Of a stretch of DNA of 64,000 bases, positions 1 to 64,000 are shown one piece after another. The notes under the pieces are model-generated. The model saw nothing but the letters and a program-made list of their open reading frames with translations, had not been told where the DNA came from and searched no databases. The stretch is from Flavobacterium sp. AED (GTDB lineage Bacteria > Bacteroidota > Bacteroidia > Flavobacteriales > Flavobacteriaceae). The stretch's first letter is position 1. Every line of letters starts with the position of its first letter. A program made the position numbers and the translations under genes. The DNA lies in NCBI RefSeq assembly GCF_000812945.1, contig NZ_JSYM01000001.1, forward strand, positions 1,302,001 through 1,366,000, written 5' to 3'.

Positions 1-274
1 GGATAATAATTCTACTGACATACATCTAAATAATGGTGAAATGATAACTGCTTTCAAAACATTGAAGCATTTTGAAGGAATTTTATCCTTCCCTTTTATA
101 AGAATTCACAACAGTTATATCGTAAACCGAAATTACATTTCTAGAATTCATACAGGAAATACGGTATGTTACATTAAAAATACCACTACAAAACTTCCTT
201 TCTCCAAATCGTATAAGGCAAATGTAGACCTTATTATTTCCGATTTTTCTAACGGAAATTACTTGGAAATCTAA
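1..274 (+). CDS. LytTR-domain DNA-binding regulator, C-terminal part
   Basis: Only the last ~90 residues lie in the window, and the frame is open to the left edge (codons start at base 2). The visible part looks like a LytTR domain: 'FIRIHNSYIVNRNYI' fits the F-R-x-H-x-S-x-x-VN core and 'LPFSKSYKANV' fits the following L-x-x-S-x-x-Y segment. LytTR proteins are usually response regulators with an N-terminal receiver, which would be outside the window. Its partner kinase is not visible. It lies just upstream of the repeat-peptide gene and the TPR kinase pair. Confidence 0.8.
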   Translation, partial: DNNSTDIHLNNGEMITAFKTLKHFEGILSFPFIRIHNSYIVNRNYISRIHTGNTVCYIKNTTTKLPFSKSYKANVDLIISDFSNGNYLEI

Positions 275-448
275 AAAATAGTCATTTACCATAATTTGAG
301 CGTCATTCACTATCAAACGACTGTGTTCTACCATAAACGCCTTTTTTTGTAGGAAATTTTAAGAATGCTTATGTAGTTTTACTAAAGAAATTCCTGCAAA
401 GGGAAATAAAAAAAGTAAAAAACATAACAACATAAAAATCCCCAAATT

Positions 449-727
449 ATGAAAAAAGCAATCTTAACAATCGGTTTATTCTCTTTAGTAATGATCTTAA
501 CATCATTCACTACACCAGAAACTAAAAATGCTGTAAAATCTGATACTAATGTTAATATCATTGGTCAAGGTGCAGCAGGAGGAAATGTAAAAGTTGATAT
601 TATTGGACAAGGTGCAGCAGGAGGAAATGTAAAAGTTGATATTATTGGACAAGGTGCAGCAGGAGGAAATGTAAAAGTTGATATTATCGGACAAGGTGCA
701 GCAGGAGGAAACGTTAAAGTGGACTAA
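449..727 (+). CDS. Small exported protein of four 14-residue tandem repeats
   Basis: This 92-residue protein starts with a signal-like segment (MKKAILTIGLFSLVMILTSF) and a short spacer. From residue 37 to the last residue it is four copies of IIGQGAAGGNVKVD (37-50, 51-64, 65-78, 79-92). There is no cysteine, no anchor and no extra C-terminal domain. It has its own terminator at 753-783, so it is probably monocistronic. The next genes are a TPR histidine kinase and response regulator, and a LytTR regulator lies upstream. I do not recognise the family. Options are a glycine-rich surface or aggregating protein, or a precursor of repeated peptides. The cleavage site is unclear, with no good AxA motif. 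Confidence 0.7.
   Translation: MKKAILTIGLFSLVMILTSFTTPETKNAVKSDTNVNIIGQGAAGGNVKVDIIGQGAAGGNVKVDIIGQGAAGGNVKVDIIGQGAAGGNVKVD
557..724 (+). repeat. Four tandem 42-bp repeats inside the small exported protein gene
   Basis: Units are 557-598, 599-640, 641-682 and 683-724. They differ only at a few mostly third-codon positions (ATT/ATC, GGT/GGA, AAT/AAC, GTA/GTT). The unit is a multiple of three, so gain or loss of a unit keeps the frame. The near-identity suggests recent amplification or homogenisation. Confidence 0.95.
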
Positions 728-752
728 AAACTAAATTTTTTAGATATAATTT

Positions 753-783
753 AGGCTATCAATTTATTTGATAGCCTTTTTTT
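753..783 (+). terminator. Intrinsic terminator after the repeat-protein gene
   Basis: AGGCTATCAA and TTGATAGCCT form a 10-bp stem with a five-base loop, followed by a run of T. Confidence 0.85.
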
Positions 784-804
784 ATGTCAATAGTTTTATT
801 TTAC

Positions 805-812
805 TATTTTTG
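805..812 (+). promoter_or_regulatory. -7 box of the TPR kinase promoter
   Basis: TATTTTTG fits the Bacteroidetes TAnnTTTG box and lies 20 bp before the TTG start of the kinase. No clear -33 TTG was found. Confidence 0.5.
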
Positions 813-832
813 GTAAAACATACTAATAACTA

Positions 833-2884
833 TTGAAAAATAAATACTACATACTTCTATTATTTTTTATGTTGTTTGTTTTTTTTGGTTGTTCCAAAAA
901 AAACGCGAAAAATATTCCTGTTGCTTCATCTGAAGATAGTCTTTCTTCTTATTTTTCATTAGCAAATGATTTTAGTTTAGCTAGGGAAAAAAGGCAAGAA
1001 TACAATAATAAAGCTTTTGATATTGTTATCAATCAAGAAAATGATTCGCTCAACCGTGTCAATCTCTTCAAAGTAGCCAATCGATACTATAACATAAATA
1101 ATTGGAAATATTTTAATAAAACGGTTCATCTTGTATTGGACAAGTCAGAAAAAGTAAAGGATACATTAAATATAATAAAAGGTTATACTTATTTAGGGGA
1201 TTATTATGAGTCACAATCTATTTTGGATAGCTCTTTTCAGTTTTATTATAAAGCAGAAAAAATGTATGAAAAACTCGGTAATAATTTTAATTTAGGCAAA
1301 ATACTCATCAATAAAGCTACATTACAGTTTAAAGCGGGTGATTTTTTTGGGTCTGAACAATCAGTTATTAAAGCATTGCGGATAATAAAAGGAGAAAAAG
1401 GTATTAATAACATTTTATATGATGCCTATAATTTATTGGGGTTAGTTTATAATGAACTAAGTGAATATGAAACTGCAATAGCCTATCATAATAAAGCATT
1501 AGTAATCAGTGATGATGAAATAATCCCCAAGGTATTTCAGTCTAAAGCAACTACTTATAATAATATTGGACTTCTATATCTAAATTTGCATAATTATACT
1601 AAGGCACAAAGTTATTTTAAAAAAGGTTTAGTTCAACAAAACTTAAAAACAGAAAAACCATACGTTTATGCCATGTTGTTAGACAATTTGGCCTATTCAA
1701 AAATGAAATTGAAAGATTCAAATGAATTACCTGAATTATTTTATGAATCACTAAAACTGAGAGATAGTCTTCAATTGACTTCTGGGATATTTGTAAATAA
1801 AATCCATTTATCAGAATATTTTGCTGCAAATAGGGATACCATTAAAGCTTTACGGTTTTCTAAAGAGGCATTATTGCTTGCTCGAAATACTAATATATCT
1901 CAAGATATTTTAGTAGCATTGAAGCAGTTGGCTATTATTGAGCCAGATAAAGCTTCTGCTTATTCAAAAGAATATATTCGTATTAATGAGAATTTACAAA
2001 AAGAAGAACGAAAGATGGGAGACAAGTTCTCTCGTATAGAATATGAAACGGATCAAATAAAAGGAGAGAATACAGATCTGGAAACTAAAAATAGGAATTT
2101 ATTATTTGGTTTTAGTGTAATTACGATGTTGGGTTTATTTTTGTATATCATTAAAGCTCAAAAAACTAAAAACAGAGAATTGTTGTTTAAACAAGAGCAG
2201 CAAAAGGTTAATGAAGAAATTTATAACTTAATGATTTCGCAACAAAGTACCATTGAGACGAATAGAATTGTAGAGAAAAAAAGAGTAGCGCAAGAATTAC
2301 ATGACGGTGTGTTGGGAAGGATGTTTGGCGTGCGAATGAATTTGGATGGGTTGAATAGATTCAATGATGAAATGGCTGTTAGTCAAAGAAATAGTTATTT
2401 GGCGGAATTAAAAAATATTGAACAGGATATTCGCGAAATTTCACATGACTTGAATAGAGAGAAATCGGAATTAATTAATAACTTCGTTGCGATAGTAAAT
2501 AATTTATTTGAAGATCAAAAAAAGACATTTAAGCCAAAATTAGTAACGATAATTGATCCTGCTATAAAATGGGAGTTATTAAGTAATGCTATTAAAATAA
2601 ACTTATACCGAATTATTCAAGAGTCACTTCAAAACATTAATAAGTATGCTAACGCAAATACAATTAAAGTGGAACTCAAGAAAAATGGTAATGATTTATT
2701 TTTATCAATAAATGATGACGGAGTTGGGTTTAATGTAAATAAAGCAAAAAGAGGTATTGGTATACAAAACATTCAATCTCGAACGAATGAGTGTAATGGA
2801 ACTGTCGATATAAAATCAAATAAAGGAGAAGGAACAACAATTACAATTGCAGTCCCAATAGAACAGAAACTAATACTTACATAG
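833..2884 (+). CDS. TPR-repeat sensor histidine kinase (HisKA_3 type)
   Basis: A membrane sensor kinase of 683 residues. It starts with TTG. That start gives a lipoprotein-like export signal ending in VFFGC (Cys20), and no in-frame ATG would keep it. Residues ~60-400 are TPR-like helical repeats predicted outside the cytoplasm, followed by a coiled stretch and a membrane helix at ~423-443. The cytoplasmic part has a HisKA_3 phosphoacceptor in QELHDG (His490), an N-box (ESLQNINKYAN) and the ATP-binding DDGVGF (628-633). The response regulator follows after 2 bases. TPR input domains usually bind peptides or proteins, so the ligand may be one. Linkage to the upstream repeat peptide is inference. 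Confidence 0.9.
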   Translation: MKNKYYILLLFFMLFVFFGCSKKNAKNIPVASSEDSLSSYFSLANDFSLAREKRQEYNNKAFDIVINQENDSLNRVNLFKVANRYYNINNWKYFNKTVHLVLDKSEKVKDTLNIIKGYTYLGDYYESQSILDSSFQFYYKAEKMYEKLGNNFNLGKILINKATLQFKAGDFFGSEQSVIKALRIIKGEKGINNILYDAYNLLGLVYNELSEYETAIAYHNKALVISDDEIIPKVFQSKATTYNNIGLLYLNLHNYTKAQSYFKKGLVQQNLKTEKPYVYAMLLDNLAYSKMKLKDSNELPELFYESLKLRDSLQLTSGIFVNKIHLSEYFAANRDTIKALRFSKEALLLARNTNISQDILVALKQLAIIEPDKASAYSKEYIRINENLQKEERKMGDKFSRIEYETDQIKGENTDLETKNRNLLFGFSVITMLGLFLYIIKAQKTKNRELLFKQEQQKVNEEIYNLMISQQSTIETNRIVEKKRVAQELHDGVLGRMFGVRMNLDGLNRFNDEMAVSQRNSYLAELKNIEQDIREISHDLNREKSELINNFVAIVNNLFEDQKKTFKPKLVTIIDPAIKWELLSNAIKINLYRIIQESLQNINKYANANTIKVELKKNGNDLFLSINDDGVGFNVNKAKRGIGIQNIQSRTNECNGTVDIKSNKGEGTTITIAVPIEQKLILT

Positions 2885-2886
2885 AA

Positions 2887-3582
2887 ATGACAATTGCCTC
2901 AACTGAAAAGACAATGATTCAAAATAATATATTAATAGTTGATGATCACCCTTTTATTATTGAAGGGTATAAAAATGCAATTACAAGATATAATCCAAAG
3001 GATTTTCAGTTTTTTATTAGTCAGGCTAAGGACTGTAAATCAGCTTATGATTTGATTACAAATCCTGATACTTTAGCTTTTGACATCGCTTTTTTAGATA
3101 TTAGCATGCCGCCTTACGAAGAAAAAGGTATTTATTCTGGAGAGGATTTGGCTAAATTAATTAACGAAATCATGCCTGCTTGCAAAATCATTTTGCTAAC
3201 TATGTATACTGAATTGTTAAAGATTAAAACTATCATAAGTGCTATAAACCCAAATGGCTTAGTGATAAAAAATGATCTGACATTTGATGAATTGCTTTTT
3301 GCTTTTGATAAAGTCATAAATAATAAAATCTATTACAGTCAATCTGTCCAGAAAATGTTAGACTTGGCCGAAAAGGATACAATAGAAATAGATCAATTTG
3401 ATAAACAAATTTTATTTCATTTGTCAAAAGGTACTAAGTTGAATGATATTCCACAATATATTCCAATATCCTTGGGAGCAATAGAAAGGAGGAAGTTAAA
3501 CTTAAAAGAATTATTGAAAATTGTAGATGGAAGCGATATAGATTTAATTCGCGAGGCAAAAAATCAAGGATTACTTTTTTAG
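2887..3582 (+). CDS. Response regulator paired with the TPR kinase
   Basis: The receiver domain occupies ~10-140, with acidic residues in ILIVDDHPF and the phosphoacceptor Asp71 in FLDISMPP. The C-terminal ~65 residues form a helical region in the place where NarL/FixJ regulators carry a LuxR-type HTH (DKQILFHLSKGTKLNDIPQY), but the match is weak. It is 2 bp downstream of the kinase, so co-transcribed. An alternative start is Met10 at 2914 (MIQNNILIVDD), which would remove a nine-residue tail not needed for the receiver fold. Target genes are unknown. Confidence 0.88.
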   Translation: MTIASTEKTMIQNNILIVDDHPFIIEGYKNAITRYNPKDFQFFISQAKDCKSAYDLITNPDTLAFDIAFLDISMPPYEEKGIYSGEDLAKLINEIMPACKIILLTMYTELLKIKTIISAINPNGLVIKNDLTFDELLFAFDKVINNKIYYSQSVQKMLDLAEKDTIEIDQFDKQILFHLSKGTKLNDIPQYIPISLGAIERRKLNLKELLKIVDGSDIDLIREAKNQGLLF

Positions 3583-3602
3583 CTATTAAATGAACTTTAA
3601 AC

Positions 3603-3634
3603 AAAAAACGACACTTGTAAAAGTGTCGTTTTTT
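3603..3634. terminator. Bidirectional terminator between the response regulator and thiL
   Basis: AAAAAACGACACT pairs with AAGTGTCGTTTTTT around a short loop. There are A and T tracts on both sides, so it can serve both convergent genes. Confidence 0.85.
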
Positions 3635-3652
3635 GTTGGTTTAATGGATGCT

Positions 3653-4708
3653 TTATTCACTCAAGGCATCCCAACCACGCGCTTTTAAGGCGATTTTTGT
3701 GTTGGCACGAGTAACTAAATGAATGCCTTCACTTTCTTGTGTCATGTGGCCAATAATAGTAAAATTTGGATTGCCTTTTATTTTTTCAAAATCCTCCATG
3801 GCAATGGTGAAAAGCAATTCGTAATCTTCTCCTCCGTTTATTGCCACTGTTGTACTGTCGATATTGAATTCTTCACAAACATTAATAAATTGAGGATCGA
3901 TTGGTAATTTGTCTTCGTATAAATTACAACCCACTTTGGACTGTTTGCACAAATGCATAATTTCCGATGACAATCCATCCGAAATATCAATCATTGAAGT
4001 TGGTTTTATTTCTAAAGCATGCAATAAAGTTCGAACATCCTTACGAGCTTCAGGCTTCAATTGACGTTCTATCAAATACGTATAAGCATCTAAATCTGGT
4101 TGTGAATTTGGATTAACCTGAAAAACTTGCTTTTCTCTTTCTAAAACTTGCAATCCCATATAGGCAGCTCCAATATCTCCAGTAACCACTAATAAATCAG
4201 TTTGTTTGGCGCCATTTCTATAAACGATTTCTTCTTCATCAGCTTCGCCTATGGCAGTTATACTGATGATTAAACCTTTTTGCGATGAGGTAGTATCGCC
4301 ACCTATAACATCTACATTATATTCACGGGCTGCATGCGTAATTCCTGCAAATAATTCGTCTAATGCTTCCAAAGGAAAACGATTGGATACTGCAATAGAA
4401 ACCGTGATTTGTGTTGGTTTGGCATTCATGGCGCAAATATCAGAAACATTGACCACGACAGCTTTATAGCCCAAATGTTTTAAGGGCATATATGCCAAAT
4501 CAAAATGCACGCCTTCAATCAACAAATCAGTTGAAACTACTACTTTTTTATCTTTGAAATCCAAAACGGCAGCATCATCTCCAATTCCCTTTAAAGTAGA
4601 AGGTTGATTGATTTCAAAGTTTTTTGTCAAATGGTCTATCAATCCAAATTCTCCTAGTTGGGCAATACTTGTACGTTGTGGGGTTTTATCTTCGATCATT
4701 TTTTTCAT
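3653..4708 (-). CDS. thiL: Thiamine-monophosphate kinase
   Basis: ThiL phosphorylates thiamine monophosphate to thiamine pyrophosphate with ATP. AIR-synthase-fold motifs are visible: GIGDDAAVL near the N-terminus, DVIGGDTTSS, and SMIDISDGLSSE, the metal- and nucleotide-binding loops of the family. The open frame runs up to 4759, but a -7 box at 4722-4729 lies inside that extension. The start is therefore one of the two Met codons at 4708 or 4699 (MIEDKTPQRT), giving ~350 residues, normal for ThiL. It converges with the response regulator and is divergent from the sugar kinase. Confidence 0.93.
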   Translation of the reverse strand: MKKMIEDKTPQRTSIAQLGEFGLIDHLTKNFEINQPSTLKGIGDDAAVLDFKDKKVVVSTDLLIEGVHFDLAYMPLKHLGYKAVVVNVSDICAMNAKPTQITVSIAVSNRFPLEALDELFAGITHAAREYNVDVIGGDTTSSQKGLIISITAIGEADEEEIVYRNGAKQTDLLVVTGDIGAAYMGLQVLEREKQVFQVNPNSQPDLDAYTYLIERQLKPEARKDVRTLLHALEIKPTSMIDISDGLSSEIMHLCKQSKVGCNLYEDKLPIDPQFINVCEEFNIDSTTVAINGGEDYELLFTIAMEDFEKIKGNPNFTIIGHMTQESEGIHLVTRANTKIALKARGWDALSE

Positions 4709-4721
4709 TGTTTTGAGGTTG

Positions 4722-4729
4722 CAAATATA
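4722..4729 (-). promoter_or_regulatory. -7 box upstream of thiL
   Basis: TATATTTG on the minus strand matches TAnnTTTG. It places the thiL transcript start just before Met codons 4708/4699 and argues against the longer frame starting at 4759. Confidence 0.6.
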
Positions 4730-4805
4730 CAAAGAAATATTCGCCTTGAATTCTATCAAATTCTATCAATTTTATCCGACCTTTAGAGTATTAAATTCGT
4801 GAAAA

Positions 4806-5738
4806 ATGAAGTCATTTGATATAGTTACGCTTACAGTTAATCCTGCTTTAGATAAAAGCACTCATTTTAAAGGGTTAGTCCCGGAACAAAAAATACGATG
4901 TGATGAGCCTCGTTATGATGCGGGAGGAGGAGGAATCAATGTTTCTAAGGTAATCTCCCGTCTAGGAGGAACGTCTTTAGCGGTATTTACTTCTGGTGGA
5001 CCAATGGGTAAAATGCTTGAGGAATTGGTGGCTAAAGAATCGGTTGAATTTAAAGCAATCGAAGTCCAAACTTGGACAAGAGAAAGTTTTGTAGCTGTGG
5101 ATGATAATACAAATTCACAATACCGATTTGGATTTACAGGAGGAAAAATTTTAGAAGAAGAAAGCAAAAGAATATTAGAAACCATAGCTAATTTTGAACT
5201 AAAATTCCTTGTAGCCAGTGGTAGTTTGAACGAAGGGTTATCAGTAGATTTTTATCAAAAAATCGCTGAAATAACAAAAAAATCAAATGCGAAGTTAATT
5301 GTGGACACCTCTGGGGAATCATTAAAAAAAGCATTAGAAATTGGTGTTTATATGATCAAACCTAATGTTGGAGAATTGGCAAAATTAATAGGTGTGGAGC
5401 GATTGGAACTGGAAGAAGTAAACCAAGCTGCAAAACAAATCATTGCCAAAGGTGGAGCCGAAATTGTAGTCGTTTCCCTTGGTCCACAAGGCGCAGTATT
5501 GGTTACAAAAGATTCTTATGAATTTGTCCCTGCTCCCAATGTTGCCAAAAAAAGTACGGTAGGTGCCGGTGATAGCATGGTTGGTGGGATGGTTTGGGCG
5601 CTTTCGCAAAATAAAAGCCTGAAAGAAGTCATTCGTTGGGGTGTCGCTTGCGGTTCAGCAGCGACGATGAATGAAGGAACCCAATTGTTTAAATTCGAAG
5701 ATGCAAAACGATTGTTTGAATGGTTGAAGGATAAATAA
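4806..5738 (+). CDS. PfkB-family hexose kinase (1-phosphofructokinase type)
   Basis: A ribokinase/PfkB-family kinase of 310 residues that phosphorylates a sugar phosphate with ATP, typically fructose 1-phosphate, fructose 6-phosphate or tagatose 6-phosphate. It shows the N-terminal TLTVNPALD signature of the LacC/FruK/PfkB branch, the GGGGINVS substrate-binding glycines, KPNVGEL in the middle, and the ATP/anion-hole motif GAGDSM with catalytic Asp256. No PTS or fruA-like gene is nearby, so the exact substrate is open. A general phosphofructokinase role is plausible. Confidence 0.88.
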   Translation: MKSFDIVTLTVNPALDKSTHFKGLVPEQKIRCDEPRYDAGGGGINVSKVISRLGGTSLAVFTSGGPMGKMLEELVAKESVEFKAIEVQTWTRESFVAVDDNTNSQYRFGFTGGKILEEESKRILETIANFELKFLVASGSLNEGLSVDFYQKIAEITKKSNAKLIVDTSGESLKKALEIGVYMIKPNVGELAKLIGVERLELEEVNQAAKQIIAKGGAEIVVVSLGPQGAVLVTKDSYEFVPAPNVAKKSTVGAGDSMVGGMVWALSQNKSLKEVIRWGVACGSAATMNEGTQLFKFEDAKRLFEWLKDK

Positions 5739-5760
5739 ATGTATTATAGTTACATGTTAT

Positions 5761-5788
5761 GTAGAGTTGCACTGCAGTGCAACTCTAC
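5761..5788. repeat. Perfect 28-bp palindrome
   Basis: The half-site GTAGAGTTGCACTG is followed directly by its exact reverse complement. It lies between the sugar kinase and lepA and has no U-tract, so it is not a normal terminator. It looks like a short dispersed palindromic element. Confidence 0.85.
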
Positions 5789-5800
5789 TACGATACCGAA

Positions 5801-5838
5801 AAACAAAAAAACCTGATAATTTTTACATCATCAGGTTT
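5801..5838 (-). terminator. Terminator of lepA
   Basis: ACCTGAT (5811-5817) pairs with ATCAGGT (5830-5836). On the minus strand the stem is followed by a run of T, as expected downstream of lepA. Confidence 0.8.
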
Positions 5839-5854
5839 CTATATATTTTCTAAT

Positions 5855-5878
5855 TCCCTCTTCAGGGGTTAGGGGGAT
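5855..5878. repeat. GC-rich REP-like element at the lepA stop codon
   Basis: The C-run, TTCAGGGG, then GGGGGA pattern stands out from the AT-rich surroundings. It resembles the inverted repeats that flank the DUF559 cassette at 12855-13367 (C-run, CTTCGGGG, G-run). It sits against the lepA stop codon. Confidence 0.5.
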
Positions 5879-7674
5879 TAATCGTTCAATTTCAAAACAG
5901 CCATAAACGCTTCTTGTGGAATTTCAACATTTCCAACCAATCTCATACGTTTTTTACCTTTTTTCTGTTTTTCCAATAATTTACGTTTACGGGAAATATC
6001 TCCACCATAACATTTGGCGGTAACGTCTTTACGCAATGCTTTTATCGTTTCACGCGAAATAACTTTCACCCCAATAGCAGCTTGAACAGGAATATCAAAT
6101 TGTTGACGTGGAATTAATTCTTTCAGTTTCTCACACATTTTTTTACCAATAGAATACGCATTATCGGCATGCATTAAAGATGATAAAGCATCCACAATTG
6201 TAGCGTTCAATAAGATGTCAACTTTAACCAAATTAGAAGTTCTCATTCCAATTGGCGTATAATCAAAGGAAGCATATCCTTTAGAAACGGTTTTCAAACG
6301 GTCATAAAAGTCAAATACAATCTCTGCCAACGGCATATCAAAAGTCAACTCTACACGTTCCGTAGTCAAATATGTTTGATTAGTAATCAACCCACGTTTT
6401 TCGATACACAAACTCATTACATTCCCAACATAATCAGATTTAGTGATGATAGTAGCTTTAATAAAAGGTTCTTCAACATGGTCTAAACGAGAAGGCTCCG
6501 GCAAGTCCGAAGGATTATTTACGATAAGCGGTGTTGTAGGATCTTTTTTGGTGTAAGCGAGATATGAAACGTTGGGAACTGTAGTAATAACAGTCATGTT
6601 AAACTCTCTCTCCAAACGCTCCTGGATAATTTCCATGTGCAACATTCCCAAGAATCCGCAACGGAAACCAAATCCCAAAGCCGCTGAACTTTCCGGTAAA
6701 AACACCAACGAAGCATCATTCAGCTGCAATTTTTCCATAGAGTTTCTCAACTCCTCATAATCTTCAGTATCCACTGGATAAATTCCCGCAAAAACCATTG
6801 GTTTCACATCTTCAAAACCAGTAATTATATTTGTTGTTGGCGTTTTCGCATCCGTCAACGTATCTCCTACTTTTACTTCTTTTGCTTCTTTAATTCCAGA
6901 AATTAAATACCCAACATCTCCTGCTGAAATGACTTGTTTCGGAACTTGATTTAATTTCAAAGTACCAATCTCGTCCGCAAAATATTCATTTCCGGTAGCC
7001 ATGAACTTAATCTTCTGGCCTTTTTTAATCTGGCCGTTTTTTACACGAAAAATAACTTCAATTCCTCGAAACGGATTATAATGAGAGTCAAAAATCAACG
7101 CTTGTAAAGGTTCGTCAACATTTCCTGATGGAGGAGGAATTCTTTCGATAATTGCTGCCAAAATATTTTCTACACCCAAACCGGTTTTACCCGAAGCATG
7201 AATAATATCTTCCAGTTTGCAACCTAACAAGTCCACGATATCATCGCTTACTTCTTCAGGATTGGCACTTGGTAAATCCACTTTATTCAAAACTGGAATA
7301 ATTTCCAAGTCATTTTCCAAAGCCAAGTATAAATTCGAAATCGTTTGTGCTTGGATACTTTGCGCTGCGTCTACAATTAAAAGTGCGCCTTCACAAGCCG
7401 CAATCGAACGAGAAACCTCATACGAAAAATCCACGTGTCCAGGAGTATCAATCAAATTCAAGATGTATTCTTGTCCTTTATACGTGTATTCCATCTGAAT
7501 CGCGTGACTCTTAATCGTAATCCCACGTTCGCGTTCCAAGTCCATGTTATCAAGCAATTGCGCTTTTTCTTCACGGGCGGTTACTGTTTGTGTTGCGCCT
7601 AATAATCGGTCAGCAAGCGTGCTTTTCCCGTGATCAATATGTGCAATAATGCAAAAATTCCTAATATGTTTCAT
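5878..7674 (-). CDS. lepA: Translation elongation factor 4 (LepA)
   Basis: A ribosome-associated GTPase (EF4) of 598 residues, the usual length. The G-domain motifs are all present: [14 protein letters not shown] (G1), the RGITIKS switch, DTPGHVDF (G3) and NKVDLP (G4). The LepA-specific C-terminus follows, with [16 protein letters not shown] and [10 protein letters not shown]. It is transcribed alone, with a -7 box at 7689-7696 and a terminator at 5801-5838. Confidence 0.97.
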
Positions 7675-7688
7675 GTTCTAAATAATAT

Positions 7689-7696
7689 CAAATTTA
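7689..7696 (-). promoter_or_regulatory. -7 box of the lepA promoter
   Basis: TAAATTTG on the minus strand lies 14 bp before the lepA ATG. No good -33 TTG was identified. Confidence 0.55.
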
Positions 7697-7699
7697 TTT

Positions 7700-7814
7700 G
7701 GGTTTACCCTGAATTTATTTCAGGGCGTGACCACAAGGGTCGGGCTTTCCGCTACAATCTTTTCCTTTTTAAAGAAAAAGGAAAAGGATTTTTGCTGCAA
7801 TCCCTCACGCAATC
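7700..7814 (-). repeat. Dispersed structured repeat, copy A
   Basis: Read on the minus strand: GGGATTGCAGC, then a long A/T hairpin (CTTTTCC...GGAAAAG), then GATTGTAGCGGAAAGCCCG, then the tail hairpin CCTGAAATAAATTCAGG. It shares boxes and order with four other copies in this window. It lies upstream of the lepA promoter, between divergent lepA and dusB, so it is not part of the lepA leader. Confidence 0.75.
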
Positions 7815-7943
7815 GCCAAACAGCGACAATTAATCTGCAAATATAAGCTAAATTCAACAGTTTCAAAGTCCCGAATTCGCAAACTAATTGGTTTAATACT
7901 AAGTCTTTCTTCTTTCTTCTTTTATCCTTTCATCTAAAAAACG

Positions 7944-7951
7944 TAATTTTG
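7944..7951 (+). promoter_or_regulatory. -7 box of the dusB promoter
   Basis: TAATTTTG fits TAnnTTTG and lies 11 bp before the ATG at 7963. The transcript would have a very short leader. Confidence 0.5.
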
Positions 7952-7962
7952 CACCAAAATAA

Positions 7963-8961
7963 ATGAAGATGGTCAAGATTGGCAACATAATATTACCCGA
8001 ATTCCCTTTACTTCTCGCACCTATGGAAGATGTGAGCGATCCGCCTTTCCGCAGATTGTGTAAAGCTCATGGTGCTGATTTAATGTATTCGGAATTTATT
8101 TCTTCCGAAGGTTTAATTCGTGACGCTATCAAAAGCCGAATGAAATTAGATATTTTCGATTACGAAAGACCTGTAGGAATCCAGATTTTTGGTGGTGACG
8201 AGGAAGCAATGGCTATGTCTTCCAAAATTGTTTCGGCAGTAAACCCGGATTTAATAGATATTAATTTTGGCTGTCCTGTTAAAAAAGTAGTTTGTAAAGG
8301 AGCCGGAGCCGGAGTTTTAAAAGACGTTGATTTGATGATTCGTTTGACTCAGGCCGTTATCGATAGTACCCATTTGCCTGTAACCGTAAAAACGCGTTTG
8401 GGTTGGGACGATAATTCCATTAATATTGATGAAGTTGCGGAACGTTTACAAGATATTGGTGTTGCAGCTTTGAGTATACATGCCAGAACTCGTGCCCAAA
8501 TGTATAAAGGACACTCGGATTGGTCGCACATCGCCCGAGTAAAAAATAACCCAAGAATCACGATGCCTATTTTTGGAAACGGTGATATCGATTCTCCAGA
8601 AAAAGCATTACACTATAAAAACGAATACGGCATCGACGGAATTATGATTGGTCGCGCCGCCATTGGTTATCCTTGGATTTTTGACGAAATCAAACATTAC
8701 TTTAAAACTGGAGAACATTTGCCAAAACCCACAGTTATTGATAGAGTAGAAGCGGTGAGAAATCACCTCACTTGGGCAATGGAATGGAAAGGTGAAAGAT
8801 TAGGAATTGTGGAAACGAGACCACATTATACCAATTATTTCAAAGGAATTCATTCTTTTAAACCCTTTAAGCAAAAATTAGTAACGCTAGATCGACCTGA
8901 AGAGTTGTTCGCCGCTTTGAATGAGATTGAAGAAGCGTATGCGGGTTATGAGGTTGTTTAG
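7963..8961 (+). CDS. dusB: tRNA-dihydrouridine synthase
   Basis: An FMN enzyme that reduces specific uridines in the tRNA D-loop with NAD(P)H. At 332 residues it shows the N-terminal LAPMEDVSDPPFR motif, the active-site Cys104 in NFGCPVKKV, the phosphate-binding VKTRLGWDD and HARTRAQMYKG, and FGNGDI with GIMIGRAAIGYPW near the end of the barrel. This pattern is closest to the DusB subfamily. Met3 at 7969 is an alternative start. It is monocistronic and convergent with the permease gene. Confidence 0.93.
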   Translation: MKMVKIGNIILPEFPLLLAPMEDVSDPPFRRLCKAHGADLMYSEFISSEGLIRDAIKSRMKLDIFDYERPVGIQIFGGDEEAMAMSSKIVSAVNPDLIDINFGCPVKKVVCKGAGAGVLKDVDLMIRLTQAVIDSTHLPVTVKTRLGWDDNSINIDEVAERLQDIGVAALSIHARTRAQMYKGHSDWSHIARVKNNPRITMPIFGNGDIDSPEKALHYKNEYGIDGIMIGRAAIGYPWIFDEIKHYFKTGEHLPKPTVIDRVEAVRNHLTWAMEWKGERLGIVETRPHYTNYFKGIHSFKPFKQKLVTLDRPEELFAALNEIEEAYAGYEVV

Positions 8962-8964
8962 ACT

Positions 8965-8989
8965 CTTTTAGGGTTTTAAGCCCTAAAAG
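8965..8989. terminator. Hairpin between dusB and the permease gene
   Basis: CTTTTAGGG (8965-8973) pairs with CCCTAAAAG (8981-8989). This 9-bp stem lies between convergent genes. The U-tract is poor, so termination is plausible but not certain. Confidence 0.55.
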
Positions 8990-9002
8990 GGTTAGTTTGG
9001 TT

Positions 9003-10202
9003 TTAATTCAACAACTTTTTACTCACGCGACTACTTGCAATCAGCGAAGCGATAAAACCAAGTGTGACAATCGTTCCCATAACAATCAATACATTTTCGA
9101 GAGAAAAAACTACGGGATATGCCAGTGTGGGTGTAATCATAACCAATTGAAAATGTTGTTGCAGTAACACAATTATAATCCCTAAAACTAAACCTATTAT
9201 TCCGCCAAAAACACTCAATAAAGTGCCTTGAAGCAGGAATATTTTTCGCAAATCTTTGATTTCAGTTCCAAGATTAAATAAGGTTTTTAAGTTTCCTTTT
9301 TTATCCAAAATCATCATAATTAGTGCGCCAATTAAGTTGAAAAGAGCCACAACAATCACTAAAGTAAAAATCAAATACACCGCAATATTCTCGGTGTTCA
9401 ACATTTTATAGAGCGATTCGTTGAGTTGCGCTCTATTTTTTACGGTAATTGTATTATTAAAAATAGTTTGGAGTTGGTCTGTAATGACAGTTTCATCAGC
9501 ACCAGCTTTTTCTTTTATTTCAATCCCCGAAACTTGATTGGTTTTGTATTCCAATAATTCTTGGGCTAAACCTAAATCGGCAAAAACATATTTAGAATCA
9601 AGGTCTTCGCTTATGGCATAAATCCCAACAGGAATAATATCCGTTTTGTTAAAAGCCTGTTCCGGATTTTCGATTGCTCCTTTTCCGGGTTTTGGAACTA
9701 AAACTTCCAATTGATGATTAAAATCAAGCAAGCCCATCGAGAATTTCTGGGCAATTCCGTAACCAACGACTACTTGATAGGTGTCCGGTTTAAGCCATAG
9801 CCCGTTGAAAAGTTTCTTTTCAATAGCATTTACTTTGCTAAAGTTGGAATCAACTCCCTTAAGATAAGTGACTTCCTGCTTTCCGTCAAAAGTAAATAAA
9901 ACACGCTCTTCGATTATCTTAGTATAAGAAGCTAAGCCGTCAATTTTTTTGATTTGGCTTTCCTGATTTGGAGAAATAAGGAATGATTTCCCTAAAGTAC
10001 TGCTTATTTTTAAATCAGGGTCGATATCATTCGTAAACGAAAGACTAAAAACTTTTAACCCGCTAAAAACAGATAAAACCACAAACAAAGCCATTGCGCC
10101 AACAATAATTCCCATGCTGGCAATTCGATTGATAATATTAATCGCATTGTTTTTACTATTGCTACGAATATAGCGTTTGGCTATGTAAAGGGGAAAATTC
10201 AA
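9003..10202 (-). CDS. ABC transporter permease, LolC/E (FtsX/MacB) type
   Basis: A 399-residue inner-membrane permease. It has a short cytoplasmic start (FPLYIAKRYIRS), a first membrane helix at ~25-48, a large periplasmic domain (~50-265), then three C-terminal helices of the FtsX domain (~275-395). This architecture is that of lipoprotein-releasing LolC/LolE. The ATPase (LolD-like) is not nearby. The start is 3 bp after the rbfA stop codon, so the two are translated from one transcript. Confidence 0.88.
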   Translation of the reverse strand: MNFPLYIAKRYIRSNSKNNAINIINRIASMGIIVGAMALFVVLSVFSGLKVFSLSFTNDIDPDLKISSTLGKSFLISPNQESQIKKIDGLASYTKIIEERVLFTFDGKQEVTYLKGVDSNFSKVNAIEKKLFNGLWLKPDTYQVVVGYGIAQKFSMGLLDFNHQLEVLVPKPGKGAIENPEQAFNKTDIIPVGIYAISEDLDSKYVFADLGLAQELLEYKTNQVSGIEIKEKAGADETVITDQLQTIFNNTITVKNRAQLNESLYKMLNTENIAVYLIFTLVIVVALFNLIGALIMMILDKKGNLKTLFNLGTEIKDLRKIFLLQGTLLSVFGGIIGLVLGIIIVLLQQHFQLVMITPTLAYPVVFSLENVLIVMGTIVTLGFIASLIASSRVSKKLLN

Positions 10203-10205
10203 ATT

Positions 10206-10598
10206 TTATTGAAATCTGCGTTTGTCCAAAAGATCTCTGTTTTCTATAGGATTGTCTTTGTTGGCTAAGGCATTGTCAATTTTTTCAATATAGTCCAAAG
10301 AGTCGTCGATAAAGAAAACCAAATTGGGAACTTTTCTTAATTGTAAACGAACACGTTGTGATAAATCATGTTTTATGGTTTTAGAATTGGACTTAACCGC
10401 CTCTAAAATTTCTTTTGCTTTGTCCTGAGGGAAAACGCTTAAATGCACTGTAGCTACTGATAAATCTGTAGTTACAGTAACCTTGGATACCGAAATGATT
10501 AAATTAGCCAATCCGTTTTTTCTCACTTCACCTTGTAGAATGTCAACCAAATCTTTTTGGATAACCCCACCTATTTTTTTCTGTCTATTTGTTTCCAT
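10206..10598 (-). CDS. rbfA: Ribosome-binding factor A
   Basis: A small (130-residue) KH-fold protein that helps 30S subunit and 16S rRNA maturation. The N-terminal 'ETNRQKKIGGVIQKDLVDIL' and the VTVTTDLSVATVHLSVF strand fit RbfA. It is the first gene of a two-gene operon with the LolC/E-type permease and is preceded by a -7 box at 10603-10610. Confidence 0.93.
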   Translation of the reverse strand: METNRQKKIGGVIQKDLVDILQGEVRKNGLANLIISVSKVTVTTDLSVATVHLSVFPQDKAKEILEAVKSNSKTIKHDLSQRVRLQLRKVPNLVFFIDDSLDYIEKIDNALANKDNPIENRDLLDKRRFQ

Positions 10599-10602
10599 GC
10601 TG

Positions 10603-10610
10603 CAAAAATA
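10603..10610 (-). promoter_or_regulatory. -7 box of the rbfA promoter
   Basis: TATTTTTG on the minus strand lies only ~4 bp before the ATG, so the message would be leaderless or nearly so. Confidence 0.5.
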
Positions 10611-10617
10611 CTACTTT

Positions 10618-10765
10618 TAAGTTTTATCCCGAAGTTTCGGGACAAATTTTAAAAGTAACCTAGAAATTGTTGCGTTTTTAGGAGCTATTTCCTGCTGTTC
10701 ACTATATCTTTCCTGCCGAACACCGGCAAGAAAGGATGCCGTTTCTATCAGGGCTAGGAGATTTA
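10618..10765 (-). repeat. Dispersed structured repeat, copy B
   Basis: Read on the minus strand: CTAGCCCTGAT, ACGGCATCC, hairpin (CTTGCCGG / CGGCAGG), AGATATAGTGAACAGCAGG, TAGCTCCT, then a CCCGAAACTTCGGG stem in the tail. It shares the boxes of copies A, C, D and E and is closest to D. It lies between divergent rbfA and the AddA-like gene, upstream of the rbfA promoter. Confidence 0.75.
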
Positions 10766-10823
10766 GGAAATTAGAACGCTAATTCTAAATCAGAAATCTA
10801 AAATCGTTAATCAGAAATCTAAA

Positions 10824-13800
10824 ATGTTAATGCAAAGACCTTCATTCTCCATATACGACGCATCGGCAGGTTCTGGAAAAACCTATGCGCTTGTCAAAGA
10901 ATACCTAAAAATTATCCTTGTTGCAAAAAAGAATGACGCCTATCGAAACATTCTCGCGATTACGTTTACCAACAAAGCGGTTCACGAAATGAAAAGCCGA
11001 ATCGTAGGCAGTTTGTCCGAATTTGCCAAAGACGAACCAAGTTCAAAAGCACAGGATTTAATGCAGGATTTGGCCGTAGATACCGAACTTTCTATCATTG
11101 AAATAAAAACCAAATCACAGCAAATCATCAAGCACATTATTCATAATTATGCTGCTTTTGATATTTCCACCATTGATAAATTCACACATAAAGTGATTCG
11201 TGCTTTTGCACACGATTTGAATTTACCTATGACTTTTGAAGTCACTTTGGATACTGAGAATTTATTGATTGAAGCTGTCGATGCCATCATCGCCCAAGCC
11301 GGAGAAGATGAAACATTAACCAAGCTACTCATCGATTTCACGATGGAAAAAACCGATGATGACAAATCTTGGGATATTTCACGAGAGATTCTCGATACCG
11401 GTCGTTTAGTTCTCAATGAAAACAACAGAAACGAAATCACTCATTTTCAAGATAAATCCATTGCTGAGTTTGTTGAAATAAAAAACAAACTAGCCGAAGC
11501 CTGTAAAAACTTAGAAAAGCAAACTATTATTTTTGCGGAAGAAGTATTGTCATTAATTGACAAAAATGGAATTGACATCAAATCCTTTTCTAGAGGTACT
11601 TTTCCGAATCATATTAATAGTATTCAGCAAGGAAAATTCAATCCCAAGAATAAAACTTTTCATGAGTTTGATGATATTGCTATCAATAAAACAGCTAAAG
11701 ATCGTGCGATTATCGAAAATCTAATTCCTGAATTTTTGCAAATCCTGACTAAAGTTTATACAGCTTTCGAAAAGATAAATTTCTACAAAGCGTTCTTGAA
11801 AAACATTACACCTTTGTCATTATTAAATACGGTCAGCAATGAATTAACCAAAATCCAGAAAGAACAAAATGTGCTTTCTATTTCCGAATTTAATGCGATT
11901 ATCCATCGTGAGATTCAAAATCAACCCGCACCTTTTATATATGAACGATTGGGCGAGCGCTACCGTCATTTTTTTATCGATGAATTTCAGGATACTTCCG
12001 AAATGCAATGGCAGAACCTGATTCCGCTTATTGATAATGCGCTTTCGGGTCAAGATGATTTTGGTGTAAAAGGAACTTTGATGATTGTAGGTGACCCAAA
12101 ACAATCTATTTACCGCTGGCGTGGTGGAAAAGCGGAACAGTTTATTGAATTGAGTAAAGACCAAAATCCGTTCAATAATCCAGATAAAAAATTAGAACAT
12201 TTAGATAAAAATTACCGTTCTTACTCACAGATAATCGAATTCAACAATGATTTTTTTAAATTGTTATCGAATGAATTCGAACATTTGGATTATAAAGATT
12301 TGTATGAAAATCACAGTCATCAAAAAACTAATGATAAAACTGGGGGCTACGTAAATATTTCTTTCATTCCAAAAGTAGAAACTTCGGAAGAAGATGAAGA
12401 AGTTTTAGACAAAACTGATTTGTATGTTTTAGCAACTTTAAACACGATTCAAAAAACCTTGAAACAAGGCTTTCAATACAAAGATATTGTGATTCTGACC
12501 CGAAAACGAGATCAGGGAATTGCGATTGCTAATTATTTGACGGAACAAGGAATTCCACTTTTGTCTTCGGAAACTTTGATGATTCAAAATGCCACTGAAG
12601 TTCGATTGATTATTCATTTATTAAAATACTTGAAAAATAGTTCTGACTTGGAATCCAAAGCAAACTTTCTTCAATATTTAGCACAAAACAGTCAGGATAA
12701 ATTACCGATTCATGATTTTATCGCTCAGGGAATGGCGTTATTTCAGGAAACTGATTTCGAAAATTGGTTGATGAGTTTTGATGTTTCGCTTTCGTTTCAA
12801 AGCATTAGAAAAAAATCATTGTATGAGGCAGTGGAAACTATAATAAGTAAATTCCTCCCCCCAGCCCCCTCCGAAGGAAGGGGTGACGGAATAGTGAGCT
12901 GTGTGGATAAAAATCGTCTTATTGAATCAAATAAATTAGGATACATGACTGGCGGAAATTATTCTCATCTTTCAATCGATAAGGCTAAAGCGATGAGGAA
13001 AAATCCAACTAATGCTGAAAAAATACTTTGGTCTGAACTCAAATCACAATCTTTAGGAAGTAAATTTAGACAACAACATTTGATAGATGATTTTATTGTT
13101 GATTTTGTTTGTTTGTCAAAAAAATTAGTAGTCGAAGTTGATGGAGATTATCATTTTACTGAAGAACAAATTCAGTTAGACAAAAACAGAACTGAGATTC
13201 TAAGTAAATTAGGTTATAAAGTCATTCGATTTACCAATGAGCAAGTAATAAAGTGTATTTCAGATGTATTAAATAAAATAAAAGAAGAATTAATTCAACA
13301 AGAAGAAATTCAAAACTCCAATTTATCAGTTTCGGCTCCCTCCCCTTCGGGGAGGGTCGGGGAGGGGAATGCTTACGTTCAATATTTCCTAGACATTGTT
13401 CTCGAAAGAGACATTCGGAATCAAGCAGGTATTTCGGACTTCTTAAATTTCTGGGATAAAAATGCAGAGAAATTTAGTATTCCGTCTCCCGAAGGAAATA
13501 ATGCAGTCCGAATTATGACTATTCATAAATCGAAAGGATTGGAATTTCCGGTCGTTATTTTTCCTTTTGCCGAAGAAGATTATAATCGAAAACCAAAAGA
13601 TAAATTATGGCTTAATGCTGAGGAACAAGATTTCGGTCTACCAAAAGTTTTAATTGACAATAGTAGCGCGGTAGAAGGATTTGGAGAGGAAGCATCATTC
13701 GTTTACAATCAAAAGAAACAGGAAGAATTATTGGATAATATCAATGTTTTGTACGTGGCTTTAACCCGTGCTGAAGAGCAATTGTATGTAATTTCAAATA

Positions 13801-14477
13801 TGAATTTGTCCAACAAAGGAGAAGTTCCAAAAAATAATATGTGTGCCTTTTTCATTAATTATTTGGGAAGCAAAGGGGAGTTCGATGAAGGTAAATTAGA
13901 ATATGAATTTGGAAATAAAACGAAATTATCTGTAGGGCAGCGACACATTGATACTTCAAAAACGATTCCTTTAGTTTCAGAAATTTTGAATCCAAAGAAT
14001 ATAAAAATAGCACAACGCGAAGCTTTAATGTGGGGGACACTCCAACAAGAAGCTATCGAATATGGGAATGTTATTCACGAAATTCTATCTTTTGTCAAAA
14101 CTAAAAACGATGTTGATTTGGCAATTACAAAATCCATTGAAAACGGATTGATAACTTTTAGTCAAAAAGAGACGGTTTTTAATACGATTCAAGAAATTGT
14201 TAATCATAGTGAATTAGAGATTTGTTTTGCTGAAGGGAATGAAGTTTTAAATGAACAAACTATTATTCAAAAAGAAGGAAAAACAGTAAAACCGGACCGA
14301 ATGGTTTTGACAAAAAACAAAGAAGTATTGTTGTTGGATTATAAAACTGGAACACATAATGTTAAATACCAACAGCAATTGGAGAATTATCAGGATGCTA
14401 TTGAGAAAATGGGATACAAAGTAGTTAAAAAGGCATTGGTATACATAGGGAAAGAAATCGATGTAGTAAATTTGTAA
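10824..14477 (+). CDS. UvrD/RecB-type helicase-nuclease (AddA-like) with inserted DUF559 domain
   Basis: A superfamily 1A helicase with a C-terminal RecB-like nuclease, used in double-strand break processing. Visible motifs are Walker A ASAGSGKT (Lys19), Ia ITFTNKAVHEMK, II FIDEFQDT (386-390), III VGDPKQSIYRWRGG, IV DKNYRS, V MTIHKSKGLEFP and VI ALTRAEEQ (Arg982). The nuclease residues are Asp1158 (KPDR) and Asp1172-Tyr-Lys1174 (DYKTG). All are intact. Residues ~678-848 are foreign: a DUF559 endonuclease cassette inserted in frame between motifs IV and V, which makes the protein ~170 residues longer than expected. The AddB-like partner starts at 17347. Met3 at 10830 is an alternative start. 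Confidence 0.92.
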   Translation: MLMQRPSFSIYDASAGSGKTYALVKEYLKIILVAKKNDAYRNILAITFTNKAVHEMKSRIVGSLSEFAKDEPSSKAQDLMQDLAVDTELSIIEIKTKSQQIIKHIIHNYAAFDISTIDKFTHKVIRAFAHDLNLPMTFEVTLDTENLLIEAVDAIIAQAGEDETLTKLLIDFTMEKTDDDKSWDISREILDTGRLVLNENNRNEITHFQDKSIAEFVEIKNKLAEACKNLEKQTIIFAEEVLSLIDKNGIDIKSFSRGTFPNHINSIQQGKFNPKNKTFHEFDDIAINKTAKDRAIIENLIPEFLQILTKVYTAFEKINFYKAFLKNITPLSLLNTVSNELTKIQKEQNVLSISEFNAIIHREIQNQPAPFIYERLGERYRHFFIDEFQDTSEMQWQNLIPLIDNALSGQDDFGVKGTLMIVGDPKQSIYRWRGGKAEQFIELSKDQNPFNNPDKKLEHLDKNYRSYSQIIEFNNDFFKLLSNEFEHLDYKDLYENHSHQKTNDKTGGYVNISFIPKVETSEEDEEVLDKTDLYVLATLNTIQKTLKQGFQYKDIVILTRKRDQGIAIANYLTEQGIPLLSSETLMIQNATEVRLIIHLLKYLKNSSDLESKANFLQYLAQNSQDKLPIHDFIAQGMALFQETDFENWLMSFDVSLSFQSIRKKSLYEAVETIISKFLPPAPSEGRGDGIVSCVDKNRLIESNKLGYMTGGNYSHLSIDKAKAMRKNPTNAEKILWSELKSQSLGSKFRQQHLIDDFIVDFVCLSKKLVVEVDGDYHFTEEQIQLDKNRTEILSKLGYKVIRFTNEQVIKCISDVLNKIKEELIQQEEIQNSNLSVSAPSPSGRVGEGNAYVQYFLDIVLERDIRNQAGISDFLNFWDKNAEKFSIPSPEGNNAVRIMTIHKSKGLEFPVVIFPFAEEDYNRKPKDKLWLNAEEQDFGLPKVLIDNSSAVEGFGEEASFVYNQKKQEELLDNINVLYVALTRAEEQLYVISNMNLSNKGEVPKNNMCAFFINYLGSKGEFDEGKLEYEFGNKTKLSVGQRHIDTSKTIPLVSEILNPKNIKIAQREALMWGTLQQEAIEYGNVIHEILSFVKTKNDVDLAITKSIENGLITFSQKETVFNTIQEIVNHSELEICFAEGNEVLNEQTIIQKEGKTVKPDRMVLTKNKEVLLLDYKTGTHNVKYQQQLENYQDAIEKMGYKVVKKALVYIGKEIDVVNL
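12855..13367 (+). mobile_element. In-frame DUF559 (Vsr-like) endonuclease cassette with terminal inverted repeats
   Basis: A ~513-bp segment of exactly 171 codons inside the helicase gene. The left end (12855 to ~12888) is a C-rich stretch then CCGAAGG and a G-run. The right end (~13335-13367) is CCCTCCCC-TTC-GGGGAGGG and a further G-run. The right end resembles the reverse complement of the left. The ends are read as Pro/Ser/Gly linkers (LPPAPSEGRG, APSPSGRVGEG). The middle matches DUF559: AEKILWSELKSQSLG, KFRQQHLIDDFIVDFVC and EVDGDYH (Asp760, Glu771, Asp773, His777). An internal in-frame ATG at 12945 could start a free-standing endonuclease. No intein splicing residues are seen at the junctions. 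Confidence 0.8.
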
Positions 14478-14522
14478 CCTACTATTGAAAGGAATAAATA
14501 ACGGCTTTAATAAACAGATAAA

Positions 14523-15716
14523 ATGTACGGAAAAATCAAAGAATACTTACAGTCAGAATTGCAAACTATTGAAGATAACGGAATTTTCAAAAAAGAAAGA
14601 ATCATCACTTCTCCGCAAGGAGCCGAAATCACTATTTCGACAGGTGAGACAGTTTTGAATTTTTGTGCTAATAATTATCTTGGATTATCATCACACCCTG
14701 AAGTAATTCAGGCTGCTAAAGATGCTTTGGATACGCATGGTTTCGGAATGTCGTCGGTTCGTTTTATTTGTGGAACTCAGGATATCCATAAAACACTAGA
14801 AAAAAAGATTTCTGAATTTTACGGGACAGAAGATACTATTCTTTATGCGGCAGCTTTTGATGCTAACGGTGGTGTTTTTGAGCCTTTGTTAGGAGAACAA
14901 GACTGTATTATTTCTGATAGTTTGAATCATGCTTCTATTATTGATGGCGTTCGTTTGTGTAAAGCAGTACGTTATCGTTATGAAAATAGCAATATGGAAG
15001 ATTTGGAACAACAACTGATTAAAGCTACGGAAGCTGGAACGCGTTTCAAATTAATTGTTACTGATGGTGTTTTCTCTATGGACGGTGTTGTGGCCCCTTT
15101 GGATAAGATTTGTGATTTAGCGGATAAATATGATGCCATGGTCATGGTTGATGAATGTCATGCCGCTGGATTCATAGGTGCAACCGGAAAAGGTACGCTT
15201 GAAGCGAAAGGTGTAATGGGTCGTGTAGATATTATTACGGGTACATTAGGAAAAGCACTTGGTGGAGCCATGGGCGGTTATACAACAGCCAAAAAAGAAA
15301 TTATTGAAATATTACGTCAAAGATCCAGACCTTATTTGTTTTCAAATTCTTTGGCGCCAGCAATTGTAGGTGCTTCTATCAAAGTTTTTGAAATATTAGA
15401 AAGAGATACGGTTTTAAGGGATAAATTGGAGTGGAATACCAACTATTTTAAAGAAGGTATGAAAAAAGCAGGTTTTGATATCATCGACGGAGATTCTGCG
15501 ATTGTTCCTGTGATGCTTTATGATGCTAAGTTATCTCAAACTATGGCTGATGAGCTTTTAAAAAGAGGTATTTATGTTATTGGTTTTTTCTTTCCTGTAG
15601 TTCCTAAGGATAAAGCCAGAATTCGTGTGCAGCTATCTGCAGCACATACAACAGCGCATATAGACAAGGCAATTAGCGCTTTTGTTGAAGTTGGGCGTTT
15701 GTTAAAAGTTATATAA
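14523..15716 (+). CDS. kbl: Glycine C-acetyltransferase (2-amino-3-ketobutyrate CoA ligase)
   Basis: A PLP enzyme of the alpha-oxoamine synthase family. It converts 2-amino-3-ketobutyrate and CoA to glycine and acetyl-CoA in threonine breakdown. At 397 residues it shows [13 protein letters not shown], the substrate-binding [19 protein letters not shown], and the PLP lysine Lys244 in GTLGKALGG. Threonine dehydrogenase is not adjacent. Related enzymes such as KAS-type aminolevulinate or sphingolipid synthases are less likely, because the sequence tracks Kbl throughout. Confidence 0.93.
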
Positions 15717-15782
15717 TTTTTATTGAAAGTTATATAATTTCCACTTTGCCTCTAATATTATTGTTTTTTTTAACATTTCATT

Positions 15783-15812
15783 TTGTAGTTAAAAATTTAC
15801 GAGTTACTTTTG
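15783..15812 (+). promoter_or_regulatory. Promoter of the OmpA-family gene
   Basis: TTG (15783-15785), 19-bp spacer, TACTTTTG (15805-15812): both boxes of the Bacteroidetes housekeeping promoter at good spacing. The leader to the ATG at 15850 is ~30 nt. Confidence 0.7.
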
Positions 15813-15849
15813 TCTATAATTAACTAAATTGTAATTAAAAAAATTAAGT

Positions 15850-17283
15850 ATGAAACATCTTAACAAACTTTTAGTTGCTGTAATGATGGTGATGGGTTTA
15901 AGTTCTCACGCACAAGACAGTAACAATCCATGGGCAATCTCTTTTGGGGTTAATGCCGTTGACACTAAAGCTAGTGCAGCTGGTGGTCATAATTGGCTAG
16001 ATGCGCATTTTTCCCAGCCATTCGCTGTTAAAGACAACTGGAATATTCTTCCTTCTGTATCTTATTTAAGTGTATCTAGATACATTGGAGATAATTTCTC
16101 ATTTGGACTTTCTGGATCAGTAAATAAAATTACAAAAGCAGTTTATTTTCGTCCAACTGCTCCGGGTCATGATTCTCGTGGTTATATTGTAACTAACCCA
16201 GGGGATTTAATGTATTATGGTATCGATGGTACTATTAGATATAGTTTCATGAACTTAATTAAATCTAAAGTAATTGATCCTTCTCTTGCTGTTGGTGGTG
16301 GTTATACATTCTTAGGAAAAGACAGTTTTGGAACTGTTAATCCAGGAGCTGGATTGAATATCTGGTTTACTGAAAATATTGGACTTTCATTAACAACTAC
16401 TTACAAAAAATCTTTTGGAGATAGAGATGATGCTAATGGAGTTATTGATTCTCCTTCTCATTTCCAACATACTGCAGGTCTTATCTTCAAATTCGGTGGT
16501 AAAGATACAGATGGTGATGGAATATATGATAAAGATGATGCTTGTCCAGAAGTTGCTGGTTTGAAACAATTCAATGGATGTCCTGACACTGATGGAGATG
16601 GAATTCAAGATAGTGCTGATGCTTGTCCAGAAGTTGCTGGTTTAGCTGCATTAAACGGATGTCCTGATACTGATGGAGATGGAATTGCTGATAAAGATGA
16701 TGCTTGTCCAGAAGTTGCTGGTTTAGCTGCTTTAAAAGGTTGTCCAGATGCTGACGGAGATGGAATTGCTGATAAAGATGACAAATGTCCAACTGTTGCA
16801 GGTCCTAAAGAAAATGCAGGTTGCCCTTGGCCAGATACTGATGGTGATTCAGTTTTAGATAAAGATGATGCTTGTCCTACTGTTGCTGGTCCAGCTAGTA
16901 ACAAAGGATGTCCTGAAGTAACTACTGAAGCTTTAGACAATCTTAAAATTCAAGCTAGAGCAGTTTACTTTAATTCAGGTAAAGCTACTTTTAAAACAGC
17001 TGACGTTCCTGCTAGACTAGATGCTATGGCAAATATTCTTAAAAACTATCCTAATGCTAAATTCCGTATAGAAGGACACACAGATAGCGATGGTTCAGAT
17101 GCATACAATCAAAAACTTTCTGAAGCTAGAGCAAATGTTGTTAAAAATGCTTTGACTGAAAGAGGTATTAGTGCTGATAATTTAAATGCAATAGGTTTTG
17201 GTGAAAGTTCACCAGTTGCAACAAATAAAACAGCTAAAGGTAAAGCTCAAAATAGAAGAACTGAAGTGTTGTTACAAAAATAA
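15850..17283 (+). CDS. OmpA-family outer-membrane protein with thrombospondin type 3 repeats
   Basis: A 477-residue protein with signal peptide (1-~21, ending SSHAQ). Residues ~25-215 form an outer-membrane beta-barrel-like region. Five calcium-binding thrombospondin type 3 units follow at ~218-358 (DTDGDGI...[10 protein letters not shown]...GCP). The OmpA peptidoglycan-binding domain is at ~365-477 ([29 protein letters not shown]). It links the outer membrane to the cell wall and is typically among the most abundant proteins in flavobacteria. A strong two-box promoter and a good terminator fit high expression. The five repeats are near-identical DNA, so unit number may vary between strains. 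Confidence 0.93.
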
Positions 17284-17303
17284 TCTACTTCAAAATTTTT
17301 TAG

Positions 17304-17337
17304 AAAACGCCTCGATTTATCGGGGCGTTTTTTTTAT
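17304..17337 (+). terminator. Terminator of the OmpA-family gene
   Basis: ACGCCTCG (17307-17314) pairs with CGGGGCGT (17321-17328), with one G-U pair. A long T run follows. It ends just before the AddB-like start codon. Confidence 0.88.
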
Positions 17338-17346
17338 TTTTATAAA

Positions 17347-20112
17347 ATGACAAATACTTCTTTTTTAGATAAAATAGCCACAGTTTTAATTGAAAAATAT
17401 TCAAATAATCTATCCAATACGATTGTAGTTTTGCCAAACAAAAGGGCAAAAATATTTTTGATTGAAGCGCTGAAAAATCAGGTGACCTCAAATATACTTT
17501 CTCCTGAAATTATAAGTATTGAAGATTTTATTCAAGACATAGCAGGCATTCGTACTATTGATCCGATTGAGCTATTATTCGAATTCTATGAAGTCTATCT
17601 GTCTGTTACTGATAAAGCAAACCAACAATCATTCGAATTGTTTGCAAATTGGGCGAAAACACTACTACAGGATTTTAATGAGATAGATCGCTATTTATTG
17701 GAACCATCCCACGTTCTTTCGTATCTAAAAGATATCGAAGACATCAAAAAATGGGGAATTGAAGTTGAAAATAAGACTGCATTATTAGAGAAATATATTG
17801 ATTTTTGGAAATTACTGCCTAATTACTATCAATCACTTTATAGTCATTTATTGAATAAAGGAATCGGTTATCAAGGTTTGATTTATCGTGAAGCGGTAAA
17901 TAACCTAAACCATTTTTCGAATTCAGTGCAAAATAAGCAATTCCTGTTTGCAGGTTTTAATGCGCTGAATGCCGCGGAGGAAAAAATAATCCAACACCTT
18001 ATTGCTTCTGATCAAGCCAAAATATATTGGGATGTCGATCAAACCTTCCTTAATGACCCATATCATGATGCTGGACTGTTTGTGCGCCGTTTCAAAGAAA
18101 GTTGGAAACATTATAAATCGCATCCTTTTGAATGGATTGTAAATGATTTTTCGCAGACTAAAAACATCAAGGTTATTGGAACGCCGAAGACAATCGGTCA
18201 AGCCAAAATAGCCGGAAGTATTATTGAAAATGTCGTCAATGAAAATCCCGACGGCAAGCTGGATAAAGTGGCTGTAGTTCTAGGCGAGGAAAATCTTTTA
18301 GTTCCACTTTTATATTCGTTACCGTCAAGCGTTGGTGCTTTGAATATTACGATGGGTTATTCGAGTAAGAATAATCCTGCCCAGATTTTGATTGCAAAAT
18401 TATTTAAAATGCATACGAATGCTTTGTCCAGAAATGCCAAAAGCTATGTGTTGTATTACAAAGATGTCTTGGATATTTTGACGCATCCTTTGGTGGAACC
18501 GTATGCGAAAACCAATGCGCTAGTCAAAATTATCAATCAAAACAATTACACATTTATTACCCATCATAAATTGATGGAATTGAATACTGATCCAACTGAG
18601 TTGTTTCTATTGTTATTCCAAAAATGGGAGCATGGTTCGATTCCGGTATTAGAGACAATTTCTAAATTATTGCAGACTATAAAGAACAATTTAAGTAATG
18701 ATAACGAAGAAGAGAAAATTACCAAAGCTTTTGTTTTTGCTATTTTCAAAGTGATTAATAAACTAATTAATTACTATTCGAAGCATGAACATATTGATAA
18801 AATAGAAACGCTTTATGCTATTTACAAACAAGTAATTGATTTGGCAGAAGTTTCCTTTGAAGGAGAACCTTTGAATGGTTTGCAGATTATGGGAGTTTTA
18901 GAAAGTCGTGTTTTGGATTTTGAGACTGTAATTGTTACTTCGATGAATGAAGGGAAATTTCCGGCAGGGAAATCGCAAAATTCTTTTATTCCGTATGATG
19001 TGAAACGCGAATTGGGATTGCCGACATTCAAAGAAAAAGATGCTATTTATACCTATCATTTCTATCATTTATTACAACGTGCCAAAAATATTTACTTGCT
19101 TTATAATACCGAAAGTGAAGGTTTAGATGCGGGTGAAAAAAGTAGATTTATCACCCAACTGGAAGTTGAAAAACAAAAAAATCATACGCTTACTCATGAA
19201 ATTTATAATGCTGTTTTACCTGAAACAGCCTATCAGCCAATGGTAATTCCAAAATCGGAAAGTGTTATGGTGCGATTGAAAGAAATTGCAGAGAAAGGTT
19301 TCTCTCCGTCCGCATTGACGAGTTATATCCGAAATCCAATTCAGTTTTATTTCCAGAAGATTTTACGCATCAGTGAAGTCGAAGAAGTCGAGGAAAATAT
19401 AGCATTAAATACTTTGGGAACTATTATTCATGAAACCTTGAAAGTTTTATATGAGCCGTTTATTGGAAAATTCATTTCGGAAAGTAATATTTTAAATTGT
19501 TTCAAACAAATTGATGCTGAGGTTCTCCAGCAATTCAAATTGGTTTATAAAGAAGGTGAAATTAAAAAAGGAAGAAATTTATTGGCTTTTGAAGTGGCGA
19601 AGCGTAATGTTTCAAATTTCCTGAAAGTGGAATTGGAAAGTATTAAGAATGGTGATGCAATCAAAATCATCGCTTTGGAACAAACATTCGGACGTACTTT
19701 AAATCATCCTAATTTGCCTTTTCCGGTATTGATAAAAGGAAATGTAGATAGAATTGAAGAGCGTAACGGAATCATTAGAATTATCGATTACAAAACGGGA
19801 AAAGTAGAAAAAGCAAGCGTCACTTTGAAATCATGGAAAGGATTAACCGAAGATATTAAAAGCGACAAAATCATTCAGGTCCTGGCATATGCTTATATGT
19901 ATGAGCATGAAGCTAAAGGTAAGCCAATTGAAGCAGGAATTATTTCTTTTAAAAACTTGAAGGCAGGTTTTCTTCCGTTTAATTTTAAAGAAGACAAAGA
20001 AATAAATTCAATTATAGATGAAGAAATTTTGAGTAATTACCTCGAACAGATTGTTATTTTGTTGAGTGAAATTTTAGATCAGAATATTTCTTTTGAAGAG
20101 AAAATAATTTAG
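17347..20112 (+). CDS. PD-(D/E)XK nuclease protein, AddB-like partner
   Basis: A 921-residue protein with an inactive-helicase-like N-terminus (VVLPNKRAKIFL) and a RecB-family nuclease at the C-terminus. The nuclease has Asp801 in DRIEE and Asp814-Tyr-Lys816 in IDYKTG. Size and layout fit AddB/RexB-type subunits. With the AddA-like protein at 10824 it would form a break-resection complex that makes recombinogenic 3' ends. In this window the pair is split by kbl and the OmpA gene. The 3' end overlaps the convergent hydrolase gene by 4 bp. Confidence 0.85.
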   Translation: MTNTSFLDKIATVLIEKYSNNLSNTIVVLPNKRAKIFLIEALKNQVTSNILSPEIISIEDFIQDIAGIRTIDPIELLFEFYEVYLSVTDKANQQSFELFANWAKTLLQDFNEIDRYLLEPSHVLSYLKDIEDIKKWGIEVENKTALLEKYIDFWKLLPNYYQSLYSHLLNKGIGYQGLIYREAVNNLNHFSNSVQNKQFLFAGFNALNAAEEKIIQHLIASDQAKIYWDVDQTFLNDPYHDAGLFVRRFKESWKHYKSHPFEWIVNDFSQTKNIKVIGTPKTIGQAKIAGSIIENVVNENPDGKLDKVAVVLGEENLLVPLLYSLPSSVGALNITMGYSSKNNPAQILIAKLFKMHTNALSRNAKSYVLYYKDVLDILTHPLVEPYAKTNALVKIINQNNYTFITHHKLMELNTDPTELFLLLFQKWEHGSIPVLETISKLLQTIKNNLSNDNEEEKITKAFVFAIFKVINKLINYYSKHEHIDKIETLYAIYKQVIDLAEVSFEGEPLNGLQIMGVLESRVLDFETVIVTSMNEGKFPAGKSQNSFIPYDVKRELGLPTFKEKDAIYTYHFYHLLQRAKNIYLLYNTESEGLDAGEKSRFITQLEVEKQKNHTLTHEIYNAVLPETAYQPMVIPKSESVMVRLKEIAEKGFSPSALTSYIRNPIQFYFQKILRISEVEEVEENIALNTLGTIIHETLKVLYEPFIGKFISESNILNCFKQIDAEVLQQFKLVYKEGEIKKGRNLLAFEVAKRNVSNFLKVELESIKNGDAIKIIALEQTFGRTLNHPNLPFPVLIKGNVDRIEERNGIIRIIDYKTGKVEKASVTLKSWKGLTEDIKSDKIIQVLAYAYMYEHEAKGKPIEAGIISFKNLKAGFLPFNFKEDKEINSIIDEEILSNYLEQIVILLSEILDQNISFEEKII

Positions 20113-20891
20113 ATGCCTTTAAAAAAAGTTAACAATACTTTCAATAATTCCTCTTTGTTCTCAATATGACTCATGTGTCCGTCTGGAAAATTTGCGAATT
20201 GTACAGTAGTGTTTTCTAGTTGTTCTTTAGTCTCTTCGTAATTTAAAACAGGATCTTTTTCACCTAGAATTAATAGTTTTGGATAGGGTGTGAGGTGCAA
20301 TAAAACTTCCCGGTCTTTTCTTGTTTTCATTCCTTCGAGTGAAGCAACGATTCCTTGAAGTGGCGTTTTTAAAGCTTCTTTTTTTACTCTTTCAATTTCT
20401 GACGAAAGTCTTTCTCTGTTGGATTCGCTGAATAAATTAGCGATGGATAGTGAAACAAAATTTATGAAAGATTGTTTTACGGCTTTGATAGCTCGGTCCC
20501 GATTTATTTTTCGCTCCTCACTATCAGCTCTTGTTGTTGAATTTAATAAAACCAATCCTTTTATATTTTCCGGATATAATTCAGCGAAAGCCAAAGCCAC
20601 ATAACCTCCCATAGAATGTCCTACAAAAATGGCTTTCCTGATACGTAATTCCGATAAAACAGCGTGAACTGCATCAGCATTATCCTCCATCGTTTGTACG
20701 TAACTCAAACATTCCGTTTCGCCATGTCCCAATAAATCAATTGTGATGACGCGGTTTTTTTTAGCAAACTCAGGAATATAAAAATCCCACATGCCTTTGT
20801 TTTCCAAGAAACCATGGAGCAAGACAATAGCGGTTCCTTTCCCGGTATCGGAATAGGAAATAGAGGTGTTTTTAAAGAGAATTTGTTTCAA
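20109..20891 (-). CDS. Alpha/beta-hydrolase
   Basis: A 260-residue alpha/beta-fold hydrolase with the LLHGFLENKGMWD oxyanion segment, the nucleophile elbow GHSMGG (Ser93) and a C-terminal His in FPDGHMSHIE. It looks like the MenH/BioH/esterase group, and the substrate is unknown. The start appears to be TTG at 20891: the -7 box at 20909-20916 lies just upstream, and no in-frame ATG preserves the first strand. No pathway genes are adjacent. Confidence 0.85.
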   Translation of the reverse strand: MKQILFKNTSISYSDTGKGTAIVLLHGFLENKGMWDFYIPEFAKKNRVITIDLLGHGETECLSYVQTMEDNADAVHAVLSELRIRKAIFVGHSMGGYVALAFAELYPENIKGLVLLNSTTRADSEERKINRDRAIKAVKQSFINFVSLSIANLFSESNRERLSSEIERVKKEALKTPLQGIVASLEGMKTRKDREVLLHLTPYPKLLILGEKDPVLNYEETKEQLENTTVQFANFPDGHMSHIENKEELLKVLLTFFKGI

Positions 20892-20908
20892 AATGGAAAT
20901 TTAGTCTA

Positions 20909-20916
20909 CAAAAATA
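20909..20916 (-). promoter_or_regulatory. -7 box of the alpha/beta-hydrolase promoter
   Basis: TATTTTTG on the minus strand, 17 bp before the TTG start codon. Confidence 0.5.
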
Positions 20917-20991
20917 ACACTTTATTTTTTTAACCATTTAGGAAATATAAGGTAGTGTAAGCAAATCACGAATAGGTTGTAATAAAAATAG

Positions 20992-20999
20992 TATATTTG
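20992..20999 (+). promoter_or_regulatory. -7 box upstream of the AbiH-like gene
   Basis: TATATTTG matches TAnnTTTG, 19 bp before the ATG at 21019. The promoter of the broken gene still looks intact. Confidence 0.5.
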
Positions 21000-21018
21000 A
21001 GAAAAGCATTTTATAAAT

Positions 21019-22223
21019 ATGGCTAAGATTTTAATTACAGGAAACGGATTTGATTTATTTCATCATTTGCCAACAAAGTATGGACATTTTATGTCAATAA
21101 TGAAGGCTATTGAGGAAAATAATTTTTCAAAGATATTTCATTTGAAGATTTATTTGGGTCATTTTTTAAAAATGAATATGAAGTCGATTACAAGTTAATT
21201 GTTGAAAATTATGAAGTGGCTAAATTTAAATTAGATAAAATTAATGATTTGAAAGTTTCATTACAGAATAACTTATGGTACAAATATTTTAAGAATGTAA
21301 TAGAGATAGAAACTTGGATTGATTTTGAAATGGAAATTGAAAATATTCTGAAACAAATATCAATTTTATTGAAATCAGAGACTACTCAATCCAAAAAAGT
21401 CAATTATTTCAGAGATATTTCTATAAATTATTCTGATTTTAATTTGTTTGGGATTATTGAGCATAAATTGGATGATAAAGAAGTTTTTAGTGTTACAGAA
21501 AAATATTTAGATAAAAGGAAACGTGAAATTAAAAGTAAGGATATATTGAGTGATTTATCAAATTCATTTGAGGAGTTTATTTCCATTTTTAATCGATATT
21601 TAGTTGATATATTGGGGGTATTTTATGAAAATAAAACCCATAATCACATTATTCCTTTTCATTTAATCAATCAAATATTTACATTCAATTATACCCCAAC
21701 GTTAGAAAATTTTTATGGTGTTGATAAATCCAAAGTGGTTTATTTACATGGAGAAATGCACGCGAATAATGAAATCCAAAATTTAGTTTTTGGAATTAGC
21801 GAAATTCCTGATGATGTTAAAATAATTAAAGCGTATGATTTTGCTAAATATTATCAAAGGATAAAGAAAAACTCTAATAGAAAATTTATTGAGATACCAA
21901 TAGATAAAAAAAGCGGACTTGAGGAGACAATTTTTTATATTATTGGACACTCTTTAGATGAATCAGATAAAGAATATATTTCCGCCTTATTTAAGTTTCT
22001 AGAATTTGATTTAAGTGGAAATTCTAGAATATGCGTATTTTATCACAGTTCTCATGATAGAGAACATAAATTGAAAAATTTATTCAGTATAATAGATAAG
22101 AATGATGTCGTTGAAATGGAAAAGGTAGGTCGGCTTTATTTTGTCGAATTAGATATTGAAAATACTAATCGTGAATTTAGTCGTAAAATTGTTATTAGTG
22201 GAGATTCGCATTTTTTTTTATAA
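21019..22223 (+). pseudogene. AbiH-family abortive infection gene, frameshifted
   Basis: The protein begins at 21019 with the AbiH signature ILITGNGFDLFHHLPTKY, but that frame stops at ~21196. The rest continues one frame over: from ~21135 as ISFEDLFGSFF and on to 22223, including IFTFNYTPTLENFY, VVYLHGEM and IIGHSLDESDKEY, all typical of AbiH. One base appears missing near 21130-21134 (a -1 shift after AAG). The restored product would be ~400 residues, normal for AbiH phage-defence proteins. It is notably AT-rich and stands alone, with no other defence genes nearby, so it was probably acquired. A sequencing error is the main alternative to true decay. Confidence 0.85.
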
Positions 22224-22225
22224 AA

Positions 22226-22254
22226 AAACGGCTCCCATTTCTGAAAGCCGTTTA
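22226..22254 (-). terminator. Terminator between the AbiH remnant and the AIM24-family gene
   Basis: AAACGGCT (22227-22234) pairs with AGCCGTTT (22246-22253). The T tract is stronger on the minus strand, so it mainly serves the AIM24-family gene. Confidence 0.75.
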
Positions 22255-22260
22255 TGAAAA

Positions 22261-23061
22261 TTAAAATCGATTATCACCATCGAGAAGATTCCCTAATCCG
22301 CCTAATATACTGCCTTCGTCACGACTGCTACCGCCTGCTTTTGGTGCTGATGCGATGATTCTGTCGGCAAGTCGGCTGAAAGGCAAGGATTGTACGTAAA
22401 CCGTTCCAGGACCGCGAAGTGTGGCGTAAAACAAACCTTCGCCGCCAAAAATAGAATTCTTGATGCCACCAATAAATTCAATATCATAATCGACATCTTT
22501 AGTAAAACCTACGATACAACCCGTGTCGACTTTTAGGATTTCGCCTGTCGCTAATTCTTTTTTGGCTAATGTTCCGCCAGTATGCACAAACGCCATTCCG
22601 TCTCCTTCTATTTTTTGCATAATGAAACCTTCACCACCAAAAAGTCCACGACCGAGTTTTTTAGAGAATTCGATTCCAATAGAAACGCCTTTGGCAGCAC
22701 ATAAAAACGCATCTTTCTGGCAAATGAATTTTCCGCCAAATTGGGTTAAGTCAATCGGAATTATTTTCCCGGGATAAGGTGATGCGAAGGAAACCTTACT
22801 TTTAGTATTGTTTTGATTGATGAACGCTGTCATGAAAAGACTTTCGCCAGTTAGGACTCTTTTTCCAGCGCTTAAAAGTTTACCAAACAATCCGGTTTGT
22901 TGTCCGGAACCGTCGCCAAAGATGGTTTCCATTTGGATATTATTGTCCATCATCATAAAACTTCCTGCTTCGGCAATTACAATTTCTTGTGGATCTAATT
23001 CTATTTCCACATATTGCATTTCCTCGCCATATATGTGGTAGTCTATTTCGTGTGCTTGCAT
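22261..23061 (-). CDS. AIM24 family protein
   Basis: A 266-residue member of the AIM24/TIGR00266 family, an all-beta protein built of internal glycine-rich repeats. Supporting segments are [21 protein letters not shown] near the start, then [16 protein letters not shown] and [16 protein letters not shown]. The biochemical role in bacteria is not established. No signal peptide or membrane helix is visible. It lies alone between the AbiH remnant and pepP, and structured repeat copy C sits in its upstream region. Confidence 0.88.
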
Positions 23062-23170
23062 GATTTCTGTTATTTAATTTTTTTAAATAAGTCGGAAGTT
23101 GGATTATAAAGTTACAGTTTTAAGATGGATTTTGGAATTGATGTTGTGGAGTTATAGATTTTCTCGTTGA

Positions 23171-23252
23171 AGCGCGCAAGGGATAATAGCGAAAAGCCCA
23201 CAGCGCCGCATTTTTTTTGCGGTGCGAGGACTTACAGCGGATAGCCCGACGC
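23171..23252 (+). repeat. Dispersed structured repeat, copy C
   Basis: GGGATAATAGCGAAAAGCCC, then a GC-rich hairpin (GCGCCGCA / TGCGGTGC), then CTTACAGCGGATAGCCCG. This is the same box order as copy A. It lies between pepP and the AIM24 gene on the strand opposite to both, so it is not simply a leader or a 3' end of either gene. Confidence 0.7.
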
Positions 23253-23287
23253 AGCCGGAGTTTACGGAGGCTGGGTTGTGCCCAAAT

Positions 23288-23320
23288 AAAAAACGGCCTA
23301 CATTGCTGTAAGCCGTTCTG
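23288..23320 (-). terminator. Terminator of the Xaa-Pro aminopeptidase gene
   Basis: AACGGCCTAC and GTAAGCCGTT form a near-perfect stem. A T run follows on the minus strand. Confidence 0.7.
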
Positions 23321-23342
23321 GATATAAACATTTGAAACGAGT

Positions 23343-24635
23343 TTAACTGTTCATCAACGTTTCAATTTCGTCGACTTCAATAGGAATGTTGCGCATCAAA
23401 TTAAATGGTTCGCCAGTTTCCTGAACGATTACATTGTCCTCTAAACGGATTCCGAAACCTTCAGCAGGAATGTAAATTCCCGGTTCTACGGTGAAAACCA
23501 TATTGGCTTGCATTGGTTCTGTCAGGATTCCATAATCATGCGTGTCCAATCCCATGTGATGGGAAGTTCCGTGCATGAAATATTTTTTGTAAGCGGGCCA
23601 TTCCGGGTTTTCGTTTTGTACGTCGGCTTTGTCAATTAATCCCAAACCTAACAACTCAGAAGTCATGATTTTTCCCACTTCAAAATGATATTGTTTCCAA
23701 AGTGTTCCTGGTGTAAGCATTTTGGTCGCTTCGTTTTTTACTCGTAAAACGGCTTCGTACACCTGTTTTTGTCTGCCGGTGAATTTTCCTGAAACAGGAA
23801 TCATTCTTGTCATGTCGCTCGAATAATTCGCATATTCAGCTGCCACATCCAATAAAATCAAATCACCTGCGTGGCATTGTTGGTTGTTTTCGATGTAATG
23901 CAACACATTGGCATTATTTCCGGAAGCAATAATTGGCGTGTAAGCAAAACCTTTAGAACGGTTGCGAATGAACTCGTGAATCAGCTCGGCTTCGATTTCG
24001 TATTCGGTTACATTTGGTTTTACAAATGACAATAATCTTCTGTATCCTTTTTCAGTGATGTTGCAGGCATTTTGGATTAAATCCAATTCTTCACTTTCTT
24101 TTACAGAACGAAGGCGTTGCAATATCGGATTGCTTTTTGCGACAGCATGTGCCGGATATTTCTCTTTCCACCATTTTACAAAACGGGCTTCACGGGTTTC
24201 GGTTTCTACGGTGGCACGGTAATGTTCGTTGGTGTTGATGTAAATCGTATCCGAATGTGTCATCATTTCGAATAAAATTTTCTCGAAATCTTGTAGCCAA
24301 TAAACTGTTCTGATTCCTGAAACTTCAAAAGCGCGTTCTTTGGTCAGTTTTTCGCCTTCCCAAATTGCAATGTGTTCGCTGGTTTCTTTCAAGAAAATCA
24401 TCTCTCTTTGATGTTCGTATGGCGCATCAGGAAAAAGCAATAAAATACTTTCTTCTTGGTCCACTCCGCTTAAATAAAAAATATCGCGGTGTTGTGCAAA
24501 AGGCATTGTGCTATCGGCACTTATTGGATAAATATCATTAGAGTTGAAAATAGCAACGCTTTTTGGCTTCATCTGAGCCATGAATTTGGTGCGATTTTTT
24601 ATAAATAAATCCCGGTCAATTTGATGGTATTTCAT
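23343..24635 (-). CDS. pepP: Xaa-Pro aminopeptidase
   Basis: A cytosolic M24B metallopeptidase of 430 residues that removes an N-terminal residue preceding proline. The N-terminal domain (~1-170) precedes the pita-bread catalytic domain. The five metal ligands are recognisable in LLDVAAEYANYSSDMTR (two Asp), HGTSHHMGLDTHD (His), FTVEPGIYI (Glu) and GIRLEDNV (Glu). There is no export signal. It is single-gene, with its own -7 box and terminator. Confidence 0.93.
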   Translation of the reverse strand: MKYHQIDRDLFIKNRTKFMAQMKPKSVAIFNSNDIYPISADSTMPFAQHRDIFYLSGVDQEESILLLFPDAPYEHQREMIFLKETSEHIAIWEGEKLTKERAFEVSGIRTVYWLQDFEKILFEMMTHSDTIYINTNEHYRATVETETREARFVKWWKEKYPAHAVAKSNPILQRLRSVKESEELDLIQNACNITEKGYRRLLSFVKPNVTEYEIEAELIHEFIRNRSKGFAYTPIIASGNNANVLHYIENNQQCHAGDLILLDVAAEYANYSSDMTRMIPVSGKFTGRQKQVYEAVLRVKNEATKMLTPGTLWKQYHFEVGKIMTSELLGLGLIDKADVQNENPEWPAYKKYFMHGTSHHMGLDTHDYGILTEPMQANMVFTVEPGIYIPAEGFGIRLEDNVIVQETGEPFNLMRNIPIEVDEIETLMNS

Positions 24636-24663
24636 AACAATTCAGTTTAAACTTTTAATTACT

Positions 24664-24671
24664 CAAAAATA
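24664..24671 (-). promoter_or_regulatory. -7 box of the Xaa-Pro aminopeptidase promoter
   Basis: TATTTTTG on the minus strand, 28 bp before the start codon. Confidence 0.5.
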
Positions 24672-24713
24672 CTAAGTTTAAATCGTTTTTTGTTATGAAT
24701 TTGTCAAATTTTA

Positions 24714-24763
24714 AATAAAAAACACAAAATAAAATAAACCGAAGTCTGTCGTATTTTGTGTTT
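24714..24763 (-). terminator. Terminator of the HMG-CoA synthase family gene
   Basis: AAACACAAAATA (24720-24731) pairs with TATTTTGTGTTT (24752-24763) over a 20-base loop, followed on the minus strand by a T-rich run. Confidence 0.65.
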
Positions 24764-24787
24764 CTATAAAATTGGATATTAAATAAT

Positions 24788-26149
24788 TTAATCCACCCAT
24801 TTGTAATAACGAGCACCTAATAGATTCGGAATTTCTTTTTCTATTCGGTCCAAAATCCATTCATTTTTTGGAAATTGAATGCTTTGTTCTTGTTCTTTTT
24901 TATGCAGTTTTTCGTAAGTTGGAAAGTCAATTTCAAAGCTTTGTTCTAATGTTTCAAAAAGGTTAATGTCAGCTATTGCAGTTTTCCAATCCGGTTGAAT
25001 GGTTCCTTCGAAAACTTTGGATTTAGAGCCGCTACCATAGGCTAAAAAGCCAAATTTAGAATTTGTTATTTCCTTTTTGGTGTCGTAAAAATGTGCTAAA
25101 GTCGAAAGTAATCCCATGAAAATAGAACCAGTATATAGATTTCCAATTAAAGAAGAAGCCAATTCTGCAGGCATTAATTTTTCATTTACAAATTGTTGGT
25201 ATTCTTCAGATTTACTGATTCCTTTCAATTTATTTTGATATTCCGAAGCGTCTTCATTTCCGGAGATAATTTTATTTTCGGCATCCAAAGCATAAATTTC
25301 AGACAGCATGCGACGTCCTTGAAAAGCATAAGGCAAATGCATGATGATGCTTTCCCAGGAATTATAGATTGTTTCGCTTGTGTTTTTTAATTTTTTTAAT
25401 GAAAAATAGGCGTTTCTGGTACGGTCCATGTAACATTGGTTGGAGTATTGTCCGTCAAAAACCGGTTGGTCTTTGTGGATTTCTATTTGAGATTCAAGAT
25501 TGTCAAACCACGAATCATTGTTTTTGTTTCCTGTGATTTCTTCTTTTGAAAGTGTTCTAAACGGTTTGAAAAAGTCAAAAACACCTTTTGTGCTTGTCGC
25601 CCAATTGTTGTCGAATGCAATGATTCTAGGATTTGAAGTAATTAACATTGCTAAAGCTCCGGCGCCCTGAGTATATTCACCTGTAGAGTTTAGATCGTAT
25701 TTTGCAAAATCAGTAGTGACAACAATTGCTTTTTTGGTTGGATTTAATTTTACAAAATCGATACAGTTTTGTAGCGCGTCGACACCGCCAATGCAAGCGA
25801 ATGTAAAATCAACTACATCACATTCTGACAAAGTGTTTTCTCCAAATTTTTGTTCCATTAAGGCAATTAAAAAAGAACTTATAGGTTTTGAACTGTCAAT
25901 AGTGCTTTCGGTTCCAACATATATTCTTGCAATTTCATTCAGATTGAGATTGTTTTCTTGAATCAGTTTTGTTAAAGCGTTTGCTGCAAAAACTACTGTA
26001 TCTTGATGTGTATCTGGTAAAGTCATTTTGATTAAACCCAGGCCTTTTTCTAATTTTTCAGGTTCAATATTTCTGGCTTTTGCCAAAGTTTTAATAGGTA
26101 AATGTATTTTGGCAACATCAAAAGAGATGGAATCAATTCCTGTTTTCAT
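24788..26149 (-). CDS. Hydroxymethylglutaryl-CoA synthase family protein
   Basis: A thiolase-fold enzyme of 453 residues. It likely condenses acetyl-CoA and acetoacetyl-CoA to HMG-CoA in the mevalonate route to isoprenoids, which Flavobacteriia use. Catalytic elements are Glu81 in VGTESTIDSSKP, Cys119 in DFTFACIGGVDAL, and a His in IIMHLPYAFQGRR. GSGSKSKVFEGT is the C-terminal glycine loop. No other mevalonate genes are adjacent. An HMGS-like enzyme of polyketide beta-branching is unlikely without PKS genes. Confidence 0.88.
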   Translation of the reverse strand: MKTGIDSISFDVAKIHLPIKTLAKARNIEPEKLEKGLGLIKMTLPDTHQDTVVFAANALTKLIQENNLNLNEIARIYVGTESTIDSSKPISSFLIALMEQKFGENTLSECDVVDFTFACIGGVDALQNCIDFVKLNPTKKAIVVTTDFAKYDLNSTGEYTQGAGALAMLITSNPRIIAFDNNWATSTKGVFDFFKPFRTLSKEEITGNKNNDSWFDNLESQIEIHKDQPVFDGQYSNQCYMDRTRNAYFSLKKLKNTSETIYNSWESIIMHLPYAFQGRRMLSEIYALDAENKIISGNEDASEYQNKLKGISKSEEYQQFVNEKLMPAELASSLIGNLYTGSIFMGLLSTLAHFYDTKKEITNSKFGFLAYGSGSKSKVFEGTIQPDWKTAIADINLFETLEQSFEIDFPTYEKLHKKEQEQSIQFPKNEWILDRIEKEIPNLLGARYYKWVD

Positions 26150-26454
26150 TATTCAATTTTTAACCTGTAAAGTTAAAAACGCATTGTCTAGGTACAATTA
26201 ATTTAGGTACATAAAATGAGAAGTTGAGTGTTTTTATTAATTTAGAAATAAACAATAATAAAAATTATTGAATTGTTAATTTTAGTCGCTTTGTAGGTTG
26301 ATTTTTGGTAAATTTCGTTATGTCATATTTAAGATTTCTTTCTTTTTTGTTTAACCGTTTATTTTGCTGTTTTTTGAATTTTGTTTGATATTTAAGGATT
26401 TCTTGTTTTTTTGTGTAAAACACTTTAAAATCATTATAAATAACAGCGAAAAGG
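26150..26454. other. AT-rich intergenic stretch upstream of sdhCAB
   Basis: About 300 bp of T-rich, low-complexity sequence between the divergent HMG-CoA synthase gene and sdhC. No open frame, RNA gene or clear hairpin was seen. Only the sdh promoter at its right end is recognisable. Confidence 0.6.
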
Positions 26455-26485
26455 TTGTAGTTCCTGTCTAATTGCTTTATTTTTG
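26455..26485 (+). promoter_or_regulatory. Promoter of sdhCAB
   Basis: TTG (26455-26457), 20-bp spacer, TATTTTTG (26478-26485): a complete Bacteroidetes promoter with a leader of ~25-30 nt to the sdhC ATG. Confidence 0.7.
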
Positions 26486-26517
26486 TAGAATTTTTTAAAA
26501 CAAATTATATAAATCTT

Positions 26518-27183
26518 ATGGCAAAATCTGCATTATTGAAATCGTCAATAGCAAAAAAAGTAGCTATGGCACTTTCAGGACTTTTTTTGATGTTGTTTCT
26601 AGCACAGCATTTTTTTATCAATATGACATCGGTCTTTAGTTCCGATACTTTTAACTCTATTTCTCATTTTATGGGAAACAATCCTTTAGTACAATTCGTT
26701 ATACAGCCTATATTAATTGTAGGGGTTGTTTTTCACTTTATTATGGGTTTCGTTTTGGATTTCAAAAATAGAAGCGCAAGGCCAATTGCTTATGCGAAGA
26801 ATAACGGAGCAGCAAATTCTTCTTGGGCTTCAAGAAACATGATTGTTTCCGGTTCAGTTGTTTTGGCTTTTATTGCACTACATTTCTACGATTTTTGGTT
26901 TCCTGAAATGGTTTACAAGTATGTAAATGTTAATCCATTGGATGCAACAAGATACTATCCTGAATTAGTTGAAAAATTTGAGAGCCCTGTTCGTACAGCA
27001 TTGTATAGCATCTCATTCTTATTGTTGTCATTGCACTTGTGGCATGGTTTCAACTCCTCATTTCAATCGGTAGGTTTTAATAATAAATATTCAAAATCTT
27101 TGCATACTTTAGGATATGCTTTTGCAATTGTAGTTCCTTTTGGTTTCATTTTCATTGCATTATTTCATCATTTTAATCATTAA
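26518..27183 (+). CDS. sdhC: Succinate dehydrogenase cytochrome b subunit
   Basis: The 221-residue membrane anchor of complex II with five predicted helices (around 13-33, 60-80, 105-125, 155-178 and 195-215). Conserved His residues for the two hemes lie within or near the helices (AQHFF, FHFIMGF, LHFYDFW, LHLWHGF). A single large anchor subunit, rather than separate SdhC and SdhD, is typical of Bacteroidetes. First gene of sdhCAB, 12 bp before sdhA. Confidence 0.93.
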   Translation: MAKSALLKSSIAKKVAMALSGLFLMLFLAQHFFINMTSVFSSDTFNSISHFMGNNPLVQFVIQPILIVGVVFHFIMGFVLDFKNRSARPIAYAKNNGAANSSWASRNMIVSGSVVLAFIALHFYDFWFPEMVYKYVNVNPLDATRYYPELVEKFESPVRTALYSISFLLLSLHLWHGFNSSFQSVGFNNKYSKSLHTLGYAFAIVVPFGFIFIALFHHFNH

Positions 27184-27195
27184 TATTAAATTATA

Positions 27196-29196
27196 ATGGC
27201 ATTAGATTCAAAAATTCCTAGTGGTCCAATTTCGGACAAATGGACAAATTATAAAGATCATATTAATTTAGTAAACCCTGCTAACAAACGTAATTTAGAT
27301 ATAATTATAGTTGGTACAGGTTTAGCTGGAGGTTCTGCTGCTGCAACTTTAGCAGAATTAGGATATAACGTAAAAGCTTTTTGCTTTCAAGATTCACCAC
27401 GTCGTGCGCACTCAATTGCTGCACAAGGGGGAATCAACGCTGCAAAAAATTATAAAGGAGACGGTGACTCTGTTCACAGATTGTTTTACGATACTGTAAA
27501 AGGGGGAGATTACCGTGCTCGTGAGGCTAACGTACACCGTTTGGCTGAAGTGTCGTCTAATATTATTGACCAATGTGTGGCACAAGGTGTTCCGTTAGCT
27601 CGTGAATATGGTGGATTATTAGACAATCGTTCTTTTGGAGGAACTTTAGTTTCTCGTACTTTTTATGCACAAGGGCAAACTGGCCAACAATTGCTTTTGG
27701 GTGCTTACTCAGCAATGAACCGTCAAATAGGTCGTGGTAAAGTAAAAATGTACAACCGTCACGAAATGCTGGATTTAGTAGTCGTAAACGGAAAAGCAAG
27801 AGGAATTATCGCTCGTAACTTAGTTACCGGTGAAATAGAAAGACACTCTGCTCATGCTGTTGTTATTGCTTCTGGAGGATACGGAAATGTTTTCTTCTTG
27901 TCAACCAATGCAATGGGATCTAATGCTACTGCTGCATGGAAAATCCACAAAAAAGGAGCTTTCTTCGCAAATCCTTGCTACACACAAATTCACCCAACTT
28001 GTATTCCAGTTTCTGGAGATCACCAATCGAAATTGACATTAATGTCAGAATCATTGCGTAATGATGGGCGTATCTGGGTTCCTGCAAAATTAGAAGATGC
28101 GCAAGCGATTCGTGAAGGAAAGAAAAAAGCAACTGATTTATCTGAAGAGGAAAGAGATTATTTCTTAGAAAGAAGGTATCCTGCTTTTGGGAACTTAGTG
28201 CCTCGTGATGTAGCTTCTCGTGCTGCTAAAGAAAGATGTGATGCTGGTTTTGGAGTAAACAAAACAGGAGAAGCAGTTTATTTGGATTTTGCCGCAGCTA
28301 TTCAACGTTACGGAAATGAGCAAGCTTATGTAAAAGGTTTGGACACTAAGGATACTAAATTAGTAACTAAATTAGGGACTGAACTTGTAAAAAGTAAATA
28401 CGGAAACTTATTCCAGATGTATTATAAAATTGTAGATGAGGATCCTTATACTTCTCCAATGATGATTTACCCTGCGGTACATTATACAATGGGTGGTACT
28501 TGGGTTGATTATAACTTGCAAACTACAATCCCAGGTTGTTTCTCTATTGGGGAATCAAACTTCTCAGATCACGGAGCTAACCGTTTAGGAGCTTCGGCTT
28601 TGATGCAAGGTTTAGCTGATGGCTATTTTGTATTGCCTTATACAATAGGTGATTATTTAGCTCCAGATATTAAAATGGGAACAATTTCTACAGATTTACC
28701 TGAGTTCGTAGCTGCTGAGAAAGCGGTTAAAGACCAGATTGATAAATTCATGAACAATAACGGAACACATTCTGTTGACTATTTCCACAAGAAATTAGGG
28801 AAAATTATGTGGGATAAAGTTGGAATGGCACGTAATGCAAAAGGACTTAATGAAGCAATTGTAGAAATTGCTGCTTTACGTGAAGAGTTTTACAAAGATG
28901 TTAAGGTTCCAGGAACGGATAAAGGATTCAATCAAGAATTAGAAAAAGCGACTCGTGTTGCCGATTTCCTTGAATTGGGAGAATTGTTCGCTAAAGATGC
29001 TTTACACCGTAATGAATCTTGTGGAGGACATTTCCGTGAAGAATATCAAACAGAAGAAGGTGAAGCGCAACGTGACGATGAGAATTTCGCATACGTAGCG
29101 GCATGGGAATACACTGGAAAACCAAGTGAAGCTGTTTTACATAAAGAGCCGTTGGTGTTTGATAACGTGAAATTAGTTCAAAGAAGTTATAAATAG
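27196..29196 (+). CDS. sdhA: Succinate dehydrogenase/fumarate reductase flavoprotein subunit
   Basis: The 666-residue catalytic subunit of complex II, oxidising succinate to fumarate. It has the FAD-binding dinucleotide fold [21 protein letters not shown], the covalent-FAD region [13 protein letters not shown], the substrate-binding HPTCIP and MGGTWVDYN, and [17 protein letters not shown]. Length and sequence match the Bacteroidetes/epsilonproteobacterial-type (long) SdhA. It is co-transcribed with sdhC and sdhB. Confidence 0.96.
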
Positions 29197-29249
29197 TATT
29201 TCGAGAAAAGTCTTGAAGATTACTCTTAATACTTAATACTTAAAAAAAG

Positions 29250-29996
29250 ATGAAACTTACATTAAAAATATGGCGTCAGAAAAATGCCGCTACTGAAGGA
29301 AAAATAGTTGAATATCCTATAGATCATATTGAACCAGATATGTCATTCCTTGAAATGCTTGACATTTTGAATGATGAATTAATCATGAAAGGGGATGAGC
29401 CTGTAGCTTTTGACCACGACTGTCGCGAAGGAATTTGCGGAATGTGTTCTTTGTATATCAATGGAGAAGCTCACGGGCCAGACAGAGGTGTTACAACGTG
29501 TCAATTGCACATGAGAATGTTCAAGGATGGTGATACCATTTTTATTGAACCATTTAGAGCCAAAGCATTTCCTGTAATTAAAGATTTAGTTGTTGACAGA
29601 AGTTCTTTTGACCGAATTCAACATGCTGGTGGATTTATATCTGTAAATACATCTGGTAATACAATTGATGCAAACACAATTCCAATCAACAAGAAAGATG
29701 CTGATACTGCTTTTGATTCAGCAGCTTGTATTGGTTGTGGAGCTTGTGTCGCGAGTTGTAAAAACTCATCAGCAATGTTATTTGTTGCTGCAAAAGTATC
29801 TCAATACGCTTTATTACCACAAGGAAGAATTGAAGCTACTGACAGGGTTTTAAATATGGTTAGCCAAATGGATGCTGAAGGTTTTGGTAACTGTACTAAC
29901 ACAGGAGCTTGTGAAGTAGAATGTCCAAAAGGAATTTCTCTTGAAAATATTGCTCGTATGAACAGAGAATATATGTCGGCAAGTTTGAAAGGATAG
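29250..29996 (+). CDS. sdhB: Succinate dehydrogenase iron-sulfur subunit
   Basis: The 248-residue electron-transfer subunit of complex II. It has an N-terminal [2Fe-2S] ferredoxin domain ([17 protein letters not shown]) and a C-terminal alpha-helical domain with [13 protein letters not shown] and [14 protein letters not shown] for the remaining clusters. It is the last gene of the operon, followed by a strong terminator. Confidence 0.96.
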
Positions 29997-30018
29997 GACC
30001 TAATAAATGAAATTAATA

Positions 30019-30057
30019 AACGCATTCAATGTAAAAGTTGAATGCGTTTTTTTTTTT
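30019..30057 (+). terminator. Terminator of sdhCAB
   Basis: AACGCATTCAA (30019-30029) pairs with TTGAATGCGTT (30038-30048), followed by a long T run. Confidence 0.9.
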
Positions 30058-30079
30058 ATCTTTATAAAAATGATTTTAA

Positions 30080-30844
30080 ATGAAAATAGCACTTATTCAA
30101 TCGTCTCTTTATTGGGAAAATCCAAAATCAAATCGAAACTATTTCGAAGAAAAAATCAATGCAATTAATAGTGATTTGATTGTACTTCCAGAAATGTTTA
30201 CATCAGGATTTACTATGAGTCCGGCAAATGTTGCAGAAACTATGCAAGGAGAAACGATGATGTGGCTAAAGTCTTTGGCGAAAGCCAAAAAAACGGCTAT
30301 TACGGGAAGCTTGGTTATAGAAGAAAATAGTAATTTCTATAACAGAATGGTATTTGTTTTTCCATCAGGAGAAATTCAATTCTATGATAAAAAACACTTA
30401 TTTACCTTGGCTGGAGAAGATAAAGTGTATACTAGCGGAACCCAAAAAATTATTGTAGCGTATTTAGATTGGAAAATTTGCCTGCAAGTATGTTATGATT
30501 TAAGATTTCCGGTGTTCTCTAGGAATTCTGAGGATTATGATTTGTTGATTTATGTAGCAAGTTGGCCAAAAATAAGAACAAACGCCTGGGATGCATTGCT
30601 TAAAGCCCGTGCAATAGAAAACATGAGCTATGCGATTGGGGTTAATAGAATAGGGGAAGACAATAATGGCTATCAATATATAGGACACTCGCAAGCGATA
30701 GATTTTCTTGGGAATTACATTGTCGAACCAGTAGAGTCTGAAAGTATTCTCTTTGCGGAATTAAATAAAGAAAAGATGTTACAAACCAGACAAAAGTTAG
30801 GTTTTTTGAATGATAGAGATGCTTTTGAAATAGAAAAATTATAG
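30080..30844 (+). CDS. Nitrilase-superfamily amidohydrolase (omega-amidase-like)
   Basis: A cytosolic C-N hydrolase of 254 residues with the full Glu-Lys-Cys triad: Glu38 (VLPEMF), Lys104 (YDKKHLF) and Cys138 (QVCYDLRFP). The sequence is close to the YafV/omega-amidase branch, which hydrolyses alpha-ketoglutaramate or alpha-ketosuccinamate in methionine salvage and metabolite repair. The exact substrate is inferred. It overlaps the convergent lipoprotein gene by 6 bp. Confidence 0.88.
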   Translation: MKIALIQSSLYWENPKSNRNYFEEKINAINSDLIVLPEMFTSGFTMSPANVAETMQGETMMWLKSLAKAKKTAITGSLVIEENSNFYNRMVFVFPSGEIQFYDKKHLFTLAGEDKVYTSGTQKIIVAYLDWKICLQVCYDLRFPVFSRNSEDYDLLIYVASWPKIRTNAWDALLKARAIENMSYAIGVNRIGEDNNGYQYIGHSQAIDFLGNYIVEPVESESILFAELNKEKMLQTRQKLGFLNDRDAFEIEKL

Positions 30845-32500
30845 TTTTTTATTCTTTTTATCCGTTTTCTTTTTAGGTTCAGGAATGTATGGAAGACTTA
30901 AGTCAAAAACTTGGTTCACATCCCAATTAGCCCGAACGTCTATTTCCTTAGAAAAATAAATCACTTCCTCAGCTTGGCGTTTTTCTAAATAACTTCCTGA
31001 ATCCCATTCTTTATTTTTGTTTTCGTCGTAAACGGCTCTAAGGGTATAAAGTGCGGGTTCAATTAGATTAAAGTCGATTATTGTATTTTTTTCAGAGTAT
31101 CCGGTAGCTAAAATTTCTCCTTTTGTATTAGTCAGTTCTACTATGACTGGAAATTGTTTTACATTTTGCAAAGAGACACTAAGATTCCCATATTCAGCGG
31201 TGCTTTTTGTAGTTAATTTATACGTTAATGAATCATTTGATTTTTCAAAAAAATCAGTCAATGCGCCAGGTAGAATCGAAACGGTATACTTTTCTAATGG
31301 TTCTTTTTGAAAATCGAAATGCAATTTCTGGTTGAATTCATCATATTCAGTTGTAAAAGCAACAGGTGCATTTGCTTTATTGACTAATTTTATTTTTGAA
31401 TTGTCAAAACCTGTTAATGGTGTAGCAGTTTCTAAAGTGAATCGGTCTCTGAAATTTAATACGCCATTTTGTACGGCGGTGATGTTTAAAGTGTCTTTTT
31501 TCTGATCTTTAATTTTAAAGGGAAAATTTATATCGTATTTCTCTTTGGCTACAGCCAAAGCTAACGAATCTGCTTTTATAGGTTTGTACCATATTTGCAG
31601 GGAGTCCTTTTTAGGTAATTGGGTAACAATTGTGGATAGGATTTCATTCTTGTTTTTCAAGATTATTTTAGGTCTTAAATGGGCTTGATTAATCTTCCCT
31701 TCGTATCCCATAACTAATCTATTTCCAGACACTTGAATTGGCTTAAAAGCTTTGAATGCTGGTACTTCTCTAAATAATGCTACGTTGTAAACAGTATCGT
31801 TTGGGATAGTAATGAATTGTTTGTGAAATCCAATTTTGTCTTTTTTTGGATTGAATTTGTTATTGCTGTTGTAGTCTTTCATTGCTACAAGAAGGTATTT
31901 CCCCGCTTTAAGATTCTCTAAACGGAATGTTTTTAGACTATCCAATGTGTTAGTTACATATCTTGGATTTTCTTTATATACTATTGAATCCTTAAAAGTG
32001 TCATTTACTTCATACAACATGACAGAAACGAATGATTCTACATCTTTTTCATAAGCATCTTTTACAGTTCCTCCAATAGACAAAGAGTCGATATAGTCTC
32101 CGGTTGAAAATACATACTTGAACTGATTGAATGGATTTCCTTCGTTATTATCTGCTATACTCTGGCCAAAGTTGAAGCTGTAAGTTGTGTTGGGCTGCAG
32201 TGTGTCTTTTATTTTGATGGTAATAAATTTACTGGCAGTTGTTGGAAGAATCAAAGGTTCATTTTTCATTGGGGGTGAAATAATCAACTGCTTGTTTAGA
32301 TTCTTTAATTTGATATTTTCATCAAAGACTAATTTAATCTCATTTCCTTTGAAATTAGTATTGAAATTTTTGGGAAAACTCATTTTTAAAACGGGTGCAA
32401 TAGTGTCTTTCAAGCCTCCGGTAATGCTGCCTCTTTTTGCACAACCAATCATAAGTAAAAGCAGAAATAAGGAAATATATTTTAAATTGTTTTTCAACAT
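30839..32500 (-). CDS. Lipoprotein with Ig-like (Big_5) N-terminal domain
   Basis: A 553-residue protein with a lipobox (LLMIGC, Cys20). Residues ~35-130 form an Ig-like domain of the Big_5 type (APVLKMSFPKNFNT, IKLVFDENIKL, PNTTYSFNFGQSIADNNEGN). The rest is beta-rich without a domain I can name and ends in a lysine-rich tail (KKKTDKKNKK). It is probably anchored to a membrane and faces the periplasm or surface. The function is unknown. Such proteins are widespread in Flavobacteriia and are not strongly linked to one pathway. Confidence 0.8.
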   Translation of the reverse strand: MLKNNLKYISLFLLLLMIGCAKRGSITGGLKDTIAPVLKMSFPKNFNTNFKGNEIKLVFDENIKLKNLNKQLIISPPMKNEPLILPTTASKFITIKIKDTLQPNTTYSFNFGQSIADNNEGNPFNQFKYVFSTGDYIDSLSIGGTVKDAYEKDVESFVSVMLYEVNDTFKDSIVYKENPRYVTNTLDSLKTFRLENLKAGKYLLVAMKDYNSNNKFNPKKDKIGFHKQFITIPNDTVYNVALFREVPAFKAFKPIQVSGNRLVMGYEGKINQAHLRPKIILKNKNEILSTIVTQLPKKDSLQIWYKPIKADSLALAVAKEKYDINFPFKIKDQKKDTLNITAVQNGVLNFRDRFTLETATPLTGFDNSKIKLVNKANAPVAFTTEYDEFNQKLHFDFQKEPLEKYTVSILPGALTDFFEKSNDSLTYKLTTKSTAEYGNLSVSLQNVKQFPVIVELTNTKGEILATGYSEKNTIIDFNLIEPALYTLRAVYDENKNKEWDSGSYLEKRQAEEVIYFSKEIDVRANWDVNQVFDLSLPYIPEPKKKTDKKNKKL

Positions 32501-32726
32501 ATCAAATCAAAATTAGAATCTACAAAATAACAATTATAATTAATGTAATCGAAATTTTTTATCGAATTATTATGAGGTATTTAACTAAGCTTACTTTTGT
32601 AATTCTTCCTGCTTTTGTGCTTTTTAATATGTAATTTTACAAGACTTTAAGGCTTATGAATTATAAAAAAATACAATTTTTCTGCCTTTAAATTTTGTAA
32701 TTAATTTCTAATAGAATATTTAAATA

Positions 32727-33128
32727 ATGAAAAAAATAGAGCATATTGGGATTGCAGTTAATGATTTAGAAACGTCGAATTTAATTTTTGAAAAGCTATT
32801 TGGAGCAGCTCCTTATAAATTTGAAGAAGTGGAAAGTGAAGGGGTGACGACTTCGTTCTTTAATGTTGGTCCTAATAAAATTGAACTTTTAGCAGCAACT
32901 AATCCGGATAGTCCTATTGCGAAATTTATTGCCAAGAAAGGAGAGGGGATACATCATATCGCTTTTGATGTGGAGGATATTGTACTGGAAATCGAGCGTT
33001 TAAAGAAAGAAGGGTTTGTTGTTTTGAATGAAGTTCCAAAGAAAGGCGCAGATAATAAGCTGGTTGCTTTTCTACATCCCAAAAGCACTAATGGTGTTTT
33101 GATTGAGCTATGTCAGGAAATAAGATAA
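32727..33128 (+). CDS. mce: Methylmalonyl-CoA epimerase
   Basis: A glyoxalase/VOC-fold metalloenzyme of 133 residues that interconverts (R)- and (S)-methylmalonyl-CoA in propionyl-CoA metabolism. It starts with KIEHIGIAVNDLE and has GEGIHHIAFDVEDI and NGVLIELCQ, which supply the conserved His and Glu metal ligands. Methylmalonyl-CoA mutase is not adjacent. Followed by an AT-rich spacer and the tRNA(CAU) gene. Confidence 0.92.
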   Translation: MKKIEHIGIAVNDLETSNLIFEKLFGAAPYKFEEVESEGVTTSFFNVGPNKIELLAATNPDSPIAKFIAKKGEGIHHIAFDVEDIVLEIERLKKEGFVVLNEVPKKGADNKLVAFLHPKSTNGVLIELCQEIR

Positions 33129-33489
33129 CTTTTTAATAAAAAAAACTTATAATTCTAATATTCAGTTAGTTTCTATTTGAAAGCATTCAATAATAAAACT
33201 ATATGAAAATCTAAGTCAAAAATATTTGGAGCGAATGAAAAATAGTAGTAATATTGCAAACTCTTAACCGGTCCTATAGCTCAGTTGGTTAGAGCACCTG
33301 ACTCATAATCAGGTGGTCCCTGGTTCGAGCCCAGGTGGGACCACAAAAAAACCCTTTAAAACATTTGTTTTTTAGGGTTTTGTCAGTTATAATCAAAACC
33401 AATAAGCTTTAAAATACGTATCTTTGTTAGAATAAGAGAAGTATTTCTTATTTATGGTTTAATAGGTTTTTTTATTTCAGTAAATTTGC
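33129..33489. other. Intergenic region holding tRNA(CAU)
   Basis: Apart from the tRNA at 33270-33343, the ~140 bp before and ~145 bp after it are AT-rich and show no open frame or clear terminator. A second TAnnTTTG box (TAAATTTG, 33481-33488) sits at the right edge, next to the one assigned to the small membrane protein. Confidence 0.5.
33270..33343 (+). tRNA. tRNA with CAU anticodon (elongator Met, or Ile2)
   Basis: A complete cloverleaf: acceptor GGTCCTA/TGGGACC, D-arm AGCTCAGTTGGTTAGAGC, anticodon stem-loop CCTGA-CTCATAA-TCAGG with anticodon CAT, and T-arm CCTGG-TTCGAGC-CCAGG. G1-C72 pairing rules out initiator tRNA. CAU can be elongator Met or lysidine-modified Ile2. Sequence alone does not settle it. 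CCA is not encoded. Confidence 0.95.
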
Positions 33490-33497
33490 TATTTTTG
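33490..33497 (+). promoter_or_regulatory. -7 box of the small membrane protein gene
   Basis: TATTTTTG ends 6 bp before the ATG at 33504, so the message may be leaderless. TAAATTTG at 33481-33488 is an overlapping alternative. Confidence 0.45.
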
Positions 33498-33503
33498 AGG
33501 CCC

Positions 33504-33731
33504 ATGAAGATTGAATCAAACAAATTTTATTTTTTAATAATTTTCCTTTTTGGGATTATGAATGCTTTTGCGGGTGATCCTCCCGCGCCATCTCCGTTTG
33601 GAAGAAAAAAACCTCCTCCTCCTCCGGGCTTGCCTATTGACGAAAATATTTTTATTTTAATGATAATGACAGTCTTATTTGGTATTTATATCATTTATAG
33701 CTTTAGACTAAAAACAAAAACTCCAATTTAA
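33504..33731 (+). CDS. Small membrane protein with proline-rich loop
   Basis: A 75-residue protein: an N-terminal hydrophobic segment (FYFLIIFLFGIMNAFAG) like a signal peptide or first helix, a Pro-rich loop (DPPAPSPFGRKKPPPPPG), and a C-terminal helix (IFILMIMTVLFGIYIIYSF) with a short basic tail. The open frame starts earlier (33486), but the promoter box overlaps that part, so Met at 33504 is preferred. Its stop codon lies inside the terminator hairpin. The function is unknown. Similar short proline-loop proteins are common in Flavobacterium. Confidence 0.7.
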   Translation: MKIESNKFYFLIIFLFGIMNAFAGDPPAPSPFGRKKPPPPPGLPIDENIFILMIMTVLFGIYIIYSFRLKTKTPI

Positions 33732-33750
33732 ATTGGAGTTTTTGTTTTTA
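33716..33750 (+). terminator. Terminator overlapping the end of the small membrane protein gene
   Basis: CTCCAATTT/AAATTGGAG form a perfect 18-bp palindrome (33721-33738) followed by T-rich sequence. The stop codon is within the stem. An A-run on the left lets it act for ribE on the other strand too. Confidence 0.85.
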
Positions 33751-33768
33751 TAGGATTTTTGTAATTTT

Positions 33769-34356
33769 CTATTTGTTGGAGTATAGTCTGGAGACATATT
33801 TTCCAATCACATCAAACTCAAGATTGATTTTTGTGCCCACTTTAAAGGAATTGAAATTGGTGTGTTCGTGTGTGTAAGGAATAATGGCTACACTAAACTG
33901 ATTTTTCTTCGAGTTAACTACAGTTAAACTTACACCGTTTACAGTAATGGATCCTTTTTCTATAGTGATATTGTTGAGTGTTTCGTCATATTCAAATGTA
34001 TAAAGCCAACTTCCATTAGTTTCTTCGGCTACGATACAAGTTCCTATTTGATCAACGTGTCCCTGTACGATATGGCCATCGAGTCTGTCGCCCAGTTTCA
34101 TTGCTCTTTCAAGATTTACGCTATCGCCTTCTTGCCAATACCCTAAATTTGTTTTTTTTATGGTTTCATCAATCGCGGTTACGGTATAAAAAGTATCATT
34201 TAAAGCAACTACTGTCAAACAGATTCCATTGTGGGCTACACTTTGGTCTATTTGTAATTCACTGGTGATTGATGAATTCATTGTGATATGAATATTGTCT
34301 TTCTCTTTTTTTATTTCTTGGATTGTGCCAAGTGTTTCTATGATTCCTGTAAACAT
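33769..34356 (-). CDS. ribE: Riboflavin synthase
   Basis: Dismutates two 6,7-dimethyl-8-ribityllumazine molecules to riboflavin. The 195 residues contain two tandem lumazine-binding domains: MFTGIIETLG plus NGICLTV in the first, and DGHIVQGHVDQIGT plus VNGVSLTVV in the second. Divergent from pdxA, with a 58-bp shared upstream region. No other rib genes are adjacent and no FMN riboswitch fits the short leader. Confidence 0.94.
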   Translation of the reverse strand: MFTGIIETLGTIQEIKKEKDNIHITMNSSITSELQIDQSVAHNGICLTVVALNDTFYTVTAIDETIKKTNLGYWQEGDSVNLERAMKLGDRLDGHIVQGHVDQIGTCIVAEETNGSWLYTFEYDETLNNITIEKGSITVNGVSLTVVNSKKNQFSVAIIPYTHEHTNFNSFKVGTKINLEFDVIGKYVSRLYSNK

Positions 34357-34373
34357 TTCTTATTTTATTTTAC

Positions 34374-34381
34374 TAAATTTG
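34374..34381 (+). promoter_or_regulatory. -7 box of the pdxA promoter
   Basis: TAAATTTG, 33 bp before the pdxA ATG. Confidence 0.5.
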
Positions 34382-34414
34382 CACTTCAAAATTAGCAATA
34401 AATAACGTGAGGTC

Positions 34415-35464
34415 ATGATGAAAAAAGCAGAAAATATAATCGTAGGAATTTCTATAGGAGATTTAAACGGTATTGGAAGCGAAGTGGTACTGAAAACATT
34501 TGAGGATTCACGCATGCTGGAACTTTGTACGCCCGTTATTTTTGCCAATGTTAAAATAATGTCATTTGTAAAAAAGAGTTTTGAATCTACTTCAACGCTT
34601 CATGGTATTGATAGGTTAGATCAAATTGTTTTAGGAAAGATCAATGTTTTGAATCTTTGGAAAGAGGGTGTTGATTTAAATCCGGGTACAAATGACGAGA
34701 AAGTAGGTCAATATGCTATAAAATCATTTGTTGCCGCAACCAAAGCTTTAAAAGAAGGGCTGATTGATGTGTTAGTAACGGCTCCAATTAATAAATATAA
34801 CATTCAGTCGGAGGCCTTCAAGTTTCCGGGTCATACGGATTATTTAGACCAAGAGTTAGAAGGAAATGCATTAATGTTGATGGTACAGGATAATTTAAGG
34901 GTTGGTTTGTTGACGGATCATATCCCTTTGAATGAAGTAGCATCACATTTGACAGAAGAGTTGATTAAGCAAAAAATTGAAACTATAAAACAATCGTTAA
35001 TTCAGGATTTTAGTATAAACAAACCTAAAATTGCTGTTTTAGGGTTGAATCCACATTGCGGTGATGGTGGGGTTATAGGTACAGAAGACGATTTGATAAT
35101 AAAGCCGGCATTGAAAAAAATATTTGACAAAGGAACGTTAGTTTTTGGTCCTTTTGCGGCGGATGGTTTTTTTGGAAGCAATCAATATGACAAATACGAT
35201 GCTGTTATTGCAACGTATCACGATCAGGGATTAATTCCTTTCAAAACATTATCTTTTGGAAAAGGGGTTAATTATACTGCGGGTTTGGATAAAATCAGAA
35301 CCTCACCAGATCACGGTACCGCTTATGATATTGCAGGAAAAGGGGTTGCTGATTATAACTCATTTAAGGAGGCTGTTTATCTTGCTATAGATATCTTTCA
35401 TTCGAGAAATCAATACAAGGAAATCAGTGAAAAACCTTTGAAAACAAAAGAAAAACAGTTGTGA
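34415..35464 (+). CDS. pdxA: 4-hydroxythreonine-4-phosphate dehydrogenase
   Basis: An NAD-dependent dehydrogenase of the DXP-dependent pyridoxal phosphate pathway, 349 residues. It has the N-terminal ISIGDLNGIGSEVVLK, ligand-binding FPGHTDYLDQ, NPHCGDGG and YHDQGLIPFK (metal His/Asp residues), and TSPDHGTAYDIAGKG. It heads the conserved block pdxA-yceD-rpmF-fabH-accB-accC of Bacteroidetes, although yceD has its own promoter box. Confidence 0.95.
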   Translation: MMKKAENIIVGISIGDLNGIGSEVVLKTFEDSRMLELCTPVIFANVKIMSFVKKSFESTSTLHGIDRLDQIVLGKINVLNLWKEGVDLNPGTNDEKVGQYAIKSFVAATKALKEGLIDVLVTAPINKYNIQSEAFKFPGHTDYLDQELEGNALMLMVQDNLRVGLLTDHIPLNEVASHLTEELIKQKIETIKQSLIQDFSINKPKIAVLGLNPHCGDGGVIGTEDDLIIKPALKKIFDKGTLVFGPFAADGFFGSNQYDKYDAVIATYHDQGLIPFKTLSFGKGVNYTAGLDKIRTSPDHGTAYDIAGKGVADYNSFKEAVYLAIDIFHSRNQYKEISEKPLKTKEKQL

Positions 35465-35507
35465 ACAAAAAAAGGTGAATAACATTATTAGATTTGTAAT
35501 AATTTTA

Positions 35508-35515
35508 TATCTTTG
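35508..35515 (+). promoter_or_regulatory. -7 box of the yceD-rpmF promoter
   Basis: TATCTTTG fits TAnnTTTG and lies 33 bp before the yceD ATG. It suggests the lipid/L32 block can be transcribed independently of pdxA. Confidence 0.55.
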
Positions 35516-35548
35516 CACTCCCGAAGTTTAGGGTAAATTGTTGTTGAA

Positions 35549-36100
35549 ATGAACAAGACAAAAGAATATTTAATTCCTTTCGTAGGATTAAAGCTAGGGA
35601 AACATCAATTTGAATATCAAATAAGTAATGCGTTCTTTGAAATCTTTGATTATAATGAATTTCAAAATTCAGACATCAAAGTAAATGTAGTTTTAGAGAA
35701 GAAAAGTACAATGCTGGAATTAAGTTTAAAGCATAAAGGAACTGTAAATGTTCCTTGTGATCTTACCAGTGAAGATTTTGATTTGCCAGTTAAAGGTAAA
35801 ATGAAATTAATTGTTCGTTTTGGAGAAATGTATAATAATGACAATGAAGAATTGTTGATTTTGCCACACGGAGAGTTTGAAATGGATATCGCACAGTATA
35901 TCTATGAGATGATAGTGTTGTCCGTGCCTCTAAGACGAGTTCATCCAGGAATAAAAGATGGAAGTTTAAACACCGAAGCCTTGACAAAACTGAAAGAACT
36001 AACAATAAAAGAACAAAAAAAAGAGCATAAACAAGAACAAAAAGAAGAAAATATTGACCCGCGTTGGGACAAATTAAAGCAACTATTAACGGATAAATAA
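35549..36100 (+). CDS. YceD/DUF177 family protein
   Basis: A 183-residue protein of the YceD (DUF177) family, which almost always precedes rpmF. The core segment VPCDLTSEDFDLPVKGKMKLIVRFGE contains the conserved 'C-L' and 'F' pattern. It lacks most of the zinc-type cysteines and ends in a charged Lys/Glu tail (KEQKKEHKQEQKEE) before RWDKLKQLL. It is thought to act in 23S rRNA or ribosome maturation and expression of L32. Only 9 bp separate it from rpmF. Confidence 0.88.
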   Translation: MNKTKEYLIPFVGLKLGKHQFEYQISNAFFEIFDYNEFQNSDIKVNVVLEKKSTMLELSLKHKGTVNVPCDLTSEDFDLPVKGKMKLIVRFGEMYNNDNEELLILPHGEFEMDIAQYIYEMIVLSVPLRRVHPGIKDGSLNTEALTKLKELTIKEQKKEHKQEQKEENIDPRWDKLKQLLTDK

Positions 36101-36109
36101 TATAGTAAA

Positions 36110-36304
36110 ATGGCGCATCCTAAGAGAAAAATCTCCAAAACAAGAAGAGATAAAAGAAGAACACATTACAAAGCTACTGTAGCACAAATCGCTACTTGCC
36201 CAATCACTGGGGAAGCGCATTTATACCACAGAGCCTACTGGCATGAAGGGAAAATGTATTACAGAGGGCAAGTTGTTATAGATAAATCTGTAGCTGTTGC
36301 TTAA
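36110..36304 (+). CDS. rpmF: 50S ribosomal protein L32
   Basis: A 64-residue basic protein with the N-terminal [19 protein letters not shown] of L32. Only one cysteine ([13 protein letters not shown]) remains of the four-cysteine zinc site found in some L32s, as in other Bacteroidetes copies. It is co-transcribed with yceD and closed by a terminator at 36328-36354. Confidence 0.96.
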
Positions 36305-36327
36305 TACATTTTTGTAAATGATATTCG

Positions 36328-36354
36328 AACTCTCACATCGTGAGAGTTTTTTTG
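36328..36354 (+). terminator. Terminator after rpmF
   Basis: AACTCTCAC (36328-36336) and GTGAGAGTT (36340-36348) form a 9-bp stem with a 3-base loop, then a T run. Confidence 0.9.
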
Positions 36355-36477
36355 TTGTTTATAATTTTCATTAAATAAGAAGTTCTAAATCAATACGTTT
36401 TGGTATTTTTTTTGTAATTTTCAAGTCTTTTAAAAATTTTTCAAATGGAAGCATTTGATAAGAAATAATCGAATACA

Positions 36478-37476
36478 ATGAATACAATTACAGCCGCAAT
36501 TACAGCAGTTGGAGCCTATGTGCCGGACTTTGTACTTTCAAACAAAGTGCTAGAAACAATGGTTGACACAAATGACGAGTGGATTACCTCTCGTACTGGA
36601 ATAAAAGAAAGAAGAATCCTTAAAGATGAAGACAAAGGAACTTCCTACTTAGCCATTATGGCTGCAAAAGATTTATTAGCTAAAGCAAATATTGACCCTT
36701 TAGAAATAGACTTGTTAATAATGGCAACCGCTACCCCGGATATGCCCGTAGCATCAACAGGTGTGTATGTGGCTACTGAAATAGGAGCTACAAATGCTTT
36801 TTCTTATGATTTACAAGCTGCATGTTCCAGTTTTTTATATGGAATGTCAACAGCTGCCGCTTATATTCAATCGGGTAGATATAAAAAAGTACTTTTGATT
36901 GGTGCTGATAAAATGTCCTCTATCGTAGACTATACCGATAGATCAACTTGTATTATTTTTGGAGATGGTGCCGGAGCAGTTTTATTCGAACCTAATTACG
37001 AAGGTCTTGGGTTGCAAGATGAATATTTACGAAGTGACGGTGTAGGCCGTGACTTTTTGAAAATTCCTGCCGGTGGTTCTTTAGTTCCTACTACCTTAGA
37101 AACGGTCAAAGAAAATAGGCACAATATCATTCAAGATGGTAAAACCGTTTTCAAATATGCTGTTACTAATATGGCTGATGCGAGTGAACTGATTTTGAAA
37201 AGAAATAATTTGACCAATGACGATGTAGATTGGTTAGTTCCACATCAAGCAAATAAAAGAATCATTGACGCTACTGCAAGTCGAATGAATTTAGAAGACT
37301 CAAAAGTTTTAATGAATATTGAGAAATACGGAAATACTACCTCTGCAACTTTACCTTTAGTAATAAGTGATTTTGAACATTTATTCAAAAAAGGAGATAC
37401 CATTATTTTTGCAGCTTTCGGAGGAGGATTCACTTGGGGTTCTATTTACTTAAAATGGGCATACGATAAAAAATAA
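36478..37476 (+). CDS. fabH: Beta-ketoacyl-ACP synthase III
   Basis: Starts fatty-acid elongation by condensing an acyl-CoA with malonyl-ACP. At 332 residues it has active-site Cys116 in DLQAACSSF, the His in VPHQANKRI and the Asn in EKYGNTTSAT, completing the Cys-His-Asn triad. TSRTGIKERRI is the CoA-binding N-terminal segment. In flavobacteria FabH usually accepts branched starters. accB follows after 23 bp. Confidence 0.95.
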   Translation: MNTITAAITAVGAYVPDFVLSNKVLETMVDTNDEWITSRTGIKERRILKDEDKGTSYLAIMAAKDLLAKANIDPLEIDLLIMATATPDMPVASTGVYVATEIGATNAFSYDLQAACSSFLYGMSTAAAYIQSGRYKKVLLIGADKMSSIVDYTDRSTCIIFGDGAGAVLFEPNYEGLGLQDEYLRSDGVGRDFLKIPAGGSLVPTTLETVKENRHNIIQDGKTVFKYAVTNMADASELILKRNNLTNDDVDWLVPHQANKRIIDATASRMNLEDSKVLMNIEKYGNTTSATLPLVISDFEHLFKKGDTIIFAAFGGGFTWGSIYLKWAYDKK

Positions 37477-37499
37477 ATTTAAACTAAAAATAAATAATT

Positions 37500-37979
37500 A
37501 TGGATTTAAAAGAAATTCAAAATCTAATCAAGTTTGTTGCAAATTCAGGTGTTGCAGAAGTTAAATTAGAGATGGATGATGTTAAAATCACCATTAGAAC
37601 AACTTTAGAAGGGAATGTAACTGAGACGACGTATGTTCAACAAATGCCAGCTCAAAATACACTTCAACAAGCCGTTGCGCCACAACAAATTGCTCCAGTA
37701 GCTCCAGTTGCGGAAGCTCCAGTAGTAGAAAATTCTCATTATATTACCATAAAATCTCCAATCATTGGAACTTTCTACAGAAAACCATCACCAGATAAAC
37801 CTATGTTTGTTGAAGTAGGTAAAACAATTTCTAAAGGAGATGTGCTTTGTGTAATTGAAGCAATGAAATTATTTAATGAAATTGAATCTGAAGTATCTGG
37901 TAAAATTGTAAAAATATTGGTTGACGATATGTCTCCAGTAGAATTTGACCAACCTTTATTCTTAGTAGATCCATCATAA
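37500..37979 (+). CDS. accB: Acetyl-CoA carboxylase biotin carboxyl carrier protein
   Basis: The 159-residue carrier subunit: a short N-terminal helical region, an Ala/Pro/Gln-rich linker (~47-75), and the biotinyl domain with Lys123 in IEAMKLFNEIE as the biotin site. It carries the carboxyl group from biotin carboxylase (AccC, next gene) to the AccAD transferase, which is not in this window. Confidence 0.95.
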   Translation: MDLKEIQNLIKFVANSGVAEVKLEMDDVKITIRTTLEGNVTETTYVQQMPAQNTLQQAVAPQQIAPVAPVAEAPVVENSHYITIKSPIIGTFYRKPSPDKPMFVEVGKTISKGDVLCVIEAMKLFNEIESEVSGKIVKILVDDMSPVEFDQPLFLVDPS

Positions 37980-38071
37980 GGAATTTTGAATGATGAATTT
38001 TGAATGAGAAATTATTTTTCGATCATTCAAAAAATTTAAAATTTATAATTATAATTTATAATTTCAAGAAG

Positions 38072-39418
38072 ATGTTTAAAAAAATATTAATTGCAAATAG
38101 GGGAGAAATTGCGCTTCGCGTAATTAGAACATGCAAAGAAATGGGTATAAAAACAGTAGCTGTTTATTCTACTGCCGATGCTGAAAGTCTACATGTGAAG
38201 TTTGCTGATGAAGCGGTTTGTATAGGGCCACCTCCAAGCAACTTATCCTATTTGAAAATGTCAAATATTATTGCCGCTGCCGAAATTACTAACGCAGATG
38301 CAATACATCCAGGGTATGGATTCCTTTCTGAAAATTCAAAATTTTCTAAAATTTGTCAAGAACATGGTATCAAATTCATTGGAGCATCTCCTGAAATGAT
38401 TGATAGAATGGGTGATAAAGCTTCTGCAAAAGCAACTATGATTGAAGCTGGTGTTCCTTGTGTTCCCGGTTCAGTAGGAATTTTAGAATCGTATGAACAA
38501 GCCTTGCAATTATCGAGAGATTTTGGTTATCCAGTAATGCTTAAAGCAACTGCTGGTGGTGGTGGAAAAGGAATGCGAGCTGTTTGGAAAGAAGATGAAT
38601 TGTTGAAAGCTTGGGAAGGTGCCCGTCAGGAATCTGCTGCAGCTTTTGGAAATGATGGAATGTATCTGGAAAAATTAATCGAAGAGCCTCGTCATATTGA
38701 AATTCAAGTAGTAGGGGATTCTTATGGAAAAGCGTGTCATCTTTCTGAAAGAGATTGTTCCGTTCAAAGACGTCATCAAAAATTGACCGAAGAAACTCCA
38801 TCTCCATTCATGACAGATGAACTTCGTGCTAAAATGGGTGAAGCAGCTGTAAAAGCAGCCGAATATATTAAATACGAAGGTGCTGGTACAGTAGAATTTT
38901 TGGTTGACAAACACCGTAATTTCTATTTTATGGAAATGAATACCCGTATTCAAGTTGAACACCCAATTACGGAGCAAGTTATTGATTATGACTTAATCCG
39001 TGAGCAAATTATGGTAGCTGCTGGAATACCTATTTCAGGAAAAAACTATTTGCCACAATTACATGCTATCGAATGTAGAATAAATGCAGAAGATCCTTAT
39101 AATGATTTCCGTCCATCTCCAGGAAAAATCACAACACTTCATATGCCAGGAGGACACGGTGTTCGTTTAGACACTCATGTTTACTCCGGTTATACCATTC
39201 CGCCAAATTACGATTCCATGATTGCAAAGTTGATTACAACTGCACAATCTCGTGAAGAAGCAATTAGTAAAATGAGAAGAGCGTTGGATGAATTTGTGAT
39301 TGAAGGTATAAAAACTACCATTCCATTTCACAGACAATTAATGGATGATCCAAGATACATTGCAGGAGATTATACAACTGCTTTTATGGATACTTTCAAA
39401 ATGAACGATCCAGAATAG
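38072..39418 (+). CDS. accC: Acetyl-CoA carboxylase biotin carboxylase subunit
   Basis: ATP-dependent carboxylation of biotin on AccB. The start chosen, [17 protein letters not shown] at 38072, matches the canonical AccC N-terminus and gives 448 residues. The open frame extends to 38000, but that AT-rich part encodes nothing conserved. Motifs are the ATP-grasp loop [36 protein letters not shown] and a final biotin carboxylase C domain (INAEDP). Co-transcribed with accB, 92 bp downstream. Confidence 0.96.
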
Positions 39419-39432
39419 TAAAACATTCAATA

Positions 39433-39468
39433 AAAAAAAACCTCACTTTTTGTGAGGTTTTTTGTTTT
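39433..39468. terminator. Bidirectional terminator between accC and the S9 peptidase
   Basis: AACCTCAC and GTGAGGTT enclose a short T loop. There is an A run before and a T run after, so it works for both convergent genes. Confidence 0.9.
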
Positions 39469-39484
39469 ATAAACGGAATTCAAA

Positions 39485-41386
39485 TTAAAGGGTTTCTTTT
39501 AGCCATTTGAAAAATTCACCTTGCCAAATTTGAGCATTTTGAGGTTTCAGCACCCAATGGTTTTCTTCTGGAAAATATAGGAATCTACTTTTTATTCCTC
39601 GCAATTGAGCTGCTTGAAAAGCTTCTTGTCCTTGTCCTATTGGCACACGAAAATCTTTCCCGCCTTGAATGATTAAAATGGGTTTATTCCATTTCTCCAC
39701 CAGAGTCATTGGGTTGAATATAGTATACGCTTTTTGAGCAACAGCATTATCTTTTTCCCAATAAGCACCACCAAAGTCCCATTTATTAAAGAAAACCTCT
39801 TCAGTGGTCCCAAACATACTTTGAGTGTTATAAACACCATCATGAGCAATGAATGTTTTGAATCGGTTGTTGTGGATTCCAGCTAAATAAAACACTGAAT
39901 AGCCTCCGTAACTGGCACCAACGCATCCTAAACGAGTGGCATCAACATATTTTTCTTTAGCCACATCATCAATTGCCGAAAGATAATCGTTCATCACTTG
40001 TCCACCCCAGTCTTTACTGATTTGTTCGTTCCAAGCCACTCCATGACCTTGCATACCGCGACGGTTTGGTGCCACTACAATATAGCCGTTAGCCGCCATC
40101 AATTGGAAATTCCAGCGGAAGGAATACCCTTGTGTCAATGGTGCCTGTGGTCCTCCTTGACAAAATAAAAGTGTTGGATATTTTTTTGACGCATCAAAAT
40201 TAGGTGGAAGGATTACCCAAACCAGCATTTTTTTACCGTCGGTTGTGGTTACATATCTTCTTTCGGTTTTGCTTAACGCCAATGAATTATAGCTTGCTGT
40301 ATTTATATTTGATAGTTGTTTCCAAGTGTTTTTCTTCAAATGGTAAGAATAAATTTCTGCAGCATGGTTCATGTCCGTTCTCGTTACGATGATATTGTCA
40401 CCTGAAAAACCAACCAAATCATTGACGTCAAAATCGCCATTAGTGATTTGATGAACATTGATTGCAATTTTGGTAAGTCCTGGAAAATTAACTTCAAATA
40501 ATTGTTTTGTTCCGTCTATTGGTGCAACAAAGTAGATTTTTTTACCATCATTACTCCACATAAAATGATCAACTGTTCCGTCCCAGTTTGCGGTTAGGTT
40601 CATGTTCATTCCTTTGAAGCTGACAATAATATCATTTTTATCTGATTCGTAACCGTCACGCTTCATTTGTAACCAAGTCAAATTTCCTGTTGGAGAAAAT
40701 AGTGGAGCGGTATCATAACCTAGATTATCTTCGGTTCTGTTACTAGTTTTTCCAGTTTCCAAATTGTATTCGAAAACATTGGTATTGGTTGAAATAGCAT
40801 ATTCTGTACCTGCTTTTTTCTTGCTGACATATAAAATGCTTTTACTGTCTGGAGACCAGATATAATCTTCGTCACCACCAAAAGGTTTTTGTGGGCTATC
40901 AAAATTCTCTCCTTTCAGAATGTCGATTCCAACAGCGCCTTCTTTGTTTTCTTTATAAAAAACATGGTTGAATTTGCCTTCGTTCCAAGTATCCCAATGG
41001 CGATAATCTAGTCCATTGTAGATTTGAACTTCTGATTTTTCAAGAGCGGGATAAAAATCTTTCCCTAAAACCTTGTCAATTTTTACTTCTTCATTATAAA
41101 CAATATACTTTCTGTCAGGAGAAATGTTCTTGTCTTTTAAAACTTCTTTGGTATCGTTTATTTCAGTTGGATTTCCGCCACTTAAGGGTAAAGTGTAAAT
41201 TTTAGAGTTTGATTTATTTTCTTCAACAGAAGGAGTTGCTACTTTATAAACTACATTTTTTCCGTCTTTTGAAATACCTAATGGGGTTACTCTTCCTAGT
41301 TTCCAAAGTAATTCAGGGGTCATTACATTTTGTGCCATAGCATTTAGACTCATCATTATTAGTGTTGTAAACAGTATTTTCTTCAT
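39485..41386 (-). CDS. S9-family prolyl oligopeptidase/dipeptidyl peptidase
   Basis: An exported serine peptidase with a signal peptide (KKILFTTLIMMSLNAMAQ). Residues ~25-370 form the beta-propeller and the remainder the alpha/beta-hydrolase domain: Ser492 in GASYGGY, an Asp in IIQGGKDFRVP and a His in PEENHWV. The open frame extends seven codons further (41407), but Met at 41386 directly precedes the signal peptide. It is probably periplasmic, cutting dipeptides or short peptides for uptake. Confidence 0.92.
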   Translation of the reverse strand: MKKILFTTLIMMSLNAMAQNVMTPELLWKLGRVTPLGISKDGKNVVYKVATPSVEENKSNSKIYTLPLSGGNPTEINDTKEVLKDKNISPDRKYIVYNEEVKIDKVLGKDFYPALEKSEVQIYNGLDYRHWDTWNEGKFNHVFYKENKEGAVGIDILKGENFDSPQKPFGGDEDYIWSPDSKSILYVSKKKAGTEYAISTNTNVFEYNLETGKTSNRTEDNLGYDTAPLFSPTGNLTWLQMKRDGYESDKNDIIVSFKGMNMNLTANWDGTVDHFMWSNDGKKIYFVAPIDGTKQLFEVNFPGLTKIAINVHQITNGDFDVNDLVGFSGDNIIVTRTDMNHAAEIYSYHLKKNTWKQLSNINTASYNSLALSKTERRYVTTTDGKKMLVWVILPPNFDASKKYPTLLFCQGGPQAPLTQGYSFRWNFQLMAANGYIVVAPNRRGMQGHGVAWNEQISKDWGGQVMNDYLSAIDDVAKEKYVDATRLGCVGASYGGYSVFYLAGIHNNRFKTFIAHDGVYNTQSMFGTTEEVFFNKWDFGGAYWEKDNAVAQKAYTIFNPMTLVEKWNKPILIIQGGKDFRVPIGQGQEAFQAAQLRGIKSRFLYFPEENHWVLKPQNAQIWQGEFFKWLKETL

Positions 41387-41460
41387 TTTAAAAATTGATT
41401 TTTTCAAGCTATAAAAATAGCCTATTTAAGTTGATGTTTTTCGTTTTTAACACTTGCTTT

Positions 41461-41564
41461 TTAGCCCCGATAATAGAGGAAATCCTTTTATTTTTTTCTT
41501 TTAAAAAATAAAAGATTGTAACGGATAGCGGGATTAGCTCCTGAAATAAATTCAGAATAAATCC
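41461..41564 (+). repeat. Dispersed structured repeat, copy E
   Basis: AGCCCCGAT, GGAAATCC, A/T-only hairpin (CTTTTATTTTTT / AAAAAATAAAAG), AGATTGTAACGGATAGC, then TAGCTCCTGAAATAAATTCA. Box order and the tail match copies A, B and D. It lies between the divergent S9 peptidase and FAD oxidoreductase genes. Confidence 0.75.
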
Positions 41565-41598
41565 TAAAAATTATTATTTTTATAAAAAATATTTGGAT

Positions 41599-42711
41599 AT
41601 GGATTTGAGCTATTGGGAATTAAAAAACTGGTTTACTGACGTAGATTATACGATTGTGGGGAGCGGTATTGTGGGCTTGCATACTGCATTACGCTTGCGC
41701 GAAAGATTCCCTGAAAGTAAAATTCTTGTTCTGGAAAAAGGGATGTTGCCGCAAGGAGCCAGTACTAAAAATGCCGGTTTTGCCTGTTTTGGAAGCCTTT
41801 CGGAAATTATTGATGATTTAAAATCCCATTCAGAAGAGGAAGTTGTCAATCTTGTTCAGAAACGATGGAAAGGACTGCAACTATTGCGAAAAAGACTTGG
41901 TGACGACAGGATCGATTTCAAGCCTTACGGCGGTTATGAGTTGTTTTTGAATACGGATGAAAACAGTTATAGCGAATGCGTTGGGAAATTACCATTTATC
42001 AATGAAATTTTAAGACCACTTTTTAAAACCGATGTTTTTGCCAAAGAAGTCGATCGTTTTGGTTTTAGCGGCATTCAGGAATATTTGATTTTTAATCCTT
42101 TTGAAGCACAGATTGATACTGGAAATATGATGCAGGCTTTGTTGAAACAAGCGATTAATGAAAATATTTTGATTCTAAACCAACAAACGGTAACGTCGTA
42201 TTTAGATAAAGGTAATGGAGTCGAAGTAGCGCTTGGTGATTTTAATTTCACTACTAAAAAATTGTTGTTTGCTACGAATGGTTTTGCAAACGCACTTACT
42301 AATGGTGCTGTAAAACCAGCCAGAGCACAAGTTTTGATTACAGAGCCAATTAAAAATTTAGATATAAAAGGGACGTTTCATTTTGATAGAGGGTATTATT
42401 ATTTCAGGAATATTGGTAACAGAATATTGCTAGGCGGGGGTAGAAACCTTGATTTTGAGACGGAAACAACTACCGAATTTGGGCAAACAGAAATCGTGCA
42501 AAAAAAATTGGAAGAATTATTAAAAGAAGTAATTTTGCCGAATCAGGATTTCAAAATTGCACACAGTTGGAGCGGAATAATGGGCATTGGCAATAGCAAG
42601 AATCCTATCGTTTCGCAACTATCAGATAATGTATTTTGTGGTGTACGATTGGGAGGAATGGGAGTGGCAATAGGAAGTTTAATAGGAACAGAATTAGCAG
42701 AATTAGTATAA
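41599..42711 (+). CDS. FAD-dependent oxidoreductase (DAO family)
   Basis: A 370-residue flavoprotein of the D-amino-acid oxidase/glycine oxidase superfamily. It has the dinucleotide-binding motif [17 protein letters not shown] with ILVLEKG at the second strand, and [12 protein letters not shown] after it. The C-terminal FAD segment is [13 protein letters not shown]. The substrate is unknown. The ATG at 41599 is preferred over an in-frame TTG at 41593. Its stop codon shares one base with the mtgA start codon, so the two are translationally coupled. Confidence 0.85.
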
Positions 42712-43451
42712 TGGCAACGAAAATAACACCAAAAAGATCAAAACAACCCGCAAAAAAAGAACCAACAACTTTTATGAGCAAACTAACCCGTTTTTTATTT
42801 AAAGTTTTCTTGTGGTTTCTGGGAATCTCTTTGTTTTTTGTGGTGCTTTTTAAATTTGTTCCGGTACCATTTACTCCTTTGATGGTGATTCGTGCCATTG
42901 AAAATAAAATGGCTGGGAAAGAAAATTACTTCAGTCATGACTGGGAACCTCTTGAAAATATATCAGTTAATTTACAAAAAGCGGTGATTGCCAGTGAAGA
43001 TGGAACTTTCTTGAAACACAATGGTTTCGATTTTACCGCGATGCAAAAAGCGTATAAAAGTAACGAAAGAGGACGCAGAATAAAAGGAGGAAGCACGATA
43101 TCACAACAAACCGCCAAAAATGTATTTCTTTGGCAAGGGCGTAGTTATTTAAGAAAAGGATTGGAAGCATATTTTACCGTTTTGATAGAGACTATCTGGG
43201 GGAAAAAACGCATCATGGAAGTATATTTGAATAGTATCGAAATGGGTGATGGAGTTTATGGTGCGGAAGCAGCAGCACAACACTGGTATAGAAAAGATGT
43301 TTCTAGTTTGACACCGCAACAAGCAGCAGGAATTGCTGCGATATTACCAAATCCAAGAAAATATTCGGCAACAAGTTCTTCATCTTATATCAATAATAGA
43401 AAATCTAAAATTGTCCGTATCATGCGACATGTGGGGAAACTGGAATATTAG
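42711..43451 (+). CDS. mtgA: Monofunctional biosynthetic peptidoglycan transglycosylase
   Basis: A membrane-anchored GT51 enzyme that polymerises lipid II into glycan strands. The true start at 42711 gives 246 residues, while the open frame runs further upstream into the previous gene. It has a basic cytoplasmic tail, a membrane helix at ~29-50, catalytic Glu96 in [15 protein letters not shown], then [12 protein letters not shown] and [12 protein letters not shown]. It has no penicillin-binding domain. It ends just before the left PUL-flanking repeat. Confidence 0.94.
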
Positions 43452-43480
43452 ATTCTTTGGTTAGGAAGATAATCGCACAA

Positions 43481-43538
43481 AAACTAAAAAACCGTAAACT
43501 CTTAATTAAAAGATTTTACGGTTTTGTTTTGTAGAGAA
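43481..43538. repeat. Left copy of ~58-bp direct repeat flanking the PUL (also a bidirectional terminator)
   Basis: It begins AAACTAAAAAACCGTAAACT and ends TTTTGTAGAGAA. It matches 62004-62062 in the same orientation with three differences (one T/C, one missing T, one A/G). The inner AAACCGTAAA...TTTTACGGTTT hairpin can terminate both mtgA and the hybrid regulator gene. Its twin ends inside tRNA-Ala, so this may mark an island border. Confidence 0.85.
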
Positions 43539-43555
43539 AGTAAATGTAGGAATGC

Positions 43556-46500
43556 TTATTTATTCATAGAAATATAATCAGAAGGCGACATTTTGAAATG
43601 TTTGTGGAAATTTCTGCCAAAACTGGTTTGGGATTTGTAGCCTACTATTTCTGCAATTTCATACATTTTATAGTCTTTATTTAAAAGTAATTCGGCAGCC
43701 TTTTTTAGCCTGACTAAGTTGATTAATTCATTTGGACTCATATTTGAAATATCCTTGATTTTTCTATACAACGTAGATCTGCTCATGTTCATTATTTCGG
43801 AAAGGGATTCCACGCTTAAATTTTGATCTGCAATATTTTTTATAATTTCTTCATCTAATTTTTTCAAAAAGTTTTCATCCGTCTTATTGTGTGCCATACT
43901 TTTTATATGAGAAAGAGGAGAACTAGCATAATAGTTCATTATTTGTTTCCTGTTTTCGATTAGATTTGAAGACTGAACTTTTAAGTATTCCATAGAAAAA
44001 GGTTTGGCAACATACGAATCTGCCCCAACCTCTAATCCATCAATTTGGGATTTGAGGGAATTTTTAGCGGTTAGTAATATTACTGGAATATGGCTTGTTT
44101 CTAGATTGGTCTTGATTTTTTTGCACAGCGTAATCCCGTCCATAATGGGCATTTCTATATCACTTATTACTAATGCGATATTTTCATTGTGAATTATTTT
44201 AAGCGCGGTTTCTCCATTGTTAGCTTTTAAAACAGCGTAGGACGACAGCAATTCGTTGGTTATAAAATTCAATAAATCTTCATTATCTTCTACAACTAAA
44301 ATGGTTGTTTTTTCACTTTTTATTTCGGGTTCTATTATTTCGTTTTCATTGTTGTTAGTTTCTTTAGTCTGTTCGTCATAAAGCATAAATTCCTCTTCTT
44401 GATGCAAAGGGACAATAAACTCAAAAACATTCATTTTTGGTTCAGAAAAAATTAATTGCAAACTACCATGATGAAGTTGTGTTAGCGAATGAGCTAAAGA
44501 AAGTCCGATTCCGGTTCCAGAATTAGTATCCATATTATCAACTCTGAAAAAGGGTTCGAAGATTTTATCTTTTAAATTACTCGGGATTAATTTTCCGTCG
44601 TTTTTGACAATTAGTTCTAATTTTTTTTCATCTCTAATCAAACTCACTATGACTTTTTTTTCAGAATATTTGATGGCGTTATTGAATAGGTTACTCAATA
44701 TTTTTTTTAAGGCTTCTTTATCTACAAAAGCATAAATGTCTTTATCGCTTAATTCTAATTCAAAATCAATGTTTTTTTCTTCGATGAGTTGGCTAAATCT
44801 TAAATGCATGTTTCTAACCAATGCTGAAATATTTACTTCAACAAAAGTTAGTTTTAAACCGCCAATTTCTGTTTTTCTAAAATCTAAAAGTTCATTTACC
44901 AATTTTAATAATCTTGAGGTATTCTTTTTCATTATGGAGAGATTTTGCGGAATCTCAGGAGTTTGATATTCAAACTTTAAAAGTTTTTCTAAAGGGCTTT
45001 TGATAAGTGTTAGTGGCGTCTTGATTTCATGGGCAACATTTGTAAAAAATTCTATCTTGGCTTGATAGATTTCTTTTTCTTTTTCGTCGTTTAGATGTTT
45101 AATTTTTCTGTCATTTTTTTCTTGGCTTAAATTATTAGAATAACGAATAATCATAAACAAGCCATAACAGATTAACATAAAGTACAATAGATACGCATAA
45201 GTACTTGCCCAAAACGGCGGTAGTATTTTTATTTTGACAGCAATTTCTTTACTCCAAACGCCAAAACTATTGCGTGATTTTACTTTAAAAATATAGGAGC
45301 CAGGAGAGAGTTCCGTAAAGAAAACTTTATTGTTCCTTTCTAAATAGACCCAATCTTTATTTACATCCTCTAATTTGTACCAATATTCTGTCAGCTCAGC
45401 TCCCGTATAATTTAATGCTGCAAATTCAATATTAAAAGACGATTGATTGTGGTTTAGTTCTAGTTCGTCTACATGCGAAATGGATTTTTTTATAGGTGAG
45501 TCTTTATCATTTGTTTGTACTTCCTGATTATTTATTTGCAAACTGGTTATAAAGATTTTTGGAGCGAATTTGTTTTTACTAAAATGTTTAGGATTGAAGC
45601 TAATCATTCCATTTAAGTTGCCAAAATACATATCTCCATTAGTGTCTTTGTAAGCTGAGTTGTAGTTGAACTGATCACTTAATAAACCATTAGCGGTTGT
45701 GTAAATTTTAATACTATTGTTTTCAGGATTAAACTGTACTAATCCTTTAGAGGTTGTTATCCATAAATTTTGCTTGTCATCTTCTAAAATAGAATAGAAA
45801 ACATTGCTTGGGAATCCTTTTTTGGTATTGAATTTGGTAAAGGTTCTTGTTTTTTTGTCAAATAAATTTAAACCGTTTTCCGTGGCAATCCATAAATTTT
45901 TCTTACTGTCCTCAAATATGGAGTTGATAGAATTGTTGCTTATTCCTTTTGCATCTTTATAATTGTATCTGAAAATTTCTTTCTTCTTATTTTTAGAATT
46001 GTAAAATAATAACCCGTCTCTATAGGTTCCGGCCCAGTAATTTCCATCATTATCTTCCATAAATGAGGTATAATGCATGTTTTCAGGAAAATTCTTTAAA
46101 ACATCAAAATTGTCATTTATCGAATTGTATTTGTAAATTCCTACGGAAGTTTGTACCAGTAAATCTTTGTTTCGGGTTTTATAGAAACTAAAGATAAAAT
46201 TACTTTTAAGAGCGCCTGCTTCAGTACCCGCATTGTAATGTTTGATTACTTTTCCTGATTTGCGATCCAAAACATCTAAACCATGTTCAAATGTGCCAAT
46301 CCAAATATTTTCTTTTCGTGGCAGTAAAGCATGAATATTATAATAAGATACTGAACCTGGACTCCCATTTGGTTTATAAGAAGTAAATACCTGAGTTTTT
46401 GGATTGAATTTATTGAGTCCCGCGTCTTCAGTTCCTATCCAAAAATCCCCGTTATCATCTTTGTGAATTTCTCTGACGGCGCTTCCGCTAATCGAATTTT

Positions 46501-47503
46501 GATTGTTCTTAGGGAAATATTTTTTGAACTGGGTATATTGTTTTTGATGATAGTTGATGCCTCCAAAATAAGTCCCAATCCAAACCCCATTTTCTTTATC
46601 AATAGTAATAGAATAAGCGGCATTATCTGAAATACTAAAAGGGTCGTTAAAGTCTTTTTTTAGATTGATGTATTTTTTTGTTTGAATGTTGTAAATATAA
46701 ACACCTGATTCGCTTGCTATCCAAATCTCATTTTTTCCATTTTTTTTGAATTGCCTTACAAACAAAGGGTCTTTTGTGGCAAATGGCAGGGAAGACGTAC
46801 TTTTATTTATGCGATTATAGGAAAGAACACCATGATCTTGTGTGCCTATTAAAATGTTGTTTTTGTCTAAAGCGTAAATTACCGTTATTCTATAAGATGG
46901 ATTATTGTAATTTAATGGAACGGTTTCGAATGATAAACTTTCCTCAGAATAATGATACAACTTGTTCAAAGAAGAAACCCATATTTCTCCTTTTGCATCT
47001 CTTGTAATAGAAGTGGCTATAAAATATTTGTTTGGATTAAATGTAGTGGTCTCATTTTTTACAGTGGAATATTTATAGAGAATATTGCCTGAAATGAACC
47101 ATATATTACCATGGTTATCATGCTCAATTGCTGCGATTCTATCATTAATGGCTTCGTTTAGGATACTAAAACGATCTAGTTTTTTATCGTATTTATACAA
47201 TCCCTTATCCGTGCCTACCCAAATTATACCTTTATATTCATGTAAGGATTGAATGTAATTACTTCCTAAACTATGAATTGGGTCTGAATTGCTTCGGTAG
47301 GTCTTGAAACGGTAGCCATCAAACCTATTTAAACCATCTTTTGTGCCAAACCACATAAAGCCATCCTCATCCTGTAATGATGATAAAACAGTATTATTTG
47401 AGAGTCCTTCTTCTACTTGATAATGCTTAAAATAATACTCCTGTGCTTGCAGAGAATCTATTGTTAAAATTAAAAAAATACAAAAAAATAAGAATTTACG
47501 CAT
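43556..47503 (-). CDS. Hybrid two-component regulator of the PUL (HTCS)
   Basis: A 1315-residue one-protein signalling system that senses glycan fragments and activates PUL genes. Signal peptide (RKFLFFCIFLILTIDSLQAQ), then periplasmic two-propeller sensor of repeated WFGT/GLNRFD-type units (~28-675), a Y_Y_Y domain (~690-760), and a membrane helix (~766-787). The cytoplasmic part has HisKA His825 (FFTNVAHEIKTPL), HATPase, receiver with Asp1115 (LVISDIEMPIMDG), and a C-terminal AraC HTH (~1215-1315). The open frame reaches 47530, but the Met at 47503 fits the signal peptide. Divergent from susC. Confidence 0.95.
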   Translation of the reverse strand: MRKFLFFCIFLILTIDSLQAQEYYFKHYQVEEGLSNNTVLSSLQDEDGFMWFGTKDGLNRFDGYRFKTYRSNSDPIHSLGSNYIQSLHEYKGIIWVGTDKGLYKYDKKLDRFSILNEAINDRIAAIEHDNHGNIWFISGNILYKYSTVKNETTTFNPNKYFIATSITRDAKGEIWVSSLNKLYHYSEESLSFETVPLNYNNPSYRITVIYALDKNNILIGTQDHGVLSYNRINKSTSSLPFATKDPLFVRQFKKNGKNEIWIASESGVYIYNIQTKKYINLKKDFNDPFSISDNAAYSITIDKENGVWIGTYFGGINYHQKQYTQFKKYFPKNNQNSISGSAVREIHKDDNGDFWIGTEDAGLNKFNPKTQVFTSYKPNGSPGSVSYYNIHALLPRKENIWIGTFEHGLDVLDRKSGKVIKHYNAGTEAGALKSNFIFSFYKTRNKDLLVQTSVGIYKYNSINDNFDVLKNFPENMHYTSFMEDNDGNYWAGTYRDGLLFYNSKNKKKEIFRYNYKDAKGISNNSINSIFEDSKKNLWIATENGLNLFDKKTRTFTKFNTKKGFPSNVFYSILEDDKQNLWITTSKGLVQFNPENNSIKIYTTANGLLSDQFNYNSAYKDTNGDMYFGNLNGMISFNPKHFSKNKFAPKIFITSLQINNQEVQTNDKDSPIKKSISHVDELELNHNQSSFNIEFAALNYTGAELTEYWYKLEDVNKDWVYLERNNKVFFTELSPGSYIFKVKSRNSFGVWSKEIAVKIKILPPFWASTYAYLLYFMLICYGLFMIIRYSNNLSQEKNDRKIKHLNDEKEKEIYQAKIEFFTNVAHEIKTPLTLIKSPLEKLLKFEYQTPEIPQNLSIMKKNTSRLLKLVNELLDFRKTEIGGLKLTFVEVNISALVRNMHLRFSQLIEEKNIDFELELSDKDIYAFVDKEALKKILSNLFNNAIKYSEKKVIVSLIRDEKKLELIVKNDGKLIPSNLKDKIFEPFFRVDNMDTNSGTGIGLSLAHSLTQLHHGSLQLIFSEPKMNVFEFIVPLHQEEEFMLYDEQTKETNNNENEIIEPEIKSEKTTILVVEDNEDLLNFITNELLSSYAVLKANNGETALKIIHNENIALVISDIEMPIMDGITLCKKIKTNLETSHIPVILLTAKNSLKSQIDGLEVGADSYVAKPFSMEYLKVQSSNLIENRKQIMNYYASSPLSHIKSMAHNKTDENFLKKLDEEIIKNIADQNLSVESLSEIMNMSRSTLYRKIKDISNMSPNELINLVRLKKAAELLLNKDYKMYEIAEIVGYKSQTSFGRNFHKHFKMSPSDYISMNK

Positions 47504-47892
47504 GTTTATGATTTTGATGTTTAATGCCAACTTCGACGAATCGTCTCAATTGTCTTCCAAATGTTGCAACACCTTAATTTTATAGCTCTAAAACAAGAAT
47601 TTGCATCATTTCCAGTAAATATTGACACAAATGAATAGATTTTTTTTGAATTAAAATGACCTATTTTGAATTTTCAAATAAAAGATATTGATAATTTATT
47701 GGCTTTAAAATTATTATATCTATAAAAAAAATCAATAAAAAATTCACATTATTAATTTATAAAAAAAATGAACCAAATTTTATTGGAAAGCAATATGAAT
47801 TGCTTTTTTGTTCGAATCAGAAGCGATTGAAATCTCCCAATCATTTAATAAACCAAACTAAATAAATTAAAACTATTTAAAATGAAAAATCA
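47504..47892. promoter_or_regulatory. Regulatory region between the HTCS gene and susC
   Basis: A 389-bp AT-rich spacer between divergent PUL genes, where the HTCS AraC domain should bind. No exact TAnnTTTG box was found on either strand, consistent with an activator-dependent promoter. The only clear structure is the hairpin and T run at 47787-47810. No open frame was seen. Confidence 0.55.
47787..47810 (+). terminator. Terminator-like hairpin in the susC leader
   Basis: AAAGCAAT (47787-47794), loop ATGA, ATTGCTTT (47799-47806) and continuing T. It has the shape of an intrinsic terminator but sits ~85 bp upstream of the susC ATG, so it could attenuate susC or end a short leader RNA. Confidence 0.6.
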
Positions 47893-50800
47893 ATGAAAAC
47901 AAAAATCAACCAAATTTTAAAGAAGAGATATTGCCTCTTACTTTTTTTTAGCTTACTGCTACAAAAAGGGTATGCTCAAGAGCAAATTAAAATTACGGGA
48001 AAAATAACAGCTGCTCTTCACGGAGATCCTGTTCCTTTTGCCAATGTTCTTGTCAAGAATACACAAAATGGTGCAGTGACAGATTTTGATGGAAATTTTT
48101 CCATTACTGCTAAATCAGATGAAACACTTATAGTTTCTTACCAAGGATACAAAACAAAAGAAATAGCTATAAAGAATCAGAAAATAATTAATATTTCAAT
48201 CGAAGAAAGTGCAGTTGCCTTAGATGAAGTAGTTCTTGTAGGTTACGGATCACAGCAAAAGAAAGATTTAACGGGAGCTATTTCTGTCGTTAAAGCGAAT
48301 GAGATCCAGAAAAGACAAGTTACAACGATGGCCGAAGGATTGCAAGGCTTAGTAACAGGTGTCAAAGTTCGAGGAGGAGGAAGACCTGGACAAGAAGCAA
48401 GTATTGAAATTCGTGGACTTAAAAATCTTCAAAACACAAATCCTCTTTATGTAGTTGATGGTTTAATTACTACAGCTAACAGAGATTTTAATCCAAATGA
48501 CATTGAAACCATTCAGGTTTTAAAAGATGCTTCTGCAGCAGCTATTTACGGATCTAGAGCTGCAAACGGGGTAATTATTATCACAACTAAAAAAGGTAAA
48601 AAAGGCCCTTTGAAAATTGAAGTTTCCTCTAAAACAAGTTTTTCAACTATGCCAAAATATGATTTGATGGGTACGGAAGAATTTTCGAAATTCAACTTTC
48701 AAGCCTATGATAATGCTGGTATTCCGAGACAAAACTTGAATCTAGGAGTAAATACGGATTGGCAAAAAGAGATTTTTAAACAAGGATTGCTTCAGGATTA
48801 TAACGCCAGTTTTTCCGGAGGTGGTGACAATTCCACTTTTTTCATCTCAGCAAACTATTTTGGAAATGAAGGAACTGTAATTTCAACTGATTTTAACCGT
48901 GTTTCTTTTAGAGTGAACTCTAGCGGAAGTAAAGGGATTTTTAGCATTGGTGAGAACTTAGCTATCAGTAATTCAAGAACAGATGAAATGTCTGGAAATC
49001 CTATAATCGATGCTTACCGATTATTACCTACGATTCCTGTTTATGATGAAGATAATCCAGGAGGGTATGGTTATGGAAAACAAGGTGTAGCGAATACTTT
49101 TGGAACAAATCCAATTGCACTTGCCAATTTATTAGACACTAAAAACGAAAATTTCAGAATTAGAGGAAACTTATGGTCCGAAGTAAAACTAGCTTCTTTT
49201 TTAAAGTATCGCTTTAATTTTGGATACGAAACCAGTTTCGACAGTTATAACTTTATTAGAAAATTAGGAAATTGGACTTTGAATCAGCCTTTTGAACAAT
49301 CGTTTATCAACCAAAATAAAGGCCGCTCAGAAACTAAATTATTTGAAAACACATTGACTTTTAAAAAAGAATTTGGCAAGCATGACATTACGATTTTGGC
49401 AGGTCAAACATTTCAAAAAGACAACTACGACCAAATATATGGTACCAAAAGAAATCTTTTGATTAATCCAAGTACAGGGGAGTATTTTGATGTTTTAGAT
49501 TTAGGAAATCAAGCAGAAGTTGGCGGGTTTAGAAATGAGGCTGCATTAGCTTCTTATTTGGGAAGACTGGAATACAATTATGATGATCGTTATTTATTTA
49601 ATGCAGTTTTCAGACGTGACGGTTCTTCAAAATTTAGTGATGCCAATAAATGGGGGAACTTTCCATCAGCTTCATTAGGATGGAGAGTGAGCAACGAATC
49701 CTTTTTTAAATCAAAATTCATTAATGATTTGAAATTAAGAGCTAGTTATGGGGAATTAGGTAGTGGAAATATTGGAAACTACGAATACCAAGGCTTCATA
49801 AACACTTTTGGTGCTATTGTACTTGGAGATGGTCAAACTTTATATCCATCAGCCACTCAAGTTAGATTAGCAAATGATGAATTGCGTTGGGAAAAATTAA
49901 AACAAACCAATGTCGGGATAGATTTAGGAATGCTTAATAGCTCTTTACGCTTAACGGCAGATTATTTTGTTGCCCGTACTGAAGATGTTTTATTTGGATT
50001 CCCAATATTGATGACAACGGGTAATGACGGAGGAAATCCTATTTCAAATGCGGCAACTGTACAGAATAAAGGATTTGAATTGGATTTAAGCTACAGCAAA
50101 AAAATAAATGATTTTTCATTCAATGCATCTGTAAACTTTACCAAACTAAACAATAAATTAGTTTCCCTTGGTAACGGACAAAATGAAAGCATTCAAGGAA
50201 ATACAATTACAAAAGCGGGAAGTGCCGTAGGAATGTGGTATATGTTACAAACGGATGGATTGTTCCAAAACCAAGATGAAATTCAAAACTATGTGAATTC
50301 AGCCGGAACTGTAATTATGCCAAATGCAAAACCTGGAGACATTCGATTTAAAGATGTAAATGACGATGGAGAAATTACAAATGAAGACAAAGATGTTGTA
50401 GGCAGTCCATGGCCAGAGTTTGAAATGGGTTTTAATGCTGGAGCTTCTTACAAAGGTTTTGATTTCTCTATGAACTGGATTGGTTCTCATGGAGCTACTG
50501 TTTATAACGGATTTAGAAGTACGGTTGATCGTTTTGATGACGACAGTAACTACAGAACAGGAATTCATCCTTGGACTCCTGAAAATCCAAACACTGATTT
50601 CCCTAGAATTGTAAAAGGAACTACTTTAAATGCTAGAGGTGATAGTGATCGTTTTTTAGAGAGTGGTGATTTTATCAGACTTAAATACATTGGATTTGGC
50701 TATAACCTACCTGAAAAACTTTTACAAAAAGCGGGTCTTACAAGCGCCAGATTTTCTTTATCTGCACAAAATGTGATTACAATTACAAAATATCTAGGAC

Positions 50801-50904
50801 TTGATCCTGAATTTAGTAATGGTAATATTTTTCAAAGAGGTGTGGATGTTGGTTCTTTTCCAAACCTGAAAACCTATTCATTCGGCGTGGAATTTAGTTT
50901 TTAA
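47893..50904 (+). CDS. SusC/RagA-family TonB-dependent outer-membrane transporter
   Basis: A 1003-residue outer-membrane importer of oligosaccharides. Signal peptide (ends QKGYAQ, ~29), carboxypeptidase-regulatory-like domain (~33-115, ITGKITAALHGDPVPFANV), plug domain (~120-235, KDLTGAISVVKANEIQKRQV and IEIRGLKN...PLYVVDG), and a 22-strand barrel to the terminal FSFGVEFSF-like end with Phe last (SFGVEFSF). It works with the SusD protein encoded 18 bp downstream. TonB/ExbBD are elsewhere. Confidence 0.96.
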   Translation: MKTKINQILKKRYCLLLFFSLLLQKGYAQEQIKITGKITAALHGDPVPFANVLVKNTQNGAVTDFDGNFSITAKSDETLIVSYQGYKTKEIAIKNQKIINISIEESAVALDEVVLVGYGSQQKKDLTGAISVVKANEIQKRQVTTMAEGLQGLVTGVKVRGGGRPGQEASIEIRGLKNLQNTNPLYVVDGLITTANRDFNPNDIETIQVLKDASAAAIYGSRAANGVIIITTKKGKKGPLKIEVSSKTSFSTMPKYDLMGTEEFSKFNFQAYDNAGIPRQNLNLGVNTDWQKEIFKQGLLQDYNASFSGGGDNSTFFISANYFGNEGTVISTDFNRVSFRVNSSGSKGIFSIGENLAISNSRTDEMSGNPIIDAYRLLPTIPVYDEDNPGGYGYGKQGVANTFGTNPIALANLLDTKNENFRIRGNLWSEVKLASFLKYRFNFGYETSFDSYNFIRKLGNWTLNQPFEQSFINQNKGRSETKLFENTLTFKKEFGKHDITILAGQTFQKDNYDQIYGTKRNLLINPSTGEYFDVLDLGNQAEVGGFRNEAALASYLGRLEYNYDDRYLFNAVFRRDGSSKFSDANKWGNFPSASLGWRVSNESFFKSKFINDLKLRASYGELGSGNIGNYEYQGFINTFGAIVLGDGQTLYPSATQVRLANDELRWEKLKQTNVGIDLGMLNSSLRLTADYFVARTEDVLFGFPILMTTGNDGGNPISNAATVQNKGFELDLSYSKKINDFSFNASVNFTKLNNKLVSLGNGQNESIQGNTITKAGSAVGMWYMLQTDGLFQNQDEIQNYVNSAGTVIMPNAKPGDIRFKDVNDDGEITNEDKDVVGSPWPEFEMGFNAGASYKGFDFSMNWIGSHGATVYNGFRSTVDRFDDDSNYRTGIHPWTPENPNTDFPRIVKGTTLNARGDSDRFLESGDFIRLKYIGFGYNLPEKLLQKAGLTSARFSLSAQNVITITKYLGLDPEFSNGNIFQRGVDVGSFPNLKTYSFGVEFSF

Positions 50905-50922
50905 TTTTAAAAAAATAGCATA

Positions 50923-52449
50923 ATGAAAAAAATATTTTTAATAACTGTAGTTTTTCTCAATCTCTTATCCTTGTCTTCATGTGATAATGAATTGGAACTT
51001 AACAACCCAAATACGCTAACAACTGGCCAGTATTGGGCTACAGAAAGTGATGCACAAGCAGGGATAAATTCTGTTTATGCCATGTTTTACAAAGATGGTT
51101 TGTGGGCAAGATGGATTTATTTCCGTCTGGATTTAACATCCGATGAAGGCTTCAGCCAAAGTCCTTGGATAGAATTAGCGGACTGGACACGATTTAATTA
51201 CATCAATTATAATTTCTGGGAAGGAAACAACGTAACCTGGAGAGATACCTATAAAGCTATTTTCAGATGCAATCAGGTTCTTGCCAATGTTCCAAAAATC
51301 GAATTCAAAAATGAAGATGATAAAAAGAAAATTTTAGCTGAAGCAAAATTTTTAAGAGCATTACACTATTATTATGCAGCTATACTTTGGGAAAATATTC
51401 CAATCGTTTTAGAGCCATCAACACCAAATGATCGTCCAGAGCAAAAAAACATCACGGAAGTTTGGGCACAAATAGAAAAAGACTTAAACGATTCTTTTGC
51501 TGATTTACCAACTGAATGGGCGGGAGATCAAACAGGAAGACCAGACAAAGGTGCTGCAAAAGGAATGCTTGCAAAAGTATACATGCAACAACACAAATGG
51601 ACAGAAGCTAAAACAGCTTTAGAATATTTAATTTCTGGTACTGGAGCAAAATACAGTTTAGTCGCTAATTACAGAGATAACTTTACTGCTGTAAATGAAA
51701 ACAACAGTGAATCTGTTTTTGAAATTCAGTTTGGAGACCAAAGAAAAGGCGGAACTGATGAAGGTCCAAGTGCTGCTGTTTCCAGTAACCGTGCCCAATT
51801 TTTTGCCCCAAGGAGTATCGGATGGTCAGACGGACAAGCAAGATTTTGGTTAGTAGACGCTTTCAAAAAAGAAAAAAATAAAGACGGAGGTTTAGATATT
51901 CGATTAAAATACACCTTGTTTTATCCTGATTTATTAGCTGATTTTGGAGACAAAACATACAATAAAACTTGGCAATGGGGAGCAAATGAAGCTTGGTTCA
52001 GAAAAGGTAGTAGAGATTATTACAGAGATAATGAAGATTATTACAGTCAAGTGAACTATCGATTAATTCGCTATGCTGATATTTTATTGCGTTACGCTGA
52101 AGTCTTGAATGAAACAGGAAATACTGCAGGTGCCTACCAATATGTAGACATGGTAAGAGCTCGTGTAAATATGGGAACTTTAGCAGTTGCGCACCCTGAA
52201 ATTGGGAATGATAAAGCTAAATTTTTGGAGCAATTAAAAATGGAACGCGTTTTAGAATTGGCTGGCGAAAGTGTTCGTTGGGAAGATTTAAAACGTTGGG
52301 GAGATTTAGACACTCAAGCTGCTGTGGATAAAATTTCATTGCGTGATCCTGATTTTAAAAACTTTAAGGTTGGTAAAAATCAAAGATTACCAATTCCTCA
52401 AGTTGAGGTTGATAATAACCCTAATTTAAGTCAACATCCGGAATACTAA
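50923..52449 (+). CDS. SusD/RagB-family nutrient-binding lipoprotein
   Basis: A 508-residue surface lipoprotein (LSLSSC lipobox, Cys20) that captures glycans and forms the lid over SusC. The N-terminal SusD-like part contains LNNPNTLTTGQYWATESDAQAGINSVY-type sequence. The TPR-like middle has AEAKFLRALHYYYAA. The C-terminal RagB domain ends KNQRLPIPQVEVDNNPNL, a typical SusD ending. It is co-transcribed with susC and followed by a strong hairpin. Confidence 0.95.
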   Translation: MKKIFLITVVFLNLLSLSSCDNELELNNPNTLTTGQYWATESDAQAGINSVYAMFYKDGLWARWIYFRLDLTSDEGFSQSPWIELADWTRFNYINYNFWEGNNVTWRDTYKAIFRCNQVLANVPKIEFKNEDDKKKILAEAKFLRALHYYYAAILWENIPIVLEPSTPNDRPEQKNITEVWAQIEKDLNDSFADLPTEWAGDQTGRPDKGAAKGMLAKVYMQQHKWTEAKTALEYLISGTGAKYSLVANYRDNFTAVNENNSESVFEIQFGDQRKGGTDEGPSAAVSSNRAQFFAPRSIGWSDGQARFWLVDAFKKEKNKDGGLDIRLKYTLFYPDLLADFGDKTYNKTWQWGANEAWFRKGSRDYYRDNEDYYSQVNYRLIRYADILLRYAEVLNETGNTAGAYQYVDMVRARVNMGTLAVAHPEIGNDKAKFLEQLKMERVLELAGESVRWEDLKRWGDLDTQAAVDKISLRDPDFKNFKVGKNQRLPIPQVEVDNNPNLSQHPEY

Positions 52450-52456
52450 TTTTTAA

Positions 52457-52494
52457 TTTTTTAGGGAATGACCGTAGAATCATTCCCTAAAAAT
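52457..52494 (+). promoter_or_regulatory. Hairpin after the SusD gene
   Basis: TTAGGGAATGA (52461-52471) pairs with TCATTCCCTAA (52480-52490). A and T tracts are moderate. It may terminate part of the transcript or protect the susCD mRNA 3' end. Confidence 0.6.
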
Positions 52495-52528
52495 TAACGC
52501 AGACTTGTTCAAATTAAGAAAATTTATA

Positions 52529-53707
52529 ATGAAAAAAACGAAACTGTATCTGGCATTTATGTTGGTAGGGATGCTATTACTTAGTTGTAACAGAGCCAAA
52601 ACCAATTCAGAAGAGAATGATAAAAAAAATCAAGCAGAACAATCTGTAGATAAAAGAGAAATTTGGACAAAAGAACAGGCAAATTCATGGTATGCAAAAC
52701 AGCCGTGGCTAGTAGGGTCTAATTATAACCCAAGTACAGCCATAAATCAACTGGAAATGTGGCAAAAGGAAACTTTTGATCCTAAAAGAATTGATCAAGA
52801 ACTAGGTTGGGCTGAGCAAATAGGAATGAATACCATGCGTGTTTATTTGCATGACTTATTGCACAAACAAGATGCAGTAGGTTTATATAAAAGAATGGAT
52901 ACCTTTTTAGAAATTGCCGATAAACATCATATAAAAATTTTATTTGTACTTTTTGATTCTTGTTGGGATCCCTTCCCAGAATTAGGAAAACAAAGAGCTC
53001 CAAAACCATTTGTCCATAATTCAGGATGGGTACAAAGTCCAGGGCAAAAAGCTTTGTCAGACGCAAAAGAATATCCACGTTTAGAAAAATACGTAAAGGA
53101 AACAGTTGCTCATTTCAAAGATGATCAAAGAATATTGGGTTGGGATGTTTGGAATGAACCGGATAACATGACAGGTCCTTCTTATGAAAAAGTTGAAATC
53201 GCTAACAAAGTTGATTTAGTGTACAATCTTTTGGGAAAAGTATTCGAATGGGCTAGAGAAAGTAACCCTTCACAGCCACTTACCTCAGGTGTTTGGGCTG
53301 GTGATTGGACAGAGGCGAATCTAAAACCCATTTTTAAATTACAGTTAGACCAATCGGATGTGATTTCTTTTCATTGTTATGATAAACCCAAAGACTTCGT
53401 AAAACGTATCAATGAATTGAAACGTTATGGAAAACCAATGTTGTGTACTGAATATATGGCACGTCCTAATGGAAGTACATTCGAAGGATTTTTGCCAATT
53501 GCAAAAGAAAATAAAATTGCTATGATCAATTGGGGTTTAGTTGATGGAAAATCACAGACTAAATTCCCTTGGGATAGCTGGACTAAAAAATACACTTCTG
53601 CTCCACCTGTATGGTTTCACGAAGTCTTCAATACAGACGGTACACCTTATAAAAAATCTGAAACCGATTTTATTAAAAAAATCACTTCTGAGGCTAATAA
53701 GAAATAA
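52529..53707 (+). CDS. GH5-like (cellulase-family fold) glycoside hydrolase lipoprotein
   Basis: A 392-residue (beta/alpha)8 hydrolase with a lipobox (MLLLSC). The acid/base Glu210 is in WDVWNEPDN and the nucleophile Glu308 in LCTEYMA, the two glutamates expected for clan GH-A. The N-terminal WLVGSNYNPSTAINQLEMW and WGLVDGKSQT fit a GH5-like group annotated as cellulase-family or xylanase-like. The Met at 52529 directly precedes the signal peptide, while the frame is open to 52505. Its product specificity cannot be told from sequence. Confidence 0.85.
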   Translation: MKKTKLYLAFMLVGMLLLSCNRAKTNSEENDKKNQAEQSVDKREIWTKEQANSWYAKQPWLVGSNYNPSTAINQLEMWQKETFDPKRIDQELGWAEQIGMNTMRVYLHDLLHKQDAVGLYKRMDTFLEIADKHHIKILFVLFDSCWDPFPELGKQRAPKPFVHNSGWVQSPGQKALSDAKEYPRLEKYVKETVAHFKDDQRILGWDVWNEPDNMTGPSYEKVEIANKVDLVYNLLGKVFEWARESNPSQPLTSGVWAGDWTEANLKPIFKLQLDQSDVISFHCYDKPKDFVKRINELKRYGKPMLCTEYMARPNGSTFEGFLPIAKENKIAMINWGLVDGKSQTKFPWDSWTKKYTSAPPVWFHEVFNTDGTPYKKSETDFIKKITSEANKK

Positions 53708-53722
53708 AAACAAGTTAAAAAC

Positions 53723-53754
53723 TAACCCTATTTTGATTTATTAAAATAGGGTTA
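53723..53754 (+). promoter_or_regulatory. Hairpin after the GH5-like gene
   Basis: TAACCCTATTTT (53723-53734) pairs perfectly with AAAATAGGGTTA (53743-53754). The 12-bp stem lacks a clear T run and lies 15 bp before the next start codon. Confidence 0.65.
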
Positions 53755-53768
53755 TAATACAAAAATGA

Positions 53769-54824
53769 ATGAAAAACAGAATCCTAAATACGCTTTTTTT
53801 AATTGCAGTTTTATTGTTAGAAACGGCATTATTTGCGCAGCAACCTAATCCGCCGGGACAAGTACAAAACGGTTCAAAAGCGAAAAATGAAGCCTATTTG
53901 TTTGCGCACATGACGCATACGGATTATGGGAGATTGTATTATTCAGTAAGTCTTGATGGCTTACATTGGACCAATTTAAACAATGGGAAAAGAGTTTTTC
54001 CGGAATATCAAGGGCACCCGGATATTTGCAAAGGTCCGAACGGCAACTATTATATAGCAGGAAATACCAGCGATGAGTCACCAGAAATTAATATATGGGT
54101 TTCTGATGATTTGATTACTTGGAAAAAACACGCTGTTTATACGCCAGATTTAAAAAGTACTCCTGATTATTCAAACGCATTGCAAAGAATAGGCGCTCCA
54201 AAATTGTATTACGATAAAGATTCCGCAAAGTTTATGCTAACCTGGCACACGCCTCACAAACAAGGTTCTAAAGAAGATCCAGAAGCCTATTGGGCAAGTC
54301 AAAGAACACTTTATGTGTTGTCCAAAGATTTAAAAACTTTTGAAGGTACTCCAAATCGCTTGTTTGATTGGGACATGGGAACGATTGATGTATTTATCAG
54401 AAAAGTGGGAGATTCCTATTATGCCATTTTAAAAGATGAAACCTACCCAACTTTATATTGGACAACGGGAAAAACCATCCGAATTGCTAAATCAAAATCG
54501 CTTCTAGGACCTTATTCCTTGCCACAGGAATCAATTAGTCCAAATTTTAGAGAAGCGCCTATGTTGATTCCATCGCCAGATGATAAAATTTGGTATATGT
54601 ATTACGAGCAATATCCTGGAGTCTCTTATGGATTATCCATTTCAGATAATTTAAACGGACCTTGGTTTCAAGCATCAGGATATACTTTTTATAGTGATTG
54701 GGATAAATACAGTTTGCCTGAAAAAGCAAGACACGGTTGCATGATTTCTATTTCTACAAAAGAGTATGATAGTTTGGTGCAAAAATTTGGTATAACCAAA
54801 ACAGAATCGAATCCCAAAAAGTAA
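53769..54824 (+). CDS. Exported GH43-like five-bladed propeller hydrolase
   Basis: A 351-residue protein with a signal peptide (LFLIAVLLLETALFAQ). It has propeller-type strands: HTDYGRLYYSVSLDGLHW, HPDICKGPNGNYYIAGN, APKLYYDKDSAKFMLTW and REAPMLIPSPDDKIWYMYYEQ. The repeated 'S-D-G-x-W' and 'Y-Y-W' style and the candidate acid Glu in REAPML point to clan GH-F (GH43-like), but the three catalytic residues cannot be assigned with confidence. It could be an unusual or unclassified GH43-related enzyme. Confidence 0.7.
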   Translation: MKNRILNTLFLIAVLLLETALFAQQPNPPGQVQNGSKAKNEAYLFAHMTHTDYGRLYYSVSLDGLHWTNLNNGKRVFPEYQGHPDICKGPNGNYYIAGNTSDESPEINIWVSDDLITWKKHAVYTPDLKSTPDYSNALQRIGAPKLYYDKDSAKFMLTWHTPHKQGSKEDPEAYWASQRTLYVLSKDLKTFEGTPNRLFDWDMGTIDVFIRKVGDSYYAILKDETYPTLYWTTGKTIRIAKSKSLLGPYSLPQESISPNFREAPMLIPSPDDKIWYMYYEQYPGVSYGLSISDNLNGPWFQASGYTFYSDWDKYSLPEKARHGCMISISTKEYDSLVQKFGITKTESNPKK

Positions 54825-54827
54825 AAA

Positions 54828-56579
54828 ATGAAAAAAATAAATTATGCGTTTCTAGGGCTTATTTTCATTCCATTACTTTCCTGTAGTGATTCTCCAAATG
54901 TGATTGATGAAAAACCAGTTGTAGAAAATATTGCATCTAAACCAGCTGTAGAAGGCATCAGAATCGCTTGGGATTATACTACTTTAATTCAAGTTTCGGA
55001 TAAAAACAGCACTGATTACAATGGCTACGCCAGATTAGTACAGTTGAAGGACAAGAAATTAATGTGTACTTACGAATCCGGCGGAGCGATTTTAGTGAAA
55101 ACGAGCAGTGATTTTGGCAACACTTGGAGTACGCCTATTAAAGTAGTCTCCGGGAATGCTTTGGTGAATATGACCACACCGGATATTTTACAATTAAAGG
55201 ACAATTCTATTTTAATTTGTTATAATCCAAGACCAATTGCAGGAGGGAATGGCACCGAAAAATTTTCTATCAACACGATAAAAAGTTATGATGGAGGTTT
55301 AACCTGGAGCGAAAATCAAGTAGTTTATGAAGCCAGTTCTGATTTTGAAAATGGCTGTTGGGAACCTTCGGCGTTACAAATTCCAAGTGGCGAAATTCAA
55401 TTGTTTTTTTCCAATGAAAATGTGTACCGCAATTCGAATGAGCAAAATATCTCTCTAATTCGTTCTTCGGATAATGGATTAACATGGTCAACAACACCAG
55501 AAATTGTGAGTTTCAGATCCGGAAAAAGAGATGGAATGCCTTCTCCGATTCTATTAAAAAACCAAACAGAAATTGTTTTTTCTATTGAAGATAATGGCGT
55601 TGAGAATCAATTTAAACCATATACAATCCGAAATTCTATTTCCGAAAACTGGAAACAACCAGTCGATGCAAATAGCAATAATAGAAATTATGCCTTGGAA
55701 GAAGTGTTGAGTAATCCAGTTTATGCGGGCGCTCCGTATCTGTCACAAATCAGTACGGGAGAAGTTTTGATGTCTTATCAAGGAACCGAAAATAGGACAA
55801 CAAATGACATTAATAATGCCGATATGAAAGTGGTTATAGGTACTACTGACGCTAAAAATTTTAATAGAAAATCGACTCCGTTTTTAATTTCCAGCGGAAA
55901 ATCAGCTTTGTGGAACAGTATTACGGTTTTGGATGATGACACTGTAGTTGCTTTAACCAGCACTAATCAATTTTCAAATTCTTCACAAATCTGGATGATA
56001 AAAGGGCATATTTTGCCTGAAATTAATGCAGCACAAGAAACAGCCATAATAGACGGACTAAACAATGAAGTGGTTTGGCAAAAAGAACCCCCTGTTTTTA
56101 TTGGTCAAAAAAGCACAACACAATTAGAAGCCAATTTTACGTATAACGCAGCGTTTTTGTATGTTTTTGCCCAAGTGAAAGACAGCCAGATTGCAAGTAC
56201 GGATGATTTAACAGGAAGTGATGGTTTGAATTTGTATTTAGACCCTAAGAATAAAAATTTAATAGCTCCTGGAAGTTCCATTTTTAAACTGGAATTAGGA
56301 CAGTCCACTGTTTTTTCCATGTATGAGGGAGAAAACAGCAAATGGAAAAAATTAGCGGGTTTACAAGGAATTGTAACAACTACAGTCAAAACTACAAATG
56401 GTTATCGAATAGAAGCCAAAATTCCTTGGATAGTATTAGGCGGAATGCCTGCAAAACAAACCAGAATGGGTTGCAATATAGAGCTTAGAGAAAAAGGAAC
56501 AAATAGTTATACAGAAGGTATTGCAACCAATATAAATGATAAACCGTATTCTTGGTCCACTTTAAAGTTGGCTAATTAA
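54828..56579 (+). CDS. Sialidase/GH93-fold lipoprotein with C-terminal CBM9-like domain
   Basis: A 583-residue lipoprotein (lipobox LLSC). Residues ~45-400 form a six-bladed propeller with Asp boxes SSDFGNTWS, SYDGGLTWS and SSDNGLTWS. Residues ~405-583 look like a CBM9/DOMON-like sugar-binding domain (FTYNAAFLYVFAQVKDSQI, GSDGLNLYLDPKNK, YRIEAKIPWIVLG). The fold is shared by sialidases (GH33) and exo-arabinanases (GH93). With GH43 neighbours and no sialic-acid genes, GH93-like exo-arabinanase activity is more likely. The start is 3 bp after the previous stop codon. Confidence 0.8.
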   Translation: MKKINYAFLGLIFIPLLSCSDSPNVIDEKPVVENIASKPAVEGIRIAWDYTTLIQVSDKNSTDYNGYARLVQLKDKKLMCTYESGGAILVKTSSDFGNTWSTPIKVVSGNALVNMTTPDILQLKDNSILICYNPRPIAGGNGTEKFSINTIKSYDGGLTWSENQVVYEASSDFENGCWEPSALQIPSGEIQLFFSNENVYRNSNEQNISLIRSSDNGLTWSTTPEIVSFRSGKRDGMPSPILLKNQTEIVFSIEDNGVENQFKPYTIRNSISENWKQPVDANSNNRNYALEEVLSNPVYAGAPYLSQISTGEVLMSYQGTENRTTNDINNADMKVVIGTTDAKNFNRKSTPFLISSGKSALWNSITVLDDDTVVALTSTNQFSNSSQIWMIKGHILPEINAAQETAIIDGLNNEVVWQKEPPVFIGQKSTTQLEANFTYNAAFLYVFAQVKDSQIASTDDLTGSDGLNLYLDPKNKNLIAPGSSIFKLELGQSTVFSMYEGENSKWKKLAGLQGIVTTTVKTTNGYRIEAKIPWIVLGGMPAKQTRMGCNIELREKGTNSYTEGIATNINDKPYSWSTLKLAN

Positions 56580-56665
56580 TATATTAAAGAAATTTAAAAA
56601 ACCGGTGAATTTTTAATGGTTAAAGAATTCACAATAAGGTGGTTGATTAGGTTAGTTTTTTGGGA

Positions 56666-56702
56666 ATTACCAGACTGTTTTAAATGGTCTGGTAATTTAT
56701 TT
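56666..56702 (+). terminator. Hairpin in the gap before the GH2 gene
   Basis: ATTACCAGAC (56666-56675) pairs with GTCTGGTAAT (56687-56696), followed by TTTATTTA. It is a possible weak terminator that splits the PUL into two transcripts. The 190-bp gap is the longest within the rightward PUL genes. Confidence 0.6.
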
Positions 56703-56768
56703 AGTAACAGAAATAAAAAACAGACATCAATTTTAGTGATGTATGCTCATAAAATAAATTAGATACAA

Positions 56769-58577
56769 ATGAAAAAAAATGCAACAGTAATTCTCTTTTT
56801 ATGCTTAGGATTGTCACTATCCGCACAATGGAAACCCGCCGGAGAAAAAATCAAAACAGAATGGGCAAATAAAGTAGATCCTAATCATGTGCTTCCTGAA
56901 TATCCTCGTCCGATAATGGAACGCAAGGAATGGAAAAACCTAAACGGATTATGGAACTACGCCATTCAAGAAGTTGGGAAATCAGCTCCTGCAAAATATG
57001 ACGGTCAAATTTTAGTGCCGTTTGCAGTAGAATCCAGTTTGTCTGGCGTGATGAAAGAAGTTGGCGCTAAAAAGGAGCTTTGGTACAACACCAGTTTTAC
57101 CATAGAATCCAATTGGAAAAGCCAAAACATTTTGTTGCATTTTGGCGCAGTCGACTGGAAAACCGAAGTTTGGTTGAATGGTGTTAAAATTGGTTCCCAT
57201 ACTGGCGGATATACTCCGTTTTCTTTTGATATAACACCTTTTATAACTGGAAAAACGCAGCAATTAACGGTAAAAGTTTGGGATCCTTCAAATGACGGGC
57301 CTCAGCCAAGAGGAAAACAAGTAAAAAGCCCGGAAGGAATCTGGTACACACCGGTTACGGGAATTTGGCAGACGGTTTGGATCGAACCAGTAAATAAAAA
57401 GAATATTACAACGATTAGAACCACTCCAAATATTGATCAGAATGTGATAAATATAAAACCTGAAGTTGCAGGAGCGAGTTATGGTGATGTAATCGAAGTA
57501 ACGGTTTATGAGGATTCAAAAACAATTGCAACAGGAAAAGCTTCCGTTGGAGAAAATTTAGAAATTGTTTTAAATAATCCAAAATTATGGTCTCCTGAAT
57601 CTCCTTTCTTATACAAAACCAATGTGAAATTGATTAGCAACGGGAAAATTATCGATCAAGTAAAAAGTTATTTTGCCATGCGAAAAATTGGATCTAAAAG
57701 AGATGCAAATGGCGTCCTTAGAATGCAATTAAACAACAAAGACTATTTCCAGTATGGCCCATTGGATCAAGGTTGGTGGCCAGATGGATTGTATACCGCT
57801 CCTACAGATGAAGCTTTAAAATATGATATTGTTAAGACCAAAGAATTAGGTTTTAATATGATTCGCAAGCATGTCAAAGTAGAATCAGATCGTTGGTATA
57901 CGCATTGTGATGAACTGGGAATTTTGGTATGGCAAGATATGCCAAGTGGTGACGAGCAACCTTTATGGCAAAATAAAAAATATTTTGAAGGTACTGAATT
58001 GCAAAGAACTTCTAATTCTGAAGAAATTTATAAAAAAGAATGGAAAGAGATCATGGATCATTTGTATTCATATCCAAGTATTGTTGTTTGGGTGCCTTTT
58101 AATGAGGCTTGGGGACAATTCAAAACAGTTGAAATTACGGAGTGGACCAAGAATCATGATCCAAGCCGATTAGTCAATTCGTCCAGTGGTGGAAATCATT
58201 TTCAAACAGGTGACATCTTGGACTTACACAATTATCCCGGACCGGAATTGTATCTTTATGATGCGCGTAGAGTTACCGTTTTAGGCGAATATGGCGGAAT
58301 TGGATTGCCTTTGGAAGGTCATTTGTGGAGAGCAAACGACAATTGGGGGTATATCAAGTTCAAAAACGCTACCGAAGTAACCAATGAGTATATTAAGTAT
58401 GCCAATGAGCTGAAAAAATTAGTTAAAACTGGATTTTCTGCAGCAGTTTACACCCAAACAACGGATGTAGAAGGCGAAGTAAATGGATTTATGACGTATG
58501 ACAGAAAAGTAGATAAAATGGATTTCGAAAAAGTAAGTGCTGTTAATAAAGAGGTTATTGATGCTCTAAATCATTAA
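56769..58577 (+). CDS. GH2-family glycoside hydrolase (beta-galactosidase-like)
   Basis: A 602-residue exported enzyme with signal peptide (LFLCLGLSLSAQ). Sugar-binding jelly roll (~30-210, WYNTSFTIESNW, GAVDWKTEVWLNG, WDPSNDGPQPRGKQ), Ig-like domain (~215-310), then TIM barrel with acid/base Glu446 in PFNEAWG and nucleophile Glu507 in GEYGG. It is shorter than LacZ, as usual for PUL-type GH2. It may cleave beta-galactosides, beta-glucuronides or related side chains. Confidence 0.88.
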   Translation: MKKNATVILFLCLGLSLSAQWKPAGEKIKTEWANKVDPNHVLPEYPRPIMERKEWKNLNGLWNYAIQEVGKSAPAKYDGQILVPFAVESSLSGVMKEVGAKKELWYNTSFTIESNWKSQNILLHFGAVDWKTEVWLNGVKIGSHTGGYTPFSFDITPFITGKTQQLTVKVWDPSNDGPQPRGKQVKSPEGIWYTPVTGIWQTVWIEPVNKKNITTIRTTPNIDQNVINIKPEVAGASYGDVIEVTVYEDSKTIATGKASVGENLEIVLNNPKLWSPESPFLYKTNVKLISNGKIIDQVKSYFAMRKIGSKRDANGVLRMQLNNKDYFQYGPLDQGWWPDGLYTAPTDEALKYDIVKTKELGFNMIRKHVKVESDRWYTHCDELGILVWQDMPSGDEQPLWQNKKYFEGTELQRTSNSEEIYKKEWKEIMDHLYSYPSIVVWVPFNEAWGQFKTVEITEWTKNHDPSRLVNSSSGGNHFQTGDILDLHNYPGPELYLYDARRVTVLGEYGGIGLPLEGHLWRANDNWGYIKFKNATEVTNEYIKYANELKKLVKTGFSAAVYTQTTDVEGEVNGFMTYDRKVDKMDFEKVSAVNKEVIDALNH

Positions 58578-58714
58578 TCGAATAGGGTATTTACTTTTAA
58601 AATCTACATAAATCTGCAAGATCTGCATGAAAATTTTTTCAAGAAAATTCGGATATTTCAAAAATAATGATTTTTAAAAACGAATGCCTTGTCAATCAAA
58701 CAAAAATAATTGAA

Positions 58715-59755
58715 ATGAGAAAATATTTAATACTGATTGTACTTATAATTGTTTCGGGTTGCCATTCGGAAACCTATTCGCAAGAAGAAACTTTTACAAA
58801 TCCTATTTTACCATCAGGTGCGGATCCTTACAGCACGTATTACAAAGGATATTATTATTACACTCATACCTTGCAAAATCGGTTGGTTTTATGGAAAACA
58901 AAAAGTTTAGCCAATTTAAAAAATGCGGAGAGCAAAACCATTTGGACAGCACCAAAAGATACAGACTATTCCGGGGATATTTGGGCACCGGAATTTCATA
59001 TTATCAATGGCAAGTGGTATGTATATTTTGCCGCCGATAATGGTGATAATGCTACCCACAGAATGTATGTTTTAGAAAATAAATCAGATGACCCTTTTCA
59101 GGGGAAATGGGAATTTAAAGGAAAAATAGCTGCAAAAACTGATAAGTGGGCCATTGACGGAAATGTTTTCAACTACAAAAATAGCCTTTATATGATTTGG
59201 GCAGGATGGGAAGGGGATATTAACGGACAGCAGAATATCTATATCGCAAAAATGAAAAATCCTTGTGAAATAGAAGGCGATCGGGTTTTAATTTCATCAC
59301 CAACATTCGATTGGGAAACGCACGGCACTTTAAACGACCCGAATAATCCGCCTCAGGTAAATATCAATGAAGGACCGCAGTTTTTAATGCACGACGACAA
59401 CGTATTTATTGTGTATTCCGCCAGTGGCTGTTGGACTGATTTTTATGCTTTGGGTTTATTGCATTTTCAAGGAAATGGAGATTTACTGGATGCTTCCTCA
59501 TGGATAAAATCAGAGAAACCATTATTTCAACAATCTGTAAAAAACCAAGTTTTTGCTCCGGGACATAATTCGTTTTTCAAATCACCAAACGGAAAAGAAG
59601 ACTGGATTTTGTACCACGCAAACTCTAATCCAGGAGAAGGTTGTGGGAATAAAAGAGCGCCAAGGATGCAAAAAATAAATTGGGATTCGAATGGATTTCC
59701 AGTATTTGGGGAACCTGTTAGTGAAGGAATGAAATTAGAAATTCCTGCCGAATAG
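58715..59755 (+). CDS. GH43-family glycosidase lipoprotein (arabinofuranosidase-like)
   Basis: A 346-residue lipoprotein (lipobox VSGC). GH43 catalytic positions are Asp37 (SGADPYS, general base), Asp148 (WAIDGNVF, pKa modulator) and Glu219 (NEGPQFL, acid). NPILPSGADPY, YYYYTHTLQNRLVLWKT and GHNSFFKSPNGKEDWILYHAN resemble alpha-L-arabinofuranosidases of the exo-1,5 type, which is an inference from memory. The Met at 58715 starts the signal peptide, while the frame is open to 58667. Confidence 0.88.
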   Translation: MRKYLILIVLIIVSGCHSETYSQEETFTNPILPSGADPYSTYYKGYYYYTHTLQNRLVLWKTKSLANLKNAESKTIWTAPKDTDYSGDIWAPEFHIINGKWYVYFAADNGDNATHRMYVLENKSDDPFQGKWEFKGKIAAKTDKWAIDGNVFNYKNSLYMIWAGWEGDINGQQNIYIAKMKNPCEIEGDRVLISSPTFDWETHGTLNDPNNPPQVNINEGPQFLMHDDNVFIVYSASGCWTDFYALGLLHFQGNGDLLDASSWIKSEKPLFQQSVKNQVFAPGHNSFFKSPNGKEDWILYHANSNPGEGCGNKRAPRMQKINWDSNGFPVFGEPVSEGMKLEIPAE

Positions 59756-59788
59756 TTTTTTCTATTAAACGATATAAAATTTAAAACA

Positions 59789-60970
59789 ATGAAAAAGATT
59801 CAGATTTACACAGTCCTAATTCTTGCTGTATTTCAGGTTTCCTGTAAAGAAAATAAAAATAATAATTCAACTCAAAAAGAAATGAATCAAGGAACGACTA
59901 CTGATTCGGCTCAAACTTTTTTAGAAACTAAAAATTTTGAAGCCGTAATTGACAATAAAAATACGGAATTGTATTGGATTGAAAATAACGGTTTAAAAGC
60001 TGCTTTCACCAATTACGGAGGACGATTAGTAGGATTGTGGTTAGCGGACAAAAACGGAAAACTCACAGATGTTGTTGTTGGGATGAACAGTGTTACCGGA
60101 TTTCAAAAATCGACAGAACCGTATTTTGGAGCGACCATCGGCAGAGTTGGAAATCGAATCGCAAAGGGGAAATTTACCTTGGAAGGAAAGGAATACAATG
60201 TTCCTTTAAATAATGGTGAGAATGCGCTGCATGGTGGGAAAAAAGGTTTTCAGGATGTGGTGTGGAATGCGGAGAAAAAGGACGAACACACTCTAGTTTT
60301 GACTTATACATCTCCTGATATGGAACAAGGATTTCCAGGGAAACTAGAAGTAAAAGTAACCTACACCATTACGGCTGATAAAACCTTAAAAATGGAATAT
60401 GAAGCGACCACTGATAAAACAACGGTTGTCAATTTGACCAATCACGCCTTTTTTAATTTAAATGGGGAAGGCAGCGGAACCATTTTAAACCATAAATTAC
60501 AACTGTTTGCCAATAAATATACGCCTGTAGATGCAGGTTTAATTCCAACTGGAAAATTAGAAGATGTTGCTCAAACACCTTTCGATTTTCTTGAGATGCA
60601 TACTATAGGAGAACGTATTGAGGCTAATAACGAGCAATTGAAATTCGGGAAAGGATACGATCATAATTATGTGCTTACCGGAAACAGGAAAGCCGGAATG
60701 AATCATGCCGCTACTATTACTGGAGACAAATCAGGGATTTCTATGGATATTTATACTGCTGAGCCGGGGATTCAGTTTTACAGTGGGAATTTTATGCAAG
60801 GTAAAAATACGTTCAAATCAGGAGCAAAAGATGATTTTAGAACGGCATTTGCTTTAGAAACACAACACTTTCCGGATGCGCCCAATCAACCTAATTTCCC
60901 ATCCATTACTTTAAAACCAGGGAAAAAATACCAAACGGTTTCTTATTATCAATTTTCAATTCGTAAATAA
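59789..60970 (+). CDS. galM: Aldose 1-epimerase (exported)
   Basis: Interconverts alpha and beta anomers of aldoses such as galactose, glucose or arabinose. It is 393 residues with a lipoprotein-type signal (VFQVSC). Motifs are NYGGRLVGLWLADKNGK, GATIGRVGNRIAKGKF, NGENALHGGKKGF, LTNHAFFNLNGEG (catalytic His) and ALETQHFPDAPNQP (catalytic Glu). Outside-cytoplasm location suggests it speeds mutarotation of sugars freed by the neighbouring hydrolases. The next gene starts directly after its stop codon. Confidence 0.92.
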   Translation: MKKIQIYTVLILAVFQVSCKENKNNNSTQKEMNQGTTTDSAQTFLETKNFEAVIDNKNTELYWIENNGLKAAFTNYGGRLVGLWLADKNGKLTDVVVGMNSVTGFQKSTEPYFGATIGRVGNRIAKGKFTLEGKEYNVPLNNGENALHGGKKGFQDVVWNAEKKDEHTLVLTYTSPDMEQGFPGKLEVKVTYTITADKTLKMEYEATTDKTTVVNLTNHAFFNLNGEGSGTILNHKLQLFANKYTPVDAGLIPTGKLEDVAQTPFDFLEMHTIGERIEANNEQLKFGKGYDHNYVLTGNRKAGMNHAATITGDKSGISMDIYTAEPGIQFYSGNFMQGKNTFKSGAKDDFRTAFALETQHFPDAPNQPNFPSITLKPGKKYQTVSYYQFSIRK

Positions 60971-61990
60971 ATGAATTCTAAACCAACTCAAATGAATTTT
61001 ATATATGTAATTCTATTTATAGGACTAAGTTTAAATTCATGTTCTCAGCAAAAGGAAGATGTAAGTAAAACACCTCTTCCTCCTGTAGTAAATGATGTTT
61101 TTCTGGCTGACCCAACCATTTTTTATAATGAGGGTACCTATTACTTGTATGGTACAACAACTGGAAACACCCCGTTAAACGGAGAAGGATTTCAGGTGTA
61201 TACCTCTTCCGATCAAAAAAATTGGAAAGGACCAGTGGGTGCTCAAGGTGGTCTTGCACTTAAAAAAGGAGATGCATTTGGTTCGCAAGGATTTTGGGCT
61301 CCACAAATATTAAAGTATAACAATCAGTTTTACATGATTTACACTGCCAATGAAAATATCGCGGTTGCAACAAGTGATAGTCCGCTTGGACCTTTCAGAA
61401 GTGTATCTAAAGAACCATTAGCTGCTCCGGTCAAGCAAATTGATCCTTTTGTTTTTATAGATGATGATGGTAAAAAATATTTATATCACGTTAGACTTAC
61501 GAATGGAAACAGAATTTTTGTAGCCGAATTAAACGATGACCTTTTAAGTATAAAACCAGAAACACTTACTGAATGTATCGCTGCACAATTGCAATGGGAA
61601 AATACCCAAAATGTGAACTGGCCAGTTGCCGAAGGGCCTACAGTTCTGAAAAAAGACGGTTTGTATTATTTAATTTATTCGGCAAATGATTTTAGAAATC
61701 CGGATTATGCCGTAGGATATGCTACAAGTAAAAGCCCCTTAGGTCCTTGGAAAAAATCAACAACAAGCCCCATTATTTCCCGAAATTTAATTGGACAAAA
61801 CGGAACCGGTCACGGCGATTTATTTTTTGACAAAGACAACCAATTGCAGTATGTTTTTCATACCCATTTCAGCAGTACAAGTGAAGCGCCCAGAAAAGCA
61901 GCTATTATTGAAATGAATTTTGTTGAAAAAGAAAATGAATTACAATTAGAGGCAAAAAAGGAAAGCTTTCGATTTTTAAAGAAAAATTAG
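60971..61990 (+). CDS. GH43-family glycosidase lipoprotein
   Basis: A 339-residue lipoprotein (lipobox SLNSC) with the three GH43 catalytic residues Asp47 (LADPTIFY), Asp158 (QIDPFVFID) and Glu221 (VAEGPTVLK). FGSQGFWAPQILKYN and SPLGPWKKS are typical propeller strands. It probably removes arabinose or xylose from the ends or branches of the PUL substrate. Met8 at 60992 is an alternative start and gives a tighter signal peptide. It is the last PUL gene, followed by the right-hand repeat/terminator. Confidence 0.9.
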   Translation: MNSKPTQMNFIYVILFIGLSLNSCSQQKEDVSKTPLPPVVNDVFLADPTIFYNEGTYYLYGTTTGNTPLNGEGFQVYTSSDQKNWKGPVGAQGGLALKKGDAFGSQGFWAPQILKYNNQFYMIYTANENIAVATSDSPLGPFRSVSKEPLAAPVKQIDPFVFIDDDGKKYLYHVRLTNGNRIFVAELNDDLLSIKPETLTECIAAQLQWENTQNVNWPVAEGPTVLKKDGLYYLIYSANDFRNPDYAVGYATSKSPLGPWKKSTTSPIISRNLIGQNGTGHGDLFFDKDNQLQYVFHTHFSSTSEAPRKAAIIEMNFVEKENELQLEAKKESFRFLKKN

Positions 61991-62003
61991 CAGAAAAATT
62001 ATT

Positions 62004-62062
62004 AAACTAAAAAACCGTAAACTCTTAATTAAAAGACTTTACGGTTTTTGTTTTGTGGAGAA
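62004..62062. repeat. Right copy of ~58-bp direct repeat, ending in the tRNA-Ala 3' end
   Basis: It matches 43481-43538 with three differences. The inner hairpin AAAACCGTAAA / TTTACGGTTTTT is a bidirectional terminator for the GH43 gene and the tRNA. The last seven bases of the repeat are the 3' end of tRNA-Ala, as often seen at island attachment sites. No integrase is visible between the copies. Confidence 0.85.
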
Positions 62063-62129
62063 TACCGGATTCGAACCGGTCACCTCTTGCCTGCCAGGCA
62101 AGCACTCTAGCCAAATGAGCTAATCCCCC
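62056..62129 (-). tRNA. tRNA-Ala (GGC)
   Basis: Cloverleaf on the minus strand: acceptor GGGGGAT/ATTCTCC with G3-U70, the alanine identity pair. D-arm AGCTCATTTGGCTAGAGT, anticodon stem-loop CTTGC-CTGGCAG-GCAAG with anticodon GGC, and T-arm CCGG-TTCGAAT-CCGG. The discriminator is A and CCA is not encoded. A -7 box lies at 62140-62147. Confidence 0.95.
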
Positions 62130-62139
62130 AACTAGATCG

Positions 62140-62147
62140 CAAATATA
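62140..62147 (-). promoter_or_regulatory. -7 box of the tRNA-Ala promoter
   Basis: TATATTTG on the minus strand, with a TTG about 21 bp upstream. It lies 10 bp before the tRNA 5' end. Confidence 0.6.
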
Positions 62148-62255
62148 AGATATTAATAAAGCAAAAAGCAAATTTCAAAAAGACAAATCCATACTATTTG
62201 AAAAAAAAGCCAAAGCATCCTTTACTTTTTTTAACTTTACATCAAAATAGGTGCT

Positions 62256-63023
62256 ATGGTAACAGAAATTCCAACAGGTTCGCTCATCACAACAATCGAA
62301 AATAAAATCGCAACACTTGAATTTGGTCATCCGGCCAGCAATTCCTTTCCAAGAGAATTGTTAGACCGCTTAACAAATGAATTCAATAATTTGAGTGCTA
62401 ATCCTGCCGTTTCAGTGATTATTGTAAAAAGCGAAGGCACTGGTGCTTTTTGTGCCGGAGCTTCGTTTGATGAACTTTTGGCAGTTTCTAATCAAGAAGA
62501 AGGGACGAAATTTTTCTCAGGATTTGCACATTTGATTAATGCCATGAGAAATTGTTCCAAACTAATTGTGGGTCGCATTCACGGCAAAGCAGTAGGTGGT
62601 GGCGTAGGAATTGCTTCGGCTTGCGATTACACTTTGGCAACAAAAAATGCTGCTATAAAATTATCGGAGTTGGCGATAGGAATTGGACCCTTTGTAATTG
62701 AACCCGTAGTTTCAAGAAAAATAGGAAAAATGGCAATGGCCGAAATGACACTGGCCGCACACGAATGGAAAACAGCCGATTGGGCAAAAGAGAAAGGATT
62801 GTACGCCAATACTTTCGAAACTATTCAAGAACTTGATAGTACTGTAGCTGATTTTAGTACAAAATTATCCAGCTATAATCCCGAAGCGTTAGCTGAAATG
62901 AAAAAGGTATTGTGGGAAGGAACCCAAGATTGGGAAACACTATTGCTGGAACGTGCCGCTATTTCGGGGAAATTAGTCTTGTCTGATTTTACCAAAAAGG
63001 CATTGTCTCAATTCAAAAAGTAA
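62256..63023 (+). CDS. Enoyl-CoA hydratase/isomerase family protein
   Basis: A crotonase-fold enzyme of 255 residues. Oxyanion-hole segments are GAFCAGASFDELL and RIHGKAVGGGVGIASACDY, and LSELAIGIGP follows. It probably hydrates an enoyl-CoA in fatty-acid or branched-chain amino-acid breakdown. The substrate cannot be fixed, and no CoA-pathway neighbours are present. It stands alone downstream of tRNA-Ala. Confidence 0.88.
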   Translation: MVTEIPTGSLITTIENKIATLEFGHPASNSFPRELLDRLTNEFNNLSANPAVSVIIVKSEGTGAFCAGASFDELLAVSNQEEGTKFFSGFAHLINAMRNCSKLIVGRIHGKAVGGGVGIASACDYTLATKNAAIKLSELAIGIGPFVIEPVVSRKIGKMAMAEMTLAAHEWKTADWAKEKGLYANTFETIQELDSTVADFSTKLSSYNPEALAEMKKVLWEGTQDWETLLLERAAISGKLVLSDFTKKALSQFKK

Positions 63024-63030
63024 TTTTTTC

Positions 63031-63131
63031 AGGATGTATTCTGAATTTATTTTAGAAGCTATTTCCTGCTGTCCGCTATATCTATTGTGGCGAACCCCGC
63101 CACAATAGGATGCCGCTTCCATCAGGGCTAG
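63031..63131 (-). repeat. Dispersed structured repeat, copy D
   Basis: Read on the minus strand: CTAGCCCTGAT, AGCGGCATCC, hairpin (ATTGTGGCG / CGCCACAAT), AGATATAGCGGACAGCAGG, TAGCTTCTAAAATAAATTCA. It is closest to copies B and E. It lies between two rightward genes, antisense to both. Confidence 0.75.
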
Positions 63132-63186
63132 ACCTCAGTGGAATCCGAATACCAAGATTTACAACTCATTTCTCATATCAATTTGC

Positions 63187-63194
63187 TAAATTTG
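63187..63194 (+). promoter_or_regulatory. -7 box of the queD promoter
   Basis: TAAATTTG, about 19 bp before the queD ATG. Confidence 0.5.
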
Positions 63195-63213
63195 CAATCA
63201 AAATTAAACTTCG

Positions 63214-63678
63214 ATGAGCAATATCAGAATTACAAAACAATTTGGTTTCGAAACCGGTCACGCCTTATATGGTTATGATGGGAAATGTAAAAATGTTCAC
63301 GGGCATAGTTATAAATTGTCAGTAACCGTAATAGGGCAGCCAATCGAAAACCGTAACGACGTAAAGTTTGGAATGGTAATCGATTTTTCTGATTTAAAGA
63401 AAATTGTAAAAGAAGAAATTGTAGATCAATTTGATCACGCAACAGTTTTTAATGAAACGACTCCTCATATTGAATTGGCAAACGAATTGATAAATCGTGG
63501 ACATCACGTTATTTTGGTGGATTATCAGCCAACGAGCGAGAATATGGTAGTCGATTTTTCTCAACGAATCATGAGAAGATTACCGGAAGGAATTAAACTT
63601 TTCTCCTTAAAATTGCAAGAAACTGAATCTTCTTTCGCCGAGTGGTTTGCAAGTGACAATATGAAATCGATACTGTAG
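63214..63678 (+). CDS. queD: 6-carboxy-5,6,7,8-tetrahydropterin synthase
   Basis: A zinc enzyme of the PTPS fold, 154 residues, that acts in queuosine (preQ0) synthesis. Zinc ligands are His16 (ETGHALYG), His29 and His31 (NVHGHSY), and Cys25 (GKCKN) is the catalytic cysteine. VIDFSDLKK and EVI-type C-terminal features fit QueD rather than eukaryotic-type PTPS. No other que genes are visible. lpxH starts 4 bp downstream. Confidence 0.93.
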   Translation: MSNIRITKQFGFETGHALYGYDGKCKNVHGHSYKLSVTVIGQPIENRNDVKFGMVIDFSDLKKIVKEEIVDQFDHATVFNETTPHIELANELINRGHHVILVDYQPTSENMVVDFSQRIMRRLPEGIKLFSLKLQETESSFAEWFASDNMKSIL

Positions 63679-63682
63679 CTTC

Positions 63683-64000
63683 ATGAAATTACCGAACAAC
63701 AAAAAAATTTATTTCGCCTCCGATCAGCATTTTGGTGCGCCAACACCGGAATTGAGTTTTCCAAGAGAACAAAAATTTGTGGCTTGGCTCGATGAGGTAA
63801 AAAAAGACGCGGAAGCTATTTTTTTAGTAGGTGATTTATTTGATTTTTGGTTCGAATACAAAACAGTAGTTCCCAAAGGATTTATTCGTGTTTTAGGTAA
63901 ACTCGCAGAAATTCGTGATAGCGGAATCCCTATTTATTTTTTCGTGGGAAATCACGATTTATGGATGGATGATTATTTCCAGAAAGAATTGAATATTCCG
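63683..64000 (+). CDS. lpxH: UDP-2,3-diacylglucosamine diphosphatase, N-terminal part
   Basis: The first 106 residues, cut by the window edge. This metallophosphoesterase has YFASDQHFG, FLVGDLFDFWFEYKTVVPKG and FVGNHDLWMDDYF, which match LpxH-type enzymes that make lipid X in lipid A synthesis. Bacteroidetes members use SDQH in place of the usual SDxH spacing variants. It is probably co-transcribed with queD. Confidence 0.88.
   Translation, partial: MKLPNNKKIYFASDQHFGAPTPELSFPREQKFVAWLDEVKKDAEAIFLVGDLFDFWFEYKTVVPKGFIRVLGKLAEIRDSGIPIYFFVGNHDLWMDDYFQKELNIP

Follow-up and report, generated by a model that had tools for sequence, protein, structure and literature searches.

Ever since the Rickettsia elements were described, it has been asked how palindromic selfish DNA comes to lie in frame inside protein genes. 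An AddA-like helicase gene of Flavobacterium sp. AED poses this question for a version that brings a conserved nuclease of its own and occurs in cultured bacteria, so that in-frame entry becomes directly testable. In the window, the whole stretch of 64,000 nucleotides that was analyzed, the helicase ORF runs from 10824 to 14477 without a break along its entire length. The features of the locus are as follows.

10824 to 14477, plus strand: AddA/RecB-like UvrD helicase ORF with a C-terminal PD-(D/E)XK nuclease, 1217 aa including the cassette (Pfam, NCBIfam)
12851 to 12891, plus strand: left GC-rich palindromic end, terminal inverted-repeat arm, coding FLPPAPSEGRGDG
12855 to 13367, plus strand: in-frame cassette, 513 nt, 171 codons, residues 678-848, between host codons SKF and NAY
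12945 to 12947, plus strand: in-frame ATG upstream of the nuclease, without a conserved counterpart at other insertion sites
12978 to 13292, plus strand: DUF559 nuclease domain with a Vsr/EDxHD-type PD-(D/E)XK fold (Pfam, fold comparison)
13330 to 13370, plus strand: right GC-rich palindromic end, terminal inverted-repeat arm, coding SAPSPSGRVGEGN
17347 to 20112, plus strand: AddB-like neighbor (PD-(D/E)XK), outside the helicase ORF (Pfam, NCBIfam)

The cassette borders proposed in an earlier, sequence-only reading of this DNA (12855 to 13367, 171 codons, in frame) agree with the ORF and with the host-anchor alignment, in which the insert is preceded by SKF and followed by NAYVQYF. UvrD-helicase and UvrD_C both scored above the Pfam cut-off in the host ORF, with DUF559 nested inside UvrD_C. 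The ORF thereby combines the UvrD helicase domains and the PD-(D/E)XK nuclease of the AddA/RecB-like proteins, the nuclease by a weak PDDEXK_1 match (19.7 bits against a cut-off of 22, Pfam); RecB-like NCBIfam models matched with scores under their cut-offs. The AddB-like neighbor, in which no cassette was found by Pfam, is consistent with an AddAB pair. Four Flavo-1 RNAs were identified in the window by Rfam (7734-7821, 10684-10759, 41459-41539 and 63058-63133), one of them directly upstream of the helicase gene on the opposite strand.

DUF559 (PF04480) was matched at residues 719-823 with an E-value of 3.3e-31 and 107.8 bits, against a curated cut-off of 20.6 (Pfam). Its fold matches the homing endonuclease I-Bth0305I (PDB 3r3p) and Vsr (PDB 1cw0), so that the cassette carries an EDxHD-type catalytic domain related to I-Bth0305I, and the catalytic residues are conserved. 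Purifying selection acts on the nuclease core, with a median dN/dS of 0.14; the cassette ends show weak constraint. The LeuRS core value (0.154) derives from 10 of 17 cassettes and the AddA value from 16 of 17, the rest having been missed by the sequence pattern, and the MetH value was left unused because the pattern kept 2 of 10 cassettes. An AlphaFold model of the helicase fragment had a mean pLDDT of 59.6 and served for outline use only. No extra DNA-binding domain was identified in the cassette, nor a transposase domain by Pfam; two Y1_Tnp matches lie elsewhere in the window's genome. PHROGs matches to the cassette were weak, the best (E 3.4e-07) being to an HNH-annotated family. Membership in a known defense system was rejected: the sole PADLOC model matched by the cassette is that of a homing endonuclease, and the GajB matches correspond to the UvrD helicase part of the host. 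We consider that the 171-codon segment is probably one copy of a selfish DUF559 cassette, which would spread in a homing-like manner and be kept unspliced in the host protein.

The ends of the cassette had been described as GC-rich inverted repeats free of stop codons, and both properties stand: the arms are 41 nt long and 71% complementary, and the reading frame passes through both ends without a stop codon, whereas at the left end one of the other forward frames contains one stop. The pairing score of the ends was matched in 0 of 2000 shuffles of both ends and in 11 of 2000 same-geometry draws along the ORF, draws that may include the true ends. In a stricter ungapped inverted-repeat test the cassette scored 10 and failed the threshold of 12, so that its ends appear eroded. 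Across loci, inverted repeats border 61 of the 126 cassettes whose frame measures 300 aa or more, 29 of 40 stand-alone genes and 1 of 166 control positions taken from the same loci; the 65 large-frame cassettes that fail include the window's own. End sequences vary from one site lineage to another.

Palindromes are also found without the nuclease. Relatives of the right end are dispersed through the same genome, partly as inverted pairs, similar palindromes without DUF559 occupy many positions there, several as inverted pairs, and relatives carry palindrome-only inserts at the same AddA and LeuRS sites. These observations, together with the two Y1_Tnp matches (the family of RAYT), would fit an explanation in which mobility belongs to the palindromic ends, carried along by separate machinery such as a REP/RAYT-type transposase, with DUF559 as a passenger caught between two of them. 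We regard this as unlikely, since the inverted repeats around stand-alone DUF559 genes belong to several different sequence families and since the nuclease is under purifying selection, which a passenger would not need.

At the AddA site the cassette is patchily distributed. The genus sample comprised 121 genomes, 118 of which have a match to the helicase, and a DUF559 insert was present in the AddA-like gene of 8 of these 118; contig fragments that fall short of the site make up part of the remaining 110 matches, but every DUF559 match of the sample was accounted for. An insert shared by all orthologs and lacking copies elsewhere, the pattern that the sequence-only reading had named as pointing to an ancestral domain, was therefore not seen, as other genes hold copies, and the insert is not an ancestral domain of the helicase. 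A comparison covering 30 loci revealed an 18-nt linker at the site in G010 (94.8% identity over the left flank), a 42-nt palindrome-like remnant in G070 (97.4% over the left flank), 30 nt in G031 and a 93-nt palindrome pair in G056; in G112 the AddA-like gene contains an 85-nt palindrome pair with the frame broken. No exact target-site duplication was found in the alignment with these relatives, because those free of the insert have the 18-nt linker, which may be ancestral or a scar. On a host tree of 42 rows (the 30 best-scoring loci plus 12 named ones), DUF559 presence amounts to 10 changes, of which well-supported branches enforce 7, as expected if the insert was gained repeatedly or was gained earlier and then often lost; in this tree the 'mini' class is a crude one (at least 30 nt) and takes in two 39-nt linkers of non-palindromic appearance. 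The partial agreement between DUF559 and host relationships also allows a single ancient gain with many subsequent losses at the AddA site.

The expectation that such cassettes recur in unrelated genes was borne out, in the genus and in many host families beyond. The genus genomes contained 74 DUF559 matches (48 of 121 genomes), 31 of them stand-alone and 43 inside host genes: 8 in AddA-like genes, 12 at LeuRS site 1, 1 at LeuRS site 2, 11 at MetH site 1, 3 at MetH site 2, 5 in RecG and 3 in a type ISP restriction protein. Besides one frameshifted member of the 43, the MetH site-2 cassette of G112, four (G104, G101 twice, G046) reach a contig or locus edge upstream. LeuRS, MetH and RecG identities were confirmed by NCBIfam equivalogs above their cut-offs, and one LeuRS (G016) holds two cassettes. 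Cassettes occurred at LeuRS site 1 in 12 of 119 genomes and at MetH site 1 in 11 of 111. A genome-wide scan gave 47 named loci (12 AddA-like, 25 LeuRS, 1 CCA-adding enzyme and 9 stand-alone) from Flavobacterium, Maribacter, Lutibacter, Gelidibacter, Salegentibacter, Mesonia, Zunongwangia, Paludibacter and others.

Across the phylum, DUF559 was present in 166 of 392 genomes. Among the matches listed, 49 large frames were examined, and their hosts by Pfam and NCBIfam included HsdR, HsdM, Eco57I-type and type ISP methylases, UvrC and methylmalonyl-CoA mutase, with a second AddA-like helicase site, a third LeuRS site and others as further placements; the host in G161 has no Pfam name. At least 10 of the 49 have a terminal domain, a read-through or a domain that could not be placed (G390, G402, G454, G377 near hisF, G282, G264, G284 C2, G421, G347 and G167 C12). 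A nuclease-restricted protein search returned 910 proteins of about 670-2130 aa, 120 of them listed, and 78 of about 240-770 aa. Among the matches listed, sequences and domain scans placed internal cassettes in PurL, IleRS, PrmC, HemD, SpoIID, RecG and an epimerase, and terminal cassettes adjoin guanylate kinase, an aconitase-family protein, RlmL and the amidotransferase part of PurL. More than a dozen host families have an in-frame cassette, and LeuRS, IleRS and PurL are better cases of essential hosts than the AddA-like helicase. For annotation, this means that LeuRS, MetH and similar core enzymes here carry an unannounced nuclease domain, and some cassette-bearing core enzymes are named DUF559 proteins in databases. 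An assembly or gene-calling artefact has little in its favor beyond the fact that frames at homopolymer runs can be miscalled, and its probability is negligible given that the same structures occur in independent genomes, named type strains and single-contig genomes such as G036.

Full inserts between conserved host anchors were 369-606 nt long at the AddA, LeuRS and MetH loci and were all multiples of three (8 of 8 AddA, 11 of 11 LeuRS, 10 of 10 MetH); the anchors are frame-independent, while the 29 measured loci were ranked by a protein search, which favors unbroken genes. In three carriers (G105, G112 and G025) LeuRS gave a single match each and no spare copy was seen, which, together with the kept frame, argues that the ribosome reads through and that the host enzyme works with the cassette. 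We predict that the mature host protein retains the cassette as an extra domain. Its location in conserved genes recalls inteins, introns and the bypass of phage T4 gene 60, which comes with a homing nuclease, and the host protein could accordingly be made without the cassette, through removal at the RNA or protein level or through ribosomal bypass. Such a course is very improbable: the frame is kept in 29 of 29 inserts, which neither RNA removal nor bypass requires. In keeping with the earlier claim that intein features are missing, the Pfam matches of the window ORF include no intein (Hint) family at E 0.001, and the first residue of the insert is L and its last two, ahead of N, are EG; no group I or II intron reached the Rfam gathering score in the 64-kb window. 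Identification of the cassette as an intein or intron was therefore unsupported by Pfam and Rfam, respectively.

The internal in-frame ATG, which the sequence-only reading had also noted, is present at 12945 and is not a general property. An ATG located 13-32 codons upstream of the conserved TxAE motif occurred in 15 of 16 AddA, 23 of 37 LeuRS site-1 and 2 of 19 MetH site-1 cassettes, and an internal start for a separate nuclease was rejected as a general feature on the MetH count.

Copies within single genomes support the proposal of a mobile cassette. G504 has two stand-alone 540-nt copies that are 99.6% identical, lie 3.3 kb apart and have different flanks, and in G196 two copies, each about 490 nt, share 85.5% identity and sit in different contexts. 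Of the 27 genome groups searched, 2 had a single locus; the other 25, with at least two loci to compare, yielded copies at 85% identity or more in only 2 cases. One PurL (P0016) contains two cassettes at two sites that are 84% identical over 169 aa, ends included, and the same ends recur a third time without the nuclease; the two cassettes of an IleRS (P0006) are 60% identical.

In a tree of 120 DUF559 domains, built from few columns and with 48 of 116 forks open, the site labels required 9 changes, where the least possible is 8 and the shuffled mean is 66.4 (0 of 200 shuffles as low). AddA (20 rows) and RecG (5) each form a single clade; the MetH site-2 domains fall together with one copy from MetH site 1, which is likely a jump. 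Loyalty to an insertion site is the pattern of homing endonucleases. The persistence of the AddA clade at one site across species, and the purifying selection on the core, which a useful domain would also show, would fit a once-mobile cassette that has become a domesticated, vertically inherited accessory domain aiding its host protein, for example in repair or defense. The host functions are unrelated (LeuRS, MetH, PurL, HemD, RecG), presence is patchy at the AddA-like, LeuRS site-1 and MetH site-1 positions, and relatives have short linkers or palindrome scars at the site, all of which makes domestication improbable.

Returning to a selfish, homing-like cassette, we infer cutting, homing and retention in the mature protein to proceed as follows. 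The nuclease would cut cassette-free alleles or palindrome-bearing sites, and repair after the cut would copy the cassette in. The GC-rich ends, in which stop codons are few and whose translation gives flexible Pro/Ser/Gly linkers, would make in-frame, linker-coded insertion possible, and insertion in surface loops would leave the host enzyme working, so that no splicing module would be needed. Selection would retain only in-frame copies in tolerant loops, and loss of a cassette would leave short in-frame palindrome scars. If this is true, a mobile element can persist in essential genes unspliced, as a tolerated domain. We give roughly even chances to the broader proposal of a new class of selfish element, in which a Vsr/EDxHD nuclease with protein-coding palindromic ends becomes, without splicing, a permanent domain of LeuRS, IleRS, MetH, PurL, RecG, AddA and others, moves by homing both between alleles and between palindromes, and forms the autonomous counterpart to the protein-coding palindromes of the Rickettsia type.

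REP/RAYT elements and REPINs resemble the cassettes in that inverted pairs of GC-rich palindromes are dispersed in the genome. RAYT is a tyrosine transposase and not a PD-(D/E)XK nuclease, and in-frame insertion is not the usual location of REP/RAYT elements. The nearest phenomenon is that of the Rickettsia palindromic elements, selfish DNA with terminal inverted repeats that is found between genes and in frame inside conserved genes and is tolerated as an extra peptide; gmk with such an element is translated and active according to the review (PMC2229807). The DUF559 cassettes are likewise palindromic and located both between genes and in frame inside protein genes. In contrast, the Rickettsia elements measure 105-146 bp and the passages of that review consulted here mention no nuclease or other mobility gene (PMC2229807), whereas the cassettes span about 370-610 nt and encode a conserved nuclease. 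The nearest enzymes are the EDxHD homing endonucleases such as I-Bth0305I (PMC3943268). Homing endonuclease genes known from within other genes reside in splicing introns or inteins, others being free-standing; the cassette has no splicing module. Vsr-like DUF559 proteins such as Caulobacter VsrA are free-standing and linked to repair at methylated sites (PMC12907096), while the cassettes lie inside other genes. No description of unspliced in-frame nuclease cassettes in core genes was found in full-text searches of literature outside subscription journals and bioRxiv, and among the papers there that mention DUF559 no title or listed abstract opening concerned in-frame cassettes. The suspicion that no described class combines these features accordingly held within that literature.

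Other nucleases may share the same in-gene strategy, and GIY-YIG versions of such an element may exist: an HsdR protein (L307) has an in-frame GIY-YIG domain at residues 251-316 of its ORF, and a CobJ-like frame (L390) has one at its N-terminus.

Several further observations concern the palindromes and individual loci. In G112, a MetH site-2 cassette (L154) has a left-side frameshift at a C run; this break and that of the 85-nt palindrome pair (L063) can be put down to slippage or sequencing error. A P-type ATPase gene of the window's own genome (L006 1258-1549; C2:180413-180703) contains two in-frame palindromes in inverted orientation without DUF559, and the stretch between them looks like native ATPase sequence. 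The second DUF559 gene of this genome (L002, C1:133462-133776) is stand-alone, has a different palindrome family and is flanked by two copies of the uvrA 3' end (68 nt, 94%), as if the target had been duplicated. Intergenic palindromes (L007/L010, L008/L013 and L012/L018) form outward-facing pairs that bracket the gap between two genes, near a stop or start codon. A HemD (P0191) carries, besides its DUF559 cassette, several repeats of a palindrome-coded Pro/Ser/Gly motif. Finally, the LeuRS loop of relatives (L224, L227, L229, L232, L239 and L240) holds other short in-frame repeats of the AGTCCTTAGTCC-type and AAAGTCGAAAGTC-type, pointing to this loop as a general landing place.
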